NCBI GenBank assembly: GCA_017416345.1 | Contig: JAFQCR010000001.1 | Span: forward strand, 47,605 to 111,604 | Length of the DNA stretch: 64,000 nucleotides | Source: Clostridia bacterium | GTDB taxonomy: Bacteria; Bacillota; Clostridia; Oscillospirales; Acutalibacteraceae | Direction: 5' to 3' | Shown: piece after piece, positions 1 through 64,000 of the stretch | Position numbering within the stretch: position 1 is the first letter of the stretch | Layout: every line of letters begins with the position of its first letter | The notes under the pieces: model-generated | What the model saw: the letters and a program-made list of their open reading frames with translations, nothing else | What the model was told of the DNA's origin: nothing | Database searches by the model: none | Made by a program: the position numbers and the translations under genes

Positions 1-333
1 TTGCTTATTTATTCTGAACAATTAGCAACGGATATTGAATTGCTGTGCCAAAATATTAAAGCACCTTCTAATACACTTTTTCAAATACGCAAAAGTTCTA
101 GTAGTGTTTATGCAAACATTCGTGAAGCGAATTACGGTCAAAGTAGGGCTGATATGCTTTCTAAATTTGAAATTGCGCTGAAAGAATGCAATGAAACAGA
201 GGGTTGGTTACGACTCTTATATAATACAAATGCTATCGATGAAGATATGTATAAAAAGAACAGAAACCTTTGCGGGCGTATTAGAAGAATTTTGATTTCC
301 AGCTGTAAAACTTTGAAGGAGAATAACAAATAA
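1..333 (+). CDS. Four-helix bundle protein, 5' end cut by the window
   Basis: The frame is open from the first base, so the true start probably lies before the window; the TTG at base 1 is not a convincing start. The visible 110 residues resemble the small four-helix-bundle family often annotated as 23S rRNA intervening-sequence protein: SVYANIREANYGQS at residues 35-48, then a helix DMLSKFEIALKE (51-62) and ETEGWL (65-70), then a basic C-terminus. The cellular role of stand-alone members is not known. The stop codon overlaps the ATG of the following GNAT gene by one base, so the two are translationally coupled. The segment is AT-rich compared with the metabolic operons further right, in keeping with an acquired cassette. 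Family call is good, function unknown. Confidence 0.75.
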   Translation: MLIYSEQLATDIELLCQNIKAPSNTLFQIRKSSSSVYANIREANYGQSRADMLSKFEIALKECNETEGWLRLLYNTNAIDEDMYKKNRNLCGRIRRILISSCKTLKENNK

Positions 334-827
334 TGTTTGAGTTCAGATTTGCAGATAAATTGCAAATAGAACAGTTGCTTCCTGGTTTATTTCGGATTTT
401 ACATTCGAATATGAGCATAATTGCTCCAACTGACAATTCTTATGATGAGGATTATAGAATTTGGAGTTCTTATATGATTCCGGCCATCAAAAAAGTGCAA
501 CGACAAATTGTTTTGATGTATGTTGAAGGTAAGCTTGTCGGATATTTTCAGTATTATATTAATCTAGATACTAATTCTCTAATGATGGAAGAAATACAAA
601 TAGGAAAAGAGTTTCAAGGAATAGGGATATTTTCTGCGTTTTATAAGTGGTTGGTTAAACAACTTCCGAAAAATGTTAAATGTGTTGAAGCTTATGCAAA
701 TAAAAAGAATCTAAAATCACAAGGTATTTTAAAACATTTGGGATTAGTTAAGTTAGGAGAAAATAAAAACGGTAATTCTTTTTATTATAAGGGTAAATAT
801 GTGGATTTATTAAATAAATATAGTTGA
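333..827 (+). CDS. GNAT family N-acetyltransferase
   Basis: A 164-residue protein with the layout of a single GNAT domain: strand pair around residues 59-78, the strand MEEIQI at 85-90 followed by a pyrophosphate-loop-like FQGIGIF (94-100) and a helix, then EAYANKKN (119-126), where the side chains of a late strand and helix usually sit. The loop is less canonical than the usual Q/RxxGxG/A, so acetyl-CoA binding is likely but not certain. The substrate cannot be told. It starts on the last base of the upstream four-helix-bundle gene. Part of this gene exists again as a decayed copy at 3521-3643. Low GC like its neighbour. Confidence 0.7.
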   Translation: MFEFRFADKLQIEQLLPGLFRILHSNMSIIAPTDNSYDEDYRIWSSYMIPAIKKVQRQIVLMYVEGKLVGYFQYYINLDTNSLMMEEIQIGKEFQGIGIFSAFYKWLVKQLPKNVKCVEAYANKKNLKSQGILKHLGLVKLGENKNGNSFYYKGKYVDLLNKYS

Positions 828-890
828 TTAAAATAATCTTTGGTTTTTAGGCAAAAATCAATTCGTGCCATTAGGTTCAAACTGCCAAAA

Positions 891-919
891 AATCCGTTCT
901 CGAAAGAGGACGGATTTTT
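891..919 (+). terminator. Intrinsic terminator after the GNAT gene
   Basis: An 11-bp stem (AATCCGTTCTC / GAGGACGGATT) with a GAAA loop is followed by a T run. The hairpin and the sequence before it are repeated in altered form after the next gene (1848-1877). Confidence 0.85.
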
Positions 920-927
920 GTTTGTAT

Positions 928-1025
928 TATTCATTCTTCAACATTCATCATTCATTATTCATTAAAGAAGTGAACGGATTTTTAAATGAATAATGAATAT
1001 TGAAGTCGCTTGCGCTGATGAATAA
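928..1025. repeat. ATTCATT-rich imperfect inverted repeat
   Basis: Runs of the ATTCATTATTCATT kind at about 928-963 face their reverse complement AATGAATAATGAAT at about 986-1000, with a further copy GATGAATAAT at 1017. The left arm has a few-base insertion. It separates the GNAT terminator from the promoter at 1029. It looks like a short non-coding dispersed element; copies elsewhere in the genome cannot be checked here. Confidence 0.5.
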
Positions 1026-1028
1026 TTC

Positions 1029-1057
1029 TTGCTCCTACACCGCATTTGTGCTATAAT
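1029..1057 (+). promoter_or_regulatory. Sigma-A type promoter, TTGCTC-N17-TATAAT
   Basis: TTGCTC at 1029-1034, a 17-base spacer and TATAAT at 1052-1057 lie 25 bases before the ATG of the membrane protein. The same hexamers, spacing and a similar spacer recur at 3653-3681. Confidence 0.75.
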
Positions 1058-1082
1058 ACACCTTAAGGTCGGTGATATATAA

Positions 1083-1799
1083 ATGGATTTTTTTCAAATA
1101 CTTTTTTGGCTTTTGATTGTTCCAATATTATTAGCCATAGTATTCCCGGGTTGTAACTTCCCCAGAGGAGCTTCTTTTAAAGTCTTTTTAAACAACTATC
1201 CCTATCACATTTTACTTAATGAGGAATCTTCGCTAAACAAATTGTTGTTTAAACTTTTTGCAGGCAAGAGCGATAATAAAAGACCGTTTATATATTATAC
1301 AAGAATAGGATACGTTGTACTTGCGATTTTGCAAATACCGATTGCGATAATAAAATATTATTATAAGTCGAATATTTTTACACAATATTTTTGGGTATTG
1401 ATGGCGATATGTTTTATTCCGGAGTTTTTACTTTGCATAATCATTGGTATACTTGATCGAAAAAATAAAATTTATAAAAAGAAGAACGGAATTAAAACAG
1501 AAAGTTTTTGTGATGTTTTAAAATCAGACAGAAAATTCAGAGCATTGGAAAAACAGCGCATTTGTGAAAATTTAATTTTCGATGCGATTGAGCCTTATAT
1601 AAAAATCGGTAATCCCAAAAAGAGAAAAGCAACAATTGTTGCAGAAGATATAGAAAAGGTAAATGCGATTCTTGAAAAAGATTTTCCTAACGCATACACT
1701 AAAACGACTACCGACGAAAAAGGGAATAAAATATTTTGCGTGTATTATAAGGGCGAAGAAAACAAACTTTTGATTAAGGCTTTTTTAAAAAATAAATAA
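1083..1799 (+). CDS. Membrane protein of unknown function
   Basis: 238 residues, not recognised. An N-terminal hydrophobic helix (about residues 4-22) is followed by a short soluble stretch, two more hydrophobic segments (about 77-92 and 98-123), and a basic cytoplasmic C-terminal half of about 110 residues that ends in a small alpha/beta-looking region (AEDIEKVNAILEKDFP). The ribosome binding site before the ATG is weak (AAGG/GGTG). It has its own promoter and terminator, so it is monocistronic. Low GC. Nothing in the sequence points to a substrate or partner. Confidence 0.6.
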   Translation: MDFFQILFWLLIVPILLAIVFPGCNFPRGASFKVFLNNYPYHILLNEESSLNKLLFKLFAGKSDNKRPFIYYTRIGYVVLAILQIPIAIIKYYYKSNIFTQYFWVLMAICFIPEFLLCIIIGILDRKNKIYKKKNGIKTESFCDVLKSDRKFRALEKQRICENLIFDAIEPYIKIGNPKKRKATIVAEDIEKVNAILEKDFPNAYTKTTTDEKGNKIFCVYYKGEENKLLIKAFLKNK

Positions 1800-1847
1800 C
1801 AATCTTTGTTTTTTCAAATTGTGTTACTAAGTTCAAACCACCCAAAC

Positions 1848-1877
1848 AAATCCGTTCACGAAAGTGGACGGATTTTT
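1848..1877 (+). terminator. Intrinsic terminator after the membrane protein gene
   Basis: A 12-bp stem (AAATCCGTTCAC / GTGGACGGATTT) with a GAAA loop and T run. It is a variant of the hairpin at 891-919, including parts of the sequence before it. Confidence 0.85.
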
Positions 1878-1930
1878 GTTATCGGCTTCAGTCCCGTTTA
1901 ATTAGTATTGATAAGCTTCAACTGCATATA

Positions 1931-1960
1931 AAAAAGCGCTTCAAACGAAGCGCTTTTTTT
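1931..1960. terminator. Bidirectional intrinsic terminator
   Basis: AAAAAGCGCTTC-AAAC-GAAGCGCTTTTT with A and T runs on either side. It lies just past the stop of the minus-strand phosphohexomutase and can also stop readthrough from the left. Confidence 0.85.
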
Positions 1961-1971
1961 GTATGGTGAAA

Positions 1972-3378
1972 TTAAATTTTAAGGAATGTTTTGAACTCGG
2001 AGATATATTTTGAAGCGGTTTCGGCGTTGTCTGCTTCGGCAAAGATACGCAGCAACGGCTCGGTACCCGAAAAACGGCAGATAACAAAGCTATCATCCTC
2101 AAAATAAACCTTGCAGCCGTCCTCATAATTGACCCTTGCAACCTTTTTGGAAAACTCGGGCAGCTTTTTCTCGACCATAAGAATGTTCTGGATGACAGGC
2201 TTATAAGACGGGTCAAAACGCAGGTTGTCTTCTACCATTTCAAAGTGGCCGTACTTTTCTTCCAGCTCATCCATAAGCTCGGACGGGCTTTTTCCGATAA
2301 CGCTGACCATTTCAGCAAAAAGTGATGCGGCGTAGACCGAGTCCTTGCCGTGGATGTGCCCCTTTACGGTCAAGCCGCCCGACGATTCACCGCCAAGAAC
2401 TGCATCGACCTCGTCAAGCTTTGAGGAAATATACTTGAAGCCGACAGGCACCTCGTAACACCTTTCGCCAAAGCTTTCGGCAATGCGGTCGAGCATGTGT
2501 GTTGTGGCGAGATTTCGCACAACGGGGCCCTTCCAGCCTTTGTACTTCACAAGGTAGTAATACAGCATACAAAGTATTTCGTTGGCATCAATATAACGAC
2601 CGTTTTTGTCAATAATTCCAAGTCGGTCGCCGTCGCCGTCCATCGCAATACCAAGGTCATAACCGCCCTTTAAAACACTGTCCCTCAAAGCCGAAAGACT
2701 CTTTTTGCTCGGTGCAGGCATCAGTCCGCCGAAATAGGCATCCTTGTTGATGTTCATAGTGTCAATGGTGCAACGGGCAGTATAGAAAATGACGAGCAGG
2801 GGATAGGTGCCCGAGCCGTGCATCGAGTCAAACAAAACTCTGAGTCCTCGCTCACGTAAGGCATTCATATCAAGCAATGCTATAATGTCGTCAAGGAATT
2901 TGTTGAACGGGTTTTTCGGATGCTCAACAAGACCGTTTTCAATAGCCTTTTCAAACGGAAGGAAGTCTGGTTCTGCTTTTTCAATAAGCTCTTCCAAACG
3001 GGCTGTTGTTTCAAGCGGTGCATCGCGGCCTTCCTCAACAATGAGCTTTATGCCGTTATAATTTGCAGGGTTGTGGGAGGCGGTGATCTCAATGCCGAAA
3101 TGCAGTTCCTTGTCCTTAACGGTATGCATAACAAGGGGAGTGGGCACGCTCCTTTGGGGCAACCACACGGTTATTCCGCCTGCCGTCAGCACCTCGGTGA
3201 CCCAGATAGCCGCATTCTCGGACAAAAATCTGCGGTCATAACCGATGATGACCGGCTTGTCGGTCTTGTTTTGCTCACGCATAAGCTGAAGTATTCCTGC
3301 CGCAACCTTGCGCACATTGTCACAAATAAAATCCTCTCCGATAACTGCACGCCAACCGCCTGTACCGAATTTTATCAT
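1972..3378 (-). CDS. Phosphoglucomutase/phosphomannomutase family protein
   Basis: A 468-residue alpha-D-phosphohexomutase, which moves phosphate between C1 and C6 of hexose phosphates in the cytoplasm (glucose-1-P/glucose-6-P or mannose equivalents). All four family signatures are present: the phosphoserine loop TASHNPANYNG (residues 99-109, Ser101), the Mg-binding DGDGDRLG, the sugar loop GGESSGG and the phosphate-binding RFSGTEPLLRIF near the C-terminus. The start used is the ATG before IKFGTGGW, preceded by AGAAGGA; a longer reading upstream has no ribosome binding site and runs through a TATAAT (minus strand, 3413-3418). Sugar specificity cannot be read from sequence. It may supply sugar-1-phosphate to the rfbA product, but the genes are not in one operon. 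Confidence 0.92.
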   Translation of the reverse strand: MIKFGTGGWRAVIGEDFICDNVRKVAAGILQLMREQNKTDKPVIIGYDRRFLSENAAIWVTEVLTAGGITVWLPQRSVPTPLVMHTVKDKELHFGIEITASHNPANYNGIKLIVEEGRDAPLETTARLEELIEKAEPDFLPFEKAIENGLVEHPKNPFNKFLDDIIALLDMNALRERGLRVLFDSMHGSGTYPLLVIFYTARCTIDTMNINKDAYFGGLMPAPSKKSLSALRDSVLKGGYDLGIAMDGDGDRLGIIDKNGRYIDANEILCMLYYYLVKYKGWKGPVVRNLATTHMLDRIAESFGERCYEVPVGFKYISSKLDEVDAVLGGESSGGLTVKGHIHGKDSVYAASLFAEMVSVIGKSPSELMDELEEKYGHFEMVEDNLRFDPSYKPVIQNILMVEKKLPEFSKKVARVNYEDGCKVYFEDDSFVICRFSGTEPLLRIFAEADNAETASKYISEFKTFLKI

Positions 3379-3520
3379 AAAATCATTCCTTCTGTTTAAT
3401 TTTCGTAAATAATTATAGCACACATCTCACGAGTTTTCCACAACAAGTTTGAAATTTGTAAACAAAAGTTGTCAAATTTCCTTTGCGAAGCAAATTTTAC
3501 GCAACCAAAGAGCTTTACAA

Positions 3521-3643
3521 CGACAAATTTGTTTGATGTATGTCGAAGGTAAGCTTGTCGGCTGTTTTCAGTATTAGATGTTAAGAGTGTTGAAGCTTAT
3601 GCAAATAAAAAGAAAATAAAAACGGTAATTCTTTTTATTATTA
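3521..3643 (+). pseudogene. Decayed fragment of a GNAT gene copy
   Basis: Three blocks align in order with the intact GNAT gene. Bases 3521-3576 match 501-556 (with one in-frame stop, TAG, created near the end), about 3577-3612 matches about 672-708, and 3613-3643 matches about 760-790. Two internal deletions join the blocks. No reading frame survives. The start region of the gene is missing. It lies just before a promoter that resembles the one downstream of the intact copy. Confidence 0.85.
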
Positions 3644-3652
3644 AGATTCGTA

Positions 3653-3681
3653 TTGCTCCGGCACAGTTTTTATGCTATAAT
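3653..3681 (+). promoter_or_regulatory. Sigma-A type promoter for the CE2-like esterase
   Basis: TTGCTC (3653-3658), 17-base spacer, TATAAT (3676-3681), 19 bases before the ATG. Same hexamers as the promoter at 1029. Confidence 0.8.
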
Positions 3682-3700
3682 TCATCCCGAGGTGGTTTTT

Positions 3701-4720
3701 ATGAAATTGAATCTTTCGCAAATAAAGGAAATAACCTTGGGTGCGGTCAGAATCGAGGAAGCGGATAACGCAGTTCACTTCTACCGTTTCACCAAGCACC
3801 AGCAGGAATTATATAAGGCTCGTAGCAGCGATTTTTACAAAAAAACCTTTGCCACATCCGGCGTAAAAATGCGCTTTCGCACCGACAGTCAAAGCATTTT
3901 TATGAATGTTGATATCTCATCGGGAAGCAGCAGAAAATACTTCTGCATTGAGGTATTGGTAAACGGCAAAAGGGTCGGCGCAATAAAAAATTTCAACGAT
4001 CCTCAAATGGTCGGTAATTTCACGAAAATGCAATTACCGTTTGGCAATTTTTCGGAAAGCATCAGCCTTGGAGCAGGGGAAAAGGAGGTCTGCATCTATT
4101 TTCCTTGGTCGGTCGCAACCGTGCTGAATGAGCTTTCAATTGACGACGGTTCGTTTATCGAGCCCGTAAAGCCTGCCAAAAAGCTGCTTGTATTCGGTGA
4201 TTCGATCACACAGGGCTATGACGCTTTGTATCCGAGCAACAAATATATCACAAGAATTGCCGAAATGCTGGATGCCCAGGAGTACAACAAGGCCATCGGC
4301 GGAGAAATTTATTTTCCTGAGCTTGCCAGATCCCGTGAGGATTTTGACCCCGATTATATTCTCGTTTCCTACGGCTCGAACGATTGGAGCAAGTGCACCA
4401 AGGAAAAGCTGACGCAAAATTGCAAGGAGTTTTACCGCAATCTGAACGACAACTATCCCAATGCCAAGATTTTAGTGATCACACCCATCTGGCGTAAGGA
4501 TATGAACGAAAGCCGACCCGGCGGTGATTTTATGAGCGTTGCCGAAACTATTCAAAATCAAGCCGCCGAATTTCCCAACATTTCGGTTATTTACGGCTTC
4601 GACCTTGTTCCGCAGGATGAGGCTCTGTTTGCCGATCTAACGCTTCACCCGAACGATAAGGGCTTTGACCGTCATTTTGAAAATCTGTCCAAGAAAATAA
4701 AGGATATCTTGCAGAAATAA
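3701..4720 (+). CDS. SGNH/GDSL hydrolase, CE2-like carbohydrate esterase
   Basis: 339 residues with a jelly-roll-like N-terminal domain (about 20-150) and a C-terminal SGNH hydrolase domain (about 160-339), the two-domain layout of carbohydrate esterase family 2. Catalytic blocks visible: FGDSITQG with Ser168 (block I), YGSNDW (block III Asn) and the Asp-His pair in ADLTLHPND near the C-terminus. No signal peptide, so it probably acts in the cytoplasm on small acetylated sugars or oligosaccharides. Start chosen at the ATG after GAGGTGG; the promoter lies directly upstream, which excludes a longer N-terminus. It is followed by its own terminator, so it is monocistronic. The exact acyl substrate is unknown. 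Confidence 0.85.
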   Translation: MKLNLSQIKEITLGAVRIEEADNAVHFYRFTKHQQELYKARSSDFYKKTFATSGVKMRFRTDSQSIFMNVDISSGSSRKYFCIEVLVNGKRVGAIKNFNDPQMVGNFTKMQLPFGNFSESISLGAGEKEVCIYFPWSVATVLNELSIDDGSFIEPVKPAKKLLVFGDSITQGYDALYPSNKYITRIAEMLDAQEYNKAIGGEIYFPELARSREDFDPDYILVSYGSNDWSKCTKEKLTQNCKEFYRNLNDNYPNAKILVITPIWRKDMNESRPGGDFMSVAETIQNQAAEFPNISVIYGFDLVPQDEALFADLTLHPNDKGFDRHFENLSKKIKDILQK

Positions 4721-4742
4721 ATCTCTGTGTTTATATTATTCG

Positions 4743-4777
4743 GAAAAGCATTTCATACGAAGTGCTTTTCTTTTTTT
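4743..4777 (+). terminator. Intrinsic terminator after the CE2-like esterase
   Basis: 12-bp stem (GAAAAGCATTTC / GAAGTGCTTTTC, one G-T pair) with ATAC loop and seven T. Confidence 0.85.
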
Positions 4778-4829
4778 GCAAACTTTTTTTAAAAAATTCT
4801 GCTCGACACACATAATTCACAAATTGTTG

Positions 4830-4858
4830 TTGTAATTTTCTTTAAAATCTAGTAAAAT
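4830..4858 (+). promoter_or_regulatory. Promoter of the cyclophilin-rfbA operon
   Basis: TTGTAA (4830-4835), 17-base spacer, TAAAAT (4853-4858), about 55 bases before the first ATG. Confidence 0.65.
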
Positions 4859-4913
4859 AGAAAACGTAAAGTTAAAATAGGCTTATTGTGAGCCTTATGA
4901 AAGGATTTTTATT

Positions 4914-5510
4914 ATGAGCTTTAATCAGTTGGACAAGCCCCAAGCAGGCGAAATTACGGCAGTTATGCACACCACGATGGGTGATATTTCCATCCGTCTT
5001 TTTAATGACAAGGTGCCCATGACCGTCAAGAATTTCGTCGAGCTTTCTAAAAAGGGCTATTACGACGGACTTATTTTCCACCGTGTTATCAAGGATTTTA
5101 TGATCCAGGGCGGTGACCCCACGGGCACAGGCTGCGGCGGTGAGAGCATCTACGGCGAAAAGTTTGAGGATGAGTTTGATCCCAATCTTCACAACATCAA
5201 GGGTGCTTTGTCGATGGCCAATGCAGGCCCCAACACCAACGGCAGTCAGTTCTTTATCGTTCAGGCTTCCGAGGTTCCCGAGGGTATGCTCGAGCAGATG
5301 AAAGGTATGGCCGACCGTGGCTTCCCCGAGAACACCGTCAAGGCTTATGAGACTCTGGGCGGTACTCCTTGGCTTGATTTCAGACACTCGGTATTCGGCC
5401 AGGTCTTTGAGGGAATGGATGTTGTTGACTCAATAGCCAACGTCAAGACCAACGGTGCCGACCGTCCCTTGGAGGATGTCAAGATCGTTTCGATCGACAT
5501 TAAGGAGTAA
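4914..5510 (+). CDS. Peptidyl-prolyl cis-trans isomerase, cyclophilin type
   Basis: 198 residues; a cytoplasmic cyclophilin that isomerises Xaa-Pro bonds. Typical core motifs: [19 protein letters not shown] (catalytic Arg and the FMQGG-like strand), the [19 protein letters not shown] strand-loop, and a late [12 protein letters not shown]. There is an insertion of about 25 residues ([17 protein letters not shown]) between the core and the last strands, common in clostridial members. No signal peptide. Start ATG follows GAAAGGA. First gene of an operon with a secreted cyclophilin, rfbA and a glycosyltransferase. Confidence 0.93.
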
Positions 5511-5542
5511 TTCTTTAATAAATATTTAAAGGAGTAAGAAAA

Positions 5543-6559
5543 ATGAAAAAAATTCTTGCACTTATTTTGACACTTGTTCTTTTGCTTTCGTTTGCGGCCT
5601 GCGGAGGGGATAACGATACCTCTTCAAACGGCTCCGATACCAATGTTCACGCTACAATGGGCAAGCTGCCCTCGAATCCTCCCCAAAAGCCCAGTGCTGT
5701 TGCTGTGGGCGAAAGCGGCTCCAGAACCGACGATGCTGTCGGCTTCCAGCTTGAGCTTCCCAAGGTCGGCGAGAAGATCGCAGTTTTTGAGACCTCTAAG
5801 GGCAACATTTATATGCGTCTGTTCCCTGAAAGTGCACCCATCACGGTTGCCAACTTTGTGGGACTTATCGAGTGCGGCTATTATGACGGCATCACCTTCC
5901 ACCGTGTTATTGACAACTTTATGATCCAGGGCGGTGACCCCAAGGGTAACGGTACCGGCGGTGAAAGCGTTTGGGGCGGCAGCTTTGAGGACGAGTTCAA
6001 CGCAAACCTTCTCAACATCCGCGGTTCGCTTTCTATGGCCAACTCGGGTACCAACACCAACGGAAGCCAGTTCTTCATCAACCAGAGCGACAGCTCCGTA
6101 ACCAAGTCTTATTACGATTACAAGACTCTGTATAACGGCTATGTTACCCAGTACGGCGAACAGATCAAGGCCGAATATGAGCAGTATAAATCCCAGCTTA
6201 CCGAATACGCTGATGCCGAAGCCTATATGAAGGCTGTTATTGACATGAACATCGGCAAGACGGGTATTTTCGGCGACGATGTTTCCAAGGAAGCCTGGGC
6301 GCTGTATAACCAGTACGGCGGAAACATTCATCTCGACGGTGCCTTTAAGCGTGGCTACGGCGGACATTCCGTATTTGCGCAGGTATTCTCGGGTATGGCT
6401 GTTGTTGATGCCATCGCAGGTGTTGAGGTCGATTCGTCCTCTAAGCCGTTGAACGAGGTCATCATCGTTAAGGCATACACTACCACCGTTACCGACGAGA
6501 TACTGGCTAAGGCCGATCCTATTGCTGAGTTCAACCCCAACGCTATAGTCCCCAACTAA
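5543..6559 (+). CDS. Cyclophilin-type PPIase lipoprotein
   Basis: 338 residues. The N-terminus is a lipoprotein signal with the lipobox LSFAAC (Cys20), so the protein is expected on the outer face of the membrane, where PPIases help fold exported proteins. The cyclophilin core starts near residue 70 ([35 protein letters not shown]) but is split: about 90 residues rich in Tyr, Gln and acidic residues ([19 protein letters not shown] onward) are inserted before the final strands ([17 protein letters not shown]). The insertion could hold a chaperone-like surface. It lies 32 bases after the cytoplasmic cyclophilin, which suggests duplication followed by gain of a signal. Confidence 0.9.
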
Positions 6560-6574
6560 AAAGGAGGAACCAAA

Positions 6575-7474
6575 ATGAAAGGTATTATTCTTGCAGGCGG
6601 CTCGGGCACACGCCTTTATCCGCTGACCATGGTCACATCCAAGCAGCTTTTGCCGGTGTACGACAAGCCGATGATATATTATCCGCTGTCCGCTTTGATG
6701 CTGGCAGGAATTAAGGATATCCTTATCATTTCCACCCCTCACGACCTGCCCAACTTTGAGCGCTTGTTGGGTGACGGTTCGGATTACGGTATCAATCTTT
6801 CCTATAAAGAACAGCCCTCGCCCGACGGTCTCGCACAAGCCTTTCTGATAGGTGAGGAGTTCATTGCAGGGGATAGCTGCGCAATGGTTCTGGGCGACAA
6901 TATCTTCTACGGTCACGGTTTCCCCAAGACCTTGAAGCAGGCTGCCTCAAAGACCCACGGCGCAACCGTTTTCGGCTATTACGTTCACGATCCCGAGCGT
7001 TTCGGTATCGTTGAATTTGATGAAAACGGCAAGGCTATTTCGATCGAAGAAAAGCCCAAGTTCCCCAAGTCGAACTACTGTGTAACGGGACTTTATTTTT
7101 ACGACAACCGTGTTTGTGAGTTTGCCAAAAAGATCAAGCCCTCGGCAAGAGGCGAGCTTGAAATAACCGACCTTAACAAGATGTATCTTGAGGAAGGAAC
7201 GCTGGATGTTATCACCCTGGGCCGTGGCTTTGCGTGGCTCGATACCGGTACGGTCGATGCTCTCAACGAAGCAAGCGAGTTCGTCAAGGTGGTTGAAAAC
7301 CGTCAGTCCATAAAGATTGCGGCTATTGAAGAAATTGCCTACGAAAACGGCTGGATAAGCAAGGAAAAACTGCTTGAATCGGCCGAAAAGTACGGAAAAT
7401 CACCCTACGGTCAGCATCTTAAGAATGCGGCCGAAGGCAAGTATAAGGCTCAGAAAGTGGGAGTAAGACCTTGA
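6575..7474 (+). CDS. rfbA: Glucose-1-phosphate thymidylyltransferase
   Basis: 299 residues, normal length for RfbA/RmlA. It makes dTDP-glucose from dTTP and glucose-1-phosphate, the first step to dTDP-rhamnose and other deoxysugars. Signature: [16 protein letters not shown] with the nucleotide loop at residues 3-18, [18 protein letters not shown], the Mg/nucleotide-binding VLGDNIFYG, and [20 protein letters not shown]. Start ATG follows AAAGGAGG. The partner genes rfbB, rfbC and rfbD are not in this window. The stop overlaps the next glycosyltransferase by four bases. Confidence 0.95.
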
Positions 7475-8391
7475 TAACGGTTCTGCTTGCAACCTATAAC
7501 GGAGAAAAATATCTGTCCGAACAGCTTGATTCGCTGCTCGGACAGAGCTTTAAGGACATTAAAATATTGGCACGTGACGACGCTTCGACCGACGGTACGG
7601 CGGCGATCCTTGAGGACTATGCAAAAAAGCATCCCGAAACGGTCACCGTCATCAAGGGTGAGGGGACGGGTAGTGCCTGCGCCAATTTTTTGGAGCTTAT
7701 CCGCCTTGCTGACGACGATTATGTGATGTTCTGCGACCAGGACGATGTCTGGTTGCCCGAAAAGGTGGAGAAGACCTATAAAAAAATGCTGGAGACCGAG
7801 AATGGCGACCGTGAAACCCCCGTGCTGGTGCACAGCGACCTTAAGGTGGTCGACAAGGACCTTCGCTTGATGTCAGAGTCGTTTTTTGAGTTTCAGGCCA
7901 TCTCGCCCGAGCGGGATAAGCTCAACAATCTGCTTATTCAGAACAACGTTACCGGATGCACGGTCATGATAAACCGTGCTATGCTGAAGCTTGCCAAAAT
8001 GACCCCGTCATCCTGCGTTATGCACGACTGGTGGCTGGCTCTTTTGGCTTCGCTTTTCGGGAAGTCGGCCTATGTGACCGAGCCTTTGATGCTCTACCGT
8101 CAGCACGGCAACAACCAGGTCGGTGCCAAAAAGGCCAACGGGTTAGGCTTTGTTATCCAAAAGTTCAAGAACCGCAAAAATACAAAAAGGAATTATACCG
8201 CTTGCTTTAAGCAGGCCGAAGCCTTGCTTGAGCTTTTTAAAGACGAAATGACTGCAGAGCAGGCTGAAACCGTTGCGGCGGCCGCAGAATTGGGCAGATC
8301 GTCAAAGCTTCAAAAGATAAAGCTTATCAAAAAATACGATTTCAGAAAGAACACTTTTTTGCGAACCTGGGGTCAGTATTTTTCCATATAA
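7471..8391 (+). CDS. Glycosyltransferase family 2, rhamnosyltransferase-like
   Basis: 306 residues. The GT-A fold is plain: [20 protein letters not shown] at the N-terminus, [10 protein letters not shown], the DxD-like [12 protein letters not shown], then HDWW and a C-terminal [10 protein letters not shown]. This set is typical of the GT2 subgroup that adds rhamnose or related sugars to cell-surface glycans. No membrane segment; such enzymes act at the inner face of the membrane. The start is TTG inside the rfbA stop (TTGA overlap) after GGGAG, so translation is coupled to rfbA, which fits a dTDP-sugar donor. The acceptor is unknown. Confidence 0.85.
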
Positions 8392-8431
8392 AAAAGCAGT
8401 ATACTTTTTGTATATTTTGCCGCAACCGTTA

Positions 8432-8460
8432 TTGACAAAAGAGTGCGATTGTGGTAGAAT
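8432..8460 (+). promoter_or_regulatory. Promoter of the pyrimidine operon
   Basis: TTGACA (8432-8437), 17-base spacer, TAGAAT (8455-8460). The -35 is consensus. Transcription would start near 8467, giving a leader of about 58 bases. Confidence 0.85.
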
Positions 8461-8484
8461 AACAGAAATAAGAAATACAGTATA

Positions 8485-8511
8485 AGCCTTGCCAAAGTTG
8501 CAGGGCTTTTT
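8485..8511 (+). promoter_or_regulatory. Terminator-like hairpin in the pyr leader (candidate attenuator)
   Basis: AGCCTTGC (8485-8492), a seven-base loop and GCAGGGCT (8500-8507) form an 8-bp stem followed by five T (8507-8511). It lies between the promoter and pyrC, only three bases before the AAGGAG of pyrC. A terminator here would make operon expression depend on readthrough. No PyrR-type anti-antiterminator consensus was recognised, and the leader before the hairpin is only about 20 bases, so the classic PyrR mechanism does not fit. It could also act by covering the ribosome binding site. Confidence 0.6.
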
Positions 8512-8524
8512 ATAAGGAGCAGTT

Positions 8525-9736
8525 ATGGCAATCACACTCAAAAACTGTCTTGAATACAAGAGCGGCACATTCAAAAAAACCGACGAGAGACAAATCGTTT
8601 CCGACGGTAGTGGTGCCGCTATTTCTATTTCTGACTGTGTTGTTTTTCCGGCTTTTTGTGATGTACACGTGCATCTCAGAGAGCCGGGATTTTTTTATAA
8701 AGAGACCATAAAGTCGGGAACGGCCGCCGCAGCAAGGGGCGGTTACACCGATGTGTTCTCGATGCCCAACCTGGATCCAGTACCCGACAGCGTAGAAAAT
8801 ATGCGTCAGCAGTTGGATATTATAGAAAAAGATGCGAGTATACGTGTTCATCCTTATGCCGCAATAACGGTCGGTCAAAAGGGCGAGGAATTGGCCGATA
8901 TCGACGGTCTGGCACCTATTTCGGCCGCTTTTTCGGATGACGGACGTGGTGTGCAGAGCGCCGAAATGATGAAGGTCGCAATGCTCAAGGCTAAAGAACA
9001 CGGTATGATAATCGCCGCCCATTGTGAGGATAATTCGCTTCTTTTCGGAGGATATATACACGACGGCGAATATGCAAAATCCCACGGTCATAAAGGCATC
9101 TGCAGTGAGAGCGAATGGGGCCCCATTAAGCGGGATATCGAGCTTTTGAAGGAAACGGGCTGTAAGTACCACGTCTGCCACGTTTCCACCAAGGAAAGCG
9201 TTGAGCTGATACGCAAGGCTAAAGCCGAGGGCGTGGATATAACCTGCGAGACCGGTCCGCACTACCTTGTTCTTGATGACAGCGATCTTCAAGAGGATGC
9301 ACGCTTTAAGATGAATCCGCCGTTAAGGTCTAAAGAGGACAGGCTGGCGCTTATCGAGGGTATCAAGGACGGTACCATTGATATGATAGCCACCGACCAC
9401 GCACCTCACAGCGCCGAGGAAAAGGGCAGGGGACTTGAAAAAAGCCTTATGGGTGTTGTAGGTCTTGAAACGGCCTTCCCCGTAATGTATACAAAATTGG
9501 TCAAAACGGGTGTTATCACCCTTGAAAAGTTGGTCGAGCTTATGGCAATAAATCCGAGAAAACGCTTCGGACTGCCCGAAACCGACGATATATGCGTTTT
9601 TGACCTTAATGAGGAATATGTGATCGACCCCGAGGAGTTTTTGACAATGGGCAGAAGCACTCCGTTTAAGGGTGACAAGGTGTATGGCAGATGTTTGCTC
9701 ACGGTTTGTGACGGCAAGGTCGTATACAGTAAGTAG
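8525..9736 (+). CDS. pyrC: Dihydroorotase
   Basis: 403 residues, class I amidohydrolase-type dihydroorotase; it closes N-carbamoyl-aspartate to dihydroorotate, step three of UMP synthesis. Metal-site motifs: DVHVHLREPG near residue 50, the HCEDN histidine, CHVST, and the catalytic Asp in ATDHAPHS. The N-terminal and C-terminal strands form the small beta-sandwich usual in the family. The carboxylated-Lys position of some members is not obvious from sequence alone. First gene of the operon, start ATG after AAGGAG. Confidence 0.95.
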   Translation: MAITLKNCLEYKSGTFKKTDERQIVSDGSGAAISISDCVVFPAFCDVHVHLREPGFFYKETIKSGTAAAARGGYTDVFSMPNLDPVPDSVENMRQQLDIIEKDASIRVHPYAAITVGQKGEELADIDGLAPISAAFSDDGRGVQSAEMMKVAMLKAKEHGMIIAAHCEDNSLLFGGYIHDGEYAKSHGHKGICSESEWGPIKRDIELLKETGCKYHVCHVSTKESVELIRKAKAEGVDITCETGPHYLVLDDSDLQEDARFKMNPPLRSKEDRLALIEGIKDGTIDMIATDHAPHSAEEKGRGLEKSLMGVVGLETAFPVMYTKLVKTGVITLEKLVELMAINPRKRFGLPETDDICVFDLNEEYVIDPEEFLTMGRSTPFKGDKVYGRCLLTVCDGKVVYSK

Positions 9737-9780
9737 TTTGAAATTTAAATTGATATAGAGTAATTTGGGAGGAACAAAAA

Positions 9781-12700
9781 ATGGCAAAGAGAACAGACAT
9801 CAAAAAAATACTTATCATCGGCTCGGGTCCGATCGTTATCGGTCAGGCTGCCGAGTTTGACTATGCAGGCACACAGGCTTGCCTGGCGTTGAAGGAGGAG
9901 GGCTACGAGGTAGTTCTTTGTAACTCCAACCCTGCAACCATCATGACCGACACCACCATTGCCGATAAGGTCTATATGGAACCGTTGACCCTGGAGTACA
10001 TGGCCAAGATCCTCCGTTACGAGCGTCCCGATGCCATCGTTCCCGGTATCGGCGGTCAGACCGGTCTGAACCTTGCAATGCAGCTTGAGAAAAAGGGCGT
10101 TTTGAAGGAATGCGGCGTTGAGTTGCTTGGTACCTCGAGCGAGAGTATCGAGCGAGCCGAGGACCGTGAGATGTTCAAGGAGCTTTGCCAGTCTATCGGT
10201 GAGCCCACCATTCCTTCCGAGATCACCTATAATATTGAGGAGGCCAAGGCGGCGGCCGCACGTATCGGCTACCCCGTAGTTTTGCGCCCTGCATTTACTT
10301 TGGGCGGTACCGGCGGCGGTTTTGCTTACAACGAGGAAGAGCTTGTTGAGATCGGTATCAACGCATTTAAGCTTTCTCCCGTTTCGCAGGTTCTTATTGA
10401 AAAATCGGTTCGTGGATATAAGGAGATCGAGTTTGAGGTCATGCGTGACTCTAACGACCACGCAATTACCATCTGCGGTATGGAAAATATCGACCCCGTC
10501 GGTGTCCACACCGGTGACTCTTTGGTCGTAGCACCTATTATGACCTTGAATGACCATGACCTTAAGATGCTCAATGATAGTGCAATCAAGCTTATCAAAG
10601 AGCTCAAGATCGAGGGTGGATGTAATGTTCAGTTTGCTTTGAATCCTCATTCGAGCGAGTATTATCTTATTGAGGTCAACCCCCGTGTTTCTCGTTCTTC
10701 GGCTTTGGCTTCCAAGGCTTCGGGTTACCCCATCGCACGTGTTACCGCAAAGATCGCAGTCGGTATGGCTTTGGAGGATATCAAGATCGCCAACACCAAC
10801 GCCGCATTTGAGCCTCAGCTTGACTATGTAATTGCCAAGCTTCCCAGATTCCCGTTTGATAAGTTCACCTCTGCTCCCAACAAGCTTGGCACCCAGATGA
10901 AGGCTACCGGTGAGGTTATGGGTATCGGCTCCAACCTTGAGGAGGCTCTCTTAAAGGGCACCCGTTCACTTGAGGTTGGTGTAAACCACATCTATCACGC
11001 AAAGTTTGACAATATGACCGAGGATGAGCTTAAGGAGTACATCAAGGAGTTCCGCTCGGACAACATTTTTGCTATCGCAGAGCTGCTTGCACGTGGCGCC
11101 TCTATTGACGAGATCCACGAGATCACCATGATCACTCCCTTCTTCCTCGAATCAATCAAGCGTATCGTTGATATGGAGGAGACTCTGAAGGCTCACGTGA
11201 ACGACAAGGAAACCCTCCTTGCCGCCAAGAAGATGGGCTTCAGCGATAAGTATGTTGCTCGTATGTGGAAGTGCAACGAGCTTGACGTTTACAACTTCCG
11301 TAAAGAAAATCATCTGTTCCCCGTGTTCAAGATGGTCGATACCTGCCACACCGGTGCATATATTCCTTATTTCTATTCGTCATACTCCGATGAGAATGCT
11401 TCGGTATTGACCGATAAGAAGAAGCTGGTCGTTCTCGGCGCAGGCCCTATCCGTATCGGTCAGGGTGTTGAGTTTGACTACTCCACCGTTCACGCCGTTG
11501 CAACCATCAAGAACTCGGGCTACGAGGCTATTATCATAAACAACAACCCCGAAACCGTTTCGACCGACTATACAACCGCTGATAAGCTGTATTTCGAGCC
11601 ACTTACTCCCGAGGATGTTATGAACATCATTGAGTTTGAAAAGCCTGAGGGCGTTGTTGCATCGCTTGGCGGCCAGACCGCTATCAACCTTGCACAGCCG
11701 CTTACCGACCGCGGTGTTAAGATAATCGGTACTGATTGCGCCGCTATCGACAAAGCAGAGGACCGAAACGCATTTGAGAATCTTCTCAATGAGCTTGATA
11801 TCCCCAGAGCCAAGGGTCAGGCCGTAACCAAGATCGAGGACGGCATCAAGGCCGCCGCCGAGATCGGTTACCCCGTGCTTGTCCGTCCCAGCTTCGTTTT
11901 GGGTGGCAGAGCAATGCAGATCGTTGCCAACGAGGAGCAGCTCCGTCATTACCTTAAGACCGCTGTTGAAATTGATGAGGACAAGCCTGTTCTGGTTGAT
12001 AAATACATCGAAGGCCGTGAGGTCGAGATCGACGCTATCTGTGACGGACGTAACGTTTTCGTCCCCGGTATTATGGAGCTTGTTGAGCGTACCGGTGTTC
12101 ACTCGGGTGACTCGATCAGCGTATATCCCTCGTTCAGTATTTCGGATAAGGTCAAGGGCATCATCCTGCAGTATGCCAAGAAATTAGGTCTTGGTATCTG
12201 CATCGTGGGTCTTTACAACATTCAGTTTATTGTTGACAAGGATGACAATGTGTTCATCATCGAGGTCAACCCTCGTTCTTCCAGAACCGTTCCGTTCCTT
12301 TCAAAGGCAACGGGTTACAGCCTGGCCGATATTGCAACCGAGTGTATTATGGGCAAGAGCCTGAAAGAGCAGGGAATATTTGATATTTATCCCGAGGAGA
12401 AAAAGCGTTGGTACTGTAAGGCTCCCGTATTCTCGTTTAATAAGATTCGTGGTCTTGACGCCTATCTCTCACCCGAAATGAAGTCTACCGGTGAAGCCAT
12501 CGGCTATGACGATAAGCTCAACCGTGCGCTTTATAAGGCTTTGCAGGCTTCGGGTATGCATCTGCAGAACTACGGCACTGTGTTTGCTACCATTGCCGAC
12601 AAGGATAAGGAAGAGGCTTTGCCGCTTATCCGCCGCTTCTATAACCTTGGCTTTAACATTGAAGCAACCCAGGGTACTGCCGATTTCCTCAAGAAAAACG

Positions 12701-12954
12701 GCATCCGCACCCACGTTCTTGGAAAGATCAGCGAGGGCTGTGACGAGATACCCGAGTCCTTGCGTCAGGGTCATATTGCCTATGTTATCAACACCAAGGA
12801 TCCCGGCGACACCAACAACGGCAACGACGGACATCAGATCCGTCAGCTTGCAACCGAGAACAATGTCACCATCTTTACCGCACTCGATACCGTAAAGGTC
12901 GTGCTTGACGTTCTTGAGGAGACTACCCTCTGCGTATCTACCATTGATGCATAA
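9781..12954 (+). CDS. carB: Carbamoyl-phosphate synthase large subunit
   Basis: 1057 residues, full length. It makes carbamoyl phosphate from bicarbonate, ammonia and two ATP. The two homologous ATP-grasp halves are visible: N-half opening with KILIIGSGPIVIGQAAEFDY and IEVNPRVSRSSALASKASG, C-half opening with LVVLGAGPIRIGQGVEFDYS and IEVNPRSSRTVPFLSKATG, then a C-terminal MGS-like allosteric domain (about residues 920-1057). Ammonia must come from the glutaminase subunit CarA, which is not in this operon or window. Start ATG after GGGAGG. Since pyrimidine enzymes surround it, this copy is likely the pyrimidine-controlled one. Confidence 0.97.
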   Translation: MAKRTDIKKILIIGSGPIVIGQAAEFDYAGTQACLALKEEGYEVVLCNSNPATIMTDTTIADKVYMEPLTLEYMAKILRYERPDAIVPGIGGQTGLNLAMQLEKKGVLKECGVELLGTSSESIERAEDREMFKELCQSIGEPTIPSEITYNIEEAKAAAARIGYPVVLRPAFTLGGTGGGFAYNEEELVEIGINAFKLSPVSQVLIEKSVRGYKEIEFEVMRDSNDHAITICGMENIDPVGVHTGDSLVVAPIMTLNDHDLKMLNDSAIKLIKELKIEGGCNVQFALNPHSSEYYLIEVNPRVSRSSALASKASGYPIARVTAKIAVGMALEDIKIANTNAAFEPQLDYVIAKLPRFPFDKFTSAPNKLGTQMKATGEVMGIGSNLEEALLKGTRSLEVGVNHIYHAKFDNMTEDELKEYIKEFRSDNIFAIAELLARGASIDEIHEITMITPFFLESIKRIVDMEETLKAHVNDKETLLAAKKMGFSDKYVARMWKCNELDVYNFRKENHLFPVFKMVDTCHTGAYIPYFYSSYSDENASVLTDKKKLVVLGAGPIRIGQGVEFDYSTVHAVATIKNSGYEAIIINNNPETVSTDYTTADKLYFEPLTPEDVMNIIEFEKPEGVVASLGGQTAINLAQPLTDRGVKIIGTDCAAIDKAEDRNAFENLLNELDIPRAKGQAVTKIEDGIKAAAEIGYPVLVRPSFVLGGRAMQIVANEEQLRHYLKTAVEIDEDKPVLVDKYIEGREVEIDAICDGRNVFVPGIMELVERTGVHSGDSISVYPSFSISDKVKGIILQYAKKLGLGICIVGLYNIQFIVDKDDNVFIIEVNPRSSRTVPFLSKATGYSLADIATECIMGKSLKEQGIFDIYPEEKKRWYCKAPVFSFNKIRGLDAYLSPEMKSTGEAIGYDDKLNRALYKALQASGMHLQNYGTVFATIADKDKEEALPLIRRFYNLGFNIEATQGTADFLKKNGIRTHVLGKISEGCDEIPESLRQGHIAYVINTKDPGDTNNGNDGHQIRQLATENNVTIFTALDTVKVVLDVLEETTLCVSTIDA

Positions 12955-12963
12955 GGAGTTAAA

Positions 12964-13695
12964 ATGAAACAAGGTATTTTTGAGATCACCGAAAACCGTA
13001 TGATTGCCAAAAACACCTACCTTATGGTGTTAAAGGGCGATGTTTCGGATATTACGGCTTCGGGTCAGTTTATCAATATAAAGCTGGACGGATTTTTCCT
13101 TCGCCGCCCCATTTCGGTCTGCGATGTAAACGCCGATTCGGTCACCATTATCTACAAGGTCGTAGGTAAGGGAACCGAGGTTATGGCCAAAATGTCGGCA
13201 GGTGAAAGGTTGGACGTTCTGACGGGTCTCGGCAACGGCTATGACCTGTCAAAATCGGGCGACCGTCCTGTGTTGCTCGGCGGCGGAGCAGGCGTTCCGC
13301 CTATGTATATGCTTTGCCGTCTGTTGATCGAAGAGGGCAAAAAGCCTTCGGTCATTCTGGGCTTTAACACAAAAGACGAGGTCTTTTTTGAAGAAGAGTT
13401 CAAGACGCTCGGTGCCGATGTTACCGTTACTACGGCTGACGGAAGCTATGGTTTAAAAGGCTTTGTCACCGATGCTATGAAGCAGATGGAATATACATAT
13501 TTTTACACCTGCGGTCCCGAGCCGATGCTCAAGGCTATTGACAAAACGGCTACCACAAGCGGTCAGTTGAGCTTTGAGGAGCGTATGGGCTGTGGCTTCG
13601 GTGCTTGTATGGGCTGCTCCTGCAAGACCAAGTACGGCAACAAGCGCATCTGTAAGGACGGACCCGTTTTAGAAAGGGAGGAGATCATATGGTAA
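12964..13695 (+). CDS. pyrK: Dihydroorotate dehydrogenase electron transfer subunit
   Basis: 243 residues. An FAD-binding beta-barrel (FLRRPISVCDV near residue 40 holds the RxxS-type flavin motif), an NAD-binding domain (GGGAGVPPMYMLCR), and a C-terminal [2Fe-2S] site, CGFGACMGCSCKT ... RICKDGPV, with four Cys. It passes electrons from the PyrD FMN to NAD+, which makes this a class 1B (NAD-dependent) dihydroorotate dehydrogenase suited to anaerobes. It overlaps pyrD by seven bases, as expected for subunits of one complex. Confidence 0.95.
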   Translation: MKQGIFEITENRMIAKNTYLMVLKGDVSDITASGQFINIKLDGFFLRRPISVCDVNADSVTIIYKVVGKGTEVMAKMSAGERLDVLTGLGNGYDLSKSGDRPVLLGGGAGVPPMYMLCRLLIEEGKKPSVILGFNTKDEVFFEEEFKTLGADVTVTTADGSYGLKGFVTDAMKQMEYTYFYTCGPEPMLKAIDKTATTSGQLSFEERMGCGFGACMGCSCKTKYGNKRICKDGPVLEREEIIW

Positions 13696-14606
13696 GCACA
13701 AAGGTCACACTTTGCGGAATCGAAATGGATAATCCTCTTATTCCTGCTTCGGGTACGTTTGGCTTCGGCTACGAATTTGCCGAAATCTATGATATAAACT
13801 GCCTTGGCACCTTCTCGTTTAAAGGTACGACCAAGGATCCCCGCTTTGGCAACCCCACACCCCGTATTGCCGAATGTGATGCAGGTATGATAAATGCGGT
13901 CGGTCTGCAGAACCCCGGTGTGGATAGGGTTTTGTCAGAGGAACTTCCCAAGCTTAAAAAATGCTTCCATAAACCCGTAATGGCTAACGTCAGTGGCTTT
14001 TCGGTTGAGGATTATGCCTATACCGTTGAAAAATTGGATGCAGAGGATCAGATCGGCTGGTTTGAGGTCAATGTTTCCTGCCCCAACGTTCACGGCGGCG
14101 GAATGAGCTTTGGCACATCTCCCGAGGCGGCTGCCGAGGTTACCCGTGCCTGCCGTAAGGTCACAAAAAAGCCTTTGCTTATTAAGCTTTCACCAAATGT
14201 TACCGATATTGTGTCGATAGCCAAGGCCTGCGAGGATGCAGGTGCCGACGGTATCAGTATGATAAACACAATGCTTGGTATGAGAATAGACCTTAAGACC
14301 AAGAGACCCGTTATCGCCAACAAAATGGGCGGATTTTCGGGTCCGGCCATAAAACCCGTGGCACTTCGTATGGTCTATCAGGTCTATGATGCCGTAAAGA
14401 TTCCGATAGTCGGAATGGGCGGTATCAGCACTGCCGAGGATGTTATCGAAATGATGCTTGCGGGTGCTACAGCCGTTCAGGTCGGTGCCGCAAACCTTGT
14501 TGACCCCTATGTTTGCAAGGACATCATCGAAAAACTGCCCGAGGTTATGCAAAAGTATGGAATAAACGATTTAAAAGATATTATAGGAGGAGCACACAAT
14601 GGGTAA
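13689..14606 (+). CDS. pyrD: Dihydroorotate dehydrogenase B, catalytic subunit
   Basis: 305 residues, FMN-binding TIM barrel that oxidises dihydroorotate to orotate. Seen: [13 protein letters not shown] at the N-terminus, [11 protein letters not shown] with the catalytic Cys of class 1 enzymes, [19 protein letters not shown], and the FMN phosphate loop [20 protein letters not shown]. Works with PyrK, whose gene it overlaps. It overlaps pyrF by eight bases at the other end. Confidence 0.96.
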
Positions 14607-15297
14607 GGATGTTATTATTGCTTGTGATTTCGCAAGTAAAGAGGCTTGTCTTTCATTTTTGGACAAGTTTACGGGAAGAAAGCCGTTTGTCAAGATCGGT
14701 ATGGAGCTTTTCTATGCCGCAGGCCCCGAGATCGTAAGAGAGATCAAGGCAAGAGGACATAAGATATTCCTTGACTTGAAGCTTCATGACATTCCCAACA
14801 CCGTTAAAAAGTCGATGGCTGTTCTTTCCAACCTCGACGTAGATATGACCAATCTGCACGCAGGCGGTACCATCTCTATGATGGAAGCAGGTCTTGAGGG
14901 TCTTACCCGTGCCGACGGCACAAGACCCTTGCTTATCGCTGTTACCCAGCTGACCTCTACCGACCAGGAGAGAATGGAAAACGACCTGCTTATTAAAGAG
15001 CCTATCGACAAGGTCGTTATGCACTATGCACATAACGCAATGGTCGCAGGTCTTGACGGTGTTGTTTGTTCACCGCTTGAGGCAGGCAAGGTTCACGAAA
15101 CCTGCGGCGAAAAGTTCCTCACCGTCACCCCCGGTGTCCGTTTTGCTGACGGTGACGTCGGTGACCAAAAGCGTGTTATGACCCCTGCCGAGGCCAAGAA
15201 AATAGGCTCCGACTATATCGTTGTCGGCCGTCCCATCACCGCCGCAGAGGATCCCGTTGCCGCTTACGAGCGCTGTGTAGCCGAGTTCTGCGACTGA
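14599..15297 (+). CDS. pyrF: Orotidine 5'-phosphate decarboxylase
   Basis: 232 residues; converts OMP to UMP, the last step of the pathway. The catalytic Asp-Lys-Asp array is in [12 protein letters not shown], preceded by the first-strand Asp (IIACDFAS). The phosphate loop region [11 protein letters not shown] and the closing YIVVGRPIT are present. Start ATG after AGGAGG inside the pyrD end. Confidence 0.95.
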
Positions 15298-15324
15298 TAA
15301 AATTTCCGAACCGAGAGGTGCGCT

Positions 15325-16125
15325 ATGAGATACGTCTGGGATAACGATATGCATATCCATTCACGGCTGTCGCTCTGCTCCAAAGACCCCGAGCAGACGA
15401 CTGATCGGATTTTGCAATATGCCAAGGATAACGGTCTTAAAACCGTAGTTTTAACCGACCATTGCTGGGACGACAAAAGTATTCCTTCAAGTGATTGGTA
15501 TAAATATCAGGATCTTGAATACTGTAAACGTTCTCTGCCGTTGCCAAAGGCTGACGGAATCGAGTTTTTGTTCGGTGTTGAAAGCGAAATGCATCACACC
15601 CACCTTATTCCGTTGAGCTTGGAGGAAATGGACAAGCTCGATTTTATCGTCGTCCCCTTGACCCATATGCATATGGTGGGTCACGCCATCACCAAAGAGG
15701 AGGGCGCATCCCCCGAAAATAGGGCGAAGGCTTGGGTCGAGCGTTTTGAGGCATTTTTGGCAAAGGATCTTCCTTTCAAAAAGATGGGTCTTGCGCATCT
15801 GACCTGCGGACTTATTGCACCGAACCGTGAGGATTACCTGCGTGTTTTAGAGCTTTTGCCGACCGATAAAATGACCGAGCTGTTCAAAAAAGCGGCTGAG
15901 GTCGGCGTCGGAATCGAGCTTAACGCAAGTGATATGGATTTTAAACCCGAAGAGGCCGAAACGGTGCTTAAAATGTACCGCATCGCTAAAGCACAGGGCT
16001 GTAAGTTCTATATGGGCTCTGATGCACACCATCCTGCAACACTTGATAAGGCAAAGGCAATATTTGAACGAGCAATAGATATGCTGGGTCTTACCGAAGA
16101 CGATAAATTCCATATAGGTAAATAA
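15325..16125 (+). CDS. PHP-domain phosphoesterase inside the pyr operon
   Basis: 266 residues with the metal-binding motifs of the PHP superfamily: DMHIHS (HxH) at the N-terminus, LTDHCWDD, a middle ESEMHHTH segment, HL near residue 155 and the C-terminal GSDAHHP. Such enzymes hydrolyse phosphate esters (for instance histidinol phosphate or small nucleotides). It lies 27 bases after pyrF and about 26 before pyrE, all on one transcript, so a link to pyrimidine nucleotide or phosphate metabolism is possible, but no known pyrimidine step lacks an enzyme here. Start ATG after GAGAGGTG. Function not assigned. Confidence 0.8.
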   Translation: MRYVWDNDMHIHSRLSLCSKDPEQTTDRILQYAKDNGLKTVVLTDHCWDDKSIPSSDWYKYQDLEYCKRSLPLPKADGIEFLFGVESEMHHTHLIPLSLEEMDKLDFIVVPLTHMHMVGHAITKEEGASPENRAKAWVERFEAFLAKDLPFKKMGLAHLTCGLIAPNREDYLRVLELLPTDKMTELFKKAAEVGVGIELNASDMDFKPEEAETVLKMYRIAKAQGCKFYMGSDAHHPATLDKAKAIFERAIDMLGLTEDDKFHIGK

Positions 16126-16151
16126 GATATTGTGATATAAGGAGAATGAAA

Positions 16152-16808
16152 ATGGAAAGCTACAAGAGAGAATTTATTCAGTTTTTAGAGGGTGCCGGAG
16201 TTTTGAAATTCGGTGATTTCACCGCAAAATCGGGACGTAAGATCCCTTACTTCATCAACGCAGGCGATATCAAGACCGGCGACCAGATCTCTAAATTAGG
16301 CGAGTTCTATGCCAAAGCTTATTTTGAGAAGGTTGGAACTAAGAAAACCGTGCTTTACGGCCCTGCATACAAGGGTATTCCCATTGCCGTTTCGGTTGCT
16401 TGCGCACTTTCTAAAGAGGGTCTCGACGTGCCCTTCTTCTTCAACCGCAAGGAGGAAAAGGACCACGGTGAAGGCGGAGTTTTCGTAGGCTACAAACCGC
16501 AGGCAGGCGAGGAGATCGTCATTGTTGAGGACGTTATCACCGCAGGTACCGCAATAAGAGAGAGCATGGCAATTTTGTCGGGACTCGAGGGCACCAAGGT
16601 TGCTGCAACCTTCGTAATGGTTGACCGCAAGGAAAAGGGGCAGACCGAGAAGAGTGCTATGGCCGAGGTTGGTGAGGAGTTCGGTTTCCCCGTATACTCG
16701 GTCGTTGACGTTTATGACATCATTGAGTACCTTGAGGAAGACCCCAAGAACAAGGAAAATGTTGACCGCATCAAGGCTTACCTTGCCATCAACGGTGCAA
16801 AGGCATAA
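16152..16808 (+). CDS. pyrE: Orotate phosphoribosyltransferase
   Basis: 218 residues; joins orotate and PRPP to OMP. The PRPP loop is VIVEDVITAGTAIRES, and GPAYKGIPIAVSVA and FFNRKEEKDHGEGG are the usual flexible-loop regions. AAGGAG at 16139-16144 is one base from an ATG at 16146 but seven from the ATG at 16152, so the second ATG is preferred (protein begins MESYKREF). Confidence 0.95.
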   Translation: MESYKREFIQFLEGAGVLKFGDFTAKSGRKIPYFINAGDIKTGDQISKLGEFYAKAYFEKVGTKKTVLYGPAYKGIPIAVSVACALSKEGLDVPFFFNRKEEKDHGEGGVFVGYKPQAGEEIVIVEDVITAGTAIRESMAILSGLEGTKVAATFVMVDRKEKGQTEKSAMAEVGEEFGFPVYSVVDVYDIIEYLEEDPKNKENVDRIKAYLAINGAKA

Positions 16809-16835
16809 TTCATAAAACGAAAGGCTGACTTAAAA

Positions 16836-17753
16836 ATGAGAAGTCTTATCAGTATTTTAGACCTTAGCGTTGCCGAGATCGACGAGCTTGTTGCAACCGC
16901 TAACGATATTATTGAAAACCCTAAAAAATACAGCGAGGTCTGTCACGGCAAAAAACTGGCGACCCTGTTCTTTGAGCCTTCGACCCGTACCCGTTTGAGC
17001 TTTGAGGCTGCTATGTATGAGTTGGGCGGTTGCGTTTTGGGCTTTTCCGAGGCACAGAGTTCTTCGGCCGCTAAAGGCGAAAGTGTTGCCGATACGGCCA
17101 AGACTATTTCCTGCTATGCCGATATCATCGCAATGCGTCATCCTAAAGAGGGCGCACCGCTTGTTGCCGCTATGAACGCTTCCATCCCCGTTATCAACGC
17201 AGGTGACGGCGGTCACAATCACCCCACACAGACCCTCGCCGACCTTTTGACCATTCAGCGTGAAAAGGGTGGCTTTAAGGGCCTTACCGTGGGTCTTTGC
17301 GGTGATCTTAAATTCGGCCGTACCGTTCATTCGCTTATTGAGGCAATGTCCCGTTATGAGGATGTTAAGTTTGTACTTATCTCGCCCGAGGAGCTGAAAT
17401 TACCGAGCTACGTCAAAAACGATGTGCTCAAAAAACACGGTATCAAGTATAAGCAGACCACCGACCTTGAGGCTGTTATGCCCGAGCTTGACATTCTTTA
17501 TATGACCCGTGTTCAGCGTGAGCGCTTCTTTAACGAGGAGGATTATCTCCGTTTGAAGGATAGCTATATCCTCACTCCGCAGAAGCTCAAAAACGCCAAG
17601 GCTGACCTTTCGATTATGCATCCGCTGCCGAGAGTAAACGAGATCAGCGTTGCGATTGACAATGATCCCAGAGCCGCTTATTTCAAGCAGGTGTTGAACG
17701 GAAAATATATGAGAATGGCGCTTATAATGAAACTCCTGGAGGTGACGGTGTGA
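16836..17753 (+). CDS. pyrB: Aspartate carbamoyltransferase catalytic subunit
   Basis: 305 residues; forms N-carbamoyl-aspartate, step two. The carbamoyl-phosphate site [12 protein letters not shown] is at about residues 48-59, the mobile loop SSSAAKGES follows, and HPLPRVNEI closes the active site near the C-terminus. With PyrI next to it, the enzyme is expected to be the allosteric dodecamer type. The stop codon overlaps the pyrI start. Confidence 0.96.
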
Positions 17754-18175
17754 TGAATATTAACCCTATCAAAAACGGTATCGTTATCGACCATATCACC
17801 GCAGGCAAGGCCATGCAGATATATACTCTTTTGGGACTTGACAAGCTCGATTGCTCGGTTGCCATCATCAAAAACGTTGAGAGCGGCCGTATGGGCAAGA
17901 AGGATATCGTCAAGATCGACTTTGATTATGAAATTGACATTGATGTGCTGGGTTACATTGATTCGGGCGTCACCGTCAACGTCATCAAAAACGGTGAGAT
18001 CATCGAGAAAAAAGCCGTTGAGCTTCCCGAGAAGCTGACCAATGTCATCTTCTGCAAAAACCCCAGATGCATTTCCTCCTGCGAGCAGGAGCTTCCGCAT
18101 ATCTTCAAGCTGACCGATAAAAATCAGAAGATATACCGTTGCCTCTACTGCGAAACCAAGGCTAAGAATCTGTAA
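17753..18175 (+). CDS. pyrI: Aspartate carbamoyltransferase regulatory subunit
   Basis: 140 residues. N-terminal nucleotide-binding domain (NGIVIDHITAGKAMQI is the family opening) and a C-terminal zinc domain with four Cys: C-x5-C in CKNPRC and CLYC near the end, spaced as in E. coli PyrI. It binds CTP/UTP/ATP and tunes PyrB. GGAGG (17738-17742) serves either GTG at 17750 or ATG at 17753; ATG is chosen, giving a one-base overlap with the pyrB stop. Last gene of the operon. Confidence 0.95.
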   Translation: MNINPIKNGIVIDHITAGKAMQIYTLLGLDKLDCSVAIIKNVESGRMGKKDIVKIDFDYEIDIDVLGYIDSGVTVNVIKNGEIIEKKAVELPEKLTNVIFCKNPRCISSCEQELPHIFKLTDKNQKIYRCLYCETKAKNL

Positions 18176-18198
18176 TATATTAAATTTCATAGAATATA

Positions 18199-18323
18199 AA
18201 AAGGCTCCCTTGTGTAAAGGGAGCTGTCGGCGAAGCCGACTGAGGGATTGTCAATATATAAGCTTATCCCCTCAGTCACCTAAAGGTGACAGCTCCCCTT
18301 GGACAATCAAGGGGAGCCTTTAT
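18199..18323. repeat. Hairpin-rich inverted repeat element, likely pyr terminator
   Basis: The left half (AAAGGCTCCCTTG ... GACTGAGGGAT) and the reverse complement of the right half (AAAGGCTCCCCTTG ... GACTGAGGGGAT) are copies of one another, so the element is an inverted pair of units of about 52 bases. Each unit folds into two hairpins (CTCCCTT/AAGGGAG and GTCGGC/GCCGAC on the left; GTCACC/GGTGAC and CTCCCCTTG/CAAGGGGAG on the right). The last hairpin is followed by CTTTATTTTTT and can end pyr operon transcription. It sits between convergent genes. Repeats of this look are common in clostridial gut genomes, from memory. Confidence 0.75.
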
Positions 18324-18351
18324 TTTTTATCTTTATACTTTGTTTTGGAAC

Positions 18352-19095
18352 TTACAACTCAATAAGCTCTTTTATCATTTGCGAGTAGGTTACGCCGTTG
18401 TCGTAGTCCTTACGGGCGTAATGCGTGTGGGTGCCGTGCATTTCATGTAAAATAACCTTATCCATATCATATCCGAAATGCCTTAACGTGCCAAGCACCA
18501 GCATTGTCTGCTCGTAACGGTTTTTCATATCATTGTCCGATACGATAAATGCCATCTTGGGATAGCTTTCCTCAACGCCGATGTGGTAAAGCGGTGCGGT
18601 TTTGTCAATTATAACACGGCGACGGTCAACTCCGCTGTATTTAAGCACATTAAAATGTGCTGTGGGTTGGCTTGCATCGTGGAAATAACCCGAGATTTCA
18701 CTAAGGTCGATACCGACGGCGTTCAACCAACGACGGTCGAAGCACAACATCATTGAAAGATAACCGCCGGCCGACGAGCCGCCGACGTAGATGCCTTCAC
18801 ATTTGCCGTAGGTCGAAATATTATCCTTGACCCACTTTACGGCCGATGCCGCATCCTCAATAAAATCGGGATACTTTGCGTCGGGGAACATACGGTATTC
18901 GACCGAAACAGAGGCAATACCTCGCTCACACAACTGCTCTGCAATGTGGCTAAATCCCTTGCGACTGCCTTTTTCCAAACCGCCACCGTGAAGGTGAACA
19001 TATACGGGGAAGCTGTCGCAATCGGGGACGTAAACGTCAAGCAACTGCATATCGCTTGCATTTTCTACGTAAGGGATGTCAAAATATGTTTTCAT
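18352..19095 (-). CDS. Alpha/beta hydrolase, esterase/lipase type
   Basis: 247 residues of the alpha/beta hydrolase fold close to the BD-FAE/arylacetamide deacetylase-like esterases. Oxyanion motif HLHGGG near residue 35, nucleophile elbow GGSSAGG (Ser about 108), catalytic Asp in IVSDNDM and His in HGTHTHY. No signal peptide, so cytoplasmic; the likely substrates are acyl or feruloyl-type esters on sugars. Start ATG follows AGGAGT and lies three bases after the stop of the PQ-loop gene, with which it shares a promoter. Confidence 0.85.
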   Translation of the reverse strand: MKTYFDIPYVENASDMQLLDVYVPDCDSFPVYVHLHGGGLEKGSRKGFSHIAEQLCERGIASVSVEYRMFPDAKYPDFIEDAASAVKWVKDNISTYGKCEGIYVGGSSAGGYLSMMLCFDRRWLNAVGIDLSEISGYFHDASQPTAHFNVLKYSGVDRRRVIIDKTAPLYHIGVEESYPKMAFIVSDNDMKNRYEQTMLVLGTLRHFGYDMDKVILHEMHGTHTHYARKDYDNGVTYSQMIKELIEL

Positions 19096-19098
19096 AAT

Positions 19099-19404
19099 TT
19101 ACTCCTTATTCTGCTCGGCGATTTTGTCCAGCTTTTTGTTGCGGAAATAGAGCAGGAAATCGGCAAAAACCATAATGAAGTTCAGTACATAGAAGAACAG
19201 AACGTACCATTTTGAAGCAAAATTAGCCATATAGGTCTCGTTGATGAGCTTGGAGATGATTCCTGCAACGTAACCGAACAGGATCAGACACAAAAACGAC
19301 AGACTCTTACCCTTTGCGGTGCGTGCCTTGTAAGAACGCATTACATTAAAAGGCCACGAAGCACCAAAGCTTACGATCATAATAATTTCAAAAATTTCAG
19401 GCAT
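19099..19404 (-). CDS. PQ-loop/SemiSWEET-like small membrane protein
   Basis: 101 residues and three predicted helices (about 4-20, 35-55, 68-90). The stretch GASWPFNVMRSYKARTAKGKSLSF, followed by a helix, has the pattern of a SemiSWEET half-transporter (loop with a Pro, basic loop, then a serine-rich helix start), although the classic PQ pair is replaced by WP. If correct, it would work as a dimer that moves a small sugar. Start ATG after AAAGGAGTG. First gene of the minus-strand operon with the esterase. Medium confidence in the family, none on substrate. Confidence 0.65.
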   Translation of the reverse strand: MPEIFEIIMIVSFGASWPFNVMRSYKARTAKGKSLSFLCLILFGYVAGIISKLINETYMANFASKWYVLFFYVLNFIMVFADFLLYFRNKKLDKIAEQNKE

Positions 19405-19425
19405 TTGTATCACTCCTTTTAAAGA

Positions 19426-19454
19426 ATGATACCTCATATACACTAAATTGTCAA
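19426..19454 (-). promoter_or_regulatory. Promoter of the PQ-loop/esterase operon
   Basis: On the minus strand TTGACA (19449-19454), 17-base spacer, TATCAT (19426-19431), just before the AAAGGAG of the small membrane protein. Confidence 0.8.
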
Positions 19455-19474
19455 GAATGTAATAATGTGTAGTG

Positions 19475-19496
19475 ACTATACGTTGACAGTTATAGT
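19475..19496. promoter_or_regulatory. Candidate LysR operator dyad
   Basis: ACTATA-N10-TATAGT, centred on the -35 box of the lysR promoter and about 20 bases upstream of the divergent minus promoter. This is the usual place for an LTTR site that represses its own gene and activates the divergent one. The site assignment is inference. Confidence 0.6.
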
Positions 19497-19511
19497 GAAA
19501 CGTGATAAAAT
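19483..19511 (+). promoter_or_regulatory. Promoter of the LysR gene
   Basis: TTGACA (19483-19488), 17-base spacer, TAAAAT (19506-19511). Confidence 0.8.
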
Positions 19512-19574
19512 TATATTGTAGTGACCGACATCCTTGGCGGTCCATGCATAGATTATAAAAAATGAGGGTTTGGT

Positions 19575-20432
19575 ATGGAACTTTTACAGTTGACGTATTT
19601 TTGTGACGCGGCCGAGAGTCAGAACTTTACCAAAACGGCGCAAAAGTTCGGGGTGCCTGCGTCAAATATCTCGCAGACGGTGCACCGACTTGAAACTGAG
19701 CTTGGTGTCGCTCTCTTTGACCGCCGAGCCAACAAGGCGACCTTGAACGAAGCCGGCAAGGTGTTTTACAAAAAGGTCAAGCAGGCTTTGTGCTCAATAG
19801 AGGAGGGCAGGCTTCGCATAAACGACCTAAAAGGCGTTGTGTCGGGTGAGGTGCGCCTGCTGATACTTACCAACCGCAACACCGTGACCAAAGCAATTGA
19901 AAGGTTCAAGAAAAAATATCCTCAGGCCGTGTTTTCGGTCAGCCACCGATTGGACAATGCCGAGGACGAGTTTGACTTTATCATAAGCGACCGACCGCCC
20001 TTTGGTCGAAAGCTGGAAAAACGCCTCATTATAACCGATGAAATGATGCTTGCGGTTCAAAAGGGTAGCAAGTGGGACAGGGATGACCTCAAGCTGTCCG
20101 ACCTGAAAAATGAGCGCTTCATTTCAATGCATTCAAATTCAAGCCTTTACCGCACGGCGTCAAAGATATGCAATGAAGCCGGATTTGTGCCCAATATAGC
20201 CATTCAGAGCGATGACCCTTACTATATGCGCAAATATGTTGAGCTTGGAATGGGTGTGGCCATTGTGCCGAGCGTTTCGTGGAAGGGGCTGTTTTCCGAA
20301 AACGTTGTGCTCAAGAGTCTTGGAGGAAAAAGAAGAGGGACTTATATTTACAGCGACCCCGAAAAGTATATGCCCGCTGTGGTAAGGCTGTTTTTGGACG
20401 AGCTTTTGTCGGTCTGCGAGCAGTTGAAATAA
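19575..20432 (+). CDS. LysR family transcriptional regulator
   Basis: 285 residues. N-terminal winged HTH (ELLQLTYFCDAAESQNFTKTAQKF ... SNISQTVHRLETELGVALFDR) and a C-terminal effector-binding domain of the periplasmic-binding type, a little shorter than the usual 295-300. It is divergent from the PQ-loop/esterase operon and 119 bases upstream of the large glycoside hydrolase, so it may control either side. The dyad at 19475-19496 is the best candidate operator. The effector is unknown. The start ATG follows GAGGGTTTGG. Confidence 0.9.
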   Translation: MELLQLTYFCDAAESQNFTKTAQKFGVPASNISQTVHRLETELGVALFDRRANKATLNEAGKVFYKKVKQALCSIEEGRLRINDLKGVVSGEVRLLILTNRNTVTKAIERFKKKYPQAVFSVSHRLDNAEDEFDFIISDRPPFGRKLEKRLIITDEMMLAVQKGSKWDRDDLKLSDLKNERFISMHSNSSLYRTASKICNEAGFVPNIAIQSDDPYYMRKYVELGMGVAIVPSVSWKGLFSENVVLKSLGGKRRGTYIYSDPEKYMPAVVRLFLDELLSVCEQLK

Positions 20433-20550
20433 AAACGTAGCAAAACAAAAAAATACCTCATAAATATTAAATATTAGGGTAGATTTTTGCTGTGTGATGC
20501 TTTAGAATAGAAATGTAAACCATACTTTTTTCACAAACGGAGGTAAGTTT

Positions 20551-23475
20551 ATGTTTAATAAAAACCTTAAAAATCCCCCCAACAAATACCGTCCTGCGCC
20601 GTTCTGGTCGTGGAACGAAAAACTCACAATCGACGAGACCGTCAACCAGGTCCGTCAGATGGAGGAGGTCGGCATCGGCGGTTATTTTATGCACGCACGT
20701 GGCGGCCTGCAGACCGAGTATCTGTCGGATGAGTGGTTCGACAACGTAAAGGCCACCGTCCGTGAGGGTAAAAAGCTCAATATGGAATCCTGGGGCTATG
20801 ACGAAAACGGTTGGCCGAGCGGCTTTGGCTCGGGTGCCGTCAACGGTCTTGGTCTCAAATATCAGCAGAAGTATCTGCGCTCAGAGGAAACTGATGAACC
20901 CAAAACACAGGATAATACCATTATCAACTTGGCCTTAGACGGCAAGAACATACATATTTATTATGACGTCAACCCGTTCTACGTTGATACGCTTGACGGT
21001 GAGGTCATTTCCGAGTTTATCCGCATTACCCACAAGGCTTATAAGGATACCTTGGGTGACGAGTTCCCCGATATGGCAGGCTTTTTCACCGATGAGCCGC
21101 AGATCTCCCGTAACGGCTATCCGTGGTCGTTTATTCTTGAAAAAGAGTATATGAAGGCTTACGGCGAAGCCTTGGCTCCCAAGCTTTCAGACCTTTTCTA
21201 CGATACCGAGACCTCGAGCCAGACCAAGTATAAATATTGGAAGCTGGTCTGCGACCTTTTCTCGGAAAACTTTATGAACAACATCTATAAATGGTGTAAT
21301 GAAAACGGAAGTAAGTTGACGGGTCATCTTGTTATTGAAGAAGGCTTGCATTCTCATGTTTTGGCCAACGGTACCTGTATGCCGCATTATGAGTATATGC
21401 ACATTCCCGGAATGGATCATCTTGGCCGTAGCCTTAACACCATTCAATGTCAGATGCAGCTCTGCTCGGTTGCCAATCAGCTTGGCAAAAAGCAGATATT
21501 GTCCGAGACCTTTGCACTTTGCGGCTGGAACGTCAGCTTTGAGGAGCTTCGCTGGATATACGAGCATCAGATGGTGCACGGCGTAAACTACCTCTGTCAG
21601 CATCTTGAGGGCTACACTTTAAGAGGTATCAGAAAGCGTGACTATCCCGCAACGCTGTTCAAGCAGCAGCCGTGGTGGGGCGACTACCGCACCTTTAACG
21701 ATAAGGTCAGCCGTATCGGCATGCTGATTGCCGAGGGTAAGATCGACCACAATATTCTGCTTATACATCCTGCCGATTCGGCGTGGGCAAACTTTAATAT
21801 AAAGTCGCCGGTATATTCGCAGGGTCTTGTTTCAAGACTTGTTGAAACACAGAACCGTCTTGAGGCCGCACAGCTTCAGTATCATTTCGGTGATGCTACC
21901 ATTATGCAACGCCACGCCGAGGTAAAAGACGGCAGAATAATTATCGGCACACAGAGCTATTCCCTGGTCATTGTACCTCCGTGCGAGTGCCTTAACGACA
22001 ACACCGTAAAGATACTCAAGGAATTTAAGGCGCAGGGCGGTACCGTTATCTTCACCGAGATCGTTCCCACAATGATCAATGGAAAGCCGACCGACGAGAT
22101 CGTGGAGTTTGCCAAGGATTGCATCAACGTTGACCACAAGGCCGTTGAGACCGCCGTGCCCGATTCTTACAGAAAAATAACTCTCAATTATGAGGGTGAC
22201 CACTTTGCCGATCTCGTTATCACCGCTGTCCGCCGCTTTGACGAGCAGAAGATGACCATGTACTACCTCTATAACCCCAACTATGTGCGCCACGAGGTCA
22301 CCGCTTCGGTCAAGGCCAAGAGCGCAAGCCTTTTCAACACCGTAACGGGTGAGGAGGAGGCCGTGGTATTTACCAAAAACGGCGACAACATTGATATTGA
22401 ATGCACCGTTTATGAGCGTGGCTCGGTCGTGCTGTTTGCCTATGACGAGGATGTCAAGGCATCAGCCGAAAGGAACACCACCGTTCTAAAGCCCTTAGAG
22501 TTCGAGGGCGAATGGGAGATAGAGGCCGACGATAACGCTTTGACACTTGATTACTGCGACGTTTATTTTGACGGTGAGTTGGCTTATGAGAATTTGCCGA
22601 TCAGCGACGTTCAGGAAAAGGCGCTTGCTTTTGGTCGCAAGGTAAAAACACGGGTCGTTTTCAAGTTTGATGTTGAAAAATGCGCCTTTACAAAGTTCGA
22701 TCTTGTGGTTGAAACACCCGAGATATTCGATATCGCTGTCAACGGCAACGAGGTCGAGAAAAATGTTACGGGTTATTATCACGATACCTCATTCAAGACC
22801 ATTGACATTGCAAAATTTGTAAAGGTCGGCCGAAACGAAATTGCTCTCACCTGCGATTTTGTTCAGAGCGAGCAGACCTATGAGAATTGCAAAAAATCGT
22901 TGAAATTTGAGTCGGAAAAGAACAAATTGAGCTACGATATGGAGATCGAAGCCATCTATGTTAAGGGTGATTTTGCCGTCAGAACAAAGGATGCCTTCCG
23001 CAACGTGGAAAGACGCGGCATCGTCACCAACGGACGCTTCTATATCACCGAGGCACCCAAAACCGTCAAGGTTGGTGCACTTGCACAGCAGGGCTATCCC
23101 TTCTTCGCAGGCAGTGTGACCTTTAAGAAAAAGATCACACTTACGGCGGATGAGATTGCCGACCGCTCGGTTAAATTCGCAAAGCTTTGCTCCACCGTTA
23201 CCAAGGTCAAGGTCAACGGCGTAGAAGCAGGCAAGATAATGTGGCAGCCCTATGAGGTCGATGTTTCCAAGCTGTTAAAGGCAGGGGAGAATGACATTGA
23301 GATAACCGTAACGGGCAACCTCAGAAACCTTTTGGGACCCTTCCATCTTGTCGAGGGTGAGGCCTATGCCGTAGGCCCCCGTAAGTTCTTCCACGAATCT
23401 CCCATTTGGGTCAAGGGCGTTAATCCCGATTGGATCGACACCTATTGCTTCGTAGAATTCGGACTGTTCTTTTGA
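20551..23475 (+). CDS. Glycoside hydrolase, GH106-like (alpha-L-rhamnosidase-related)
   Basis: 974 residues, no signal peptide. The N-terminal third has the family opening YRPAPFWSWNEKL, FMHARGGLQTEYLSDEW and YDENGWPSG seen in a large group of clostridial glycosidases related to GH106. A TIM-barrel-like core with LSETFALCGWNVSFEELRW (candidate acid Glu) spans the middle, and the C-terminal 350 residues look like beta-sandwich domains, ending in a galactose-binding-like module (KVKVNGVEAGKIMWQPYEVD). Cytoplasmic location implies imported oligosaccharides. Start ATG follows CGGAGG. The five DUF4886 genes start two bases after its stop, which suggests they act on the same glycan. Rhamnosidase activity is a guess from the family. 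Confidence 0.75.
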   Translation: MFNKNLKNPPNKYRPAPFWSWNEKLTIDETVNQVRQMEEVGIGGYFMHARGGLQTEYLSDEWFDNVKATVREGKKLNMESWGYDENGWPSGFGSGAVNGLGLKYQQKYLRSEETDEPKTQDNTIINLALDGKNIHIYYDVNPFYVDTLDGEVISEFIRITHKAYKDTLGDEFPDMAGFFTDEPQISRNGYPWSFILEKEYMKAYGEALAPKLSDLFYDTETSSQTKYKYWKLVCDLFSENFMNNIYKWCNENGSKLTGHLVIEEGLHSHVLANGTCMPHYEYMHIPGMDHLGRSLNTIQCQMQLCSVANQLGKKQILSETFALCGWNVSFEELRWIYEHQMVHGVNYLCQHLEGYTLRGIRKRDYPATLFKQQPWWGDYRTFNDKVSRIGMLIAEGKIDHNILLIHPADSAWANFNIKSPVYSQGLVSRLVETQNRLEAAQLQYHFGDATIMQRHAEVKDGRIIIGTQSYSLVIVPPCECLNDNTVKILKEFKAQGGTVIFTEIVPTMINGKPTDEIVEFAKDCINVDHKAVETAVPDSYRKITLNYEGDHFADLVITAVRRFDEQKMTMYYLYNPNYVRHEVTASVKAKSASLFNTVTGEEEAVVFTKNGDNIDIECTVYERGSVVLFAYDEDVKASAERNTTVLKPLEFEGEWEIEADDNALTLDYCDVYFDGELAYENLPISDVQEKALAFGRKVKTRVVFKFDVEKCAFTKFDLVVETPEIFDIAVNGNEVEKNVTGYYHDTSFKTIDIAKFVKVGRNEIALTCDFVQSEQTYENCKKSLKFESEKNKLSYDMEIEAIYVKGDFAVRTKDAFRNVERRGIVTNGRFYITEAPKTVKVGALAQQGYPFFAGSVTFKKKITLTADEIADRSVKFAKLCSTVTKVKVNGVEAGKIMWQPYEVDVSKLLKAGENDIEITVTGNLRNLLGPFHLVEGEAYAVGPRKFFHESPIWVKGVNPDWIDTYCFVEFGLFF

Positions 23476-23477
23476 TC

Positions 23478-24518
23478 ATGAAGATAATTAAAAAAATCAT
23501 AATATTTTTGGTTGTGTTTCTGATAAGCTCGTCGGTCGGGTGCGGCGGTACTGCGCCCGATGACGGTGCTGTTTCACAAAACACATCTTCCAATCCTTCA
23601 AGCGCTGAAACGGAATCCCAAGCACCTGTTTGTGAGCATGATTTTGAGATCACTGTTTTGACAGAGCCGTTGCCGTTAAAGGACGGTGAGCAGAAAAAGG
23701 TCTGCAGGCTTTGTAACGAGACCGTGACCGAGCCGATACCTGCCACCAAGACCTTAAAGGTGCTGGCGGTGGGTAACAGCTTCAGCGTTGACGGAATGGA
23801 ATACCTTTGGCATATTGCCACCGATGCAGGCTGTGAAAATGTTATTTTAGGCAACCTTTATATCGGCGGTTGCTCACTTGATATGCATTGGAGCAACATC
23901 AAAAGCGATGCCGCGAAGTATATTTACTACAAAAATACCGACGGCAAGTGGACCGAGACCGAAAACACACCTATTTCGCACGCAATTGCGGATGAGGATT
24001 GGGATTTTGTGACCTTACAGCAGGTTTCGGCCAAGAGCGGTCTGCCCCAAAGCTATGGCAACGCCGAAAATGTTATAAGCCACATTGCAAGCGAGCTGCC
24101 AAATGCCAGGTTTTTCTGGCAGATGACCTGGGCGTATCAACATGATGCCTATACCAGTAATTTCAAGGCCTACGACCGTGACCAGCTAAAGATGTACAAG
24201 GCCATTGTCGATACCTTTAAGACGGAAATTCAGCCCAATGAAAACATCGACGGCGTTATCCCTGCAGGCACGGCGATACAGAACCTCCGCACCACCTATA
24301 TCGGTGATACGTTGACCCGTGACGGACATCATTTGAGTCTCGATTTCGGACGCTTTACAGCCTCCTTTGCGTGGTATGCGGCTTTGACGGGTGGGGATGT
24401 TGAGGCGGTGGATTGGTATCCTGAGAAATACCCCAAGATAGGTGAAGATCTCAAATTTGTCCAAAGCTCGGTTAAAGATGCGGTCAAAAATCCGTTTGAA
24501 ATCACCGAACAGAAATAA
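23478..24518 (+). CDS. DUF4886 SGNH-type lipoprotein, array member 1
   Basis: 346 residues. Lipobox SSVGC (Cys22) puts it on the outer membrane face. A Ser-rich linker leads to a small Cys module (CEH at 52-54, CRLC at 76-79) and then the DUF4886 domain from about residue 92. SGNH-like blocks: VLAVGNSFS with Ser101 in place of GDS, GGCSLDMHW, TLQQVSA, and the Asp-His pair in TRDGHHLS. Probably an esterase that deacylates glycans; no member is proven by this sequence. The ATG is two bases after the glycosidase stop and has only a weak binding site, so it is translationally coupled. Founder-like, well-conserved member. Confidence 0.82.
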   Translation: MKIIKKIIIFLVVFLISSSVGCGGTAPDDGAVSQNTSSNPSSAETESQAPVCEHDFEITVLTEPLPLKDGEQKKVCRLCNETVTEPIPATKTLKVLAVGNSFSVDGMEYLWHIATDAGCENVILGNLYIGGCSLDMHWSNIKSDAAKYIYYKNTDGKWTETENTPISHAIADEDWDFVTLQQVSAKSGLPQSYGNAENVISHIASELPNARFFWQMTWAYQHDAYTSNFKAYDRDQLKMYKAIVDTFKTEIQPNENIDGVIPAGTAIQNLRTTYIGDTLTRDGHHLSLDFGRFTASFAWYAALTGGDVEAVDWYPEKYPKIGEDLKFVQSSVKDAVKNPFEITEQK

Positions 24519-24539
24519 ACAGTACAAGAGGGTTTAATT

Positions 24540-25616
24540 GTGAAAAGATGGTTGTCAATTATTCTTATGCTGGCTTTGTCTATGTGCTTTGTGGGTTGCG
24601 TCTTTGAGGCAGACGCCGATATCGATTCGGCATCCGATGAGGCTTCGTCCGAAAACGCATCAAGCACGGTGTCGGACACCACATCATCAGATGAGCCTGC
24701 TGTTGATCCTGCCACCTGCACCCACGAGTATGAGGAAAAGGTAACAAGAAAGCCAAGAGTACTTGATGTTGGTGAAAAGACCTTTACCTGTAAATTTTGC
24801 AAGACCTCGTACACCGAGGAAATAGCCAAAACCGACACCATTAAGATACTTGCGGTGGGTAACAGCCTTACCTCAAACGCAACACAGTATTTGTGGCAGA
24901 TCATCACAAGCGCAGGTGTGCCCAAGGAAAATGTTGTAATCGGACGTCTGTTTTTGCCCGGTTGCTCTATCGCATGGCATTGGAGCAATATTGAGGATTT
25001 TAAAGAGGATTACGAGTATTCCAAAAACACCAACGGTAGCTGGCTGACCCGGGAAAATTTCAGCGTTCAGGCGGCTTTGGAGGATGAGGAATGGGATTAT
25101 ATAATCGTCCAGGAGACCATTGCAAGCGTTCATAATACCGGCGCTTATGCCAAGCTCTCAAACCTTGTCGATTATCTTAAGACCGCCAAACCCGAAGCCG
25201 AGCTTGCCTGGCAGCTTATCTGGACCTATCAGGCCGAAACCGTGTCACAGTGGTGTAGCTTCAAAACTCCTGCCGAAACAAAGGAGCATTACGGTCAGAT
25301 AATCGGTCAGTATCTTACTCAGGTCAAGACAAAAAGTCAGATCGAGCATCTTATCCCTGCCGGCACCGCCGTGCAGAATCTGCGTTCGTCCTATATTGGC
25401 GATACCATCACGACCGACGGTATCCACGTGAACGAAAAGCACGGAATGTATATAACGGCACTGACTTGGTACGCCGCCCTTGCAGGCGGTGAGCTTGAAG
25501 CCGTAACCTGGCTTCCCTCAAAATATCCCGAATTAGCCGATGACCTTCCCGTCATCCGTCAGTCGGTCAAGGATGCCATGAAACAACCGTTTGCCGTCAC
25601 ACAGCAAGCAAAGTGA
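24540..25616 (+). CDS. DUF4886 SGNH-type lipoprotein, array member 2 (divergent)
   Basis: 358 residues, GTG start after AGAGGG. Lipobox CFVGC (Cys20), Ser/Asp-rich linker, Cys module (CTH ... CKFC) and DUF4886 domain. It differs from the others at catalytic-region positions: GNSLTSNATQYLW in block I, VQETIAS where the others have LQQxS, and TTDGIHVN for the Asp-His block. The Ser, Asp and His themselves remain. This member may have another specificity. It is 21 bases after member 1, so it lies on the same transcript. Confidence 0.82.
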   Translation: MKRWLSIILMLALSMCFVGCVFEADADIDSASDEASSENASSTVSDTTSSDEPAVDPATCTHEYEEKVTRKPRVLDVGEKTFTCKFCKTSYTEEIAKTDTIKILAVGNSLTSNATQYLWQIITSAGVPKENVVIGRLFLPGCSIAWHWSNIEDFKEDYEYSKNTNGSWLTRENFSVQAALEDEEWDYIIVQETIASVHNTGAYAKLSNLVDYLKTAKPEAELAWQLIWTYQAETVSQWCSFKTPAETKEHYGQIIGQYLTQVKTKSQIEHLIPAGTAVQNLRSSYIGDTITTDGIHVNEKHGMYITALTWYAALAGGELEAVTWLPSKYPELADDLPVIRQSVKDAMKQPFAVTQQAK

Positions 25617-25697
25617 TCTTTAAAGTCGCCGCAATATAGCAGACGGATACAAAAAATCGACCAAAAAGCATATTCGTTATTTTGATGTTTGATGTTA

Positions 25698-25723
25698 TAC
25701 TAAATGTAGTTATTACATTTTAG
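25698..25723. promoter_or_regulatory. Imperfect inverted repeat before array member 3
   Basis: ACTAAATGTA and TACATTTTAGT pair around GTTAT (one bulged base), between a TATACT and the ribosome binding site of member 3. A 5' leader hairpin or operator is possible. Confidence 0.4.
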
Positions 25724-25735
25724 TGGGGATTTGTT

Positions 25736-26740
25736 ATGAAACGTTTTAATAAACTCATTTCGTTGATTTTGGCGATATTGCTTGCCGTTTGCTTTGTCGG
25801 TTGCAAAGAGACCAACACCCCACCGTCATCCGAAAATGCATCGGTCAACGATACCTCGTCGGTCATATCGTCGGTATCAAGCGATGTCGAAAGCAACGTA
25901 TCAAGTGATGATACATCAAGCGAAGCTGTTTCGGGCAACGATAACGTTGTAGGGCAAAGCAAATCGATAAAGGTATTGGCCATCGGCAACAGCTTCAGCA
26001 TTGACGGAATGGAATACCTGTGGAACGTGTTACACGATGCAGGATATGAGGAAATAGTGCTGGGCAACCTTTACATAGGCGGATGCTCGGTCGGTAAGCA
26101 TTGGAAGAATATTCAATCCGGTGAAGCGGCCTATGTTTACCTCAAAAACACCTACGGCGAGTGGCTGAAGATCCCCGACACGCCCATTTCCTTTGCTATA
26201 ACCGACCACGATTGGGACATTGTTACGCTTCAGCAGAATTCGGGCAGCAGCGGTAAAGCCTCGACCTACGGTGATATCGATAACGTTTTTCAGTATATCA
26301 AAAATCAGCAACCCGATGCCAAGATCTTCTGGCATATGACGTGGGCTTATCAGCAGGATACACCGTCGACAGCTTTTGCAAACTATGACAGCAATCAGCT
26401 GACGATGTATAACGCAATAACCTCGGCTGTGGAGGAGAAGATCGTCGGTAACTCATATGTCGACGGAATTATCCCGAGCGGTACCGCCATTCAGAATGTG
26501 CGAACCTCCTATGTTGGCGACATTATGACCCGTGACGGCAACCATCTGAGCTATTCCCACGGTCGGTATACCGCGGCGATGACGTGGTTTGCGGCATTGA
26601 CGGGTGGCGATCCCGATGCTATCACCTGGGTCCCCACAAAGTATCCCGAGCTGGCAAACGACCTTCCCGTTATCCGTCAGTCGGTCAAGGATGCAATTAA
26701 AACTCCGCTGTCGTATACACAGCAAGCAACCAAAAAATAA
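25736..26740 (+). CDS. DUF4886 SGNH-type lipoprotein, array member 3
   Basis: 334 residues. Lipobox CFVGC (Cys23), a linker made of Ser, Asp, Thr and Val, then directly the DUF4886 domain: this member has lost the Cys module found in members 1, 2 and 4. Catalytic blocks IGNSFSIDGMEYLW, GGCSVGKHW, TLQQNSG and TRDGNHLS are intact. A gap of 119 bases before it, with a TATACT and an inverted repeat, suggests its own promoter. It ends at a terminator copied after members 4 and 5. Confidence 0.82.
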   Translation: MKRFNKLISLILAILLAVCFVGCKETNTPPSSENASVNDTSSVISSVSSDVESNVSSDDTSSEAVSGNDNVVGQSKSIKVLAIGNSFSIDGMEYLWNVLHDAGYEEIVLGNLYIGGCSVGKHWKNIQSGEAAYVYLKNTYGEWLKIPDTPISFAITDHDWDIVTLQQNSGSSGKASTYGDIDNVFQYIKNQQPDAKIFWHMTWAYQQDTPSTAFANYDSNQLTMYNAITSAVEEKIVGNSYVDGIIPSGTAIQNVRTSYVGDIMTRDGNHLSYSHGRYTAAMTWFAALTGGDPDAITWVPTKYPELANDLPVIRQSVKDAIKTPLSYTQQATKK

Positions 26741-26744
26741 ACCA

Positions 26745-26775
26745 AAAACCGAGGACCTTTTCGTCCTCGGTTTTG
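26745..26775 (+). terminator. Intrinsic terminator after array member 3
   Basis: AAAACCGAGGAC / GTCCTCGGTTTT, 12-bp stem with T run. Nearly the same hairpin follows members 4 and 5. Confidence 0.88.
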
Positions 26776-26816
26776 CTATATGATAAAAGTTATAGAGGGT
26801 GCACACTATTACATTC

Positions 26817-26845
26817 TGTACAGCTTGGGAAAATGATGATATACT
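26817..26845 (+). promoter_or_regulatory. Promoter of array member 4
   Basis: TGTACA (26817-26822), 17-base spacer, TATACT (26840-26845). The same hexamers and spacing occur at 28077-28105 upstream of member 5. Confidence 0.65.
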
Positions 26846-26875
26846 GTAATAAGAATAAACGAAAAGGTGATAATT

Positions 26876-27997
26876 ATGAGGCTATTTAAAATCATTTCCT
26901 TAGTGTTAAGTTTATTGCTTGTGATGTGTTGTGTGGGGTGTGGAGACAATATGAAAGAGCAGACAAATTCAAGTTCGATGATCGACAGCGTTTCATCAAA
27001 TAACCAATCTGTGTCAGATAATCTTGAGAGCGATACCTCAAGTGTTGGTTCGGATGTATCGTCCGACAACACATCGAGCACAGGCTCGACTGTGGATCCG
27101 GCAACCTGTTCTCACAGCTATGAGAGTAGTATTACAAAACATCCAAGAGTGTTAGATGAGGGTGAAAAAACCTTTACCTGCAAGCTTTGCAAGCATACAT
27201 ATACCGAAAAGCTCCCTAAAACAAAGACCTTGAAGGTTTTGGCTCTGGGAAACAGTTTCAGTGTTGATGCAATGGAGTATCTTTGGGACATTGCCAACAA
27301 TGCCGGTGTTGAGAATATTGTTCTCGGAAACATTAATATTTCAGGTTGTAGTCTTGATATGCATTGGGATAATATAGTTAATGATACAACTGTTAGCTAT
27401 AAGAAAAATACAACCGGAACATGGAAAGGGAAGCGTAGTACCGTTGCAGAAGTTTTGGCCGACGAAGAATGGGATATTATTTCACTTCAGCAAAACTCGG
27501 CTAACAGCGCTTTCCCCGATACCTATGGTAATTTAAATAATCTTGTAAACTATATTTCCGTCTGCGAGCCCAATGCAAGGATAGTGTGGCATCTGACGTG
27601 GTCATATCAACACACCTCCAAAAAAGAATTTTTCAAGGAATTTGACCGTGACCCGATAAAGATGTATAATGCGATAGTCAGCACATATAAAGAAAAGGTA
27701 GAACCGTGCGAGCTTATTACAAGTGTCACTCCCAGCGGAACCGCTGTTCAGAATTTGAGAAGCTCTTATATCGGTGATACTATAACCCGTGATGGCTTTC
27801 ATATGAGCTACAGCTACGGCCGATACATTATTGGTTTGACCTGGTTTGCAGCCTTAACCGGCGGAAATGTTGATGATGTAACGTGGTTGCCTAGCGATTA
27901 CCCCGAGATGGCCGATGACCTTCCCGTTATTCGTCAGTCGGTCAAGGATGCAATAAAAACTCCGCTGGCCATAACACAACAGGCAAAAGAAAAGTAA
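26876..27997 (+). CDS. DUF4886 SGNH-type lipoprotein, array member 4
   Basis: 373 residues. Start is the ATG after AAAAGGTGATAATT; a GTG nine bases earlier overlaps the binding site. Lipobox CCVGC (Cys22), long Ser/Asp linker, Cys module (CSH ... CKLC) and complete DUF4886 domain (LGNSFSVDAMEYLW, SGCSLDMHW, SLQQNSA, TRDGFHMS). Base composition is more AT-rich than members 1-3. From the end of the linker to the stop it is nearly the same as the 3' third of member 5, at DNA level. Confidence 0.82.
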   Translation: MRLFKIISLVLSLLLVMCCVGCGDNMKEQTNSSSMIDSVSSNNQSVSDNLESDTSSVGSDVSSDNTSSTGSTVDPATCSHSYESSITKHPRVLDEGEKTFTCKLCKHTYTEKLPKTKTLKVLALGNSFSVDAMEYLWDIANNAGVENIVLGNINISGCSLDMHWDNIVNDTTVSYKKNTTGTWKGKRSTVAEVLADEEWDIISLQQNSANSAFPDTYGNLNNLVNYISVCEPNARIVWHLTWSYQHTSKKEFFKEFDRDPIKMYNAIVSTYKEKVEPCELITSVTPSGTAVQNLRSSYIGDTITRDGFHMSYSYGRYIIGLTWFAALTGGNVDDVTWLPSDYPEMADDLPVIRQSVKDAIKTPLAITQQAKEK

Positions 27998-28036
27998 TCC
28001 AAACCCCGAGGACTTTTCGTCCTCGGGGTTTGGATT
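27998..28036 (+). terminator. Intrinsic terminator after array member 4
   Basis: Long stem ATCCAAACCCCGAGGAC / GTCCTCGGGGTTTGGAT around TTTTC. A variant of the hairpins at 26745 and 30860. Confidence 0.85.
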
Positions 28037-28076
28037 TATGCATTTAAAGTTATACCACCCACACATTATTATATTA

Positions 28077-28105
28077 TGTACAAGTGAGTGAACGAATGAT
28101 ATACT
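28077..28105 (+). promoter_or_regulatory. Relic or second promoter upstream of array member 5
   Basis: TGTACA (28077-28082), 17-base spacer, TATACT (28100-28105), matching the promoter of member 4 with similar flanks. A better placed promoter follows at 28182, so this one may be a leftover of the duplication. Confidence 0.5.
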
Positions 28106-28136
28106 GACCATCCCGCTTCGTCAACAGCAGATTTGT

Positions 28137-28180
28137 GCATACAGACAGCATTTTTGCGCATACAGACAGCAGAAAAATGC
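28137..28180. repeat. Tandem 14-base repeats and an overlapping inverted repeat
   Basis: GCATACAGACAGCA occurs at 28137-28150 and 28158-28171 (period 21). GCATTTTT (28148-28155) and AAAAATGC (28173-28180) form an inverted repeat that ends two bases before the -35 of the member 5 promoter. Position fits a regulator site. Confidence 0.6.
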
Positions 28181-28181
28181 A

Positions 28182-28210
28182 TTGCAATATTTTTGCCGTT
28201 TTGATATACT
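28182..28210 (+). promoter_or_regulatory. Main promoter of array member 5
   Basis: TTGCAA (28182-28187), 17-base spacer, TATACT (28205-28210), 38 bases before the ATG. Confidence 0.7.
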
Positions 28211-28248
28211 TTATTTGTAAAAATATTCATTTCGAAAGGATGGACACT

Positions 28249-30855
28249 ATGAAACGTAAGCTTTTAAGTCTGATACTTTGCATCTGTATGTTGGTTTCGG
28301 TCGTTTCCGTGGGACTGGTCGGCAGTACCTCGGCCAAAACCGTGACCACATACCTTGACAAGGTATCACTCACCTTTGACGGTGATGCCCCTTACGGCAT
28401 ACCCGTTCACCGTGGCGTTAAAGTCCTCGCTTATGAAAACGGTTACGCCAAGCTGCAAAACAACGCCAAGGGTGGCGGTACAGCCTATATAGGCAAGGAC
28501 GGCACCGTTGGTGCTTCGCCTGCTTATTACAAAAACGATACTGCCGAGGTCCTTGCCGAGGCAAAAAGCAATCTGTTTATGTGCGAGGCAGGTAAGACCT
28601 ACAGATTGAAATTCGATTTTAAATACCTTGCAGGTACAGGTGGTTTAACAAAGAAGGTTTCTATTTGGTTACATCCCGATCCCACCGCAACATCGATCAG
28701 CGATTATGATTTAAGTGACCGTGCAACACTTGTTGAATCGCAGGCCGCAACGATGACGATTGCTGAGACCGAAACCGTTTTGACCGAGGATACCGAGTGG
28801 GCTACCGCTTACTACATCTTTACGGTCAACGACGACCAGACCGACGGTGTTGCTATAGGTATGCATCCCGGTTACAGCGCCACCTATGCATCGCTTCTCG
28901 CCATTGACAACCTCACTATCAGCGAGGTTGCCGAAGGCCTTGAGTATAACGAAAGCCGCCTGCACACTATGGACGATGCAACCAATGATGCCTATATAGT
29001 TGGTTCGGGTTGTAATGATGGCACTGCCTTGGTTGATAATTATGACGAGGAACACGGAAGTGTTCTGAAGCTGGTCGGCGGCGACTATGCCCGTCTTGGA
29101 TTTGAAGACCTTGATGTTAAGCAGAATCGTAAATATTATGTTTATTTTGATGCCAAGGCTGAAACCGATAACGCTCAGCCGGTAATGGTATTGGGTGTTA
29201 ACGGCTCGGGTACCAAATCCTGCCGTTTCTTCTTCATGGGCTACCAGACCCCTTACGACAAAGGTGCTTCATTCTTTATTGACGGTAAGCAGGTTACAGC
29301 CGCAAACCTCAAATTCTCGACCGAATGGCAGCGCTATGGTATTGTTATTGATACATCCAATGAGGAACTGCTTGCAAAAATCACCGCCTACAAAGCAAAC
29401 TTCTGGAACAGCGCCATCCACTTCCTCTTTGGTGTAAGCGGTGCAACAGCTTACTTCGATAACGTGCAGATAATTGAGGTTCAGACCATCCCCGATGCAG
29501 TTCCCGCTGAGAACGATGCCTCGGCCGCCGCTTCTATCCGTACCGAAAAGAAGGCGGCCGACAACAACGGTGTTTACCGTTCAGCAGGTCTCAGATTCAG
29601 AGGCACTATTGACAACAGCGTAAAGGAGACTGCCGATGAGATCGGCTTCCTTGTAGCCCCCTCCTCCTCTGTTATGGCTGACACCGATTGGTACAAGCTT
29701 GAAAGCGGTCTTAACCCCATTGTCAGACAGGGTGTTTGCTACGAAAAGAACGGCAAAGATATTGTTTATGAGCAGGGCACCAATCAGACCGCATATCAGA
29801 TGATACTCACCGGACTTTCGACCGAGGATGGCAAGACGGCTTATATGAGACGCTTCACTGCCGTTATGTACGTAAAATCGGGCGAAACCTACACCTATTA
29901 CGCATTGGGCGAAACCTCCTACAATCAGGTAGCCGCAACCTGTAATGTTATGAATATTAAGATCGATACACTGTCTCATTACTATGAGAGCAGTATCACC
30001 AAATACCCGAGCGCGTTTGAAGAGGGTGAAAAAACCTTTATCTGCAAGTTTTGCAAGCATACATATACCGAAAAGCTCCCTAAAACCTTCAAGGTTTTAG
30101 CGTTTGGAAACAGCTTCAGCGCTGATGCAATGGCGTATCTTTGGGACATTGCCAACAATGCCGGTGTTGAGAATATTGTTCTCGGAAACATTAATATTTC
30201 AGGTTGCAGTCTTGATACGCATTGGGATAATATAGTTAATGGTGTAACTGTTAACTATAGGAAAAACACAACCGGAACATGGGAAGGGGCGAGTATTACC
30301 GTTGCAGAAGTTTTGGCTGACGAAGAATGGGATATTATTTCACTTCAGCAAAACTCGGCTAACAGCGCTTTCCCCGATACCTATGGTAATTTAAATAATC
30401 TTGTAAACTATATTTCCGACTGCGAGCCTAATGCAAGGATAGTGTGGCATCTGACATGGTCATATCAACACACCTCCCAGAAAGAAGTTTTCGAGGAATT
30501 TGACCGTGACCCGATAAAGATGTATAATGCGATAGTCAGTACGTATAAAGAAAAGGTAGAACCGTGCGAGCTTATTACAAGTGTTACTCCCAGCGGAACT
30601 GCTGTTCAGAATTTGAGAAGCTCTTATATCGGTGATACTATAACCCGTGATGGCTTTCATATGAGCTACAGCTACGGCCGATACCTTGTTGGATTGACCT
30701 GGTTTGCAGCCTTAACCGGCGGAGATGTTGATAGTATAACATGGGTGCCTAGCGATTATCCCGAGCTGGCCGATGACCTTCCCGTTATCCGTCAGTCGGT
30801 CAAGGATGCCATAAAAACCCCATTTGCTATAACGCAGCAAGCAACCACAAAGTAA
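28249..30855 (+). CDS. Secreted fusion: beta-sandwich surface protein + DUF4886, array member 5
   Basis: 868 residues. Start is the ATG after GAAAGGA. The signal peptide ends at STSA (about residue 31) without a lipobox, so the protein is released or held otherwise. Residues about 32-440 look like two carbohydrate-binding-type beta-sandwiches (Tyr, Asp and Gly-rich, each closing with a phrase such as YFDNVQIIEV), followed by a module of about 130 residues with SAGLRFRGTID and YALGETSYNQV. From about residue 576 the protein becomes DUF4886 and nearly copies member 4. At the joint the first Cys of the Cys module is lost (LSHYYE instead of CSHSYE), leaving only CKFC. Ser, Asp and His of the catalytic blocks are kept. 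Confidence 0.82.
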   Translation: MKRKLLSLILCICMLVSVVSVGLVGSTSAKTVTTYLDKVSLTFDGDAPYGIPVHRGVKVLAYENGYAKLQNNAKGGGTAYIGKDGTVGASPAYYKNDTAEVLAEAKSNLFMCEAGKTYRLKFDFKYLAGTGGLTKKVSIWLHPDPTATSISDYDLSDRATLVESQAATMTIAETETVLTEDTEWATAYYIFTVNDDQTDGVAIGMHPGYSATYASLLAIDNLTISEVAEGLEYNESRLHTMDDATNDAYIVGSGCNDGTALVDNYDEEHGSVLKLVGGDYARLGFEDLDVKQNRKYYVYFDAKAETDNAQPVMVLGVNGSGTKSCRFFFMGYQTPYDKGASFFIDGKQVTAANLKFSTEWQRYGIVIDTSNEELLAKITAYKANFWNSAIHFLFGVSGATAYFDNVQIIEVQTIPDAVPAENDASAAASIRTEKKAADNNGVYRSAGLRFRGTIDNSVKETADEIGFLVAPSSSVMADTDWYKLESGLNPIVRQGVCYEKNGKDIVYEQGTNQTAYQMILTGLSTEDGKTAYMRRFTAVMYVKSGETYTYYALGETSYNQVAATCNVMNIKIDTLSHYYESSITKYPSAFEEGEKTFICKFCKHTYTEKLPKTFKVLAFGNSFSADAMAYLWDIANNAGVENIVLGNINISGCSLDTHWDNIVNGVTVNYRKNTTGTWEGASITVAEVLADEEWDIISLQQNSANSAFPDTYGNLNNLVNYISDCEPNARIVWHLTWSYQHTSQKEVFEEFDRDPIKMYNAIVSTYKEKVEPCELITSVTPSGTAVQNLRSSYIGDTITRDGFHMSYSYGRYLVGLTWFAALTGGDVDSITWVPSDYPELADDLPVIRQSVKDAIKTPFAITQQATTK

Positions 30856-30859
30856 ACCA

Positions 30860-30889
30860 AAAACCGAGGATTTTTCGTCCTCGGTTTTG
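30860..30889 (+). terminator. Intrinsic terminator after array member 5
   Basis: AAAACCGAGGA / TCCTCGGTTTT with T run; third copy of the array terminator. Confidence 0.88.
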
Positions 30890-30893
30890 CTAT

Positions 30894-30922
30894 TTGCATT
30901 CATATCTTTAGTGTGGTACAAT
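30894..30922 (+). promoter_or_regulatory. Promoter of the small Cys protein
   Basis: TTGCAT (30894-30899), 17-base spacer, TACAAT (30917-30922), leaving a leader of about 85 bases. Confidence 0.65.
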
Positions 30923-31014
30923 AATTTTAAATAGTGTTTTACTGTGCGGTGAACGATGTTGATTGTACCCAAACGGACAAACGGTTCCCAAAATATTTGA
31001 AGGAGATATGAAAT

Positions 31015-31266
31015 ATGGTTGATAAAAACGATTGGAGACTGACAAATCAAGAAGAGTATTTGTCCGAAGTAAAGGTGAAAAGAGTTGAGTTTAAAGCTGC
31101 TGAACAACGGTTAGATCATTGTCATTGTGCTTTTTGCTGGGATAAATTCAGTGAATATGAGGGTGATTTGCGTAACGGTTACCGTACAAATGATGGTCGA
31201 TATTGGATATGTGAAGAATGCTACAACGATTTTAAGGAAATGTTCCGCTTTGAATTGGAACATTAA
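31015..31266 (+). CDS. Small zinc-ribbon-like protein of unknown function
   Basis: 83 residues, start ATG after AAGGAG. DWRLTNQEEYL at the N-terminus and the pattern HCHCAFCWDKFSEYEG ... YWICEECYNDF recall a widespread small clostridial protein. The CAFC and CEEC pairs can bind one zinc ion. Strongly charged, no membrane segment. No function known; a protein-protein or nucleic acid adaptor is possible. It stands alone with its own promoter. Confidence 0.75.
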   Translation: MVDKNDWRLTNQEEYLSEVKVKRVEFKAAEQRLDHCHCAFCWDKFSEYEGDLRNGYRTNDGRYWICEECYNDFKEMFRFELEH

Positions 31267-31352
31267 TGGTTGTTTATCTTTATAAAAATTTTTTTGAGTT
31301 TAAAAATCAATACAGCATTTTCCACAAACCTTGATTTTCCTTAAAATTTTTG

Positions 31353-31381
31353 TTGACTGTTGGGGGATTTTCTATTATAAT
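31353..31381 (+). promoter_or_regulatory. Promoter of guaB
   Basis: TTGACT (31353-31358), 17-base spacer, TATAAT (31376-31381), in a strongly AT-rich stretch; leader about 75 bases with no riboswitch fold that I could recognise. Confidence 0.85.
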
Positions 31382-31463
31382 ATTAAAAATATAAATGATA
31401 TAATTGCATATTATATATTTTTAAATTTTAATTTTCATTTTTATAAAAACGGAGGAATTAAAA

Positions 31464-32969
31464 ATGGCAACCTTTATCAACGAACCTTCGCATACCTTTA
31501 ACGAGTATCTGCTTATCCCCGGATACTCTTCAAGCGAATGCATCCCCGCAAACGTCAGCCTCAAAACACCGCTTGTAAAGTTCAAGAAGGGTGAGGAATC
31601 GGCTATCACCATGAACATCCCCATGGTTTCGGCAATCATGCAGTCGGTCTCGGGTGACAGACTTGCAATTGCACTGGCAACCGAGGGCGGTGTTTCCTTC
31701 ATCTACGGCTCACAGTCGGTAGAGGATGAGGCCGCTATGGTAGCGCGTGCTAAGAACCACAAGGCGGGCTTTGTTAAGAGCGATTCCAACGTTAAGCCCA
31801 CCGATACTATGGCCGACGTTGTAGCTTTGAAGGAAAAGACCGGCCACTCCACCGTTGCCGTTACCGATGACGGTACTGCCGACGGCAAGCTTTTGGGTAT
31901 CGTTACCGGCCGTGACTACCGTGTCAGCCGTATGGACCCCGCAACTCCCGTAAGTGCATTTATGACTCCGTTTGAAAAACTGATCGTTGCCAAAGAGGGT
32001 ACCAGCCTTAAAGAGGCCAACGATATTATCTGGGATAACAAGCTCAATTCTTTGCCCATCATCAACGATAAGCAGCAGCTTTGCTATATGGTCTTCCGTA
32101 AGGACTATGACACCCACAAGCAGAACCCCAACGAGCTGCTTGATGCCTCCAAGAGATACGTTGTCGGTGCAGGTATCAACACCCGTGACTATGCCGAGCG
32201 TGTTCCCGCACTTGTTGAAGCAGGTGCCGATGTTCTTTGTATCGACTCGTCCGAAGGCTTCTCCGAGTGGCAGAAGCTGACCATCGAGTGGATCCGTGAG
32301 CGTTACGGTGACACCGTTAAGGTCGGTGCAGGTAACGTTGTTGATGCTGAAGGCTTCCGTTTCTTGGCTGACTGCGGTGCTGATTTTATCAAGGTCGGTA
32401 TCGGCGGCGGTTCTATCTGTATCACCCGTGAGACCAAGGGTATCGGCCGTGGACAGGCCACCGCTCTGATCGAGGTCTGCAAGGCACGTGACGAGTATTT
32501 CAAGGAGACCGGTGTTTATGTCCCCGTTTGCTCTGACGGCGGTATCGTTTACGACCACCATATTACTCTTGCACTTGCAATGGGTGCCGATTTTGTAATG
32601 CTCGGCCGTTATTTTGCACGTTTCGATGAAAGCCCCACAAACAAGGTCAACATCGGCGGCAACTACTTCAAGGAGTATTGGGGTGAGGGCTCGGCCAGAG
32701 CACGTAACTGGCAGAGATACGACCTCGGCGGCGATAAGAAGCTTTCCTTTGAAGAGGGTGTTGACTCCTACGTTCCGTATGCAGGAACGCTCAAGGACAA
32801 CGTTGCTCTGTCGCTTTCCAAGGTTAAGTCCACTATGTGCAACTGTGGCGCTTTGACCATCCCCGAATTGCAGCAGAAGGCCAAGCTCACCCTCGTTTCG
32901 GCAACAAGTATCGTCGAGGGCGGCGCTCACGACGTTATCCAGAAGGAAAAGAGCACAGCAATTAAATAA
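31464..32969 (+). CDS. guaB: IMP dehydrogenase
   Basis: 501 residues; oxidises IMP to XMP, the first committed step to GMP. TIM-barrel catalytic domain interrupted by a CBS pair (about residues 95-225). The active-site loop is [20 protein letters not shown] with the catalytic Cys; most bacterial enzymes read GSICTTR at this point. [23 protein letters not shown] and a long flap ([11 protein letters not shown]) follow. The sequence is nearer to a clostridial side branch with a slightly longer C-terminus than to the E. coli type. Start ATG after CGGAGG, monocistronic with a UUCG-loop terminator. Confidence 0.93.
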
Positions 32970-32981
32970 TTGTAACACTTC

Positions 32982-33009
32982 AACGGACGGCTTCGGCCGT
33001 CCGTTTTTT
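32982..33009 (+). terminator. guaB terminator with UUCG tetraloop
   Basis: AACGGACGGC-TTCG-GCCGTCCGTT followed by T. Its right half is repeated at 33124-33143. Confidence 0.92.
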
Positions 33010-33143
33010 GCGGAACATCACATTGCTTCCGCAAAACGGCAACTTGTGAATCACCCCAAACAGAACCTCCCTCTGACGAGGGAGGTGGCAAAACTAAGTT
33101 TTGACGGAGGGAGAGATAAAACAGCTTCGGCCGTCCGTTTTTT
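32990..33143. repeat. Short hairpin element flanked by 20-bp direct repeats
   Basis: The 20-mer GCTTCGGCCGTCCGTTTTTT stands at 32990-33009 and again at 33124-33143. Between them lies a unit with hairpins CCTCCCTC/GAGGGAGG (33066-33085) and CAAAACT/AGTTTTG, then ACGGAGGGAG. The hairpin order is like one half of the element at 18199-18323. It looks like a mobile repeat that came into the guaB terminator and duplicated part of it. Confidence 0.7.
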
Positions 33144-33186
33144 ATGCGGCCTTTTTCACAAAATCACTCAAATTGTAAAATATTAC

Positions 33187-33215
33187 TTGCAATGTGTGTT
33201 GATTTATGGTACGAT
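33187..33215 (+). promoter_or_regulatory. Promoter of the CNNM/CorC-type gene
   Basis: TTGCAA (33187-33192), 17-base spacer, TACGAT (33210-33215). Confidence 0.65.
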
Positions 33216-33270
33216 TACTCTGCACAACTGTGTTGTGTAAAAATATATTTTTATTAGGAGGGGTTCCATT

Positions 33271-34554
33271 TTGGATCCGGACAGTTGGCCGCAGATAATA
33301 TTACTTGTTATTCTTGTAGCCTTTTCGGCGTTCTTTTCAGCGTCCGAAACATCATTCACATCACTCAATAAGATCAGGCTGAAGATGATGGCCGATGAGG
33401 GTAACAGCAGAGCATCCCTGGCATATTCTCTTACCGAGAATTATGACAAAATGCTTTCTACCGTGCTTATCGGTAACAACATTGTCAACATTGCCGCAAC
33501 CTCGGTCGCAACCATTCTTTTCATCGACCTGTTAAAAAGTGAAAGCCTCGGTTCGACCGTTTCTACCGTGGTAATGACGGTGGCGGTACTCATTTTCGGT
33601 GAGGTAACACCTAAAAGCATCGCCAAGGAAAAGCCTGAAAAATTCGCCTGCTTTGCGGCACCGTTTTTGAAGGCGCTGATGCTTATTTTCACTCCGTTCG
33701 TTGCATTCTTTGTTGTTTGGAAAAAGATGCTCAAAAAGCTTTTCCGTCTTGACAACAAGGACACGATCACGGGTGATGAGCTTATCAATATCGTTGATGA
33801 AGCCGAAGAAGGCGGCGGACTTGACGAGGAGGAAAGCGATCTTATCCGTTCGGCAATTTCGTTCAGCGAATGTCCCGTCAGCGATATCTTAACACCCCGT
33901 GTTGATATGGTCGCAGTTGACAAGAACGACAGCGTTGAGGAGATTGCAAAAGCCTTTGACGAATCGGGCTTTTCACGCTTGCCGGTATATGATGAGACCG
34001 TTGACAGCATCGTTGGAGTAATACATATCCGTGATTTCAACAAGCACGTTGTAGCCAACGGCGAATCGGTCGAATCCATTATTAAGGACACCGTTTTTGT
34101 TGCACGTCAGATGCCCATTAGTGAGCTTTTGAAGCTGTTGCAGTCCAAAAAGACCCATATGGCGGTCGTCTCCGACGAGTACGGCGGTACCATCGGTATT
34201 GCGACAATGGAGGATATCCTTGAGGAGCTTGTCGGCGAGATCTGGGACGAGTACGACGAGGTCGTTGAGGAATTTAAGGAAAATGAGGACGGCACCGTGA
34301 CCGTTCTTTGCGCCACCCAGCTTGACAAAATGTTTGAGTTCTTTGAACTTCAGGCTGACGAGGAATCCGAGTCGGTCTCGGTCGGCGGTTGGGTGCTTGA
34401 ACAGCTCGGCAAAATTGCCGAGGAGGGCGATGAGTTCGATTATGAGAACCTGCACGTCAAGGTCACCAAGGTTCAGGAACGCCGTGTGCTTGAGATAAAT
34501 GTTACCGTTCTGAAATCTGATGAGGATGAGGACGGGGAACCTAAGGAAGATTAA
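33271..34554 (+). CDS. Hemolysin-family CNNM/CorC membrane protein
   Basis: 427 residues. DUF21/CNNM transmembrane domain (about 1-170, opening PQIILLVILVAFSAFFSASETSF), a tandem CBS pair (about 195-330, TPRVDMVAVD to the second GxxxMEDILEELVGEIWDE), and a CorC/HlyC C-terminal domain ending in acidic residues. Homologues are Mg2+ (or Na+/Mg2+) efflux proteins that sense nucleotide through CBS. The start is TTG after TTAGGAGGGG; no ATG is better placed. Monocistronic. Confidence 0.9.
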   Translation: MDPDSWPQIILLVILVAFSAFFSASETSFTSLNKIRLKMMADEGNSRASLAYSLTENYDKMLSTVLIGNNIVNIAATSVATILFIDLLKSESLGSTVSTVVMTVAVLIFGEVTPKSIAKEKPEKFACFAAPFLKALMLIFTPFVAFFVVWKKMLKKLFRLDNKDTITGDELINIVDEAEEGGGLDEEESDLIRSAISFSECPVSDILTPRVDMVAVDKNDSVEEIAKAFDESGFSRLPVYDETVDSIVGVIHIRDFNKHVVANGESVESIIKDTVFVARQMPISELLKLLQSKKTHMAVVSDEYGGTIGIATMEDILEELVGEIWDEYDEVVEEFKENEDGTVTVLCATQLDKMFEFFELQADEESESVSVGGWVLEQLGKIAEEGDEFDYENLHVKVTKVQERRVLEINVTVLKSDEDEDGEPKED

Positions 34555-34571
34555 AAAGGATACAATTCCTT

Positions 34572-34599
34572 TGTAGGGAACGACGCCCTCGTCGTTCCG
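34572..34599. repeat. Perfect hairpin TGTAGGG-GAACGACG repeat
   Basis: GGAACGACG-CCCT-CGTCGTTCC, a perfect 9-bp stem preceded by TGTA. The TGTAGGGAA start is shared with the repeat at 44259-44310. Confidence 0.6.
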
Positions 34600-34611
34600 A
34601 AAAATGAAAAG

Positions 34612-34651
34612 AAAGGATCGGTCACAATTAAAACTGTGAGCGGTCCTTTTT
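34612..34651 (+). terminator. Intrinsic terminator after the CNNM/CorC-type gene
   Basis: AAAGGATCGGTCACA / TGTGAGCGGTCCTTT, 15-bp stem with one mismatch, then T. It ends about 20 bases before the next ATG, so the beta-helix gene either starts from a promoter within this hairpin region or needs readthrough. Confidence 0.8.
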
Positions 34652-34671
34652 GTGTTTTGGAGGCAAATTAA

Positions 34672-36321
34672 ATGGCAAAATATTATACAACAGCTTTAGG
34701 CTTGAAGCCGTCCGAGACTCAATGCTGTGCCGATGCTTTGGAAAGAATCATCGGTGACCTTCCTAACGGAAGCGAGCTTGTTTTGGGTCGCGGAAGATGG
34801 TTTTTGAGCCGCAGACTTCAGATATCGGGCAAAAAGAACTTCACCTTAAGCGGTGAAAACGCAACCTTGGTCTCGCATTTTGACAATGTTGACGTTTCAA
34901 AGTCCGACGGTGCCATTCGGTTTACCGATTGCGAAAACCTCACCGTCAGAAATCTTCAGTTTGATTACGATATTCCGATAAATATGGCAGGCCGTGTCGT
35001 TAGCATCGACCGTGAGGCGGGCACCTTTGATATCAAGGTGTTTGACAGCTTCAAATGTGTCGGAAACGAGCGTTTTGAGGCTTTTAACTCGATGGATGAG
35101 GAGCAGACACCTGATTATAAATTCGTGTCATACTCGGATTGCCCCAAGGAGTACCTCGGCAATAATACCTACCGCATAAATGCAGGGGAAATGAAGCTTT
35201 CGGTCGATCGCATAGAGGATAACCATCTTATGGTCATCCGCCACGTGAAATACGGCCCCCAACTGCTGATATTCAAGGGTGTTTTCGGCTGTACCTTGGA
35301 GGATATTACGATATATGCCTCGGCAGGTCTTACATATCTTATAGCGCCCCGTTGCTCGGATTTCAATTTCATCAGATGCAGTCTGCGTCTGCCCGAAAAC
35401 AGCGAGCGTCTGTTTGCCTCCAATGCCGACGGTATGCACGTTGTGGGTCTTACCGGCAAGCTTTATATGAAGGATTGCTATTTTGAAAATATGGGTGATG
35501 ATGCTCTTAATATGCACAGCACTGCAGGCACCGTTTTCACCGACCCCGAAAACAATACCTTCAAGTGCGTTTACGGCCGTATCAATACCCGACTTGACAG
35601 CCTTTTGGACGATGACTGGGCCAAAGCAGGAGATATTCTCAACATCTATGAGCAGGAAAGCTTTGACCACGTGGCCTCGGTCAGGGTGGTGTCGTATAAA
35701 GGCAACGATGTTGTTTATGAGCCGATATTCGGTGAATTCAAGAAGGGTAATATCGTTGGAAACACTGCCCTTTATGCCGAGACCCATCTTGACGGCTGTA
35801 CAGTTTACAACACCCGTGCCAGGGCTTTTTTGTTCCAGACCGAGAACATTCTGGTTGAAAACTGCCACATTCACGGAATGTCGGGCTGTGCGATGATACT
35901 GTCACCCGATATCCGCAAATGGCACGAGGTCGGCCCCTGCAAGAACGTTGTCATCCGCAATAATATGATCGAAAAATGCGGCTATGCAAAGCTTCCGTCC
36001 AATATCGGTGCTATTGCCGTAAAATGCTGTCACGATGCAGGTCTGACCGATTCGCCCGCAGGTGTTCACGAAAATTTCACTATCGAGGGCAACACCTTCC
36101 GCAATTTGGGTGCAAGCGGTGTGTTTGCTTTGGCGGTCAAGGGTATCACGGTCAAAAACAACCGTTTTGAGAACTGCTCGAGCAACCGCTTCAGTGAGGA
36201 TGTTGAGTCGATAAAGTACGATGTTGCGTTGATGAACTGCGATGATGCCGAGGTTTCGGGCAACACATCAGACCGTGGCGAAGCCAATGCGTTACATCTT
36301 AATAATGTGAAGCTGAAATGA
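34672..36321 (+). CDS. Right-handed parallel beta-helix protein, GH110-like
   Basis: 549 residues, no signal peptide. Repeated short strands with Asn and Cys ladders (for example NLTVRNLQFDYD, NFTIEGNTFRNLG, GITVKNNRFENCSSNRF) show a beta-helix. The stretch ASNADGMHVV with NMGDDALNMHS closely matches the active-site region of GH110 exo-alpha-galactosidases (Asp-rich, DxxH and MDDAxNxHG). That would make it an alpha-galactosidase-like enzyme acting in the cytoplasm. An opening of about 60 residues (GLKPSETQCCADALERII) precedes the first coil. Start ATG after TTTTGGAGG. It overlaps the pseudouridine synthase by four bases. The activity is inferred from motif only. Confidence 0.75.
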   Translation: MAKYYTTALGLKPSETQCCADALERIIGDLPNGSELVLGRGRWFLSRRLQISGKKNFTLSGENATLVSHFDNVDVSKSDGAIRFTDCENLTVRNLQFDYDIPINMAGRVVSIDREAGTFDIKVFDSFKCVGNERFEAFNSMDEEQTPDYKFVSYSDCPKEYLGNNTYRINAGEMKLSVDRIEDNHLMVIRHVKYGPQLLIFKGVFGCTLEDITIYASAGLTYLIAPRCSDFNFIRCSLRLPENSERLFASNADGMHVVGLTGKLYMKDCYFENMGDDALNMHSTAGTVFTDPENNTFKCVYGRINTRLDSLLDDDWAKAGDILNIYEQESFDHVASVRVVSYKGNDVVYEPIFGEFKKGNIVGNTALYAETHLDGCTVYNTRARAFLFQTENILVENCHIHGMSGCAMILSPDIRKWHEVGPCKNVVIRNNMIEKCGYAKLPSNIGAIAVKCCHDAGLTDSPAGVHENFTIEGNTFRNLGASGVFALAVKGITVKNNRFENCSSNRFSEDVESIKYDVALMNCDDAEVSGNTSDRGEANALHLNNVKLK

Positions 36322-36974
36322 ATAACGATATAAAAATTTTGCAGGATACGGCCGAATGTGTTGTCTGCATAAAGCCGTCGGGCGTGACAAGTGAGGACGG
36401 CAAAGTCCCCGGTATGCCCACGCTTTTGGCAGACGGTGACAAAAAGCCGTTGGTGGTTCACCGTCTTGATAAGGAGGTGAGCGGTGTGATGGTATTTGCC
36501 AAAACGCCCAAAGCCGCCGCTGAGCTGACAAGACAGATAACCGACAAGACCTTTAAAAAGGAATACCTTGCCGTTGTGTCGGGTGAGGCTGAAGAGCACG
36601 GGGTCTTGGAGGATCTTCTGTACCACGACCGCACAAAAAACAAGACCTACACCGTAAAGCGTGAGCGCAAGGGCGTAAAGCCGGCCAAGCTGGAATTTTG
36701 GCGTTTGGCTGTGGCCGAGACCGAGTGCGGTACGGTGTCATTGGTGAAGGTCAAGCTTTACACGGGACGCACCCATCAGATAAGGGTGCAGTTTGCATCA
36801 CGTAAGCACCCCATATTGGGTGACCGCAAATACGGCTCAGAGGTCAACTGCCGAATTGCGCTTTTTTCAAGACTTGTGGGCTTTAAAATCGGAGCAGATG
36901 ATGTGGATCTCACCGCAGAGCCTGAATGTATCTTTCCGTGGGACATATTTTCGGAAATACTTGGTCAAATTTAA
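36318..36974 (+). CDS. RluA-family pseudouridine synthase, short form
   Basis: 218 residues: the catalytic domain only, with VHRLDKEVSGVMVFAKT (catalytic Asp in HRLD) and GRTHQIRVQFASRKHPILGDRKYG. The S4 RNA-binding domain of longer RluD-type enzymes is missing, as in RluA/TruC-like members. It isomerises uridine in rRNA or tRNA; the site cannot be told. The ATGA overlap with the beta-helix gene means coupled translation of two unrelated functions. Confidence 0.9.
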   Translation: MNNDIKILQDTAECVVCIKPSGVTSEDGKVPGMPTLLADGDKKPLVVHRLDKEVSGVMVFAKTPKAAAELTRQITDKTFKKEYLAVVSGEAEEHGVLEDLLYHDRTKNKTYTVKRERKGVKPAKLEFWRLAVAETECGTVSLVKVKLYTGRTHQIRVQFASRKHPILGDRKYGSEVNCRIALFSRLVGFKIGADDVDLTAEPECIFPWDIFSEILGQI

Positions 36975-36995
36975 AGATTGTTCATACTTAATCTA

Positions 36996-37023
36996 TTGAC
37001 AAATATTTTTAACGTGATAAAAT
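36996..37023 (+). promoter_or_regulatory. Promoter of the marR-ABC operon
   Basis: TTGACA (36996-37001), 16-base spacer, TAAAAT (37018-37023). The -10 overlaps the first base positions of the palindrome at 37021. Confidence 0.85.
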
Positions 37024-37054
37024 AGTTAACGTATTTAATAATACGTTAACTATT
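37021..37054. promoter_or_regulatory. Perfect 15-bp palindromic MarR operator
   Basis: AATAGTTAACGTATT and its exact reverse complement are separated by TAAT. The palindrome overlaps the -10 end and the transcription start of the marR operon, so bound MarR would block the polymerase. The right arm is followed by TTTTTTAT, so the RNA could also form a weak AT-rich hairpin. Confidence 0.88.
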
Positions 37055-37072
37055 TTTTATGGAGTGATGAAG

Positions 37073-37555
37073 ATGAATAATACAGAATACAGTGCCAAGA
37101 TCAAGGCAATGGCCGAACTGTCACGTCAGATCAACCGTGCTCATATAAAGGTGTTTGAAAAGCATGCTGTGGATGTATTTGGAATACACCGCAGTCAGCA
37201 TATGATGCTGATGTTCATTTCAAAGAATAAAAACGTTTCTCAGCGACAGATCGCAGATGCTTTTAACATCAGCGCCGCTGCCGTTGCCGTAACCTTGAAA
37301 AAGCTTGAATCGGCTGGCTTTATCGTCCGCAATGCGTCCAAGATGGACAGCCGCCGCAATCACATCTGCATAAGTGAAAAGGGTCAGGAGATCATCAATG
37401 AGACCTCGCACGTTTTCGGTAATATCGACCATCTTATGTTCAAGGATTTCACCGATGATGAAATAGAGCAGCTTCGTGTTTTCTGCGAAAGAATGTACGA
37501 TAATCTTATCAAGGCCGAATCGGTTACGACCGAGGAGCTTAAGGGTGAAATTTAA
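37073..37555 (+). CDS. MarR family transcriptional regulator
   Basis: 160 residues. Dimer helix at the N-terminus, then the winged HTH (QRQIADAFNISAAAVAVTLKKLESAGFIVR, wing KMDSRRNHICISEKGQEII). GGAG at 37061-37064 is eight bases from the ATG used; GTG at 37064 and ATG at 37067 lie in or next to the binding site. It very likely represses its own operon through the palindrome at 37021-37054, released by a ligand such as a drug exported by the two ABC proteins. Stop overlaps the next ATG by one base. Confidence 0.93.
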   Translation: MNNTEYSAKIKAMAELSRQINRAHIKVFEKHAVDVFGIHRSQHMMLMFISKNKNVSQRQIADAFNISAAAVAVTLKKLESAGFIVRNASKMDSRRNHICISEKGQEIINETSHVFGNIDHLMFKDFTDDEIEQLRVFCERMYDNLIKAESVTTEELKGEI

Positions 37556-39297
37556 TGAAGACCTGGTATAAATATATAAAACCGTACCTTAAGTATTTCA
37601 TCACGGGTCCCGTTTGTATGATAATCGAGGTCATCGGTGAAATGCTGATGCCGTTTATGCTGTCGGTCGTGATAAACGCAGGTGAGGACGGCACTTTGAC
37701 CGTTACCAAGAGCATTCTTATTGCGCTTGGAATGATAGGAATTGCCGTAATGATGATGGTCGGCGGTGTTGGAGGAGCATATTTCGGCGCTAAAGCGTCG
37801 GTCAATTTTGCCGCAGATCTAAGAGCCGATGTTTATCGCAAGGTTCAGGAATTTTCCTTCAAAAATATTGATAAATTCTCCACCGGTTCACTTGTTACAC
37901 GTCTTACCAATGACGTTACCCAGCTGCAGAATTTTGTCAATATGCTGCTCAGAATGGCTCTGCGCTCACCCGGTATGATGATCGGCGGCATCATTATGGC
38001 TGTAATGTTAAAGCCCGGTTTGTCGGTCGTTCTGGCCATAACCGTGCCTTTGATGATGATGGCGATCTTCGGCCTCATTTTTATGGGCTTTAAGCGCTTT
38101 TCAAGAATGCAGACCAAGATCGATAAGCTTAATTCCACCGTTCAGGAGAGCGTTACCAACGTCCGTGTTGTAAAGTCGTTTGTCCGTGAGGATCACGAAA
38201 ACGACAAGTTCCGTGATGCCAACGGTGAACTGAAAAGATCGGGAATGTCGGCCATGAAGGTAATGATCTTTATGGGACCTGTTTCCACGATCTTTATGAA
38301 TGTCACCACATTGATCGTTCTGTGGCTCGGTTCAAGGGCTGTCGGCAACGGTACCATGAATGTCGGTGACCTTTCGGCATTTCTGACCTACGTTTCGCAG
38401 ATATTGATGTCCATTATGATGATAACGATGCTGCTTATGACCTCGGCAAGAGCTTTGGCCTCGGCCAGACGTATAAAGGAGGTCTTGAACGAGGAGATCG
38501 ACATCACCGATGCCGAGTCGACCGAAAAGGACAGAACCGTTGAAAAGGGCAGAATAGAGTTCCGTAACGTTTCCTTCCGATACTACAAAAACAGCGAGGA
38601 GGCTGTTTTGCAGAACATAAATCTTGAGATCGAAGCAGGTTCAACCGTCGGTATAATCGGCTCGACGGGTTGCGGTAAGACTACACTTGTTTCAATGATA
38701 CCCCGACTTTACGACGTTGACGAGGGCGAGGTGCTGGTCGACGGAATAAACGTACGTGACTATTCGCTTTTTAACCTGCGTGAGGGTGTCAGTATGGTTC
38801 TGCAAAAGAACGTTCTGTTTAGCGGAACCATTCGTGAAAACCTGCTTTGGGGTGACGAGAATGCCACCGACGAGCAAGTTTTCGCCGCGGCCGAAAGCGC
38901 TCAGGCCGATAAATTCGTAACCTCGTTTACCAACGGCTACGAAAGCGACCTTGGGCAGGGAGGCTCGAATGTTTCGGGCGGTCAGAAGCAAAGGCTTTGT
39001 ATTGCACGTGCGCTTTTGAAAAATCCCAAGATACTCATTCTTGACGATTCGACAAGTGCCGTCGATACCGCTACCGAGGCAAGCATACGCCGTGCCTTTA
39101 AGGAGGATATCCCCGACGCTACCAAGATAATAATTGCACAGCGTATATCCTCGGTCGTTGATGCCGACCGTATCGTTGTTATGGACGACGGCAAGATAAC
39201 CGGTGTCGGAACTCACGATGAGCTGTTGGCCAACAACACCGAGTATCAGGAGATATACTACTCCCAGATGGAAAAGGAGGCAAAGAACAATGGCTAA
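37555..39297 (+). CDS. ABC exporter half-transporter, degenerate nucleotide site
   Basis: 580 residues. Six-helix exporter domain (about 1-310), then an ABC domain with Walker A GSTGCGKTT, signature VSGGQ and Walker B ILILDDSTSAVD. The residue after Walker B is Asp where Glu is the usual catalytic base, the mark of the degenerate site in heterodimeric exporters (TM287/288, LmrCD types). Hence it likely pairs with the next protein. MarR control suggests drug or toxic compound export. The next ORF starts within its last eight bases. Confidence 0.93.
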   Translation: MKTWYKYIKPYLKYFITGPVCMIIEVIGEMLMPFMLSVVINAGEDGTLTVTKSILIALGMIGIAVMMMVGGVGGAYFGAKASVNFAADLRADVYRKVQEFSFKNIDKFSTGSLVTRLTNDVTQLQNFVNMLLRMALRSPGMMIGGIIMAVMLKPGLSVVLAITVPLMMMAIFGLIFMGFKRFSRMQTKIDKLNSTVQESVTNVRVVKSFVREDHENDKFRDANGELKRSGMSAMKVMIFMGPVSTIFMNVTTLIVLWLGSRAVGNGTMNVGDLSAFLTYVSQILMSIMMITMLLMTSARALASARRIKEVLNEEIDITDAESTEKDRTVEKGRIEFRNVSFRYYKNSEEAVLQNINLEIEAGSTVGIIGSTGCGKTTLVSMIPRLYDVDEGEVLVDGINVRDYSLFNLREGVSMVLQKNVLFSGTIRENLLWGDENATDEQVFAAAESAQADKFVTSFTNGYESDLGQGGSNVSGGQKQRLCIARALLKNPKILILDDSTSAVDTATEASIRRAFKEDIPDATKIIIAQRISSVVDADRIVVMDDGKITGVGTHDELLANNTEYQEIYYSQMEKEAKNNG

Positions 39298-41263
39298 ACG
39301 TACATTGGAAGACCTCCAAAGGCAGTATAATCTGAAGGCGGCCAGCGAAAAACGGGGGATGCCCATGGGACCGAGAGGCGGCAGGGGAGGCCCTATGCCG
39401 CACGGCAAACCCAAAAACACCGCCGCTACCATCAAGCGCTTGTGGGGCTATGTTTCGTGCTATAAGCTCCGTCTTGTGCTGGTCATATTCTGTATGCTGA
39501 TAAGCACCGTGACCTCGCTTATCGGCGGTTATATGCTGGCTCCCATCATCAACCGCATCACATTGGCGGTGGCTCCCAATGCCGATATCAGCTTTACACC
39601 CGTCGGCAAGGTTGCCGACAGCGTGATATCCAAGGTCAGCGAGATCCCCATCTTTGACAAAATTGCCTCGCTCGGCAATTTTGCGGCTGTGTCAATTTAT
39701 GTTCTTGCGGCTATACTGATAATGCTTCTGGTCTATCTTTTGGGTATACTTTCAAGCTATCTGCAGGCAAGAATTATGCTCAGTGTTTCGCAAAACGCTA
39801 CCGAAAAGCTGCGTAATGACCTTTTCGAGAAGCTGATGCGACTTCCCACAAGGTATTTCGATTCCACCCCCACGGGTGAGACCATGAGCCGTTTTACCAA
39901 CGACGTTGATAACATCGACGTTATGCTCAATAACTCACTGACTTCGGTCGTGTCGGGCTTTATTTCGATCATCGGCACGGTGGTGTTTATGGTGACCACC
40001 AACATCTGGCTGACACTTATAACTGTCGTTTTTGTGCCGATATTCATCAAGGGTGGTGCCTGGATAGGCTCAAGGTCAAGAAAGTACCACTCGGGTCAGC
40101 AGGCGGCTTTGGGCGCTGTCAACGGATATATCGAGGAGACCGTCACGGGACAGAAGGTCGTCAAGGTGTTTAACCACGAGGAGACCTGCGTTGACGAATT
40201 TGAACTCTTGAACGACGATATGCGTGACAAGCAGTTCAAGGCACAGTTTTACGGCGGTATAATGGGTCCTATAATGCACAATACAAGCATGATAAGCTAT
40301 GCCGTTACCATCGGTGTCGGCGGTGTGCTGATGTGCTTGACCGGCTTTGGCCCCGGTGACCTCACCGTCTTTGCCAACTATTCACGTCAGTTTTCAATGC
40401 CCATCAATCAGCTTTCAATGCAGATAAATACCGTTTTCGCCGCTCTGGCAGGCGCTGAGCGTGTATTCGGTATAATGGACGCCGAGCCCGAAGCATCCGA
40501 TGACGAGGATGCCAAAAAAGCTGACGGTATGAAGGGCTTTGTTGAGGTCAAAAACGTCACCTTCGGCTATGATCCCGATAAGGTGATCCTGCGAGATATC
40601 TCGCTTTATGCCAAGCCCGGTCAGAAGATAGCCTTTGTCGGCTCAACGGGAGCAGGCAAGACCACCATCACAAATTTGCTCAACCGATTCTACGATATCG
40701 ACGAGGGCTCGATCACCATCGACGGTGTGGATATCAGGGAATACAGCCGTGAAAGTTTACGTAAAAATATAGCAATGGTTCTGCAGGACACCCATCTTTT
40801 CAGCGGAACGATCATGGAAAATATCCGCTACGGAAGGCTTGATGCAACCGATGAGGAGGTCATTGCCGCCGCCAAAACGGCCAGCGCACATAGCTTTATA
40901 ATGCGTCTGTCCGACGGCTATAACACCGTGATAGAGGGTGACGGTGCCAATCTGTCTCAAGGTCAGCGCCAGCTTTTAAACATCGCACGTGCCGCCTTGT
41001 CAAAGGCTCCGATACTCGTTCTCGACGAGGCTACCAGCTCGGTCGATACCCGAACCGAGCGCCATATTGAACACGGTATGGATCGCTTGATGAAGGACAG
41101 AACGACCTTTGTTATTGCTCACAGACTTTCCACCGTCCGCAACTCAAATGCCATTATGGTGCTTGAAAAGGGCGAGATAATCGAGCGTGGCACCCACGAC
41201 GAGCTGTTGGAGCTTAAAGGCAGGTATTACGAACTGTATACCGGCGTCAAGGAGCTTGATTGA
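39290..41263 (+). CDS. ABC exporter half-transporter, canonical partner
   Basis: 657 residues. An extra Gly/Pro/Arg-rich N-terminus (MGPRGGRGGPMPHGKPK, residues about 26-42) precedes the first membrane helix, six helices with a longer extracellular segment between helices 1 and 2 (about 100-160) follow, then the ABC domain: Walker A GSTGAGKTT, signature LSQGQ (Gly to Gln change), Walker B ILVLDEATSSVD with the catalytic Glu. It complements the degenerate partner. Start ATG after AAAAGGAGG within the previous gene. The glycine-rich tail is common in this partner type. Confidence 0.93.
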   Translation: MAKRTLEDLQRQYNLKAASEKRGMPMGPRGGRGGPMPHGKPKNTAATIKRLWGYVSCYKLRLVLVIFCMLISTVTSLIGGYMLAPIINRITLAVAPNADISFTPVGKVADSVISKVSEIPIFDKIASLGNFAAVSIYVLAAILIMLLVYLLGILSSYLQARIMLSVSQNATEKLRNDLFEKLMRLPTRYFDSTPTGETMSRFTNDVDNIDVMLNNSLTSVVSGFISIIGTVVFMVTTNIWLTLITVVFVPIFIKGGAWIGSRSRKYHSGQQAALGAVNGYIEETVTGQKVVKVFNHEETCVDEFELLNDDMRDKQFKAQFYGGIMGPIMHNTSMISYAVTIGVGGVLMCLTGFGPGDLTVFANYSRQFSMPINQLSMQINTVFAALAGAERVFGIMDAEPEASDDEDAKKADGMKGFVEVKNVTFGYDPDKVILRDISLYAKPGQKIAFVGSTGAGKTTITNLLNRFYDIDEGSITIDGVDIREYSRESLRKNIAMVLQDTHLFSGTIMENIRYGRLDATDEEVIAAAKTASAHSFIMRLSDGYNTVIEGDGANLSQGQRQLLNIARAALSKAPILVLDEATSSVDTRTERHIEHGMDRLMKDRTTFVIAHRLSTVRNSNAIMVLEKGEIIERGTHDELLELKGRYYELYTGVKELD

Positions 41264-41406
41264 TTAAATTTGATCGGCAATCGGAAATTTAACTTAATAA
41301 TTTTAAGTTTTAAGGCGCTAAAGCGTTAAAAACGGTTGCCGACACTTTTCATCGTGTTTTCGACACTTAAAAATGACAGAAAACGCTGATTTTACAACAT
41401 TTTTGA

Positions 41407-41435
41407 TTGACAGAGGGAAGTAATTGATATATAAT
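41407..41435 (+). promoter_or_regulatory. Promoter of gdhA
   Basis: TTGACA (41407-41412), 17-base spacer, TATAAT (41430-41435): a consensus promoter, fitting high expression. The 140 bases before it are AT-rich with small dyads (AACTTAA/TTAAGTT, GCGCT/AGCG) but no clear terminator of the ABC operon. Confidence 0.9.
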
Positions 41436-41471
41436 TACTCTGTTAAAAACTTCGTTTGGAGGAGAATACAT

Positions 41472-42824
41472 ATGTTTACTAACGAATATCTTAAAAAGGT
41501 TTACGCTGATATGGAAAAGCGTAACCCCGGCGAAACTGAATTCCATCAGACCGTGCAGGAGGTTCTTACCTCTATCGAGCCAGTTGTCAACGCTCATCCC
41601 GAGTACGAGAAGCTTGACATTATCGGCAGAATGGTAGAGCCTGAGAGACTTATCAAGTTCCGTGTGGCTTGGGTCGATGATAACGGTCAGGTTCAGGTCA
41701 ACCGCGGATTCCGTGTACAGTTCAACTCGGCTATCGGTCCTTACAAGGGCGGTCTCCGTTTCCATCCTTCCGTTAACGAGAGTATTATGAAGTTCCTCGG
41801 CTTCGAGCAGACCTTCAAGAACTCGCTTACCACTCTGCCTATGGGCGGCGGTAAGGGCGGCTCCGACTTTGATCCTCAGGGCAAGTCCGACGGCGAAGTT
41901 ATGCGCTTCTGCCAGAGCTTTATGACCGAGCTTTCTAAGCACATCGGTGCTAATACCGACGTTCCTGCAGGTGATATCGGTGTAGGCGCACGTGAGGTAG
42001 GCTACCTCTACGGCCAGTATAAGAGACTCCGTAACGAGTTTACCGGCGTTCTCACCGGTAAGGGTATTTCTTACGGCGGTTCGCTCATCCGTCCCGAGGC
42101 AACCGGTTTCGGTGCTGTTTACTATGCAGTTGAAATGCTCAAGTATTTCAAGGACGACATCAAGGGCAAGACCTTTGCAGTTTCCGGCTTCGGTAACGTT
42201 GCCTGGGGTGCTGTCAAGAAGATCACCGAGCTCGGCGGTAAGGTAGTTACCATTTCCGGCCCCGACGGTTACATCTACGATCCCGACGGTGTTTCCACCG
42301 ATGAAAAGATCAACTTTATGCTTGAGATGCGTGCATCCTGCCGCAACAGAGTTGAGGACTATGCCGATAAGTTCGGTGTTAAGTTCTTCAAGGGCGAGAA
42401 GCCTTGGGGCACTAAGGTTGACATCGTTATGCCTTGCGCAACCCAGAACGAGGTTGACGTTGAAGAGGCCAAAAGAATTGTTGCCAACGGCGTTAAGTAC
42501 TATGTTGAGGTCTCCAATATGCCCACCACCAACGAGGCAGTTGCATACCTCAAGGAGAACGGCGTGATCGTTGCTCCTTCCAAGGCGGTTAACGCAGGCG
42601 GTGTTGCAGTTTCGGGTCTTGAGATGAGCCAGAACTCTATGCGTTACAGCTGGTCGGCTGAAGAGGTTGACGCAAAGCTCCACACCATTATGAGCAACAT
42701 TTTCGAGAGCTCTATCAAGGCTGCCAACAGATACGGCCTTGGTGACGACCTCGTAGCAGGCGCTAACATCGCAGGCTTTGAGAAGGTTGCCGAAGCAATG
42801 ATCGCTCAGGGCGTTGCTTACTAA
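41472..42824 (+). CDS. gdhA: NADP-type glutamate dehydrogenase
   Basis: 450 residues, the hexameric family I length. It interconverts 2-oxoglutarate + ammonia and glutamate. Visible: VQVNRGFRVQFNSAIGPYKGGLRFHPSV, the active-site Lys in LPMGGGKGGSDFDP, the VPAGDIGVGAREVGYLYGQY stretch, and the dinucleotide fold FAVSGFGNVAWGA. Start ATG after TTTGGAGGAG; a longer frame would run into the promoter. Codon use and promoter suggest a highly expressed gene for ammonia assimilation. Confidence 0.97.
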   Translation: MFTNEYLKKVYADMEKRNPGETEFHQTVQEVLTSIEPVVNAHPEYEKLDIIGRMVEPERLIKFRVAWVDDNGQVQVNRGFRVQFNSAIGPYKGGLRFHPSVNESIMKFLGFEQTFKNSLTTLPMGGGKGGSDFDPQGKSDGEVMRFCQSFMTELSKHIGANTDVPAGDIGVGAREVGYLYGQYKRLRNEFTGVLTGKGISYGGSLIRPEATGFGAVYYAVEMLKYFKDDIKGKTFAVSGFGNVAWGAVKKITELGGKVVTISGPDGYIYDPDGVSTDEKINFMLEMRASCRNRVEDYADKFGVKFFKGEKPWGTKVDIVMPCATQNEVDVEEAKRIVANGVKYYVEVSNMPTTNEAVAYLKENGVIVAPSKAVNAGGVAVSGLEMSQNSMRYSWSAEEVDAKLHTIMSNIFESSIKAANRYGLGDDLVAGANIAGFEKVAEAMIAQGVAY

Positions 42825-42838
42825 TTAAATCAAAACCT

Positions 42839-42869
42839 AAAAAGCAGAGGGAGACCTCTGCTTTTTTTG
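42839..42869 (+). terminator. gdhA terminator
   Basis: AAAAGCAGAGG-GAGA-CCTCTGCTTTT followed by T. A near copy follows the next gene (44227-44256). Confidence 0.92.
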
Positions 42870-42968
42870 TAACATTTTATTGTTTTCAACCGTATTAAGA
42901 ATGTGGAGTTATATTGACAAAGTTCTTTTAAAATGATACTATTGTTTAAAACCGTAACGGAGGGGAAT

Positions 42969-44243
42969 ATGAAGTATTTAAAATACAGCCTGCGGTTACT
43001 CGTTCCGCTTTTTTGCCTTTTGGGATTGTTCGTTTTGCTTACATATATAAAATGGTCGTCAACCGCATTTCCGGCCTTTGCAGGTGCTTCTTATTATTTG
43101 AAAGTAATGTTTGCACCCGATATTTTAAATATTATTTTGCTCAACAACATTCCGTATTTTCTGACAGCCTTGTATTCCGCTGCGGTCTTGTTCACATTAT
43201 ACGGTGCTTTGCGTGAGAAGCTTGCCCGAATAAGCGACCTTTTGGTTTATACTGTCGTGTGGGTGGTGTCCTTTGCTTCGGCACTGTTTACAGCGATGCA
43301 AAGCGGTTTTTCGTCATTAGTATACCCGGCGTTTGTGGTGACTGTGGACCCATCGCAGTATCGGAGCATGATGCTGCTGTTTTTGTCGATCTTCGAGGGC
43401 GTTTTTGTATCGGTCGCCGTGTTTGTAGTCTGGGTGGTTTTTAAATTGATTTTGAAGATGAGATCAGCCAAGCCCATACAAAAGCCTATGAAAAACAACA
43501 CAACACTTTTTGCGGTGGGTACAGCACTTATGGGTGCTTATGTTGTTTTTCATTTCGTGAACGGTCTATTGAGAACCCTAATGTTGCTTGGCTCGGACGA
43601 CACAACAGGAGCCGTACAGTCACGTCTGCAGATCATTCTTAACGCCAACTGGTTGAGCATTGCGGCGTTGGTTGCTGCTATTGTAATCCTGGTAAAAACA
43701 ATGTCGGGTAAGCGATCCCCAAAAGGGCTTTACATCGGTGTGATCGTGCTGTCATTACTCGTTTTGCTCGGCAGTCTGACCGTCAGAAGTGCATTTGGCA
43801 CGCTTTACATTGCATCATCGGATATTTTGTTAATATTCAAGGTGCTGACTGTGGTGTTCAAATCTATTTCAGGTGCATTTATTGACACTGTAGCAAGTAT
43901 TTTGCTGATGATCGCATCGGTAAGGGCACTTTCTCAAGAAAACGAAGAGCAATTACCTAAGCACCAAATTACTGCCACCTTGTCAAAAACTCTGGGAGTT
44001 GTGGCGGTTGTTACGGTTGCGATGGTTGTTCTGTCGGTGCTGTTCGGTGCAGGTATTACTTTTGCTGACGGCGGAAGTGTTGGCATTGTCGGTGGAGCAG
44101 ACGGACCTACGGCACAGTTTGTTTTCTTCAAAATGCTGTTCTCCCTGCAAGGTCTGGGCACTCATTTAACTTCCTGCGTGTGCTTAACCGTAGCGTCGAT
44201 CGTACTAAAAATAGTTTCCAACAAACAAAAAGCAGAGGCGTGA
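42969..44243 (+). CDS. Polytopic membrane protein with an OadB-like GGADGPT motif
   Basis: 424 residues, about ten hydrophobic helices, not recognised as a whole. Between the last but one and last helix is SVGIVGGADGPTAQFVF (motif residues 375-381). This is the strongly conserved loop of the beta subunits of Na+-pumping decarboxylases (OadB, GcdB, MmdB), where the Asp is needed for Na+ transport. The rest of the protein does not look like OadB, and no biotin or carboxyltransferase subunit is near. Start ATG follows GGAGGGG. Alone on its transcript between two terminators. Could be a Na+-linked membrane protein; function unknown. Confidence 0.65.
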   Translation: MKYLKYSLRLLVPLFCLLGLFVLLTYIKWSSTAFPAFAGASYYLKVMFAPDILNIILLNNIPYFLTALYSAAVLFTLYGALREKLARISDLLVYTVVWVVSFASALFTAMQSGFSSLVYPAFVVTVDPSQYRSMMLLFLSIFEGVFVSVAVFVVWVVFKLILKMRSAKPIQKPMKNNTTLFAVGTALMGAYVVFHFVNGLLRTLMLLGSDDTTGAVQSRLQIILNANWLSIAALVAAIVILVKTMSGKRSPKGLYIGVIVLSLLVLLGSLTVRSAFGTLYIASSDILLIFKVLTVVFKSISGAFIDTVASILLMIASVRALSQENEEQLPKHQITATLSKTLGVVAVVTVAMVVLSVLFGAGITFADGGSVGIVGGADGPTAQFVFFKMLFSLQGLGTHLTSCVCLTVASIVLKIVSNKQKAEA

Positions 44244-44256
44244 CCTCTGCTTTTTT
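44227..44256 (+). terminator. Terminator after the GGADGPT membrane protein
   Basis: AAAAAGCAGAGG / CCTCTGCTTTTT, almost the same hairpin as the gdhA terminator. Confidence 0.9.
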
Positions 44257-44258
44257 GC

Positions 44259-44310
44259 TGTAGGGAAGGCATTTATGCCTTCCTCGGAACGGATAGATCC
44301 GTTCCCTACA
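44259..44310. repeat. TGTAGGGAA ... TTCCCTACA inverted repeat
   Basis: 52 bases with matching ends (TGTAGGGAA and TTCCCTACA) and two inner hairpins (GGAAGGCAT/ATGCCTTCC and GAACGGAT/ATCCGTTC). It shares its ends with the hairpin at 34572. It lies between convergent genes. Confidence 0.7.
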
Positions 44311-44318
44311 AGCAAATA

Positions 44319-45116
44319 TCAAATTTTAACCGTCTGTCCTGCAGGAATATGAATGATTTCCTTTTTATTCCTCTCAACCCAAACATCAATGGCGGTGGGG
44401 TTATAGAAGGTGCGCTCGTCAACCGAGATCTGCAGCTGCTTTTGTGCCGTCATATAGTTGTAGATCTCGATATTGGTTGCATACCATATCTTCTCATTGT
44501 TGCTTAAAGCCTTGAGGATAGCCTCAATATGTGCCCAATTCTCCTCGGTTTTCAGCTCGTGGCTGTGACCCCAGATGTAAAACAAAGGAAACGTCCACTC
44601 AGAATCGATATCGGCTAAAAACTTTTCGCAAAGCGGCAACGCATCTTTGTGATGGCAGGTAGGATGCCAACGCAAAAAATCCTCGGGCAACAAGAATTTA
44701 CCCGTTGACAAAGTAGTTCTTGAATAAACGATTCCGCAGGCACGGTGAACGGCTACCGCATCGTCCGAAAATGAGCCCGAAGGGTACGACATACCGATAA
44801 CGGGGTAGCCTGCTATCTTTTCCAAAACCTTGCGGTTTTCCATTATTTCACCGATAAGTGACGGCATAGGTGTTCTTGCGGGCCAACCGTGACTCACCGT
44901 GTGGCAGGAGATCTCGTGATTTTTGTAGCGCTCTTTTATTTCTGCCGGCTTGTCATCACTATAGGTTGAAATTGTTTTGGAGTTAAGGTGGAATGTGCCT
45001 TTAACACCGTATTTGTCAAACAATTCAATAAGCCTGACATCATTGGGGTGGCCGTCGTCATAGCTGAAGGTGACTATCCTCTTTTTGCCACCGGGGTAAA
45101 CGTGAAACTGTATCAT
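44319..45116 (-). CDS. Polysaccharide deacetylase family protein (CE4/NodB)
   Basis: 265 residues. NodB motifs: TFSYDDG (motif 1 Asp pair), HTVSHG (HxxxH metal motif 2), GMSYPSG (motif 3). No signal peptide or membrane helix, unlike peptidoglycan deacetylases, so it acts inside the cell or on small molecules. The C-terminal 60 residues form extra beta strands (ISVDERTFYNPTAIDVWVERN). It overlaps the stop of the TVP38 gene by four bases and is transcribed with it. Confidence 0.85.
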   Translation of the reverse strand: MIQFHVYPGGKKRIVTFSYDDGHPNDVRLIELFDKYGVKGTFHLNSKTISTYSDDKPAEIKERYKNHEISCHTVSHGWPARTPMPSLIGEIMENRKVLEKIAGYPVIGMSYPSGSFSDDAVAVHRACGIVYSRTTLSTGKFLLPEDFLRWHPTCHHKDALPLCEKFLADIDSEWTFPLFYIWGHSHELKTEENWAHIEAILKALSNNEKIWYATNIEIYNYMTAQKQLQISVDERTFYNPTAIDVWVERNKKEIIHIPAGQTVKI

Positions 45117-45838
45117 AATTCATCACTCTTATCCTTTTCTTTGCGTTCGCTGTGCTTTTTTGAAAAATGATTATAAAGAAAATATCCGCCGATACCGATA
45201 AGTCCCGTAATAACGAAGATCAGTACGGATTGCAGATATTTGCCCTCAACGATGGCATCACCTGCTAAAGTGGAGGTGAGTACCGACGGCAATCGGCAGA
45301 AGGTGCTGATGGCCATAAAGGTGCCGAATTTTATCTTGGTCACGCCTGCAAAATAGGTGAACAGATCCTTTGGTGTGCCGGGGATGAAATAAAGCAGGAT
45401 AAACATCCATACCAGCTTCTTTTCGTCCTTCAAAAATTTCAGCCGTTTAAGGTCTTTGGAGTCGATCATAATAGATGTGAACTTGCGTCCCAAAAGCCGA
45501 GTTAAGGAGAATATAACCAGCGTGGCAACGGCGGTACCGACCAAGCACAAGACGGTGCCCCATATTCCGCCGAAGGCATAGCCTGCGCCAACCTCGACAA
45601 ATTCACCCGGGATGAACGCAAACACGACCTGAACGAACTGGATTCCGAGAAAAATAAGCGAGCTTTTAATAGGGTTTGTGCCGAGTAATTCTTGAAATCT
45701 CTCGGGCTCTTTTGCAATTTCAACTATCCTTGGACCAAGTAAAAGTGTGCCGACGATCATTAAAGTGGCAAAAATGATGACCGATATACCGAGGTATATA
45801 TTCCGTCCCGAAAAAAACGATTTTAACTTTCCGCTCAT
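45113..45838 (-). CDS. TVP38/TMEM64 family (VTT domain) membrane protein
   Basis: 241 residues and about six hydrophobic segments. The VTT/SNARE-associated core is seen in FIPGEFVEVGAGYAFGGIWG (re-entrant loop motif) and FIPGTPKDLFTYFAGVTKI. The C-terminus is charged (KKHSERKEKDKS). DedA/TVP38 relatives are undecaprenyl-phosphate or other lipid scramblases or transporters; that role would suit the deacetylase next door, which might act on a lipid-linked glycan. Start ATG after GGGAG, own promoter on the minus strand. Confidence 0.88.
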   Translation of the reverse strand: MSGKLKSFFSGRNIYLGISVIIFATLMIVGTLLLGPRIVEIAKEPERFQELLGTNPIKSSLIFLGIQFVQVVFAFIPGEFVEVGAGYAFGGIWGTVLCLVGTAVATLVIFSLTRLLGRKFTSIMIDSKDLKRLKFLKDEKKLVWMFILLYFIPGTPKDLFTYFAGVTKIKFGTFMAISTFCRLPSVLTSTLAGDAIVEGKYLQSVLIFVITGLIGIGGYFLYNHFSKKHSERKEKDKSDEL

Positions 45839-45880
45839 GTGTCACACTCCCTTTACGGCTTTTGACCGATAACTGTTAAC

Positions 45881-45909
45881 ATTATACACCCACGCCCGAC
45901 ATTTTACAA
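45881..45909 (-). promoter_or_regulatory. Promoter of the TVP38-deacetylase operon
   Basis: Minus strand TTGTAA (45904-45909), 17-base spacer, TATAAT (45881-45886). Confidence 0.75.
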
Positions 45910-45932
45910 CAATTATTTAACGTACAATTCAC

Positions 45933-45960
45933 TTGATTACCTTGGGTTTTGTGGTATAAT
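45933..45960 (+). promoter_or_regulatory. First promoter of the MFS-GDPD operon
   Basis: TTGATT (45933-45938), 16-base spacer, TATAAT (45955-45960) in the phrase GTTTTGTGGTATAAT. The same 15 bases recur at 46103-46117, nearer to the gene, with TTTACA 15 bases before that second -10. Confidence 0.65.
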
Positions 45961-46117
45961 GTTTTTGTGGGGACGGCGTGGTAGCCGCCCAACACATTAC
46001 GTGTTAAAAATCAAAGATTTTTCCACAAAAACATTGACTCACAAAACGGCCACACTGCGGTGTGGCACGCGGCAGGTACCGCTTAAAAGGTTTACACCTT
46101 TTGTTTTGTGGTATAAT
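45946..46117. repeat. Two tandem cloverleaf-like inverted repeats between duplicated -10 regions
   Basis: Unit 1 (45961-46032, 72 bases): outer stem GTTTTTGTGG/CCACAAAAAC closing three hairpins with no unpaired bases between them (GGACGGC-6-GCCGCCC with one mismatch, AACAC-5-GTGTT, AAAAATC-3-GATTTTT). Unit 2 (46040-46110, 71 bases): outer stem CACAAAAC/GTTTTGTG with hairpins GCCACAC-4-GTGTGGC, GCGG-6-CCGC and AAAAGG-6-CCTTTT. The units are seven bases apart. The 15-mer GTTTTGTGGTATAAT flanks the whole at 45946-45960 and 46103-46117. The sense phrase TTTTGTG occurs three times and its complement twice, so several pairings exclude each other. Confidence 0.85.
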
Positions 46118-46146
46118 ATTTATAAAATAATGTTTCGGAGGATGTT

Positions 46147-47436
46147 ATGAAGCTTAATTACAAACGCACCGTGCTGATAGGTCTCAGCTTTATGGCCATA
46201 CTTGCATTCTGGCAGTTTTACGACCAGGTCGTGCCTTACTTACTTGAAAACGTGTTTGGCTTAAAGACCTTTGCCGCCAACGCCATTATGTCGATAGATA
46301 ACGTTTTGGCTATCTTTATGCTACCGCTTTTCGGTGCAATATCCGACCGAACAAGTACGAGGTTGGGCAAGCGCACACCGTATATCCTTTTCGGCACGAT
46401 TGCTTCGGTCATCCTGCTTGTGACACTCGGTATTTTTAACGAGCAACGAAGCTTCTGGGGCTTTATGTTCACGTTGATGGCGGTGCTCGTTGTAATGGCT
46501 GTCTACCGCACACCTGCCGTTGCCTATATGCCCGATGTCACTCCCAAGCCGTTGCGCAGTAAGGCCAATGCCATCATAAACCTTGTCGGCTACATTGGCG
46601 GCATTTTTGCCACCGTTGTGATGATGTTTATGTTGAAATCCGAAAAAGTGGCCGACGGAAGCTCGGTCTATTCCGACGATCAGTCGTTTTTGCCCGTATT
46701 CCTTGTCATTGCAGGCTTTATGCTGGTAGCCGTGCTGGTGCAGACCTTCGCCCTTCGTGAAAACAAGCTGCCTCACGTCGAGGATGACCCCGAACAGGTG
46801 ACGGCAGGCGGAAAAATGCCCAAAGACGTCAAGGTCAGCCTTGTGCTCATCCTTTTGTCGGTCTTCCTTTGGTTTATGGCATATAACGCCGTCACCACCG
46901 CATTCTCACGTTACTGCGTTGAGATCTGGGGTGCCGACCTCGGCACGTCGTCAAGCTATCTGTTGGTAGCCACCGTTGCGGCCATTGCGGCCTTTGTGCC
47001 GTTGGGCTTTCTGTCGTCCAAGATCGGCCGTAAAAAGGCAGTTTTGCTTGGTATAACCCTCATGACCGCCTGCTATCTTATCGCAATATTCATCAAGCAG
47101 CAGACACCCTTGATGTACGCTATTTTCGGCCTTGTGGGTGTGGGTTGGGCTTCTATCAATGTCAACTCGTTCCCTATGGTTGTTGAAATGAGCAGCGGCT
47201 CGGATGTCGGAAAGTACACCGGTTTTTACTACACCTTCTCAATGGCGGCGCAGATCACCACACCGCTTTTGTCGGGATTCCTTATAGATAACCTCGGCTG
47301 GGGCTATTCGGTTCTGTTCCCGTATGCCGTTTTATTCTCGGCGCTGTCGTTTGTAACCATGCTGTTTGTCCGTCACGGCGATTCCAAGCCGCAGCAAAAA
47401 TCTTCGGTATTGGAAAACTTTGACGTGGAGGACTAA
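46147..47436 (+). CDS. MFS transporter, SLC45/sugar-cation symporter-like
   Basis: 429 residues, twelve helices. Between helices 2 and 3 it reads GAISDRTSTRLGKRTPYILFG, and helix 4-5 has YRTPAVAYMPDVTPKPLRSKANAI, both typical of the SLC45/GPH-like sugar symporters; the second half repeats GFLSSKIGRKKA. Likely a proton- or sodium-coupled uptake of a disaccharide or glycoside. Start ATG after CGGAGG. It is preceded by the structured repeat pair and followed with one base gap by the GDPD gene. Confidence 0.87.
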   Translation: MKLNYKRTVLIGLSFMAILAFWQFYDQVVPYLLENVFGLKTFAANAIMSIDNVLAIFMLPLFGAISDRTSTRLGKRTPYILFGTIASVILLVTLGIFNEQRSFWGFMFTLMAVLVVMAVYRTPAVAYMPDVTPKPLRSKANAIINLVGYIGGIFATVVMMFMLKSEKVADGSSVYSDDQSFLPVFLVIAGFMLVAVLVQTFALRENKLPHVEDDPEQVTAGGKMPKDVKVSLVLILLSVFLWFMAYNAVTTAFSRYCVEIWGADLGTSSSYLLVATVAAIAAFVPLGFLSSKIGRKKAVLLGITLMTACYLIAIFIKQQTPLMYAIFGLVGVGWASINVNSFPMVVEMSSGSDVGKYTGFYYTFSMAAQITTPLLSGFLIDNLGWGYSVLFPYAVLFSALSFVTMLFVRHGDSKPQQKSSVLENFDVED

Positions 47437-47437
47437 A

Positions 47438-48253
47438 ATGCTTGCTTTGTATATAATACTTGGTGTTTTGGCATTTTTGGTTGCGTTGTTTTTGTTCTTG
47501 GTGTTTCCAAGCACACGCCGCCATAAGGACAGAGAAGTGTTGAGCGGCAGATTTATTGCCCACCGAGGCTTTCACGGAATAATGGAAAACACGCCCGAAA
47601 ACTCACTCAACGCATTTAAAAGAGCGGTCGAGTTAGGTTTTGCGATCGAGATCGACATTCACCTCACCCGTGACGGCGAGGTGGTGGTCTTCCACGATGA
47701 CACCTTGACCCGTGTCTGCGGTGTTGAGGCAAGGGTAGAGGATAAGACGCTTTCAGAGCTTAAAGAGCTGCGGCTTTTAAATACCGATTGCAGGATACCG
47801 ACCTTAAAGGAATGTCTTGACACGGTCGACGGCAAAGTTCCGCTGCTTATCGAGTTTAAATGTGTCGGCCTCAAGTGTGATGACCTTTGCCGTGCGGCCG
47901 ATGAGATACTTTCAAAATACAGCGGCAAATACCTCATCCAATCCTTTTATCCCACGGTGCTTCGGTGGTACAAAAAGCACCGTAACGACATTTGCAGGGG
48001 TCAGCTTGCGAGCAAATTCCCCAAAGAGGAGCTGCACAAGCGCATTTTGGGATGCCTTTTGTTCAATTTTCTTGCCCGACCGGATTTTGTGTCTTACGAG
48101 CATAAATACAGTGATTATTTTTTCTTCAGGTTGGTCAAAAAGCTGGGTGCTTTCCCCGTAGGGTGGACATTTAAAAGCCAAGCCGAGCTTACGACCAACG
48201 AAAAAGAATTTAAAACCTACATTTTTGAGGGGTTTATACCCGATAAAGATTAA
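47438..48253 (+). CDS. Glycerophosphodiester phosphodiesterase
   Basis: 271 residues. An N-terminal membrane helix (about 2-23) anchors a GDPD domain with FIAHRGFHG ... ENTPENS, EIDIHLTRDGEVVVFHDDTLTR (the metal and catalytic His/Glu/Asp set) and LLIEFKCVG. It cleaves glycerophosphodiesters to glycerol-3-phosphate and an alcohol, with the active domain probably on the outside or at the membrane. Start ATG after GTGGAGG, one base after the MFS stop, so coupled; the pair could supply glycerol phosphates and sugars. Confidence 0.9.
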   Translation: MLALYIILGVLAFLVALFLFLVFPSTRRHKDREVLSGRFIAHRGFHGIMENTPENSLNAFKRAVELGFAIEIDIHLTRDGEVVVFHDDTLTRVCGVEARVEDKTLSELKELRLLNTDCRIPTLKECLDTVDGKVPLLIEFKCVGLKCDDLCRAADEILSKYSGKYLIQSFYPTVLRWYKKHRNDICRGQLASKFPKEELHKRILGCLLFNFLARPDFVSYEHKYSDYFFFRLVKKLGAFPVGWTFKSQAELTTNEKEFKTYIFEGFIPDKD

Positions 48254-48256
48254 AAC

Positions 48257-48573
48257 AAAACCGCAGAAGCACAACAAATGTTGTCTAAGGGAGTTGCGAT
48301 TAGGGATAATTCGCCCAAAACAGTGCCTTTTTGCGGTCTAATGCGTCAAAAGCCCACGGTACACGTCAGTGTTACCGTAGGCTTTTTCCTTTTATACCTA
48401 CAAAAATTCATCTGTTTTGGGTGCAAGGCAGTTTTGTAGGATGAAATTTGAAGTAGCTGCGAAGTTGAAAAATGCAGGAATACTGCCGTATTTCAAGGCT
48501 TTTCAACAAGCGGCATATCAAATTTCACCGAAAAACCGATTTCTCCCTAATCGCAACTCCCTTACTGCGGTTT
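48257..48573. mobile_element. MITE-like element with 21-bp perfect terminal inverted repeats
   Basis: The segments 48286-48306 and 48544-48564 are perfect reverse complements (starting TAAGGGAGTTGCGATT). Outside them AAACCGCAG (48258-48266) pairs with CTGCGGTTT (48565-48573); on the left a small hairpin ACAACA/TGTTGT is inserted between the two parts. Inside is the terminator of the MFS-GDPD operon and no gene; a frame of about 40 codons (MKFEVAAKLKNAG, from 48441) runs into the right repeat and is not convincing as a gene. It fills the whole gap between convergent genes. No transposase is present, so it would need one in trans. Confidence 0.8.
48348..48388 (+). terminator. Intrinsic terminator of the MFS-GDPD operon
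   Basis: AAAAGCCCACGGTA / TACCGTAGGCTTTT with an 11-base loop and T run, inside the TIR element. Confidence 0.85.
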
Positions 48574-48601
48574 ATCGTTTGTATTTTGTGGAGTTGAAGC
48601 C

Positions 48602-50206
48602 TTATTTTTTAAACAGCCTCTTGATTGCTTTGATGATCTTTCTGAGCTGTTCGGTCTTGTTGAAGAATATCATTCCGAAGAAGATGAGCGCTATAAGAAG
48701 CGCAAGCCCGATGATGACGGCCAGAATAATGATGATGACCTTCAAAACGGTCATTGCGGCCGAGGATTCCTCCTTGGGGGCTTCGTCTTTTTCGGTGACC
48801 AGCATAAACTGCGAGCACTCATCGGTTTCGACCGAAACGGTACCGCCGGTTACCACCGTTTTGTAGCAGGCAATGGAGCCGTTGGCCATCTGCTGATAAA
48901 CGGCAAACTCCTTGCCCTCGTATTTTCCGTCTACGGGGATAGCTACGGTAAGATCACCGTCAAAGCCGTTGTTGGTGAAAACTATGTCATAGCTCGAAAC
49001 TATCTTGCCCCAGCTTGTGCCGTTGGCCAAAGCGGTGTAGACCTCACTCTGAGGGTCAAGCGCCGTTACCTTAACGGTAGCGGTGCTGTCAAAATGTCCC
49101 GAGATCTTTATCGAGGTTGCAGGGTCCTTGACCTCTGCATACGAGAAGTTGGAAATGGTAAGTGTGCCGTCTTGGAAGGTTACCGTGTAATTGTCACCAA
49201 ACGACAGAGTTCCGCGGGTGACAGCATAGGTGCCGACCCCGTTGCCCGACTCACGTGCGAGCGAACCGATGACCTTGTTGCCGTCGATAAGCTCCTCGGA
49301 CAGAGTGTAGGTCAGCTTGGGCTCATCCTGTCCCAAGGTCATAACAAGCTTGTCGGCCGTAACGGTCAAGGGGCGGGGAGTGACATTGCCCTTGACCTCA
49401 AATTTATCGGTCACAAGGGTGTATTTGTCGGCATCCTTACCGCCGAGCTTCAGTCCGCTTACGGTTATCTTGGAGGCTTTTTTCACATCGGCAGAGTTGT
49501 ACTCGGCCTTCTCAAAGGTGAGCGTTACCTCGTGACCCTCGGCAACACCCAAAAGCTTGTAATTCTTGTCGGTAACGGCGGCGGTCAGCTTGCCGTCGTA
49601 TACCTTTGTAAGAGCCTCACAGCCCTCGGTCGTGACCTTTATTTCGACGGCCTTGGTGCAATCGACCTTTACGGTCTGGCCAAAGGCAAAAGCATCAAAG
49701 CTTTCGTCGTCATAAAGCTCACCGTTTTTGAATATCTCGGTCTTAACGCTGCCGCCGTGGAAAAAGTATACGTGTACCTCCAATGTCGGGATAACTGCAC
49801 CCTTTATGTTACAGCTTTTCAGCTTGATGTTATAAAACACTCCGCCCTGCTTTATCTTTTCGGGGAAGGGGTAGGCCGCTTTTCCGTCGGCAGAATCCTT
49901 GGTTTTAACAACAAAATCGGCAATGGCTGTTTCGGTTCCCGGGACGGCAATGTCGTCAATGTCGCTCATTATAAGCTCGGCCTCAGAAACGCCGAAAACA
50001 AACTCTGCATCGGCAGGAACCTTGCCTTCAACAAGGCATTCCAGCGTCAGCGAATACTCCTCGGGGAGGTCGCTTTCGTTGTTAAGCTCAAAAAATGTGA
50101 TGGGATGGTTGCTCTCAAGTTCGGTCTCGGTGGCCATGGCACACATCGGTACGGTCGCCAGAAGCAACGCAAGGATAAGCGAAATTATGTATCGGGTCTT
50201 GCTCAT
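48602..50206 (-). CDS. Surface protein with YDG and MBG-type domains, C-terminal anchor
   Basis: 534 residues. Signal peptide (cleavage after CAMA, about residue 26), an N-terminal beta domain (about 30-190), a YDG domain opening with TKVYDGKLTAAVT, an MBG-type domain from RPLTVTADKLVMTLGQDEPKLTYTL, a further beta module (about 370-475), an acidic spacer, one membrane helix (VLKVIIIILAVIIGLALLIALIFF) and a basic tail (LRKIIKAIKRLFKK). Such proteins are adhesins or wall-facing stalks. The start ATG follows AAGGAG with nine bases; the TTG three codons earlier touches the binding site. Ligand unknown. Confidence 0.82.
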   Translation of the reverse strand: MSKTRYIISLILALLLATVPMCAMATETELESNHPITFFELNNESDLPEEYSLTLECLVEGKVPADAEFVFGVSEAELIMSDIDDIAVPGTETAIADFVVKTKDSADGKAAYPFPEKIKQGGVFYNIKLKSCNIKGAVIPTLEVHVYFFHGGSVKTEIFKNGELYDDESFDAFAFGQTVKVDCTKAVEIKVTTEGCEALTKVYDGKLTAAVTDKNYKLLGVAEGHEVTLTFEKAEYNSADVKKASKITVSGLKLGGKDADKYTLVTDKFEVKGNVTPRPLTVTADKLVMTLGQDEPKLTYTLSEELIDGNKVIGSLARESGNGVGTYAVTRGTLSFGDNYTVTFQDGTLTISNFSYAEVKDPATSIKISGHFDSTATVKVTALDPQSEVYTALANGTSWGKIVSSYDIVFTNNGFDGDLTVAIPVDGKYEGKEFAVYQQMANGSIACYKTVVTGGTVSVETDECSQFMLVTEKDEAPKEESSAAMTVLKVIIIILAVIIGLALLIALIFFGMIFFNKTEQLRKIIKAIKRLFKK

Positions 50207-50265
50207 TGGTGTCAACTCCTTAAATAAACTTATAAAAATGAACTGATATTTTTTTCGGTCTGTAC

Positions 50266-50294
50266 ATTTTATAACAATTTTTCAAAAACTGCAA
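50266..50294 (-). promoter_or_regulatory. Promoter of the YDG/MBG surface protein
   Basis: Minus strand TTGCAG (50289-50294), 17-base spacer, TAAAAT (50266-50271). Confidence 0.7.
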
Positions 50295-50344
50295 GAGAAA
50301 TGACAACATTGTAATTTTACCGACCTTTAATATGCCTTTTTCGG

Positions 50345-50373
50345 TTGAAAAAGTTACGATTTTGTGATAATAT
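50345..50373 (+). promoter_or_regulatory. Promoter of the DUF6472-flavodoxin pair
   Basis: TTGAAA (50345-50350), 17-base spacer, TAATAT (50368-50373). Confidence 0.65.
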
Positions 50374-50396
50374 TTCAAATAAAAGGAAAGGATGCG

Positions 50397-50582
50397 ATGA
50401 TTTTGTCGGCAAGCAGCTGTGATATGTGCGTATACTATGTTTACGATGAGGATTGTGACGGCTACGTCTGCCTTGCGGATATGGACGAGGACGATTATAT
50501 GAGGTTCATTTCGGCCAAGGACAAGGGATGTCCGTTTTTCAGACTTGACGATGAATACAAGATAGTCCGCAAGCAGAACTAG
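50397..50582 (+). CDS. DUF6472 small Cys-containing protein
   Basis: 61 residues. SSCDMCVYYVYDEDCDGYVC ... DMDEDDYMRFISAKDKGCPFFRLDDEYKIVRKQN matches a very conserved clostridial small protein of unknown function with four Cys (CxxC, one more C, and C in GCPFF), likely binding zinc or an iron-sulfur cluster. Start ATG after AAAGGA. It precedes the flavodoxin-like gene by 12 bases, which is a hint to a redox role. Confidence 0.85.
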   Translation: MILSASSCDMCVYYVYDEDCDGYVCLADMDEDDYMRFISAKDKGCPFFRLDDEYKIVRKQN

Positions 50583-50594
50583 AGAGGTGATAAG

Positions 50595-51212
50595 ATGAAG
50601 GTACTGATGATAAACGGAAGCCCCCGTAAGGACGGCAACACCGCCCTTGCATTTGATGAAATGAAAAAGATATTTCTGGATGAGGGAATAGAGGTCGAGT
50701 GTGTTCAGGTGGGGCACATGGCCATACGGGGCTGTGTGGCGTGTTATTCCTGCACAAAAAACGGCAAATGTGCGTTTGACGATATCGTAAACGAGCTTGC
50801 ACCGAAGCTTTTGGAGTGTGACGGCTTAGTGCTTGGAAGTCCTGTTTACTATGCCTCGGCCAATGCGACCCTGATCGCTTTGCTCGACCGTCTGTTTTAC
50901 AGTACACCGTTTCCGAAGACCATGAAGGTCGGTGCAAGCGTTGCTGTAGCACGGCGCGGAGGATGCTCGGCTACCTTTGACGAGCTGAACAAGTACTTCA
51001 CGATATGCGGAATGCCCGTGGCCTCCAGCCAGTATTGGAACAGCGTTCACGGACGTGATAAAGGGGACGCAAAGGACGACCTTGAGGGTCTGCAGACCAT
51101 GCGTACGCTGGCACACAATATGGTGTTTTTAATGAAGAGCATCGCACTCGGCAAGGAAAAATTCGGCCTGCCCGAAAAAGAACCGACCGTCCGCACCAAT
51201 TTTGTAAAATAA
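50595..51212 (+). CDS. Flavodoxin family / NADPH-dependent FMN reductase
   Basis: 205 residues. FMN phosphate loop MINGSPRKDGNTALA at residues 5-19, an insertion with Cys motif RGCVACYSCTKNGKC, then GLVLGSPVYYASANATL. This iron-sulfur-flavoprotein-like group reduces FMN, quinones or disulfides. The Cys pattern could hold a cluster. Start ATG after GAGAGGTG. Ends at its own terminator. Confidence 0.9.
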   Translation: MKVLMINGSPRKDGNTALAFDEMKKIFLDEGIEVECVQVGHMAIRGCVACYSCTKNGKCAFDDIVNELAPKLLECDGLVLGSPVYYASANATLIALLDRLFYSTPFPKTMKVGASVAVARRGGCSATFDELNKYFTICGMPVASSQYWNSVHGRDKGDAKDDLEGLQTMRTLAHNMVFLMKSIALGKEKFGLPEKEPTVRTNFVK

Positions 51213-51220
51213 GATAGCCC

Positions 51221-51255
51221 AAGCCTGCAGGAGAGAGGATTTTCTGCAGGCTTTA
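51221..51255 (+). terminator. Terminator after the flavodoxin gene
   Basis: AAGCCTGCAG / CTGCAGGCTT with a 13-base loop, then TTAATTTG. Confidence 0.75.
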
Positions 51256-51279
51256 ATTTGTAATAAAACTCAACAATTG

Positions 51280-51308
51280 TTGACATATTGTGATATAGGA
51301 TTTATAAT
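51280..51308 (+). promoter_or_regulatory. Consensus promoter of the AAA+/M41 gene
   Basis: TTGACA (51280-51285), 17-base spacer, TATAAT (51303-51308). Perfect hexamers. This location fixes the gene start downstream. Confidence 0.92.
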
Positions 51309-51357
51309 ATTACTATGTATTTACGGAATGATACCGTCATTTAAAGGGGGAATTGTT

Positions 51358-54300
51358 TTGGCAATATATGCGAACAGCCTTGCGCTGAGCAAGTATATGT
51401 CTTACATAGAGAATATTGATATCAAAACCAAGTTCAAGCCGACCCTGGAAGGCTTTATGGTTGCCGCTATCGACGATGCCTTGGGCAACATTTACCTCAA
51501 AAGTGAATCGACCGAAAAGGTCAAAGCGCTTTTGACCGCTTTCGGTGTTGACCTCAAGGTTGCACGTGAAAAGCTTGTACAGCATATGTCGACCTATGAT
51601 TATGTACTTGAGGATACCGAAAAGATCAAGGAGCTCAAGCGCAAGATCAGGGATGATGAAAAGTACTTGAGCGCTGAGGAATTTTTGCCCGAAATGCTGG
51701 TCGAGCGCATTTTCAGTGAGCCTACCGATGCCATAAAAAATGCTTTTTCATCGCCCAAGACCGAAGCCGATTCCAAAAAGGATGAAATTGAGGCGGCTTT
51801 GGATGACCTTTTAAAGAAAAAGCCCACCGCCGATCCCGATACACCCTCAGAGGGTGACGGTAAGCCAAAGGTGGCCGCCGCACCTATTGAGGTGCTGCCC
51901 GATGAGGTCGAGCCTATGGAGCCCAAGCAGTTTTTGAACGACCTTACCGTTAAGGTCAAAAATATGCGAAAAGAGCTGTCCGACCGTGTTTTCGGTCAGG
52001 ATAATGCCATCAATATTTTTGCAACGGGTTATTTTCAGGCCGAGCTTTTGTCTTTGACCGACAAAGCACGTCAAAAGCCCAAGGCAACCTTTTTGTTTGC
52101 AGGCCCTCCCGGTACCGGTAAGACCTACCTTGCCGAAAATATTGCCGAGCTTTTAGGTCTGCCTTTCTGCCGCTTTGATATGAGCGAATATGCCGACAAG
52201 GAGGCTTGTATCGAGTTTGCAGGCTCGGATAAGGTCTACAAAAACGGTAAAGCAGGTAACGTTACCTCCTTTGTTGAACAAAATCCCCGATGCGTTGTGC
52301 TGTTTGATGAAATAGAAAAGGCGCATATAACGGTCATACATCTGTTCCTGCAGTTGTTGGATGCAGGCCGTTTGCGTGATAACTACACCGATAACGAGAT
52401 ATCCTTCAAGGATGTCGTGGTGATATTCACAACCAATGCAGGCAAGCAGTTTTACGATAACGATGTCCGTACCGATTACAGCGGCGTTTCCCGTAAAGTT
52501 ATCTTAAAGGCACTTGAAAAGGATGTCAATCCGGGAACGGGCACTCCGCTTTTCCCTGCGGCGATCTGCTCACGCTTTGCCACCGGTAATGTGGTCATGT
52601 TCAACCACATTTCGGCGCACAACCTGCGTAATATTGCCAAGCGTGAGGTCTTGCGCCACGCTGATAATTTTGAAAAAGAAATAGGTATAAAGGTCAATAT
52701 AGATGAGCGTGTTTTCAGCGCACTTCTGTTTGCCGAGGGCGGTGCCGCCGATGCCAGAACTGTGCGTGCCCGTGCCGAGAGCTTCTTTGATGATGAGATG
52801 TTCGAGCTGTTCCGCCTGGTTTCTTCGGAAAGCGTGACCAGCGGTATTGCCGAGCTTCAGACCGTAAATATCGGCATAGACCTGCCTCAGAACGCTCCCG
52901 AGGTCATGGCGCTGTTCCAAACCGCCGAAAAGCCTAATGTTATGGTGTTCTGCTCCGATGAGACCCTGCAGACCTGCAGCAGTAAAACTGCGGAATGCAA
53001 CTTCATTTCGGTAAAAAGTATTCCCGAGGCCGAGGCGGCGCTCGACAAAAACGAGATAAAGGTCGTTCTTATAGACCTCGATTTCGGTGAAAAACGGTCG
53101 TCCGAGGATTACCTTAACATTGAGGATATCGACTCCGAGGCGAGGGATATTTTCAAGCATATCCGTGAGTACCATGCCGATCTTCCGGTTTATCTTCTTG
53201 AAACCGAGTCGCACAAGTACTGCCACGAGGAAAAGGTCTCCTTTATCCGCCAGGGTGTGAGGGATGTCATTGCACTGAACGGCACCGAAGAGGATTTCGG
53301 AAAAGAGATATCCGAGATCTGCGGCAAGATCCACCAGCAGCAGAATATGCTGTCGCTGGCCAAATCCAACCGTCTGGTGACCTTCGGTACGGCACAGCGT
53401 CTGTGTGACGGCGGGGCTACTGCCGAAATAAGGCTGTTTGACTTAAGGCTCAATGTTGCGCTTGACCCCGACGATTCCAAAAACGTGCTCAGCAACGTTT
53501 CCAAGCCCAAGGTCAAGTTCTCCGATGTCATCGGTGCCGAGGATGCCAAAAAAGAGCTGGAATACTTTGTTCAGTACCTCAAAAATCCTAAAAAATATGC
53601 CGCTACGGGCGTAAGACCGCCCAAGGGTATTTTGCTTTACGGTCCTCCGGGAACGGGTAAGACCATGCTTGCCAAGGCGCTGGCAGGTGAGACCGATGTT
53701 ACCTTCATCACGTCCGAGGGCAACCGCTTTTTGAAGCGCTATGTGGGTGACGGACCTCAGTCGGTGCACGATCTTTTTGCCACCGCAAGAAAGTATGCAC
53801 CCTCAATACTGTTTATCGATGAGATAGATGCCATTGCCAAGGAACGCAACGGCTCGGATCACAGCGCCCCGCGTGAAGAGGTGCTGACCGCCTTTTTGAC
53901 CGAGATGGACGGCTTCAAAAACGATGTGTTAAAGCCCGTTTTTGTGTTGGCCGCCACTAATTTCGAGGTTGAAGAGGGTACCGCCAAGAGCCTTGACTCT
54001 GCTTTAATGCGCCGTTTTGACCGCCGCATCTTTATCGACCTTCCCGACAGAGACGACCGTGTGAAGTATATAAAATCGCAAATAGCCCGCAAGGAAATTT
54101 TTGCCGTGAGCGACAGTATGATAGAAAATATCGCCATCCGCTCGACCGGAATGAGCCTTGCTTCGCTTGAATCGGTCATCGAGCTTGCGCTTCGCTCGGC
54201 CATACGTGAGGGCAAGACGCAGGTCTCGGATGTTGACTTTGAGGAAGCCTTCGAGCTGTTCAACAGCGGCGATAAAAAGGAGTGGGATGCCTCACTTTTG

Positions 54301-54822
54301 GAGCGTACCGCACGCCACGAGGCAGGTCACGCATTCCTTTGCTGGCAGGCAGGCGAAAAGCCGTCTTATGTAACGGTAGTGGCAAGGTCAAACCACGGCG
54401 GTTATATGCAGCACGGCGACCGTGAGGGTATGAACGTCCGCACCAAGGACGGTCTGCTTTCCAGAATACGCACAGCGCTTGGCGGACGTGCCGCAGAGCT
54501 GGTGTATTACGGTGAAAGAGAAGGTCTTGCAACGGGTGCTTCGGGCGATCTTCGAACCGCTACCGCAGTTGCGCGCAGCATAGTTTGCACCTACGGTATG
54601 GACGAGGAATTCGGCCTTGCCGTGGTCGACCGTGAGGCCACGTCCGACGGTGAGCTGTCCTTGGCCGTGAGAGCCGCTGTCAACCGAATTCTGGACAGCG
54701 AAATGAAAAAGGCCGTGGAGCTTATCTCGGCCAACCGTGATAAGATCGACCGCCTTGTTGAGGCACTTATTTTGAAAAACCGTCTTACGGGTGATGAGAT
54801 CGATGAGATCTTTAAACTATAA
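51358..54822 (+). CDS. Clp-like AAA+ / receiver-like / FtsH-like AAA+ M41 protease fusion
   Basis: 1154 residues. The start is TTG seven bases after GGGGG; anything longer would cross the promoter. Order: helical N-terminus with an acidic linker (1-190); Clp-type AAA+ (about 200-480, Walker A GPPGTGKT 249-256, Walker B VVLFDEIEKAH with D317/E318); a receiver-like alpha/beta domain (about 525-660, VVLIDLDFG with D573/D575); then an FtsH-like AAA+ (about 720-970, Walker A 762-769, D821/E822, pore-loop region RFLKRYVGDG) and an M41 metallopeptidase (HEAGH 987-991, third ligand in GASGDL about 1064). The FtsH membrane helices are absent, so the protease should be soluble. FtsH normally has 600-700 residues. 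A zinc-ribbon membrane protein follows 22 bases on. Confidence 0.88.
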   Translation: MAIYANSLALSKYMSYIENIDIKTKFKPTLEGFMVAAIDDALGNIYLKSESTEKVKALLTAFGVDLKVAREKLVQHMSTYDYVLEDTEKIKELKRKIRDDEKYLSAEEFLPEMLVERIFSEPTDAIKNAFSSPKTEADSKKDEIEAALDDLLKKKPTADPDTPSEGDGKPKVAAAPIEVLPDEVEPMEPKQFLNDLTVKVKNMRKELSDRVFGQDNAINIFATGYFQAELLSLTDKARQKPKATFLFAGPPGTGKTYLAENIAELLGLPFCRFDMSEYADKEACIEFAGSDKVYKNGKAGNVTSFVEQNPRCVVLFDEIEKAHITVIHLFLQLLDAGRLRDNYTDNEISFKDVVVIFTTNAGKQFYDNDVRTDYSGVSRKVILKALEKDVNPGTGTPLFPAAICSRFATGNVVMFNHISAHNLRNIAKREVLRHADNFEKEIGIKVNIDERVFSALLFAEGGAADARTVRARAESFFDDEMFELFRLVSSESVTSGIAELQTVNIGIDLPQNAPEVMALFQTAEKPNVMVFCSDETLQTCSSKTAECNFISVKSIPEAEAALDKNEIKVVLIDLDFGEKRSSEDYLNIEDIDSEARDIFKHIREYHADLPVYLLETESHKYCHEEKVSFIRQGVRDVIALNGTEEDFGKEISEICGKIHQQQNMLSLAKSNRLVTFGTAQRLCDGGATAEIRLFDLRLNVALDPDDSKNVLSNVSKPKVKFSDVIGAEDAKKELEYFVQYLKNPKKYAATGVRPPKGILLYGPPGTGKTMLAKALAGETDVTFITSEGNRFLKRYVGDGPQSVHDLFATARKYAPSILFIDEIDAIAKERNGSDHSAPREEVLTAFLTEMDGFKNDVLKPVFVLAATNFEVEEGTAKSLDSALMRRFDRRIFIDLPDRDDRVKYIKSQIARKEIFAVSDSMIENIAIRSTGMSLASLESVIELALRSAIREGKTQVSDVDFEEAFELFNSGDKKEWDASLLERTARHEAGHAFLCWQAGEKPSYVTVVARSNHGGYMQHGDREGMNVRTKDGLLSRIRTALGGRAAELVYYGEREGLATGASGDLRTATAVARSIVCTYGMDEEFGLAVVDREATSDGELSLAVRAAVNRILDSEMKKAVELISANRDKIDRLVEALILKNRLTGDEIDEIFKL

Positions 54823-54843
54823 ATCTTTTGAGGAGAGATATTT

Positions 54844-55464
54844 ATGAAAAAATGTAATAATTGCGGAACACAGGTGCAGGATAACGATCTGTACTGTCCC
54901 AACTGCGGTTCGCCCGATTTTTCGGCGTTGCCTACGATGAACGGTCAGCCGGTCGATGTTAACGGCCAGCCTATCCCTATGGCACCCGAGTATCAGCCCG
55001 AGCCCGATAACGGCATTGTCGATAACGGCAACGTTGGTATGGGAATCGTCGGTGCAGCACTGCTTTCTCTGGCAGGCGTTGTGCTGTATTTCATCATTTA
55101 CCAGATCGGATATGTTGCCGGTATCTGCGGCTTTGTTATGTTCACTTTGGCAACGCTCGGTTATAATAAATTCGCCAAGCCGCAGACAAAGAATCCTATG
55201 CTCGGTATAATTATTGCAGCGGTCGTAACGATCGTAATGCTGTTTGTTGCCGAGTACATCTCGATGGCCTACGCACTTTATGACGGCTTCCGGGAGCTGG
55301 GCTATACCCAGGTCGGCTTCTTTGATGTTTTAAAGAATATGCCCGATTTCCTTTCGGATTCCGAAGTGATGAGCGGTCTTGTAGAGGATCTGATCTTTGC
55401 GTATGTATTTGCTGTTGCCAACATCGCAATAAGCATCTTCAGCGCCAGAAAGAAGGCAAAATAG
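54844..55464 (+). CDS. Zinc-ribbon membrane protein
   Basis: 206 residues. N-terminal zinc ribbon (CNNCGTQVQDNDLYCPNCG, two CxxC), a Pro/Gln/Asn linker, then about four hydrophobic helices (about 66-88, 90-105, 120-140, 180-198). Start ATG after GAGGAGAG, 22 bases after the AAA+/M41 gene, so in one operon. It could tether or feed the soluble protease at the membrane; that is inference from position only. Confidence 0.8.
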   Translation: MKKCNNCGTQVQDNDLYCPNCGSPDFSALPTMNGQPVDVNGQPIPMAPEYQPEPDNGIVDNGNVGMGIVGAALLSLAGVVLYFIIYQIGYVAGICGFVMFTLATLGYNKFAKPQTKNPMLGIIIAAVVTIVMLFVAEYISMAYALYDGFRELGYTQVGFFDVLKNMPDFLSDSEVMSGLVEDLIFAYVFAVANIAISIFSARKKAK

Positions 55465-55484
55465 ATCAAAATATCTTAAAGTTA

Positions 55485-55525
55485 AAATATCCCAAAGCGG
55501 CATATCACCGCTTTGGGATATTTTT
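55485..55525. terminator. Bidirectional terminator
   Basis: Perfect 16-bp stem AAATATCCCAAAGCGG / CCGCTTTGGGATATTT with a seven-base loop, between convergent genes; it overlaps the last codon of the minus-strand HTH gene. Confidence 0.9.
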
Positions 55526-56108
55526 ATATTTTCATTTTCATCAAGCCGTGACGGTTGCAGTAAAGATACAAAAGCCCCGACCCTCTGAAGCGAAGCCGTG
55601 TTTCTGCGTTGCCCTCGGGATACAGCTTGACATACTGTACCGAATCGGAGTTTACATACGCCAAAAATGAAATAAAATGAGTTTTGGTCATGTCGTGCGC
55701 CACCGTTATAAAATGCTCGTCCTCAACTTTTTCTATCTTGGGCAGGTGACCGTCATCGAATTCCTCAGCATCCAAAACCGGCAGAGTAATGCCGCAACAG
55801 CTCACGAGCGTTTCGCCCAAGGTGTGGATAACATTTCCGCAAACGGGACAAGCATAAAATTTTGAACGCAGTATATTGGCCGATGTGTTGCGGTTTTTTA
55901 TGGGCTCGCCCGACATCAGCTCGATGACCGAAACACCGAGTGCGGCGCTCAAAGGCTCGATCAATGAAATATCGGGCAGACCCTTGGCGGTCTCCCATTT
56001 TGATACGGCCTTACTGCTCACGCCGAGCATATCGGCCAACATCCCCTGTGTCATACCTTTTTTCTCTCTTAAATCCTTTATTGCAGTACCTGTTACATAA
56101 GCATTCAT
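55524..56108 (-). CDS. HTH regulator fused to a desulfoferrodoxin-like domain
   Basis: 194 residues. XRE-type HTH at about 6-62 (IKDLREKKGMTQGMLADMLG, SSKAVSKWETAKGLP), then a domain with the residues of a class I desulfoferrodoxin. Centre I: C87, C90, C104, C105. Centre II: H121 (in GHLP), H138 and H144 (AHDMTKTH), C184 and H187 (CNRHG). The H-H distance of six and the C-H distance of three are as in known superoxide reductases. The catalytic Lys before the first His (KHVP) is Gly here, so a sensor role is more likely than catalysis. Start ATG seven bases from AAGGAG. Divergent from the FMN-binding protein gene. Confidence 0.88.
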   Translation of the reverse strand: MNAYVTGTAIKDLREKKGMTQGMLADMLGVSSKAVSKWETAKGLPDISLIEPLSAALGVSVIELMSGEPIKNRNTSANILRSKFYACPVCGNVIHTLGETLVSCCGITLPVLDAEEFDDGHLPKIEKVEDEHFITVAHDMTKTHFISFLAYVNSDSVQYVKLYPEGNAETRLRFRGSGLLYLYCNRHGLMKMKI

Positions 56109-56136
56109 ATTCATTCTCCTTAAAGCTTGTGACAAA

Positions 56137-56165
56137 AGTATACCGCATCTAAGGTGCATTTTCAA
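56137..56165 (-). promoter_or_regulatory. Promoter of the HTH-desulfoferrodoxin gene
   Basis: Minus strand TTGAAA (56160-56165), 17-base spacer, TATACT (56137-56142). Confidence 0.75.
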
Positions 56166-56184
56166 CCTACGCTGCGTTGAACAT

Positions 56185-56205
56185 GGCAAAACAGTGCGAT
56201 TTGCC
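56185..56205. promoter_or_regulatory. Candidate operator GGCAAA-N9-TTTGCC
   Basis: Inverted repeat midway between the divergent promoters at 56137-56165 and 56238. It is the only good dyad in this intergenic region and could bind the HTH regulator encoded next to it. Confidence 0.5.
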
Positions 56206-56237
56206 GTCAACCGCTTTTCTTTTTGTCGGTGATGTGA

Positions 56238-56243
56238 TATAAT
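56238..56243 (+). promoter_or_regulatory. Extended -10 promoter of the FMN-binding protein gene
   Basis: TGATATAAT (TGn-TATAAT) with only a poor -35 (TTTTCT) 17 bases upstream. Confidence 0.55.
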
Positions 56244-56277
56244 CTTAAATATAAAAACAAATTTGGGAGCAGGCAAA

Positions 56278-56754
56278 ATGTTCAGAGAACTTTTAAGAAA
56301 AGATAAGCAGTTGACCGAGGAAGAATGTATTGAGATACTCAAAACCGAAACAAGGGGTGTTTTGTCGGTCAATGGGGATGACGGCTATCCTTACGGAATG
56401 CCGATGAACCATTTTTACGATGAAGCCGACGGTTGTATCTATTTCCATTGCGGCAAAACGGGGCATAGGGTAGATGCGCTGAAAAATGACCCCAGAGCAT
56501 CGTTTTGTGTATATGACCACGGTCACAAAAATGAAGGTGAATGGGCATTTAGGGTCAAAAGCGTGATAATTTTCGGCAAAATTGAAATGATCGACGACCC
56601 CATAACCGTTGCCGATATCACAGCTAAGCTCAGCCGCAAGTTTACCGCCGATGAGGAATATATCCAAAAAGAGATAAAAAGCGCCCTTCACAAAACCCTT
56701 CTGTTGCGCCTGACACCTATCCACATCTGCGGCAAAAAAGTCACCGAAGCGTAA
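56278..56754 (+). CDS. Pyridoxamine 5'-phosphate oxidase-like FMN-binding protein
   Basis: 158 residues with the split beta-barrel of PNPOx/Nim-type flavoproteins: LSVNGDDGYPYGMPMNHFYDEADGCIYFHCG, GHRVDALKNDPRASFCVYD, then VIIFGKIEMI. Such proteins bind FMN as dimers and may reduce nitro-compounds or detoxify oxidants. The ATG follows GGGAG; a TTG 15 bases earlier overlaps that site. Divergent from the HTH-desulfoferrodoxin gene and 19 bases before the GNAT-RecQ gene. Confidence 0.87.
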   Translation: MFRELLRKDKQLTEEECIEILKTETRGVLSVNGDDGYPYGMPMNHFYDEADGCIYFHCGKTGHRVDALKNDPRASFCVYDHGHKNEGEWAFRVKSVIIFGKIEMIDDPITVADITAKLSRKFTADEEYIQKEIKSALHKTLLLRLTPIHICGKKVTEA

Positions 56755-56773
56755 AAGTCGGGGAGGAAAAACA

Positions 56774-59053
56774 ATGGAAATATTATCTGCCACCGTATCC
56801 GATATTACCGAAGCGGAAAAGCTCAACAGCGGTATAAGACATAAACAGCTTGAAGAATACCTCCGCCACGGACGAGCCTATGTTTTAAAGGACAGAGGAC
56901 AAACCGTAGGTCTGCTTTGCTATGGCTTTTTCAAGATGAGCATTCCTTATCTTGAGCACTTGTTTATTGATGAGAGCTTTCGCAAACAAGGTCTCGGTCT
57001 GAAGCTGATAACCAAATGGGAGCAGGAAATGTACACCTTGGGGCATAAATATTTGATGGCAGGTACCCAAACCGACAGCACAGCGTGGAGATTTCTTGAA
57101 AAGTGCGGTTATCAGAAGGCAGGCAGCTTCCTTTTGCCCGACCGCTACTATTATGACTTGGTATATGTCAAAACAGTTCAGCCGCAAGTGACTAAAGAAG
57201 AGCCTAAAGATGTAATAACGGATGATAAACACAGAGTGCTGAAGGAATACTTTGGCTATTCTAACTTCAGAAACGGCCAAGCCGAGCTGGTAGATGCTCA
57301 GCTGAACGGCCGTGACGTATTCGGAATAATGCCAACGGGCGGCGGAAAAAGCCTTTGTTATCAGATCCCTGCGTTGCTTTCATCAGGCGTTACGTTGGTC
57401 GTGTCACCGCTTATCTCGTTGATGAAGGACCAGGTCGCCGCATTAAAAACCGCAGGTGTTGCGGCGGCGTATATCAATTCGTCGCTTTCTGTAGAGCAGA
57501 TCGGGTCTGTTTTGCAAAAAATGCTTGCCGGAAAGTATAAGATCATATACATAGCACCCGAAAGGCTGATGACAAAAAGCTTTCTTGAGGTCGTACGTAA
57601 AATTAAGATATCAATAGTTGCTGTGGATGAGGCGCATTGTATTTCCCAATGGGGTCAGGATTTCAGACCGAGCTATTTGAAGATAGTCGACTTCCTTAAC
57701 GTGTTACCCAAAAGGCCCGTTGTTGCCGCCTTCACCGCAACCGCAACCGGGCAGGTACGTGATGATGTGATACGGATATTGGATCTTCACGAGCCGTTCT
57801 GCGTGGTCACGGGCTTCGACCGTCCGAATCTGCGTTTTGAGGTTATGGCTCCGAAAAATAAGCCCGCAACCTTGTATCAACTTATCACCGCCCGCTCCGA
57901 CAAAGGCGGTATAGTCTACTGTTCGACCCGAAAAGAGGTCGAAAGAGTGTGTGATACTCTTTGTGAAAACGGATTTTCGGCAACGAGATACCACGCAGGA
58001 CTGACTGAGGAGGAGCGTGCACAGAATCAGGATGATTTTATATACGACCGTAAAAGTGTAATGGTCGCCACCAACGCTTTTGGAATGGGTATAGATAAAT
58101 CGAATGTTTCGTATGTAATACACTATAATATGCCCAAAAGTATGGAGGCATATTACCAAGAGGCAGGCCGTGCAGGCCGTGACGGTGAGCCTGCGGAATG
58201 TATTTTGCTGTACTCTGCCGGGGATATACAAACAGCCAAGTTTTTGATAATGCAAACCTCGGAAAACGATGAGCTGACCGAAGAGCAACGGCAGGAGGTC
58301 ATAAGTAAGGACCTCGAGCGGTTGGATAAAATGATAGGGTACTGCAGAACAGTTAACTGTTTACGAGGTTATATCCTTGATTATTTCGGTCAAAAGCAAA
58401 AAGGCTCCTGCGGCAATTGCGGAAACTGCTCGGTCACAACAAAACGTGTGGATATCACGACCGAAGCGCAGATGATACTTTCGTGTGTGCGCCGTATTCA
58501 CGACCGTCTTGGGTATTATGTTGGCGAGACGGTGGTCGTACAAGTGCTTCGCGGCAGCACCGAAAAGCGCATATTACAATACGAACTTGAAAAGCTGTCA
58601 ACATATGGGCTTATGAAGAATATCCCTCGGGACGATGTAAAAGAGATGGTTTTGAGCCTTAAACTGCAAGGGTATCTGATAGTTGACTCCAAGTACGGCG
58701 GGCTTAAAACGACCTCAAAAGCCGATGAGGTGCTGTTTTGTGGCGAAAGCGTAAGAATGGCCTCCAAGAAATATGGCATCACACATGCTGCAAAGCCAAA
58801 AAAGAATACCAAACAGACCGCCGTATCTGATGCAAGTCTGTTTGAGGTGCTGAAAGAGCTTCGTGGGGCGATCGCTTCTAAACACAGTCTGCCGGCCTAT
58901 GTTGTGTTTTCCAACGCTACGTTACAGGATATGGCCGCACGCAAGCCAACAACGGTTACCGAGTTTTTAGAGGTCTCGGGAGTGGGTGAGCACAAGGCTC
59001 AAAAATACGGTAAGCTGTTTACCGACGAGATCAAAAAGTACTTAAAGCATTAA
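56774..59053 (+). CDS. recQ: RecQ-family DNA helicase with an N-terminal GNAT domain
   Basis: 759 residues in one open frame. Residues 1-135 form a GNAT domain (LEHLFIDESFRKQGLGLKLI has the RKQGLG acetyl-CoA loop; STAWRFLEKCGYQ is the last motif). From about 150 a full RecQ: YFGYSNFRNGQAELV, Walker A PTGGGKS (T188-S193), DEAH 285-288 with CISQWGQDFRPSY, motif VI QEAGRAGRDG, RQC zinc Cys (CLRGYILDYF, CGNCGNC), winged helix and a C-terminal HRDC domain (VFSNATLQDMAARKP, last 75 residues). RecQ unwinds 3'-5' in repair and recombination. The fused acetyltransferase is unusual. Start ATG after GGGGAGG. Confidence 0.92.
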   Translation: MEILSATVSDITEAEKLNSGIRHKQLEEYLRHGRAYVLKDRGQTVGLLCYGFFKMSIPYLEHLFIDESFRKQGLGLKLITKWEQEMYTLGHKYLMAGTQTDSTAWRFLEKCGYQKAGSFLLPDRYYYDLVYVKTVQPQVTKEEPKDVITDDKHRVLKEYFGYSNFRNGQAELVDAQLNGRDVFGIMPTGGGKSLCYQIPALLSSGVTLVVSPLISLMKDQVAALKTAGVAAAYINSSLSVEQIGSVLQKMLAGKYKIIYIAPERLMTKSFLEVVRKIKISIVAVDEAHCISQWGQDFRPSYLKIVDFLNVLPKRPVVAAFTATATGQVRDDVIRILDLHEPFCVVTGFDRPNLRFEVMAPKNKPATLYQLITARSDKGGIVYCSTRKEVERVCDTLCENGFSATRYHAGLTEEERAQNQDDFIYDRKSVMVATNAFGMGIDKSNVSYVIHYNMPKSMEAYYQEAGRAGRDGEPAECILLYSAGDIQTAKFLIMQTSENDELTEEQRQEVISKDLERLDKMIGYCRTVNCLRGYILDYFGQKQKGSCGNCGNCSVTTKRVDITTEAQMILSCVRRIHDRLGYYVGETVVVQVLRGSTEKRILQYELEKLSTYGLMKNIPRDDVKEMVLSLKLQGYLIVDSKYGGLKTTSKADEVLFCGESVRMASKKYGITHAAKPKKNTKQTAVSDASLFEVLKELRGAIASKHSLPAYVVFSNATLQDMAARKPTTVTEFLEVSGVGEHKAQKYGKLFTDEIKKYLKH

Positions 59054-59071
59054 TGGATAAAGGAGTTTGAA

Positions 59072-59794
59072 ATGTACCGACCTTATATTATTTGTCATAT
59101 GGTGACGTCGGTCGACGGCAAGGTTACGGGCGATTTTTTGAGTCGACCCGAAAGCGCCAAGGCCTGCGAGATATACTATAAAAAGTACCGTGAGAACAAG
59201 TACAACGGGTTTATCTGCGGACGTGTGACCATGGAAGGCAGCTTTACGGGCGGCTGGTACCCCGATCTTTCAAAATATGAGCCCATAAGACCCGATCCCG
59301 TCAGAATGGATATGCTGCTTGATGAGGAATATATGACGGGCTTTTATGCCGTGGCGTTTGACACTCACGGCAAGCTCGGATGGAAGTCCAACCGAATAAT
59401 CGACCCCGACGGCGACCCTGCCTACGACGGGGCGCAGATCATCGAGGTGCTGTCCGAGCAGGTCGACGAGCGCTACCTCGGCTACCTTGAGGCGATGGAG
59501 ATACCCTATATTTTTGCAGGCGAAAACGAGATCGACGTCGAGTTTGCGCTGTTTAAATTAAGGGAGCTTATCGGCGCCGAGGTGCTGTATCTGCAGGGCG
59601 GAAGCATCATCAACGGTGCATTCCAACGAGCCGACGCCATTGACGAGTTAAGCCTCGTCGTAGCACCTACCGTGGCCGATAAGGATGATAAGCCCTTGTT
59701 TTGGAACGGTACGCTGTCGCAATATGAGCTGACCGAGACCGAGACCCAAGACGGCGTCGTACTGCTGTCCTACGAGCGGAAGAGGGAAGAATAA
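59072..59794 (+). CDS. RibD C-terminal/dihydrofolate reductase-like protein
   Basis: 240 residues, DHFR fold of the RibD reductase type: CHMVTSVDGKVTG at the N-terminus, GFICGRVTMEGSF, and late LYLQGGSIINGAFQRADAIDELSLVVAPT. Homologues reduce pyrimidine-like riboflavin intermediates or unknown NADPH substrates. No deaminase domain, so a stand-alone reductase. Start ATG after AAAGGAG, 18 bases after recQ; probably the same transcript. Confidence 0.87.
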   Translation: MYRPYIICHMVTSVDGKVTGDFLSRPESAKACEIYYKKYRENKYNGFICGRVTMEGSFTGGWYPDLSKYEPIRPDPVRMDMLLDEEYMTGFYAVAFDTHGKLGWKSNRIIDPDGDPAYDGAQIIEVLSEQVDERYLGYLEAMEIPYIFAGENEIDVEFALFKLRELIGAEVLYLQGGSIINGAFQRADAIDELSLVVAPTVADKDDKPLFWNGTLSQYELTETETQDGVVLLSYERKREE

Positions 59795-59795
59795 T

Positions 59796-60113
59796 ATGTC
59801 CACGAGCAAAGATTATCTGAATTATATCCTTGACCAGCTGTCCGAGGTCGATGGGGTGACATTTCGACCGATGATGGGGGAGTATATCATCTATATCGAC
59901 GGGAAGATCGCCGCCTACGTGTGCGATGACCGCCTGCTGGTAAAGCCGTTGCCTGCCGCCGAAAGGCTGATGCCCGATGCCAAGCGTGAGCCACCGTACG
60001 AAGGTGCCAAGGATATGCTCCTCGTCGAAAACATCGATGACCGAGCCTTCCTAAAAACCCTTTTCACCGCAATTTACCCCGACCTGCCGATGCCTAAACA
60101 TAAGAAGAAATAA
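59796..60113 (+). CDS. TfoX N-terminal domain protein
   Basis: 105 residues matching the TfoX/Sxy N-terminal domain: YILDQLSEVDGVTFRPMMGEYIIYIDGKIAAYVCDDRLLVK and the closing ERLMPDAKREPPYEGAKDMLLVENIDD. The C-terminal DNA-uptake domain is missing, as in most Firmicutes copies, whose role is not known. The ATG lies one base after the previous stop (TAATATG). Ends the transcript at a strong hairpin. Confidence 0.88.
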   Translation: MSTSKDYLNYILDQLSEVDGVTFRPMMGEYIIYIDGKIAAYVCDDRLLVKPLPAAERLMPDAKREPPYEGAKDMLLVENIDDRAFLKTLFTAIYPDLPMPKHKKK

Positions 60114-60114
60114 C

Positions 60115-60150
60115 GAACCCCACCGAACCAATGGTTCGGTGGGGTTCAAT
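60115..60150. terminator. Bidirectional terminator with 15-bp perfect stem
   Basis: GAACCCCACCGAACC-AAT-GGTTCGGTGGGGTTC between convergent genes, touching the end of the minus-strand HD gene. Confidence 0.92.
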
Positions 60151-61347
60151 TTAGTCAAAATATCCTTTGTACTCGATCTTGTGGTGGCTGTGGGGGAAGA
60201 GGTGAGCGTGAAGGTCGATGAAATAGTCGTCGGTCATGCTGGCGATGTAATCAACAACGATTTGGTTCGGCTCGGTTTCGGTGTAGGGCTGCTCACGGTT
60301 GTAGTGCGACTTGCCCACAAAATCTATGTGGTGCTTGAAGATCGGTGAGCTCAAATTGCCGTTTTTGAGGTCGTTCAGCAGCTTTTCATAAAGCTCAAAC
60401 AGCATCGGCCGCACGGTGTTTTTCAAAACCTCCTCAACAGCTTCCTGTCGGTAGATCAGCTCATAATTGTCGGCCTTGGCCTTTTTCAGCGCCTCAAAAT
60501 GCTCGGTATCCAGCTTGATATACGGCTTGCCGTAGCTGTTTTCAACGATGTTCACGATGAGGTTGTTTATCATCTCGGCATTGTAGCTGCCAATAGTGCC
60601 GCTCTCAAAATCACGGTTGTCGATCAGGTGCGCCTTTTCGGCATCCTGACGGTCCTTGCCAAGGTATGCGATGATGTCGGAAATCCGCATTACACAACCC
60701 TCAAGCGTTGCGGGGATCAGCTTTTTGACTGCCTTTCTGTCAAGGTAACATCCCTCGATCTGTCGGTCAAATTCGTCAAAACCGTCAAGCGCTTTCGGGT
60801 GATACTCGCAAAGCTCCATCTCGCCGTCGTGCGATGCGATACCGTTCAGCGTCTGTAAAGAAATATTGTAGGGGAAAATGCCATCAAGCACCCTTACCGA
60901 GTGGATGTTGTGACTGAAATGCCGACCCGTGTTGGCAAAATACAGCTCGTCAAGATAGCTTTCGCCTGCGTGGCCAAACGGTGTGTGACCGATGTCGTGA
61001 CCTAAAGCGATGGCCTCGATCAGTTCAAGATTCAGCCCCAGCGCCTTGCCGATGGTTCGGGCAATGCGTGACACCAGCTGTACGTGCAGACCCCGACGTG
61101 TGATGTCGTCGTTTTTATAAAACGAAAACACCTGTGTCTTGTCGGCATAGCGGTTGTAATAGGGACAATGGAGCATCTTGTCAATGTCACGGATAAACGC
61201 CGTGCGCAAAACATTGGCCTTGTCACGGTTCATATCACGGCGCAGCACATCATCCTCGCAAAACGCAACCTTTGGCACACAGCCGTGCTCACGGTCATAG
61301 CGTATCTGCTCGGCAACCTCGGCCGAAAGCTTTTCATATTTCAGCAT
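60151..61347 (-). CDS. HD-domain deoxyguanosinetriphosphate triphosphohydrolase-like protein
   Basis: 398 residues. Opening region RDIDKMLHCPYYNRYADKTQVFSF with the R..D....KTQVF motif of the dGTPase family, metal site HDIGHTPFGH, then HSVRVLD and a late ASMTDDYF. These hydrolyse dNTPs to nucleoside and tripolyphosphate and limit dNTP pools; some act in phage defence. ATG at 61350 and 61347 are both possible; GAGG is four and seven bases away, so the second is taken. Confidence 0.9.
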   Translation of the reverse strand: MLKYEKLSAEVAEQIRYDREHGCVPKVAFCEDDVLRRDMNRDKANVLRTAFIRDIDKMLHCPYYNRYADKTQVFSFYKNDDITRRGLHVQLVSRIARTIGKALGLNLELIEAIALGHDIGHTPFGHAGESYLDELYFANTGRHFSHNIHSVRVLDGIFPYNISLQTLNGIASHDGEMELCEYHPKALDGFDEFDRQIEGCYLDRKAVKKLIPATLEGCVMRISDIIAYLGKDRQDAEKAHLIDNRDFESGTIGSYNAEMINNLIVNIVENSYGKPYIKLDTEHFEALKKAKADNYELIYRQEAVEEVLKNTVRPMLFELYEKLLNDLKNGNLSSPIFKHHIDFVGKSHYNREQPYTETEPNQIVVDYIASMTDDYFIDLHAHLFPHSHHKIEYKGYFD

Positions 61348-61365
61348 CATATCACCTCTTGAAAG

Positions 61366-61394
61366 ATTATACCACCCGGCGGCCAAAAATGCAA
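61366..61394 (-). promoter_or_regulatory. Promoter of the HD-domain gene
   Basis: Minus strand TTGCAT (61389-61394), 17-base spacer, TATAAT (61366-61371). Confidence 0.8.
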
Positions 61395-61525
61395 TTCGAT
61401 AATTGCCATAAACCGTTGATTTAACCTATCAAAATTCCTGATACATCCCAAAGAATTGTACTGCTTCAAAAGTCAAGGCCTTTCGCAAAACAAATTTTGC
61501 CCCGCAGTAGATAAAGAAAACTGGC

Positions 61526-61554
61526 TTGAAAAAAGAGGGGTTTTGTTGTAATAT
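61526..61554 (+). promoter_or_regulatory. Promoter of the HNH gene
   Basis: TTGAAA (61526-61531), 17-base spacer, TAATAT (61549-61554). A perfect 12-base palindrome, ATTCTCGAGAAT (61555-61566), follows the -10 at once and covers the likely start point. Confidence 0.7.
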
Positions 61555-61590
61555 ATTCTCGAGAATCTATCAAACGGAGGATGTGTCTGT

Positions 61591-62718
61591 ATGCAAATCA
61601 ATTTAGAGCGTTTCCGCAAATATTTAGATGGCTTTAAAATGTATGTGGAAATGATGTCTGAAACAGCTTTACTTGATCTACAAGCAAATAAGTTTTTCAT
61701 GAGCCAAGAAGGATATAAACATAGTATTTATAATAAAGCGCAAAGCATCCTTGATTATAAGAATTGGAGCACTGCCGATATTGGCACGGGAAGCATTTCA
61801 AGAAAAGTGAATTTAGCTATTAATGCATCCGAAAATCTGGTATTCAAACAACAACGCATTCACTTTAAAAACAAAATTAATGATAACCCTAAATTAGCAG
61901 AACAAGTATTATATAACATTTACTGTTCAAACAAAGATTCCGAATCGTTTGATGAAGCAGTGAATTTTTTTGGCGGGAAGTACGATTTGATTGCTTATCT
62001 CTTTTTTATTAAAGATGATCAAAAATACTTGCCGATAAGTTCATCGAATTTTGACAAGCGTTTTGCGTTGTTAAATATTCCTCTCAAAACATCGAGAAAC
62101 TGTTCAAGTTCCAATTACTTTGCGTTCATTAACTGTATTGAACAACTAAGAAAGCTTATGGAAGCGCACTACGGTTTTAATATATCTCTTCTTGATTCTC
62201 ATTCTGTGATTTGGCAATTGACTTTAGCTGATGAGTTCGTGTCACAAATGGAAGAGAAAAATGCAGATGCACTTCTCTCAAATGAAGTTAACGATTTGAT
62301 CCATCAAAAAGGGTTTCAAGCAAGCGGTTATTCTGGCAAACCTAAAAAACAAGCTACGCCTATTCACACAAATGGGCATAAAGTATATCCGAGAAATCGC
62401 TTCGCTGCTTTGAATGCACTATTTATTGCAAATAACACATGTGAGATTGAATCTTCGCATAAAAGTTTTATTAGAAAAAATTCGGATGTGAAATATATGG
62501 AACCGCATCATTTGGTCCCTATGGCACATTCGGATAAATTTTCGGTTTCTTTGGATGTTGAGGAAAATATTATATGTCTTTGCAGTAATTGTCACAACGA
62601 AATTCATTACGGAAAAAATGCAAAAGAACTTATTGCTCAACTTTATGAAAAGAGGAAAGATATGCTTAAAAGAGTAGGCATAAATATCTCTCTTGAAGAG
62701 TTGCTGTTAATGTATTGA
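61591..62718 (+). CDS. HNH endonuclease domain protein, AT-rich
   Basis: 375 residues. The N-terminal 250 are not recognised (helical, ALLDLQANKFFMSQEGYKHS; possibly a DNA recognition part). The C-terminus is an HNH nuclease of McrA type: MEPHHLVPM (HH), ENIICLCSNCHNEIHYG with CxxC and the last His. Start ATG ten bases after CGGAGG. The gene is much more AT-rich than its neighbours and has no methyltransferase beside it, which would fit a modification-dependent restriction enzyme or other defence nuclease acquired by transfer. Own promoter and terminator. Confidence 0.82.
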   Translation: MQINLERFRKYLDGFKMYVEMMSETALLDLQANKFFMSQEGYKHSIYNKAQSILDYKNWSTADIGTGSISRKVNLAINASENLVFKQQRIHFKNKINDNPKLAEQVLYNIYCSNKDSESFDEAVNFFGGKYDLIAYLFFIKDDQKYLPISSSNFDKRFALLNIPLKTSRNCSSSNYFAFINCIEQLRKLMEAHYGFNISLLDSHSVIWQLTLADEFVSQMEEKNADALLSNEVNDLIHQKGFQASGYSGKPKKQATPIHTNGHKVYPRNRFAALNALFIANNTCEIESSHKSFIRKNSDVKYMEPHHLVPMAHSDKFSVSLDVEENIICLCSNCHNEIHYGKNAKELIAQLYEKRKDMLKRVGINISLEELLLMY

Positions 62719-62726
62719 TTTTAAAC

Positions 62727-62765
62727 AAGCCGATGAGGAATCAATCGAAACCTCATCGGCTTTTA
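62727..62765. terminator. Bidirectional terminator
   Basis: AAGCCGATGAGG / CCTCATCGGCTT with a 12-base loop, between convergent genes. Confidence 0.9.
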
Positions 62766-62768
62766 CGT

Positions 62769-63422
62769 TTATCTTACCACAGATGAATGACTATAGATGT
62801 AGAATTCCTCTTGGCTGGGCATCCACTTCTTTTCCTTTGGCGGAAAAGTCGCGTCGAATGCCTCGACCGCGGCAACGTCCTCACAGCAATCGGCGGCAGT
62901 AGAGGGGATATACATCCACTTTTTGCCGTCAAGCACGTTCGGAACAAGCTCGCAAACGAGAAGCGCGGTCGGGAAGTTTCCATCCACGACAAAGCTAACG
63001 TTCTTCTTTTTACAGCTCACGAACCCACGGCTGACGTAGTTACCGGGATTGCCGAAGTTGATGTTCACGTCGTAGCCCATCTTCCGAGCCACCTCAAAGG
63101 AATGCTCGATGAGCAGCTTACCCAGCTTCTGCCTTTGATATTTCGGGGATACGCAAAGCGGACCGAAGGAAAGTATCTCCTTGCGGTTTCCGTCCTCATC
63201 CTCAATCCAAGCCTTTGTGTACATGATGTTACCGATTATCTCGCCGTCCTTTTCAAGCACAAAGGCAAGCTCGGGTATGAAATCGGGATGGTTTCTCATC
63301 ATGTGCACGTAGTAATGCTCGTCCGCACCGGGCTTGTAGACGTTCCAAAACGCCTCGCGGGTCAGTTCTTCTACGGCTCTGTAGTCTTTTTCTGTCTCTA
63401 AACGTATCGTCAAGTTTTCCAT
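62769..63422 (-). CDS. GNAT family N-acetyltransferase
   Basis: 217 residues. Clear GNAT motif A: FGPLCVSPKYQRQKLGKLLIEHSFEVAR (Q-R-x-K-x-G-K loop), strand INFGNPGNYVSRGF and a distinctive C-terminal 70 residues with ALLVCELVPNVLDGKKW. The typical yhbS-like subgroup has this layout. Start ATG after AAAGGA. Transcribed with a leader of about 145 bases that contains a long hairpin (63458-63492). Confidence 0.88.
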   Translation of the reverse strand: MENLTIRLETEKDYRAVEELTREAFWNVYKPGADEHYYVHMMRNHPDFIPELAFVLEKDGEIIGNIMYTKAWIEDEDGNRKEILSFGPLCVSPKYQRQKLGKLLIEHSFEVARKMGYDVNINFGNPGNYVSRGFVSCKKKNVSFVVDGNFPTALLVCELVPNVLDGKKWMYIPSTAADCCEDVAAVEAFDATFPPKEKKWMPSQEEFYIYSHSSVVR

Positions 63423-63457
63423 TTTTAAATCCTTTCATAGTTGTGACGCTCAAAATA

Positions 63458-63492
63458 CGAGAGGATTGCGAGATGTATTTGCAAACCTCTCG
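63458..63492 (-). promoter_or_regulatory. Leader hairpin upstream of the GNAT gene
   Basis: On the minus strand CGAGAGGTTTGC pairs with GCAATCCTCTCG (11 of 12 bases) around an 11-base loop, followed by TATTTTG. It resembles a weak intrinsic terminator inside the leader, so attenuation is possible. Confidence 0.5.
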
Positions 63493-63572
63493 TTTACAAT
63501 ACAATCTCCAAGGTGTTGTTTCTTTTCAAACAGCATTCTCCAAAAATTAAATTCGGCTTTCACCGTATGGTA

Positions 63573-63601
63573 ATTGTACCACAAAACCAATGATATTGCA
63601 A
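63573..63601 (-). promoter_or_regulatory. Promoter of the minus-strand GNAT gene
   Basis: Minus strand TTGCAA (63596-63601), 17-base spacer, TACAAT (63573-63578), with the phrase TTTTGTGG before the -10 as at 45946 and 46103. Confidence 0.75.
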
Positions 63602-63679
63602 CCTGCGTACATCAATCAAAGAAAAACCAAAGTACCGATTATAGCGCCTTCAAATTCTGTGCCAAAACAGCAAAGCCGA

Positions 63680-63708
63680 TTGAATTATTCATAGAAATAT
63701 GGTAAAAT
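63680..63708 (+). promoter_or_regulatory. Promoter of the DUF5131 gene
   Basis: TTGAAT (63680-63685), 17-base spacer, TAAAAT (63703-63708), 37 bases before the ATG. Confidence 0.7.
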
Positions 63709-63745
63709 AAAAACGTAGCTTAATAAGATTCGGCGAGGTGAGAAT

Positions 63746-64000
63746 ATGGCAATGTGGAATCCGTGGAGAGGTTGCAAAAAGTGCAGCGACGGCTGTCTCT
63801 ATTGCTATATCCACAAGGGCGACGCAAAGCGCGGAGTTGATACGAGCATCGTTGAAAAGACAAAGGACTTTTCAAAGCCGGTCGAGCGACTAAAGAACGG
63901 CAACTACAAAATGAAATCCGGCATTGTCTACACCTGCTTTTCCACCGACTTTCTGATCGAGGAAGCGGATGCTTGGCGTCCCGACTGTTGGCAGATGATA
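63746..64000 (+). CDS. DUF5131 (phage Gp37/Gp68-like) protein, 3' end cut by the window
   Basis: The first 85 residues are visible. MAMWNPWRGCKKCSDGCLYCYIHKGDAKRGVD, VEKTKDFSKPVERLKNGNYK and YTCFSTDFLIEEADAWRPDCWQMI match the start of DUF5131 proteins, which were first named from phage Gp37/Gp68. The C-x2-C-x3-C-x2-C-like cluster at residues 10-20 is typical and resembles a radical-SAM-type cysteine site, though this is not proven. The ATG follows GAGGTGAG. The gene runs past the end of the window. Confidence 0.85.
   Translation, partial: MAMWNPWRGCKKCSDGCLYCYIHKGDAKRGVDTSIVEKTKDFSKPVERLKNGNYKMKSGIVYTCFSTDFLIEEADAWRPDCWQMI

Follow-up and report, generated by a model that had tools for sequence, protein, structure and literature searches.

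FtsH is a membrane enzyme, and the Clp unfoldases partner a separate peptidase, ClpP, with an IGF/IGL-type loop serving as the docking motif in those Clp proteins that bind it. A regulator of such machines is RssB, which the available part of its description presents as a separate protein with a phosphorylated Asp58 and a conserved Lys108 (PMC7226468). In the FtsH ternary MoxR-vWA conflict systems both AAA modules are of the FtsH type and the first is without P-loop and Walker B, according to the accessible text of PMC7159879, while excerpts of PMC9704534 describe a cOA-activated Lon-SAVED protease that cleaves CRISPR-T. Finally, a prediction made in the accessible portion of PMC8195603 holds that receiver domains without histidine kinases are nucleotide-responsive switches. 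The gene described here places a Clp-type AAA+ module, a receiver-like domain and an FtsH-type AAA module with an M41 protease in one chain; this architecture is well supported, and a function can be proposed from it.

In the window (the whole 64,000-nucleotide stretch that was analysed, from a gut-type bacterium), the gene was found as a single complete open frame of 1,154 residues on the forward strand, running from a TTG start at 51358 to a stop at 54822, as judged by the frame itself, Pfam, NCBIfam and sequence motifs. A likely ribosome-binding site (AAAGGGGG, 51343..51350, +) could be read from the sequence 7 bases before the TTG. The domain order and the catalytic motifs are common to 25 distinct relatives, one of them actinobacterial, on a contig of Tractidigestivibacter scatoligenes strain SK9K4, and an assembly artefact can be ruled out because the identical order recurs in all of these sequences. 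Duplicates had been dropped from both the 25 distinct rows and the 27 loci discussed below (L029, L053 and L016 come from the same genome, and L023 is the same locus as L065); the 27-locus set includes the truncated L019 and leaves out L025, L026, L027 and L037. Moreover, the close pair L009/L010 displayed purifying selection over the whole gene (dN 0.056, dS 0.469, dN/dS 0.12), with dN and dS of 0.026 and 0.453 in the Clp AAA part, 0.043 and 0.519 in the FtsH–M41 part, 0.130 and 0.389 at the N-terminus and 0.058 and 0.438 in the receiver part. The claim of the first-pass annotation that the full chain occupies one frame was thus borne out, and the frame is both real and recurring.

The recurrence of the fusion in other Clostridia is patchy, with 9 of 300 family genomes carrying it. 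A phage or plasmid origin was considered and rejected, as at no place was 80% of the fusion query covered in the 275 phage records with a match or in 3,965 plasmid records. Viral contigs gave no hit with the single-protein query, and among the best 80 of 579 obtained with the alignment query none had a single frame that matched the Clp part as well as the M41 part. The RecQ-type flank of the fusion yielded no match at 1e-100 in the three other genomes of the genus.

The first AAA+ module (residues 199-480; 51952..52797, +) is of the Clp D2 type with Walker A and B intact, as indicated by the alignment, by Pfam AAA_2 at residues 240-372 (3.2e-36) and by a ClpA-type NCBIfam match at residues 177-456. 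An IGF/IGL-like tripeptide was found in the ClpP-loop region of this module in 0 of 26 rows by a pattern search for which the positive control, the genome's own ClpC, gave no anchor. The N-terminal stretch of about 138 residues (51358..51771, +) had been left undescribed in the earlier annotation. It may, tentatively, be a diverged Clp N-domain: the top PDB matches of its profile were the N-domains of ClpC2, ClpA and Hsp104 (E 0.0066-0.047), and 14 of the 17 non-fusion frames matched were Clp-type as judged by eye, after 13 frames (pieces of fusion genes) and the truncated relative L037 had been set aside, likewise by eye. Alignment with hhalign to ClpC of the same genome reached 1.0% only, and Pfam Clp_N matched in only 2 of 22 fusion members (best E 0.079).

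The C-terminal part (residues 707-1151; 53476..54810, +) consists of an FtsH-type AAA module and an M41 protease, matched by Pfam AAA at residues 758-894 (8.7e-53), by Peptidase_M41 at residues 983-1151 (2.9e-29) and by NCBIfam FtsH_fam at residues 707-1148, the last with 357.9 bits and hence below its equivalog cut-off of 600. With the AAA_2, AAA and Peptidase_M41 models all matched in the chain, and with Walker A and Walker B of both AAA modules kept in 25/25 distinct rows, the earlier proposal of two AAA+ modules of different ancestry holds. So does that of a full M41 active site, since the zinc-binding and catalytic motif (HEAGH, residues 987-991; 54316..54330, +) and the third zinc ligand (D1064; 54547-54549, +), both identified from sequence and alignment, are kept in every one of the 25 distinct rows, the former as HE[AS]GH. 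Two arginines of the second AAA module, R885 and R886, are equally invariant (25/25), and the aromatic-x-Gly pore loop of this module is present in 18 of 25 rows.

The usual 19-residue hydropathy limit for a transmembrane stretch is 1.6, and no transmembrane-like stretch was detected in any of the 25 rows, in which the maximum 19-residue hydropathy was at most 1.41; this agrees with the initial description of a soluble M41 protease without N-terminal helices. A hydrophobic stretch lies in frame upstream of the TTG (51277-51357). A membrane FtsH with a missed N-terminus was nevertheless rejected, because the start of most relatives falls on this column or close to it (Met in 16 of 25 distinct alignment rows, and no more than two columns away in 20 of 25) and the first 100 residues never exceed 1.41. 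The same genome also encodes a separate FtsH-type gene and two other Clp-type genes.

Between the two AAA+ modules, residues 505-672 (52870..53373, +) appear receiver-like, a view supported by sequence profiles: hhalign against seven receivers of the same genome gave a probability of 80.9%, compared with at most 1.1% for the controls (four other alignments and five column shuffles, among which the Clp-N template was of low quality, since only one of the two sequences in it carried a Clp N-domain). CARF was tried for this domain and rejected, at 0.2%. The Response_reg model matched 7 of 25 members with E values of up to 1, the best being 0.0039, and its gathering score of 30.2 was not reached by L008 (18 bits). 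The first-pass annotation had offered D573 or D575 as the candidate phospho-Asp; D573 (53074..53076, +) is invariant (25/25) and faces the receiver Asp in the profile alignment, whereas D575 occurs in only 2 of 25 rows and can be dropped. A conserved NIEDxDSxAR loop comes after D573.

One possible explanation for the invariant Asp is ordinary two-component control, in which a histidine kinase or a small phosphodonor would phosphorylate D573 and thereby switch on degradation. Strand 4 ends in a Thr or Ser in 16 of 25 rows, which would suit such control as well. However, columns 533-535, which follow strand 1, hold no conserved acidic pair (Asp or Glu in 7 of 25 rows at column 533 and in 11 at column 534, with Asp in 6 and 4, respectively), Lys stands in at most 1 of 25 rows at each of columns 637-643, where the strand-5 lysine would be expected, and the conserved loop after the Asp also speaks against it. 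As neither the acidic pair nor the lysine typical of phospho-receivers is conserved, ordinary phosphorylation appears unlikely despite the invariant D573, and we consider a phospho-regulated protease very improbable. The signal-input role first suggested for this domain therefore stands as regards its receiver-like character and is weakened as regards phosphorylation as the input.

A gene for a 206-residue zinc-ribbon protein with hydrophobic stretches (54844..55464, +) begins 21 bases downstream of the fusion and is possibly co-transcribed with it. It had been put forward as a partner gene, but no BLASTP relative (>50 bits, 40% coverage) was found among the genes of the 51 other stretches compared, and a conserved partnership was accordingly discarded. 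A different set of neighbours emerged from the other loci: a CARF/Card1-like gene, a TrkA/RyR-type membrane protein gene or a YbjN-like gene immediately adjoins the fusion in 17 of 27 loci, a descriptive count, since the loci that revealed the neighbour families are also those that were counted. Such a partner lies inside the retrieved stretch in 18 of 27 loci and is absent from it in 9, some of whose contigs end nearby. These counts were based on a simple longest-frame gene list (frames of at least 90 residues), in which the L012 fusion was masked by a longer antisense frame; this locus was classed as without a partner after its neighbours had been read by eye. In L052, Card1-like, TrkA/RyR, YbjN, YbjN and fusion genes form a five-gene run on the same strand. 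The window's own copy has no neighbour from these families. A different contig of its genome (L049) bears one Card1-like and one TrkA/RyR gene, and a YbjN search of this genome at 1e-5 gave no relative.

Co-occurrence across the 300 family genomes is more independent than adjacency, even if the alignments A3 and A5 draw in part on fusion loci. TrkA/RyR was present in 7 of 9 genomes with the fusion versus 20 of 291 without it (p = 7e-7, with p values treating genomes as independent). YbjN (4/9 versus 16/291) and Card1-like genes (4/9 versus 29/291, or 6/9 by a separate Card1_endonuc search) associate with the fusion less strongly. The Card1-like counts may be too low, because G289 and G223 match Card1_endonuc in one search and are absent from the other; the 300 genomes were taken as one draw across searches, every listed genome having come from the first draw. 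The profile of the Card1-like neighbour matched Can2 (7bdv, 5e-9) and VC1899 (1xmx, 2.3e-8), and PADLOC CARF4-CARF_PDDEXK covered residues 12-414 of 416 (1.4e-30). In all 13 of 13 Card1-like proteins, Ser replaces the Glu of the nuclease ExK motif, which makes their effector role uncertain. A type III CRISPR (Csm1) setting was rejected, as Csm1-type Cas10 (TIGR02578) exceeded the cut-off in 0 of 27 genomes, several of them incomplete, in a search with the Csm1 model; weak matches in 12 of 27 genomes were confined to parts of the profile.

Two further readings bear on these neighbours. The fusion could be a protease of protein quality control or heat shock that answers to no dedicated signal, its neighbours being merely common in the same accessory regions. 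Both of its halves do come from protein-quality families, and the annotations of plasmids from E. coli, Klebsiella and Salmonella show clpK and ftsH as separate genes near each other, in regions that we take to be heat-resistance islands. Its sporadic occurrence, the separate FtsH-type and Clp-type genes of the same genome and the adjacency of three particular families argue against a role of this kind, which we regard as rather unlikely. Alternatively, the chain could be a remodelling machine whose limited cleavage matures or frees a single specific effector, such as one of the partners, in a logic like that of Lon-SAVED instead of that of a general degrader. The CARF/Card1-like and TrkA/RyR-type neighbours fit this alternative and Lon-SAVED, in the accessible text of its report, provides a precedent (PMC9704534), but two complete AAA+ modules suggest processive unfolding, and we judge limited cleavage to be unlikely.

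The reading that we prefer, at about an even chance, is that a pseudo-receiver gates a soluble AAA+ protease of two rings, which would act in stress or defence together with a signalling module of the CARF/RyR type. The fusion would be a cytosolic single-chain AAA+ protease, of which six copies would probably form one stacked hexameric machine, leading from an N-terminal docking layer of the Clp type through an unfoldase ring of the Clp D2 type, a receiver-like layer and an FtsH AAA ring to an M41 chamber. The N-domain would recruit the substrate, the first ring would pull it through and pass it on to the FtsH ring, and the chain's own M41 protease would cleave it, so that neither ClpP nor a membrane would be needed. 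The receiver-like domain may gate the hand-over between the rings through binding of a ligand or partner and not through phosphate transfer, and the CARF/Card1-like, TrkA/RyR-type and YbjN-like proteins may act as sensors or adaptors in stress or defence signalling. A more specific version makes the fusion the protease component of a nucleotide-signalling system of defence or stress that is undescribed and independent of CRISPR, in which the CARF/Card1-like and TrkA/RyR proteins would sense the messenger and the pseudo-receiver would be a nucleotide- or partner-responsive switch between the two AAA+ rings; this we consider conceivable, though doubtful. A soluble Clp ring, a receiver-like switch and an FtsH–M41 unit in series would show a whole protease machine fused with its regulator, and the repeated CARF/RyR-type adjacency would extend the known effectors of nucleotide-signalling systems by a processive protease. 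The fusion would also offer a direct test of the nucleotide-responsive receiver prediction, as worded in the available part of PMC8195603.

Compared with FtsH, the fusion shares the FtsH_fam match, HE[AS]GH, the third zinc ligand and, in most rows, the aromatic-x-Gly pore loop, but it is without a transmembrane-like stretch, scores below the equivalog cut-off and carries its FtsH part behind a Clp ring and a receiver-like domain, in a genome with another FtsH-type gene. It resembles ClpA and ClpC in its D2-type AAA_2 module with Walker motifs and possibly in a diverged Clp N-domain, and differs from them in having one Clp AAA module only, no IGF/IGL-like tripeptide in the rows searched and its own M41 protease. 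Like the ClpXP adaptor RssB, in so far as the available text describes it (PMC7226468), it would couple a receiver domain to an AAA+ protease; its receiver-like domain lies inside the protease chain and is without the lysine and the acidic pair. The FtsH ternary MoxR-vWA systems, as given in the accessible text of PMC7159879, likewise join a first AAA module to a second one of active FtsH type, within a conflict-type gene set; in the fusion, however, the first module is Clp type and its Walker motifs are intact. Finally, the Card1-like neighbour matches the Can2/Card1 family (CARF plus PD-(D/E)xK) both in its profile and in PADLOC, but carries Ser for Glu in the ExK motif and occurs in genomes in which Csm1-type Cas10 stayed below the cut-off.

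The fusion is encoded on the + strand by a frame that is open throughout, from a TTG at 51358, which AAAGGGGG precedes by seven bases, to 54822 (1,154 residues). Pfam matched AAA_2 (residues 240-372), AAA (758-894) and Peptidase_M41 (983-1151), and NCBIfam gave a ClpA-type match at 177-456 and an FtsH_fam match at 707-1148, the latter under its equivalog cut-off, bearing out the first-pass annotation of Clp-type AAA+, FtsH-type AAA+ and M41 modules in one frame. Response_reg was absent among the 25 listed of the 58 Pfam families matching the chain. Since the genome holding the window (2.47 Mb, 96.32% complete; the window is on its contig C15) also encodes a separate FtsH-type gene (641-residue frame) and two further Clp-type genes (793 and 832), the fusion is an additional protein.

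Scanning genome contigs with the fusion yielded 21 loci, 19 of them in Clostridia-type metagenome-assembled genomes and one in Tractidigestivibacter scatoligenes (Actinomycetota), while a Scardovia match covered the FtsH half only. The scan loci and genomes of the genus and family, drawn largely from metagenome-assembled genomes, gave an alignment of 26 rows (25 distinct), in which both Walker A and Walker B motifs, HE[AS]GH and D1064 were conserved in all 25 distinct rows. An assembly artefact joining separate genes was rejected, as the fusion constitutes a recurring family whose module order and intact catalytic motifs are repeated throughout these rows. Between two copies that are 89% identical (L009 and L010), dN was 0.056 and dS 0.469 over the chain, with values of 0.058 and 0.438 for the receiver part and 0.130 and 0.389 for the N-terminus; the entire chain is thus under purifying selection, which is weakest at the N-terminus.

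The distribution of the fusion is sporadic: it was found in 9/300 family genomes (8/135 genera) and 2/4 genus genomes at E <= 1e-100, and in 3/398 phylum genomes at 1e-120, the own genome being included each time. In the tree, the copy of a genus-mate (G002) joined that of a genome from another genus (G066) with 100/100 support, apart from the window's copy, whose own placement was left unsettled. This grouping across genera would suit lateral transfer, or an old duplication followed by loss. A second, seemingly broken copy (frames of 278 and 314 residues) was seen at L026:3712-5483, in a genome that also holds the L023 locus.

Elsewhere in the window, a RecQ-type helicase (56774-59053, +; DEAD, Helicase_C, RQC and HRDC) carries a fused N-terminal GNAT acetyltransferase domain, and had no match at 1e-100 in three other genus genomes. 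A 375-residue protein (61591-62718, +) ends in an HNH endonuclease domain barely above the Pfam cut-off, and a cell-surface-type protein (48602-50215, -) combines MBG_2 and YDG domains with a C-terminal hydrophobic stretch. The G+C content of positions 1-2000 was markedly low (0.307, compared to 0.417-0.506 in the other 2-kb steps), the genes there being read by eye as four-helix-type, acetyltransferase-like and membrane proteins; this segment was possibly acquired recently.

Residues 1-138 of the fusion, used as a profile, gave the N-domains of ClpC2 (E 0.0066), ClpA (0.017) and Hsp104 (0.047) as top PDB matches, below which unrelated proteins ranked. A search of 5,247 frames from 199 loci, many of which had been selected for Clp motifs, returned 17 non-fusion matches at E <= 1, of which 14 were Clp-type by eye (two identical). 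Comparison with the genome's own ClpC N-domain by hhalign reached 1.0% (shuffles 0.1-0.2%), and Pfam Clp_N matched 2/22 members. Tentatively, the segment is Clp N-domain-like. The Tractidigestivibacter relative has an RNase H domain (1.6e-8; L024:7272-8200) in place of this part. Residues 199-480 form an AAA+ module of the Clp D2 type with intact motifs, and no IGF/IGL-like tripeptide was present in the ClpP-loop region of any of the 26 rows. The FtsH AAA and M41 half (residues 707-1151) has an aromatic-x-Gly pore loop in 18/25 rows; a transmembrane-like stretch was absent from 25/25 distinct rows, in agreement with the earlier reading that the FtsH-type membrane helices are missing.

Between the two AAA+ modules, residues 505-672 aligned by hhalign with seven receivers of the same genome at 80.9% probability (E 1.3e-5, single comparison), with D573 facing the phospho-Asp, while control alignments (Clp-N, CARF, nuclease, YbjN and five column shuffles) gave at most 1.1%. 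Scans of individual members matched OKR_DC_1_N in 10/25 (best E 0.002) and Response_reg in 7/25 (best E 0.0039), the sole Pfam families matching more than one member here. A PDB search gave 20 sequences at E <= 10, of which 14 are named as response regulators or as NtrC-type regulators (best E 0.024), none significant on its own. In the 5,247 frames, the top two non-fusion matches were receivers (E 0.0078 for the first and 0.081 for the second, which was identified by eye). D573, D590, P610 and G633 were invariant in all 25 distinct rows, and a conserved loop, NIEDxDSxAR, comes after D573. The receiver-like domain of the first-pass annotation is hence supported by the hhalign and profile matches; as for its candidate phospho-Asp, D573 is invariant, but the acidic pair and lysine of phospho-receivers are not conserved. 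Judged from sequence, this combination makes the domain probably a pseudo-receiver.

When genes from the surroundings of 27 distinct loci were clustered together with those of 25 comparison stretches, three recurrent families emerged. The first, CARD (about 415 residues), matched Can2 (5e-9) and VC1899 (2.3e-8) in PDB profile searches, PADLOC CARF4-CARF_PDDEXK at 1.4e-30, and Pfam Card1_endonuc at about 1e-5, under the cut-off in both proteins scanned. Its nuclease motif retains an invariant N-E-x-D and K, with Ser replacing the ExK glutamate in 13/13; as TsuCan2 E302A/K304A served as the inactivated variant in the Can2 paper, the CARD nuclease may be dead or altered. The second, TrkRyR (590-780 residues), has a hydrophobic N-terminus, a Rossmann-like GxGxxG region, from which "TrkA" was read by eye, and an RyR-like C-terminal stretch (Pfam RyR 0.00038, under cut-off, in the own-genome locus L049; four others matched no Pfam family at 0.01). 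The third, of about 155 residues and frequently a tandem pair, is called YbjN after one weak Pfam match (0.0036, under cut-off; none in two others). Standalone 96-residue RyR-domain proteins were also seen near the fusion at L021:9824-10114 and L022:11672-11962 (Pfam RyR 4.1e-37 and 6.7e-36).

At least one of these families directly adjoins the fusion in 17/27 loci, and occurs anywhere in the fetched stretch in 18/27. In L052, CARD, TrkRyR, two YbjN genes and the fusion are consecutive on the same strand; the CARD frame overlaps the fusion end in L051, as does the TrkRyR frame in L019. A P-loop NTPase sits between TrkRyR and CARD in L050, and L007 has a TIR-TPR-type neighbour. Across the 300 family genomes, TrkRyR was present in 7/9 with the fusion against 20/291 without (p = 7e-7), YbjN in 4/9 against 16/291 (p = 0.0015) and CARD in 4/9 against 29/291 (p = 0.010), the CARD count rising to 6/9 with a separate Card1_endonuc scan. 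Among fusion genomes overall, Card1_endonuc matched 14/28 (one genome listed twice) and YbjN 14/27. Csm1-type Cas10 was above the cut-off in 0/27 genomes, and weak partial matches in 12/27 were taken to come from HD or GGDEF-type domains in other proteins.

The window's own copy is not near these genes. On contig C4 of the same genome (L049:8555-18999), CARD and TrkRyR are adjacent and followed by four more genes in one direction, encoding an ion-channel-like (by eye) 715-residue protein without a Pfam match, an unassigned 684-residue protein, a PP2C phosphatase and a protein that has a kinase domain and weakly matches TrkRyR. At L185:5768-14700, a SpoVK/CbbX-type AAA protein, possibly an alternative to the fusion, lies amid CARD, TrkRyR and YbjN genes, with no fusion in the fetched stretch.

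The order of its parts suggests that the fusion is likely a stacked hexamer, in which a docking domain, an unfoldase ring, a pseudo-receiver layer, an FtsH ring and a protease chamber would follow one another. The absent ClpP loop and the M41 domain in the same chain fit self-contained proteolysis, and the lost receiver chemistry, with D573 and the NIED loop kept, would be compatible with a switch that binds a ligand or a partner. Given the association with CARF and RyR-type proteins, the signal may be a nucleotide. In conflict systems, receiver domains that occur without histidine kinases are predicted to act as nucleotide-responsive switches (PMC8195603), and RssB illustrates that an AAA+ protease can be controlled by a receiver domain (PMC7226468).

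Neither the architecture nor the gene set was described in the open-access papers searched, as covered by titles and abstract openings among the matches listed. FtsH conflict systems have already been described (PMC7159879), though the protein reported there has two FtsH-type modules, the first inactive, and so differs in architecture from the fusion. Given this difference and the literature search, the fusion appears from its domains to be an AAA+ protease, and thus of a known kind, but with an architecture and gene set not described among the matches listed, and the signalling system around it is possibly new.
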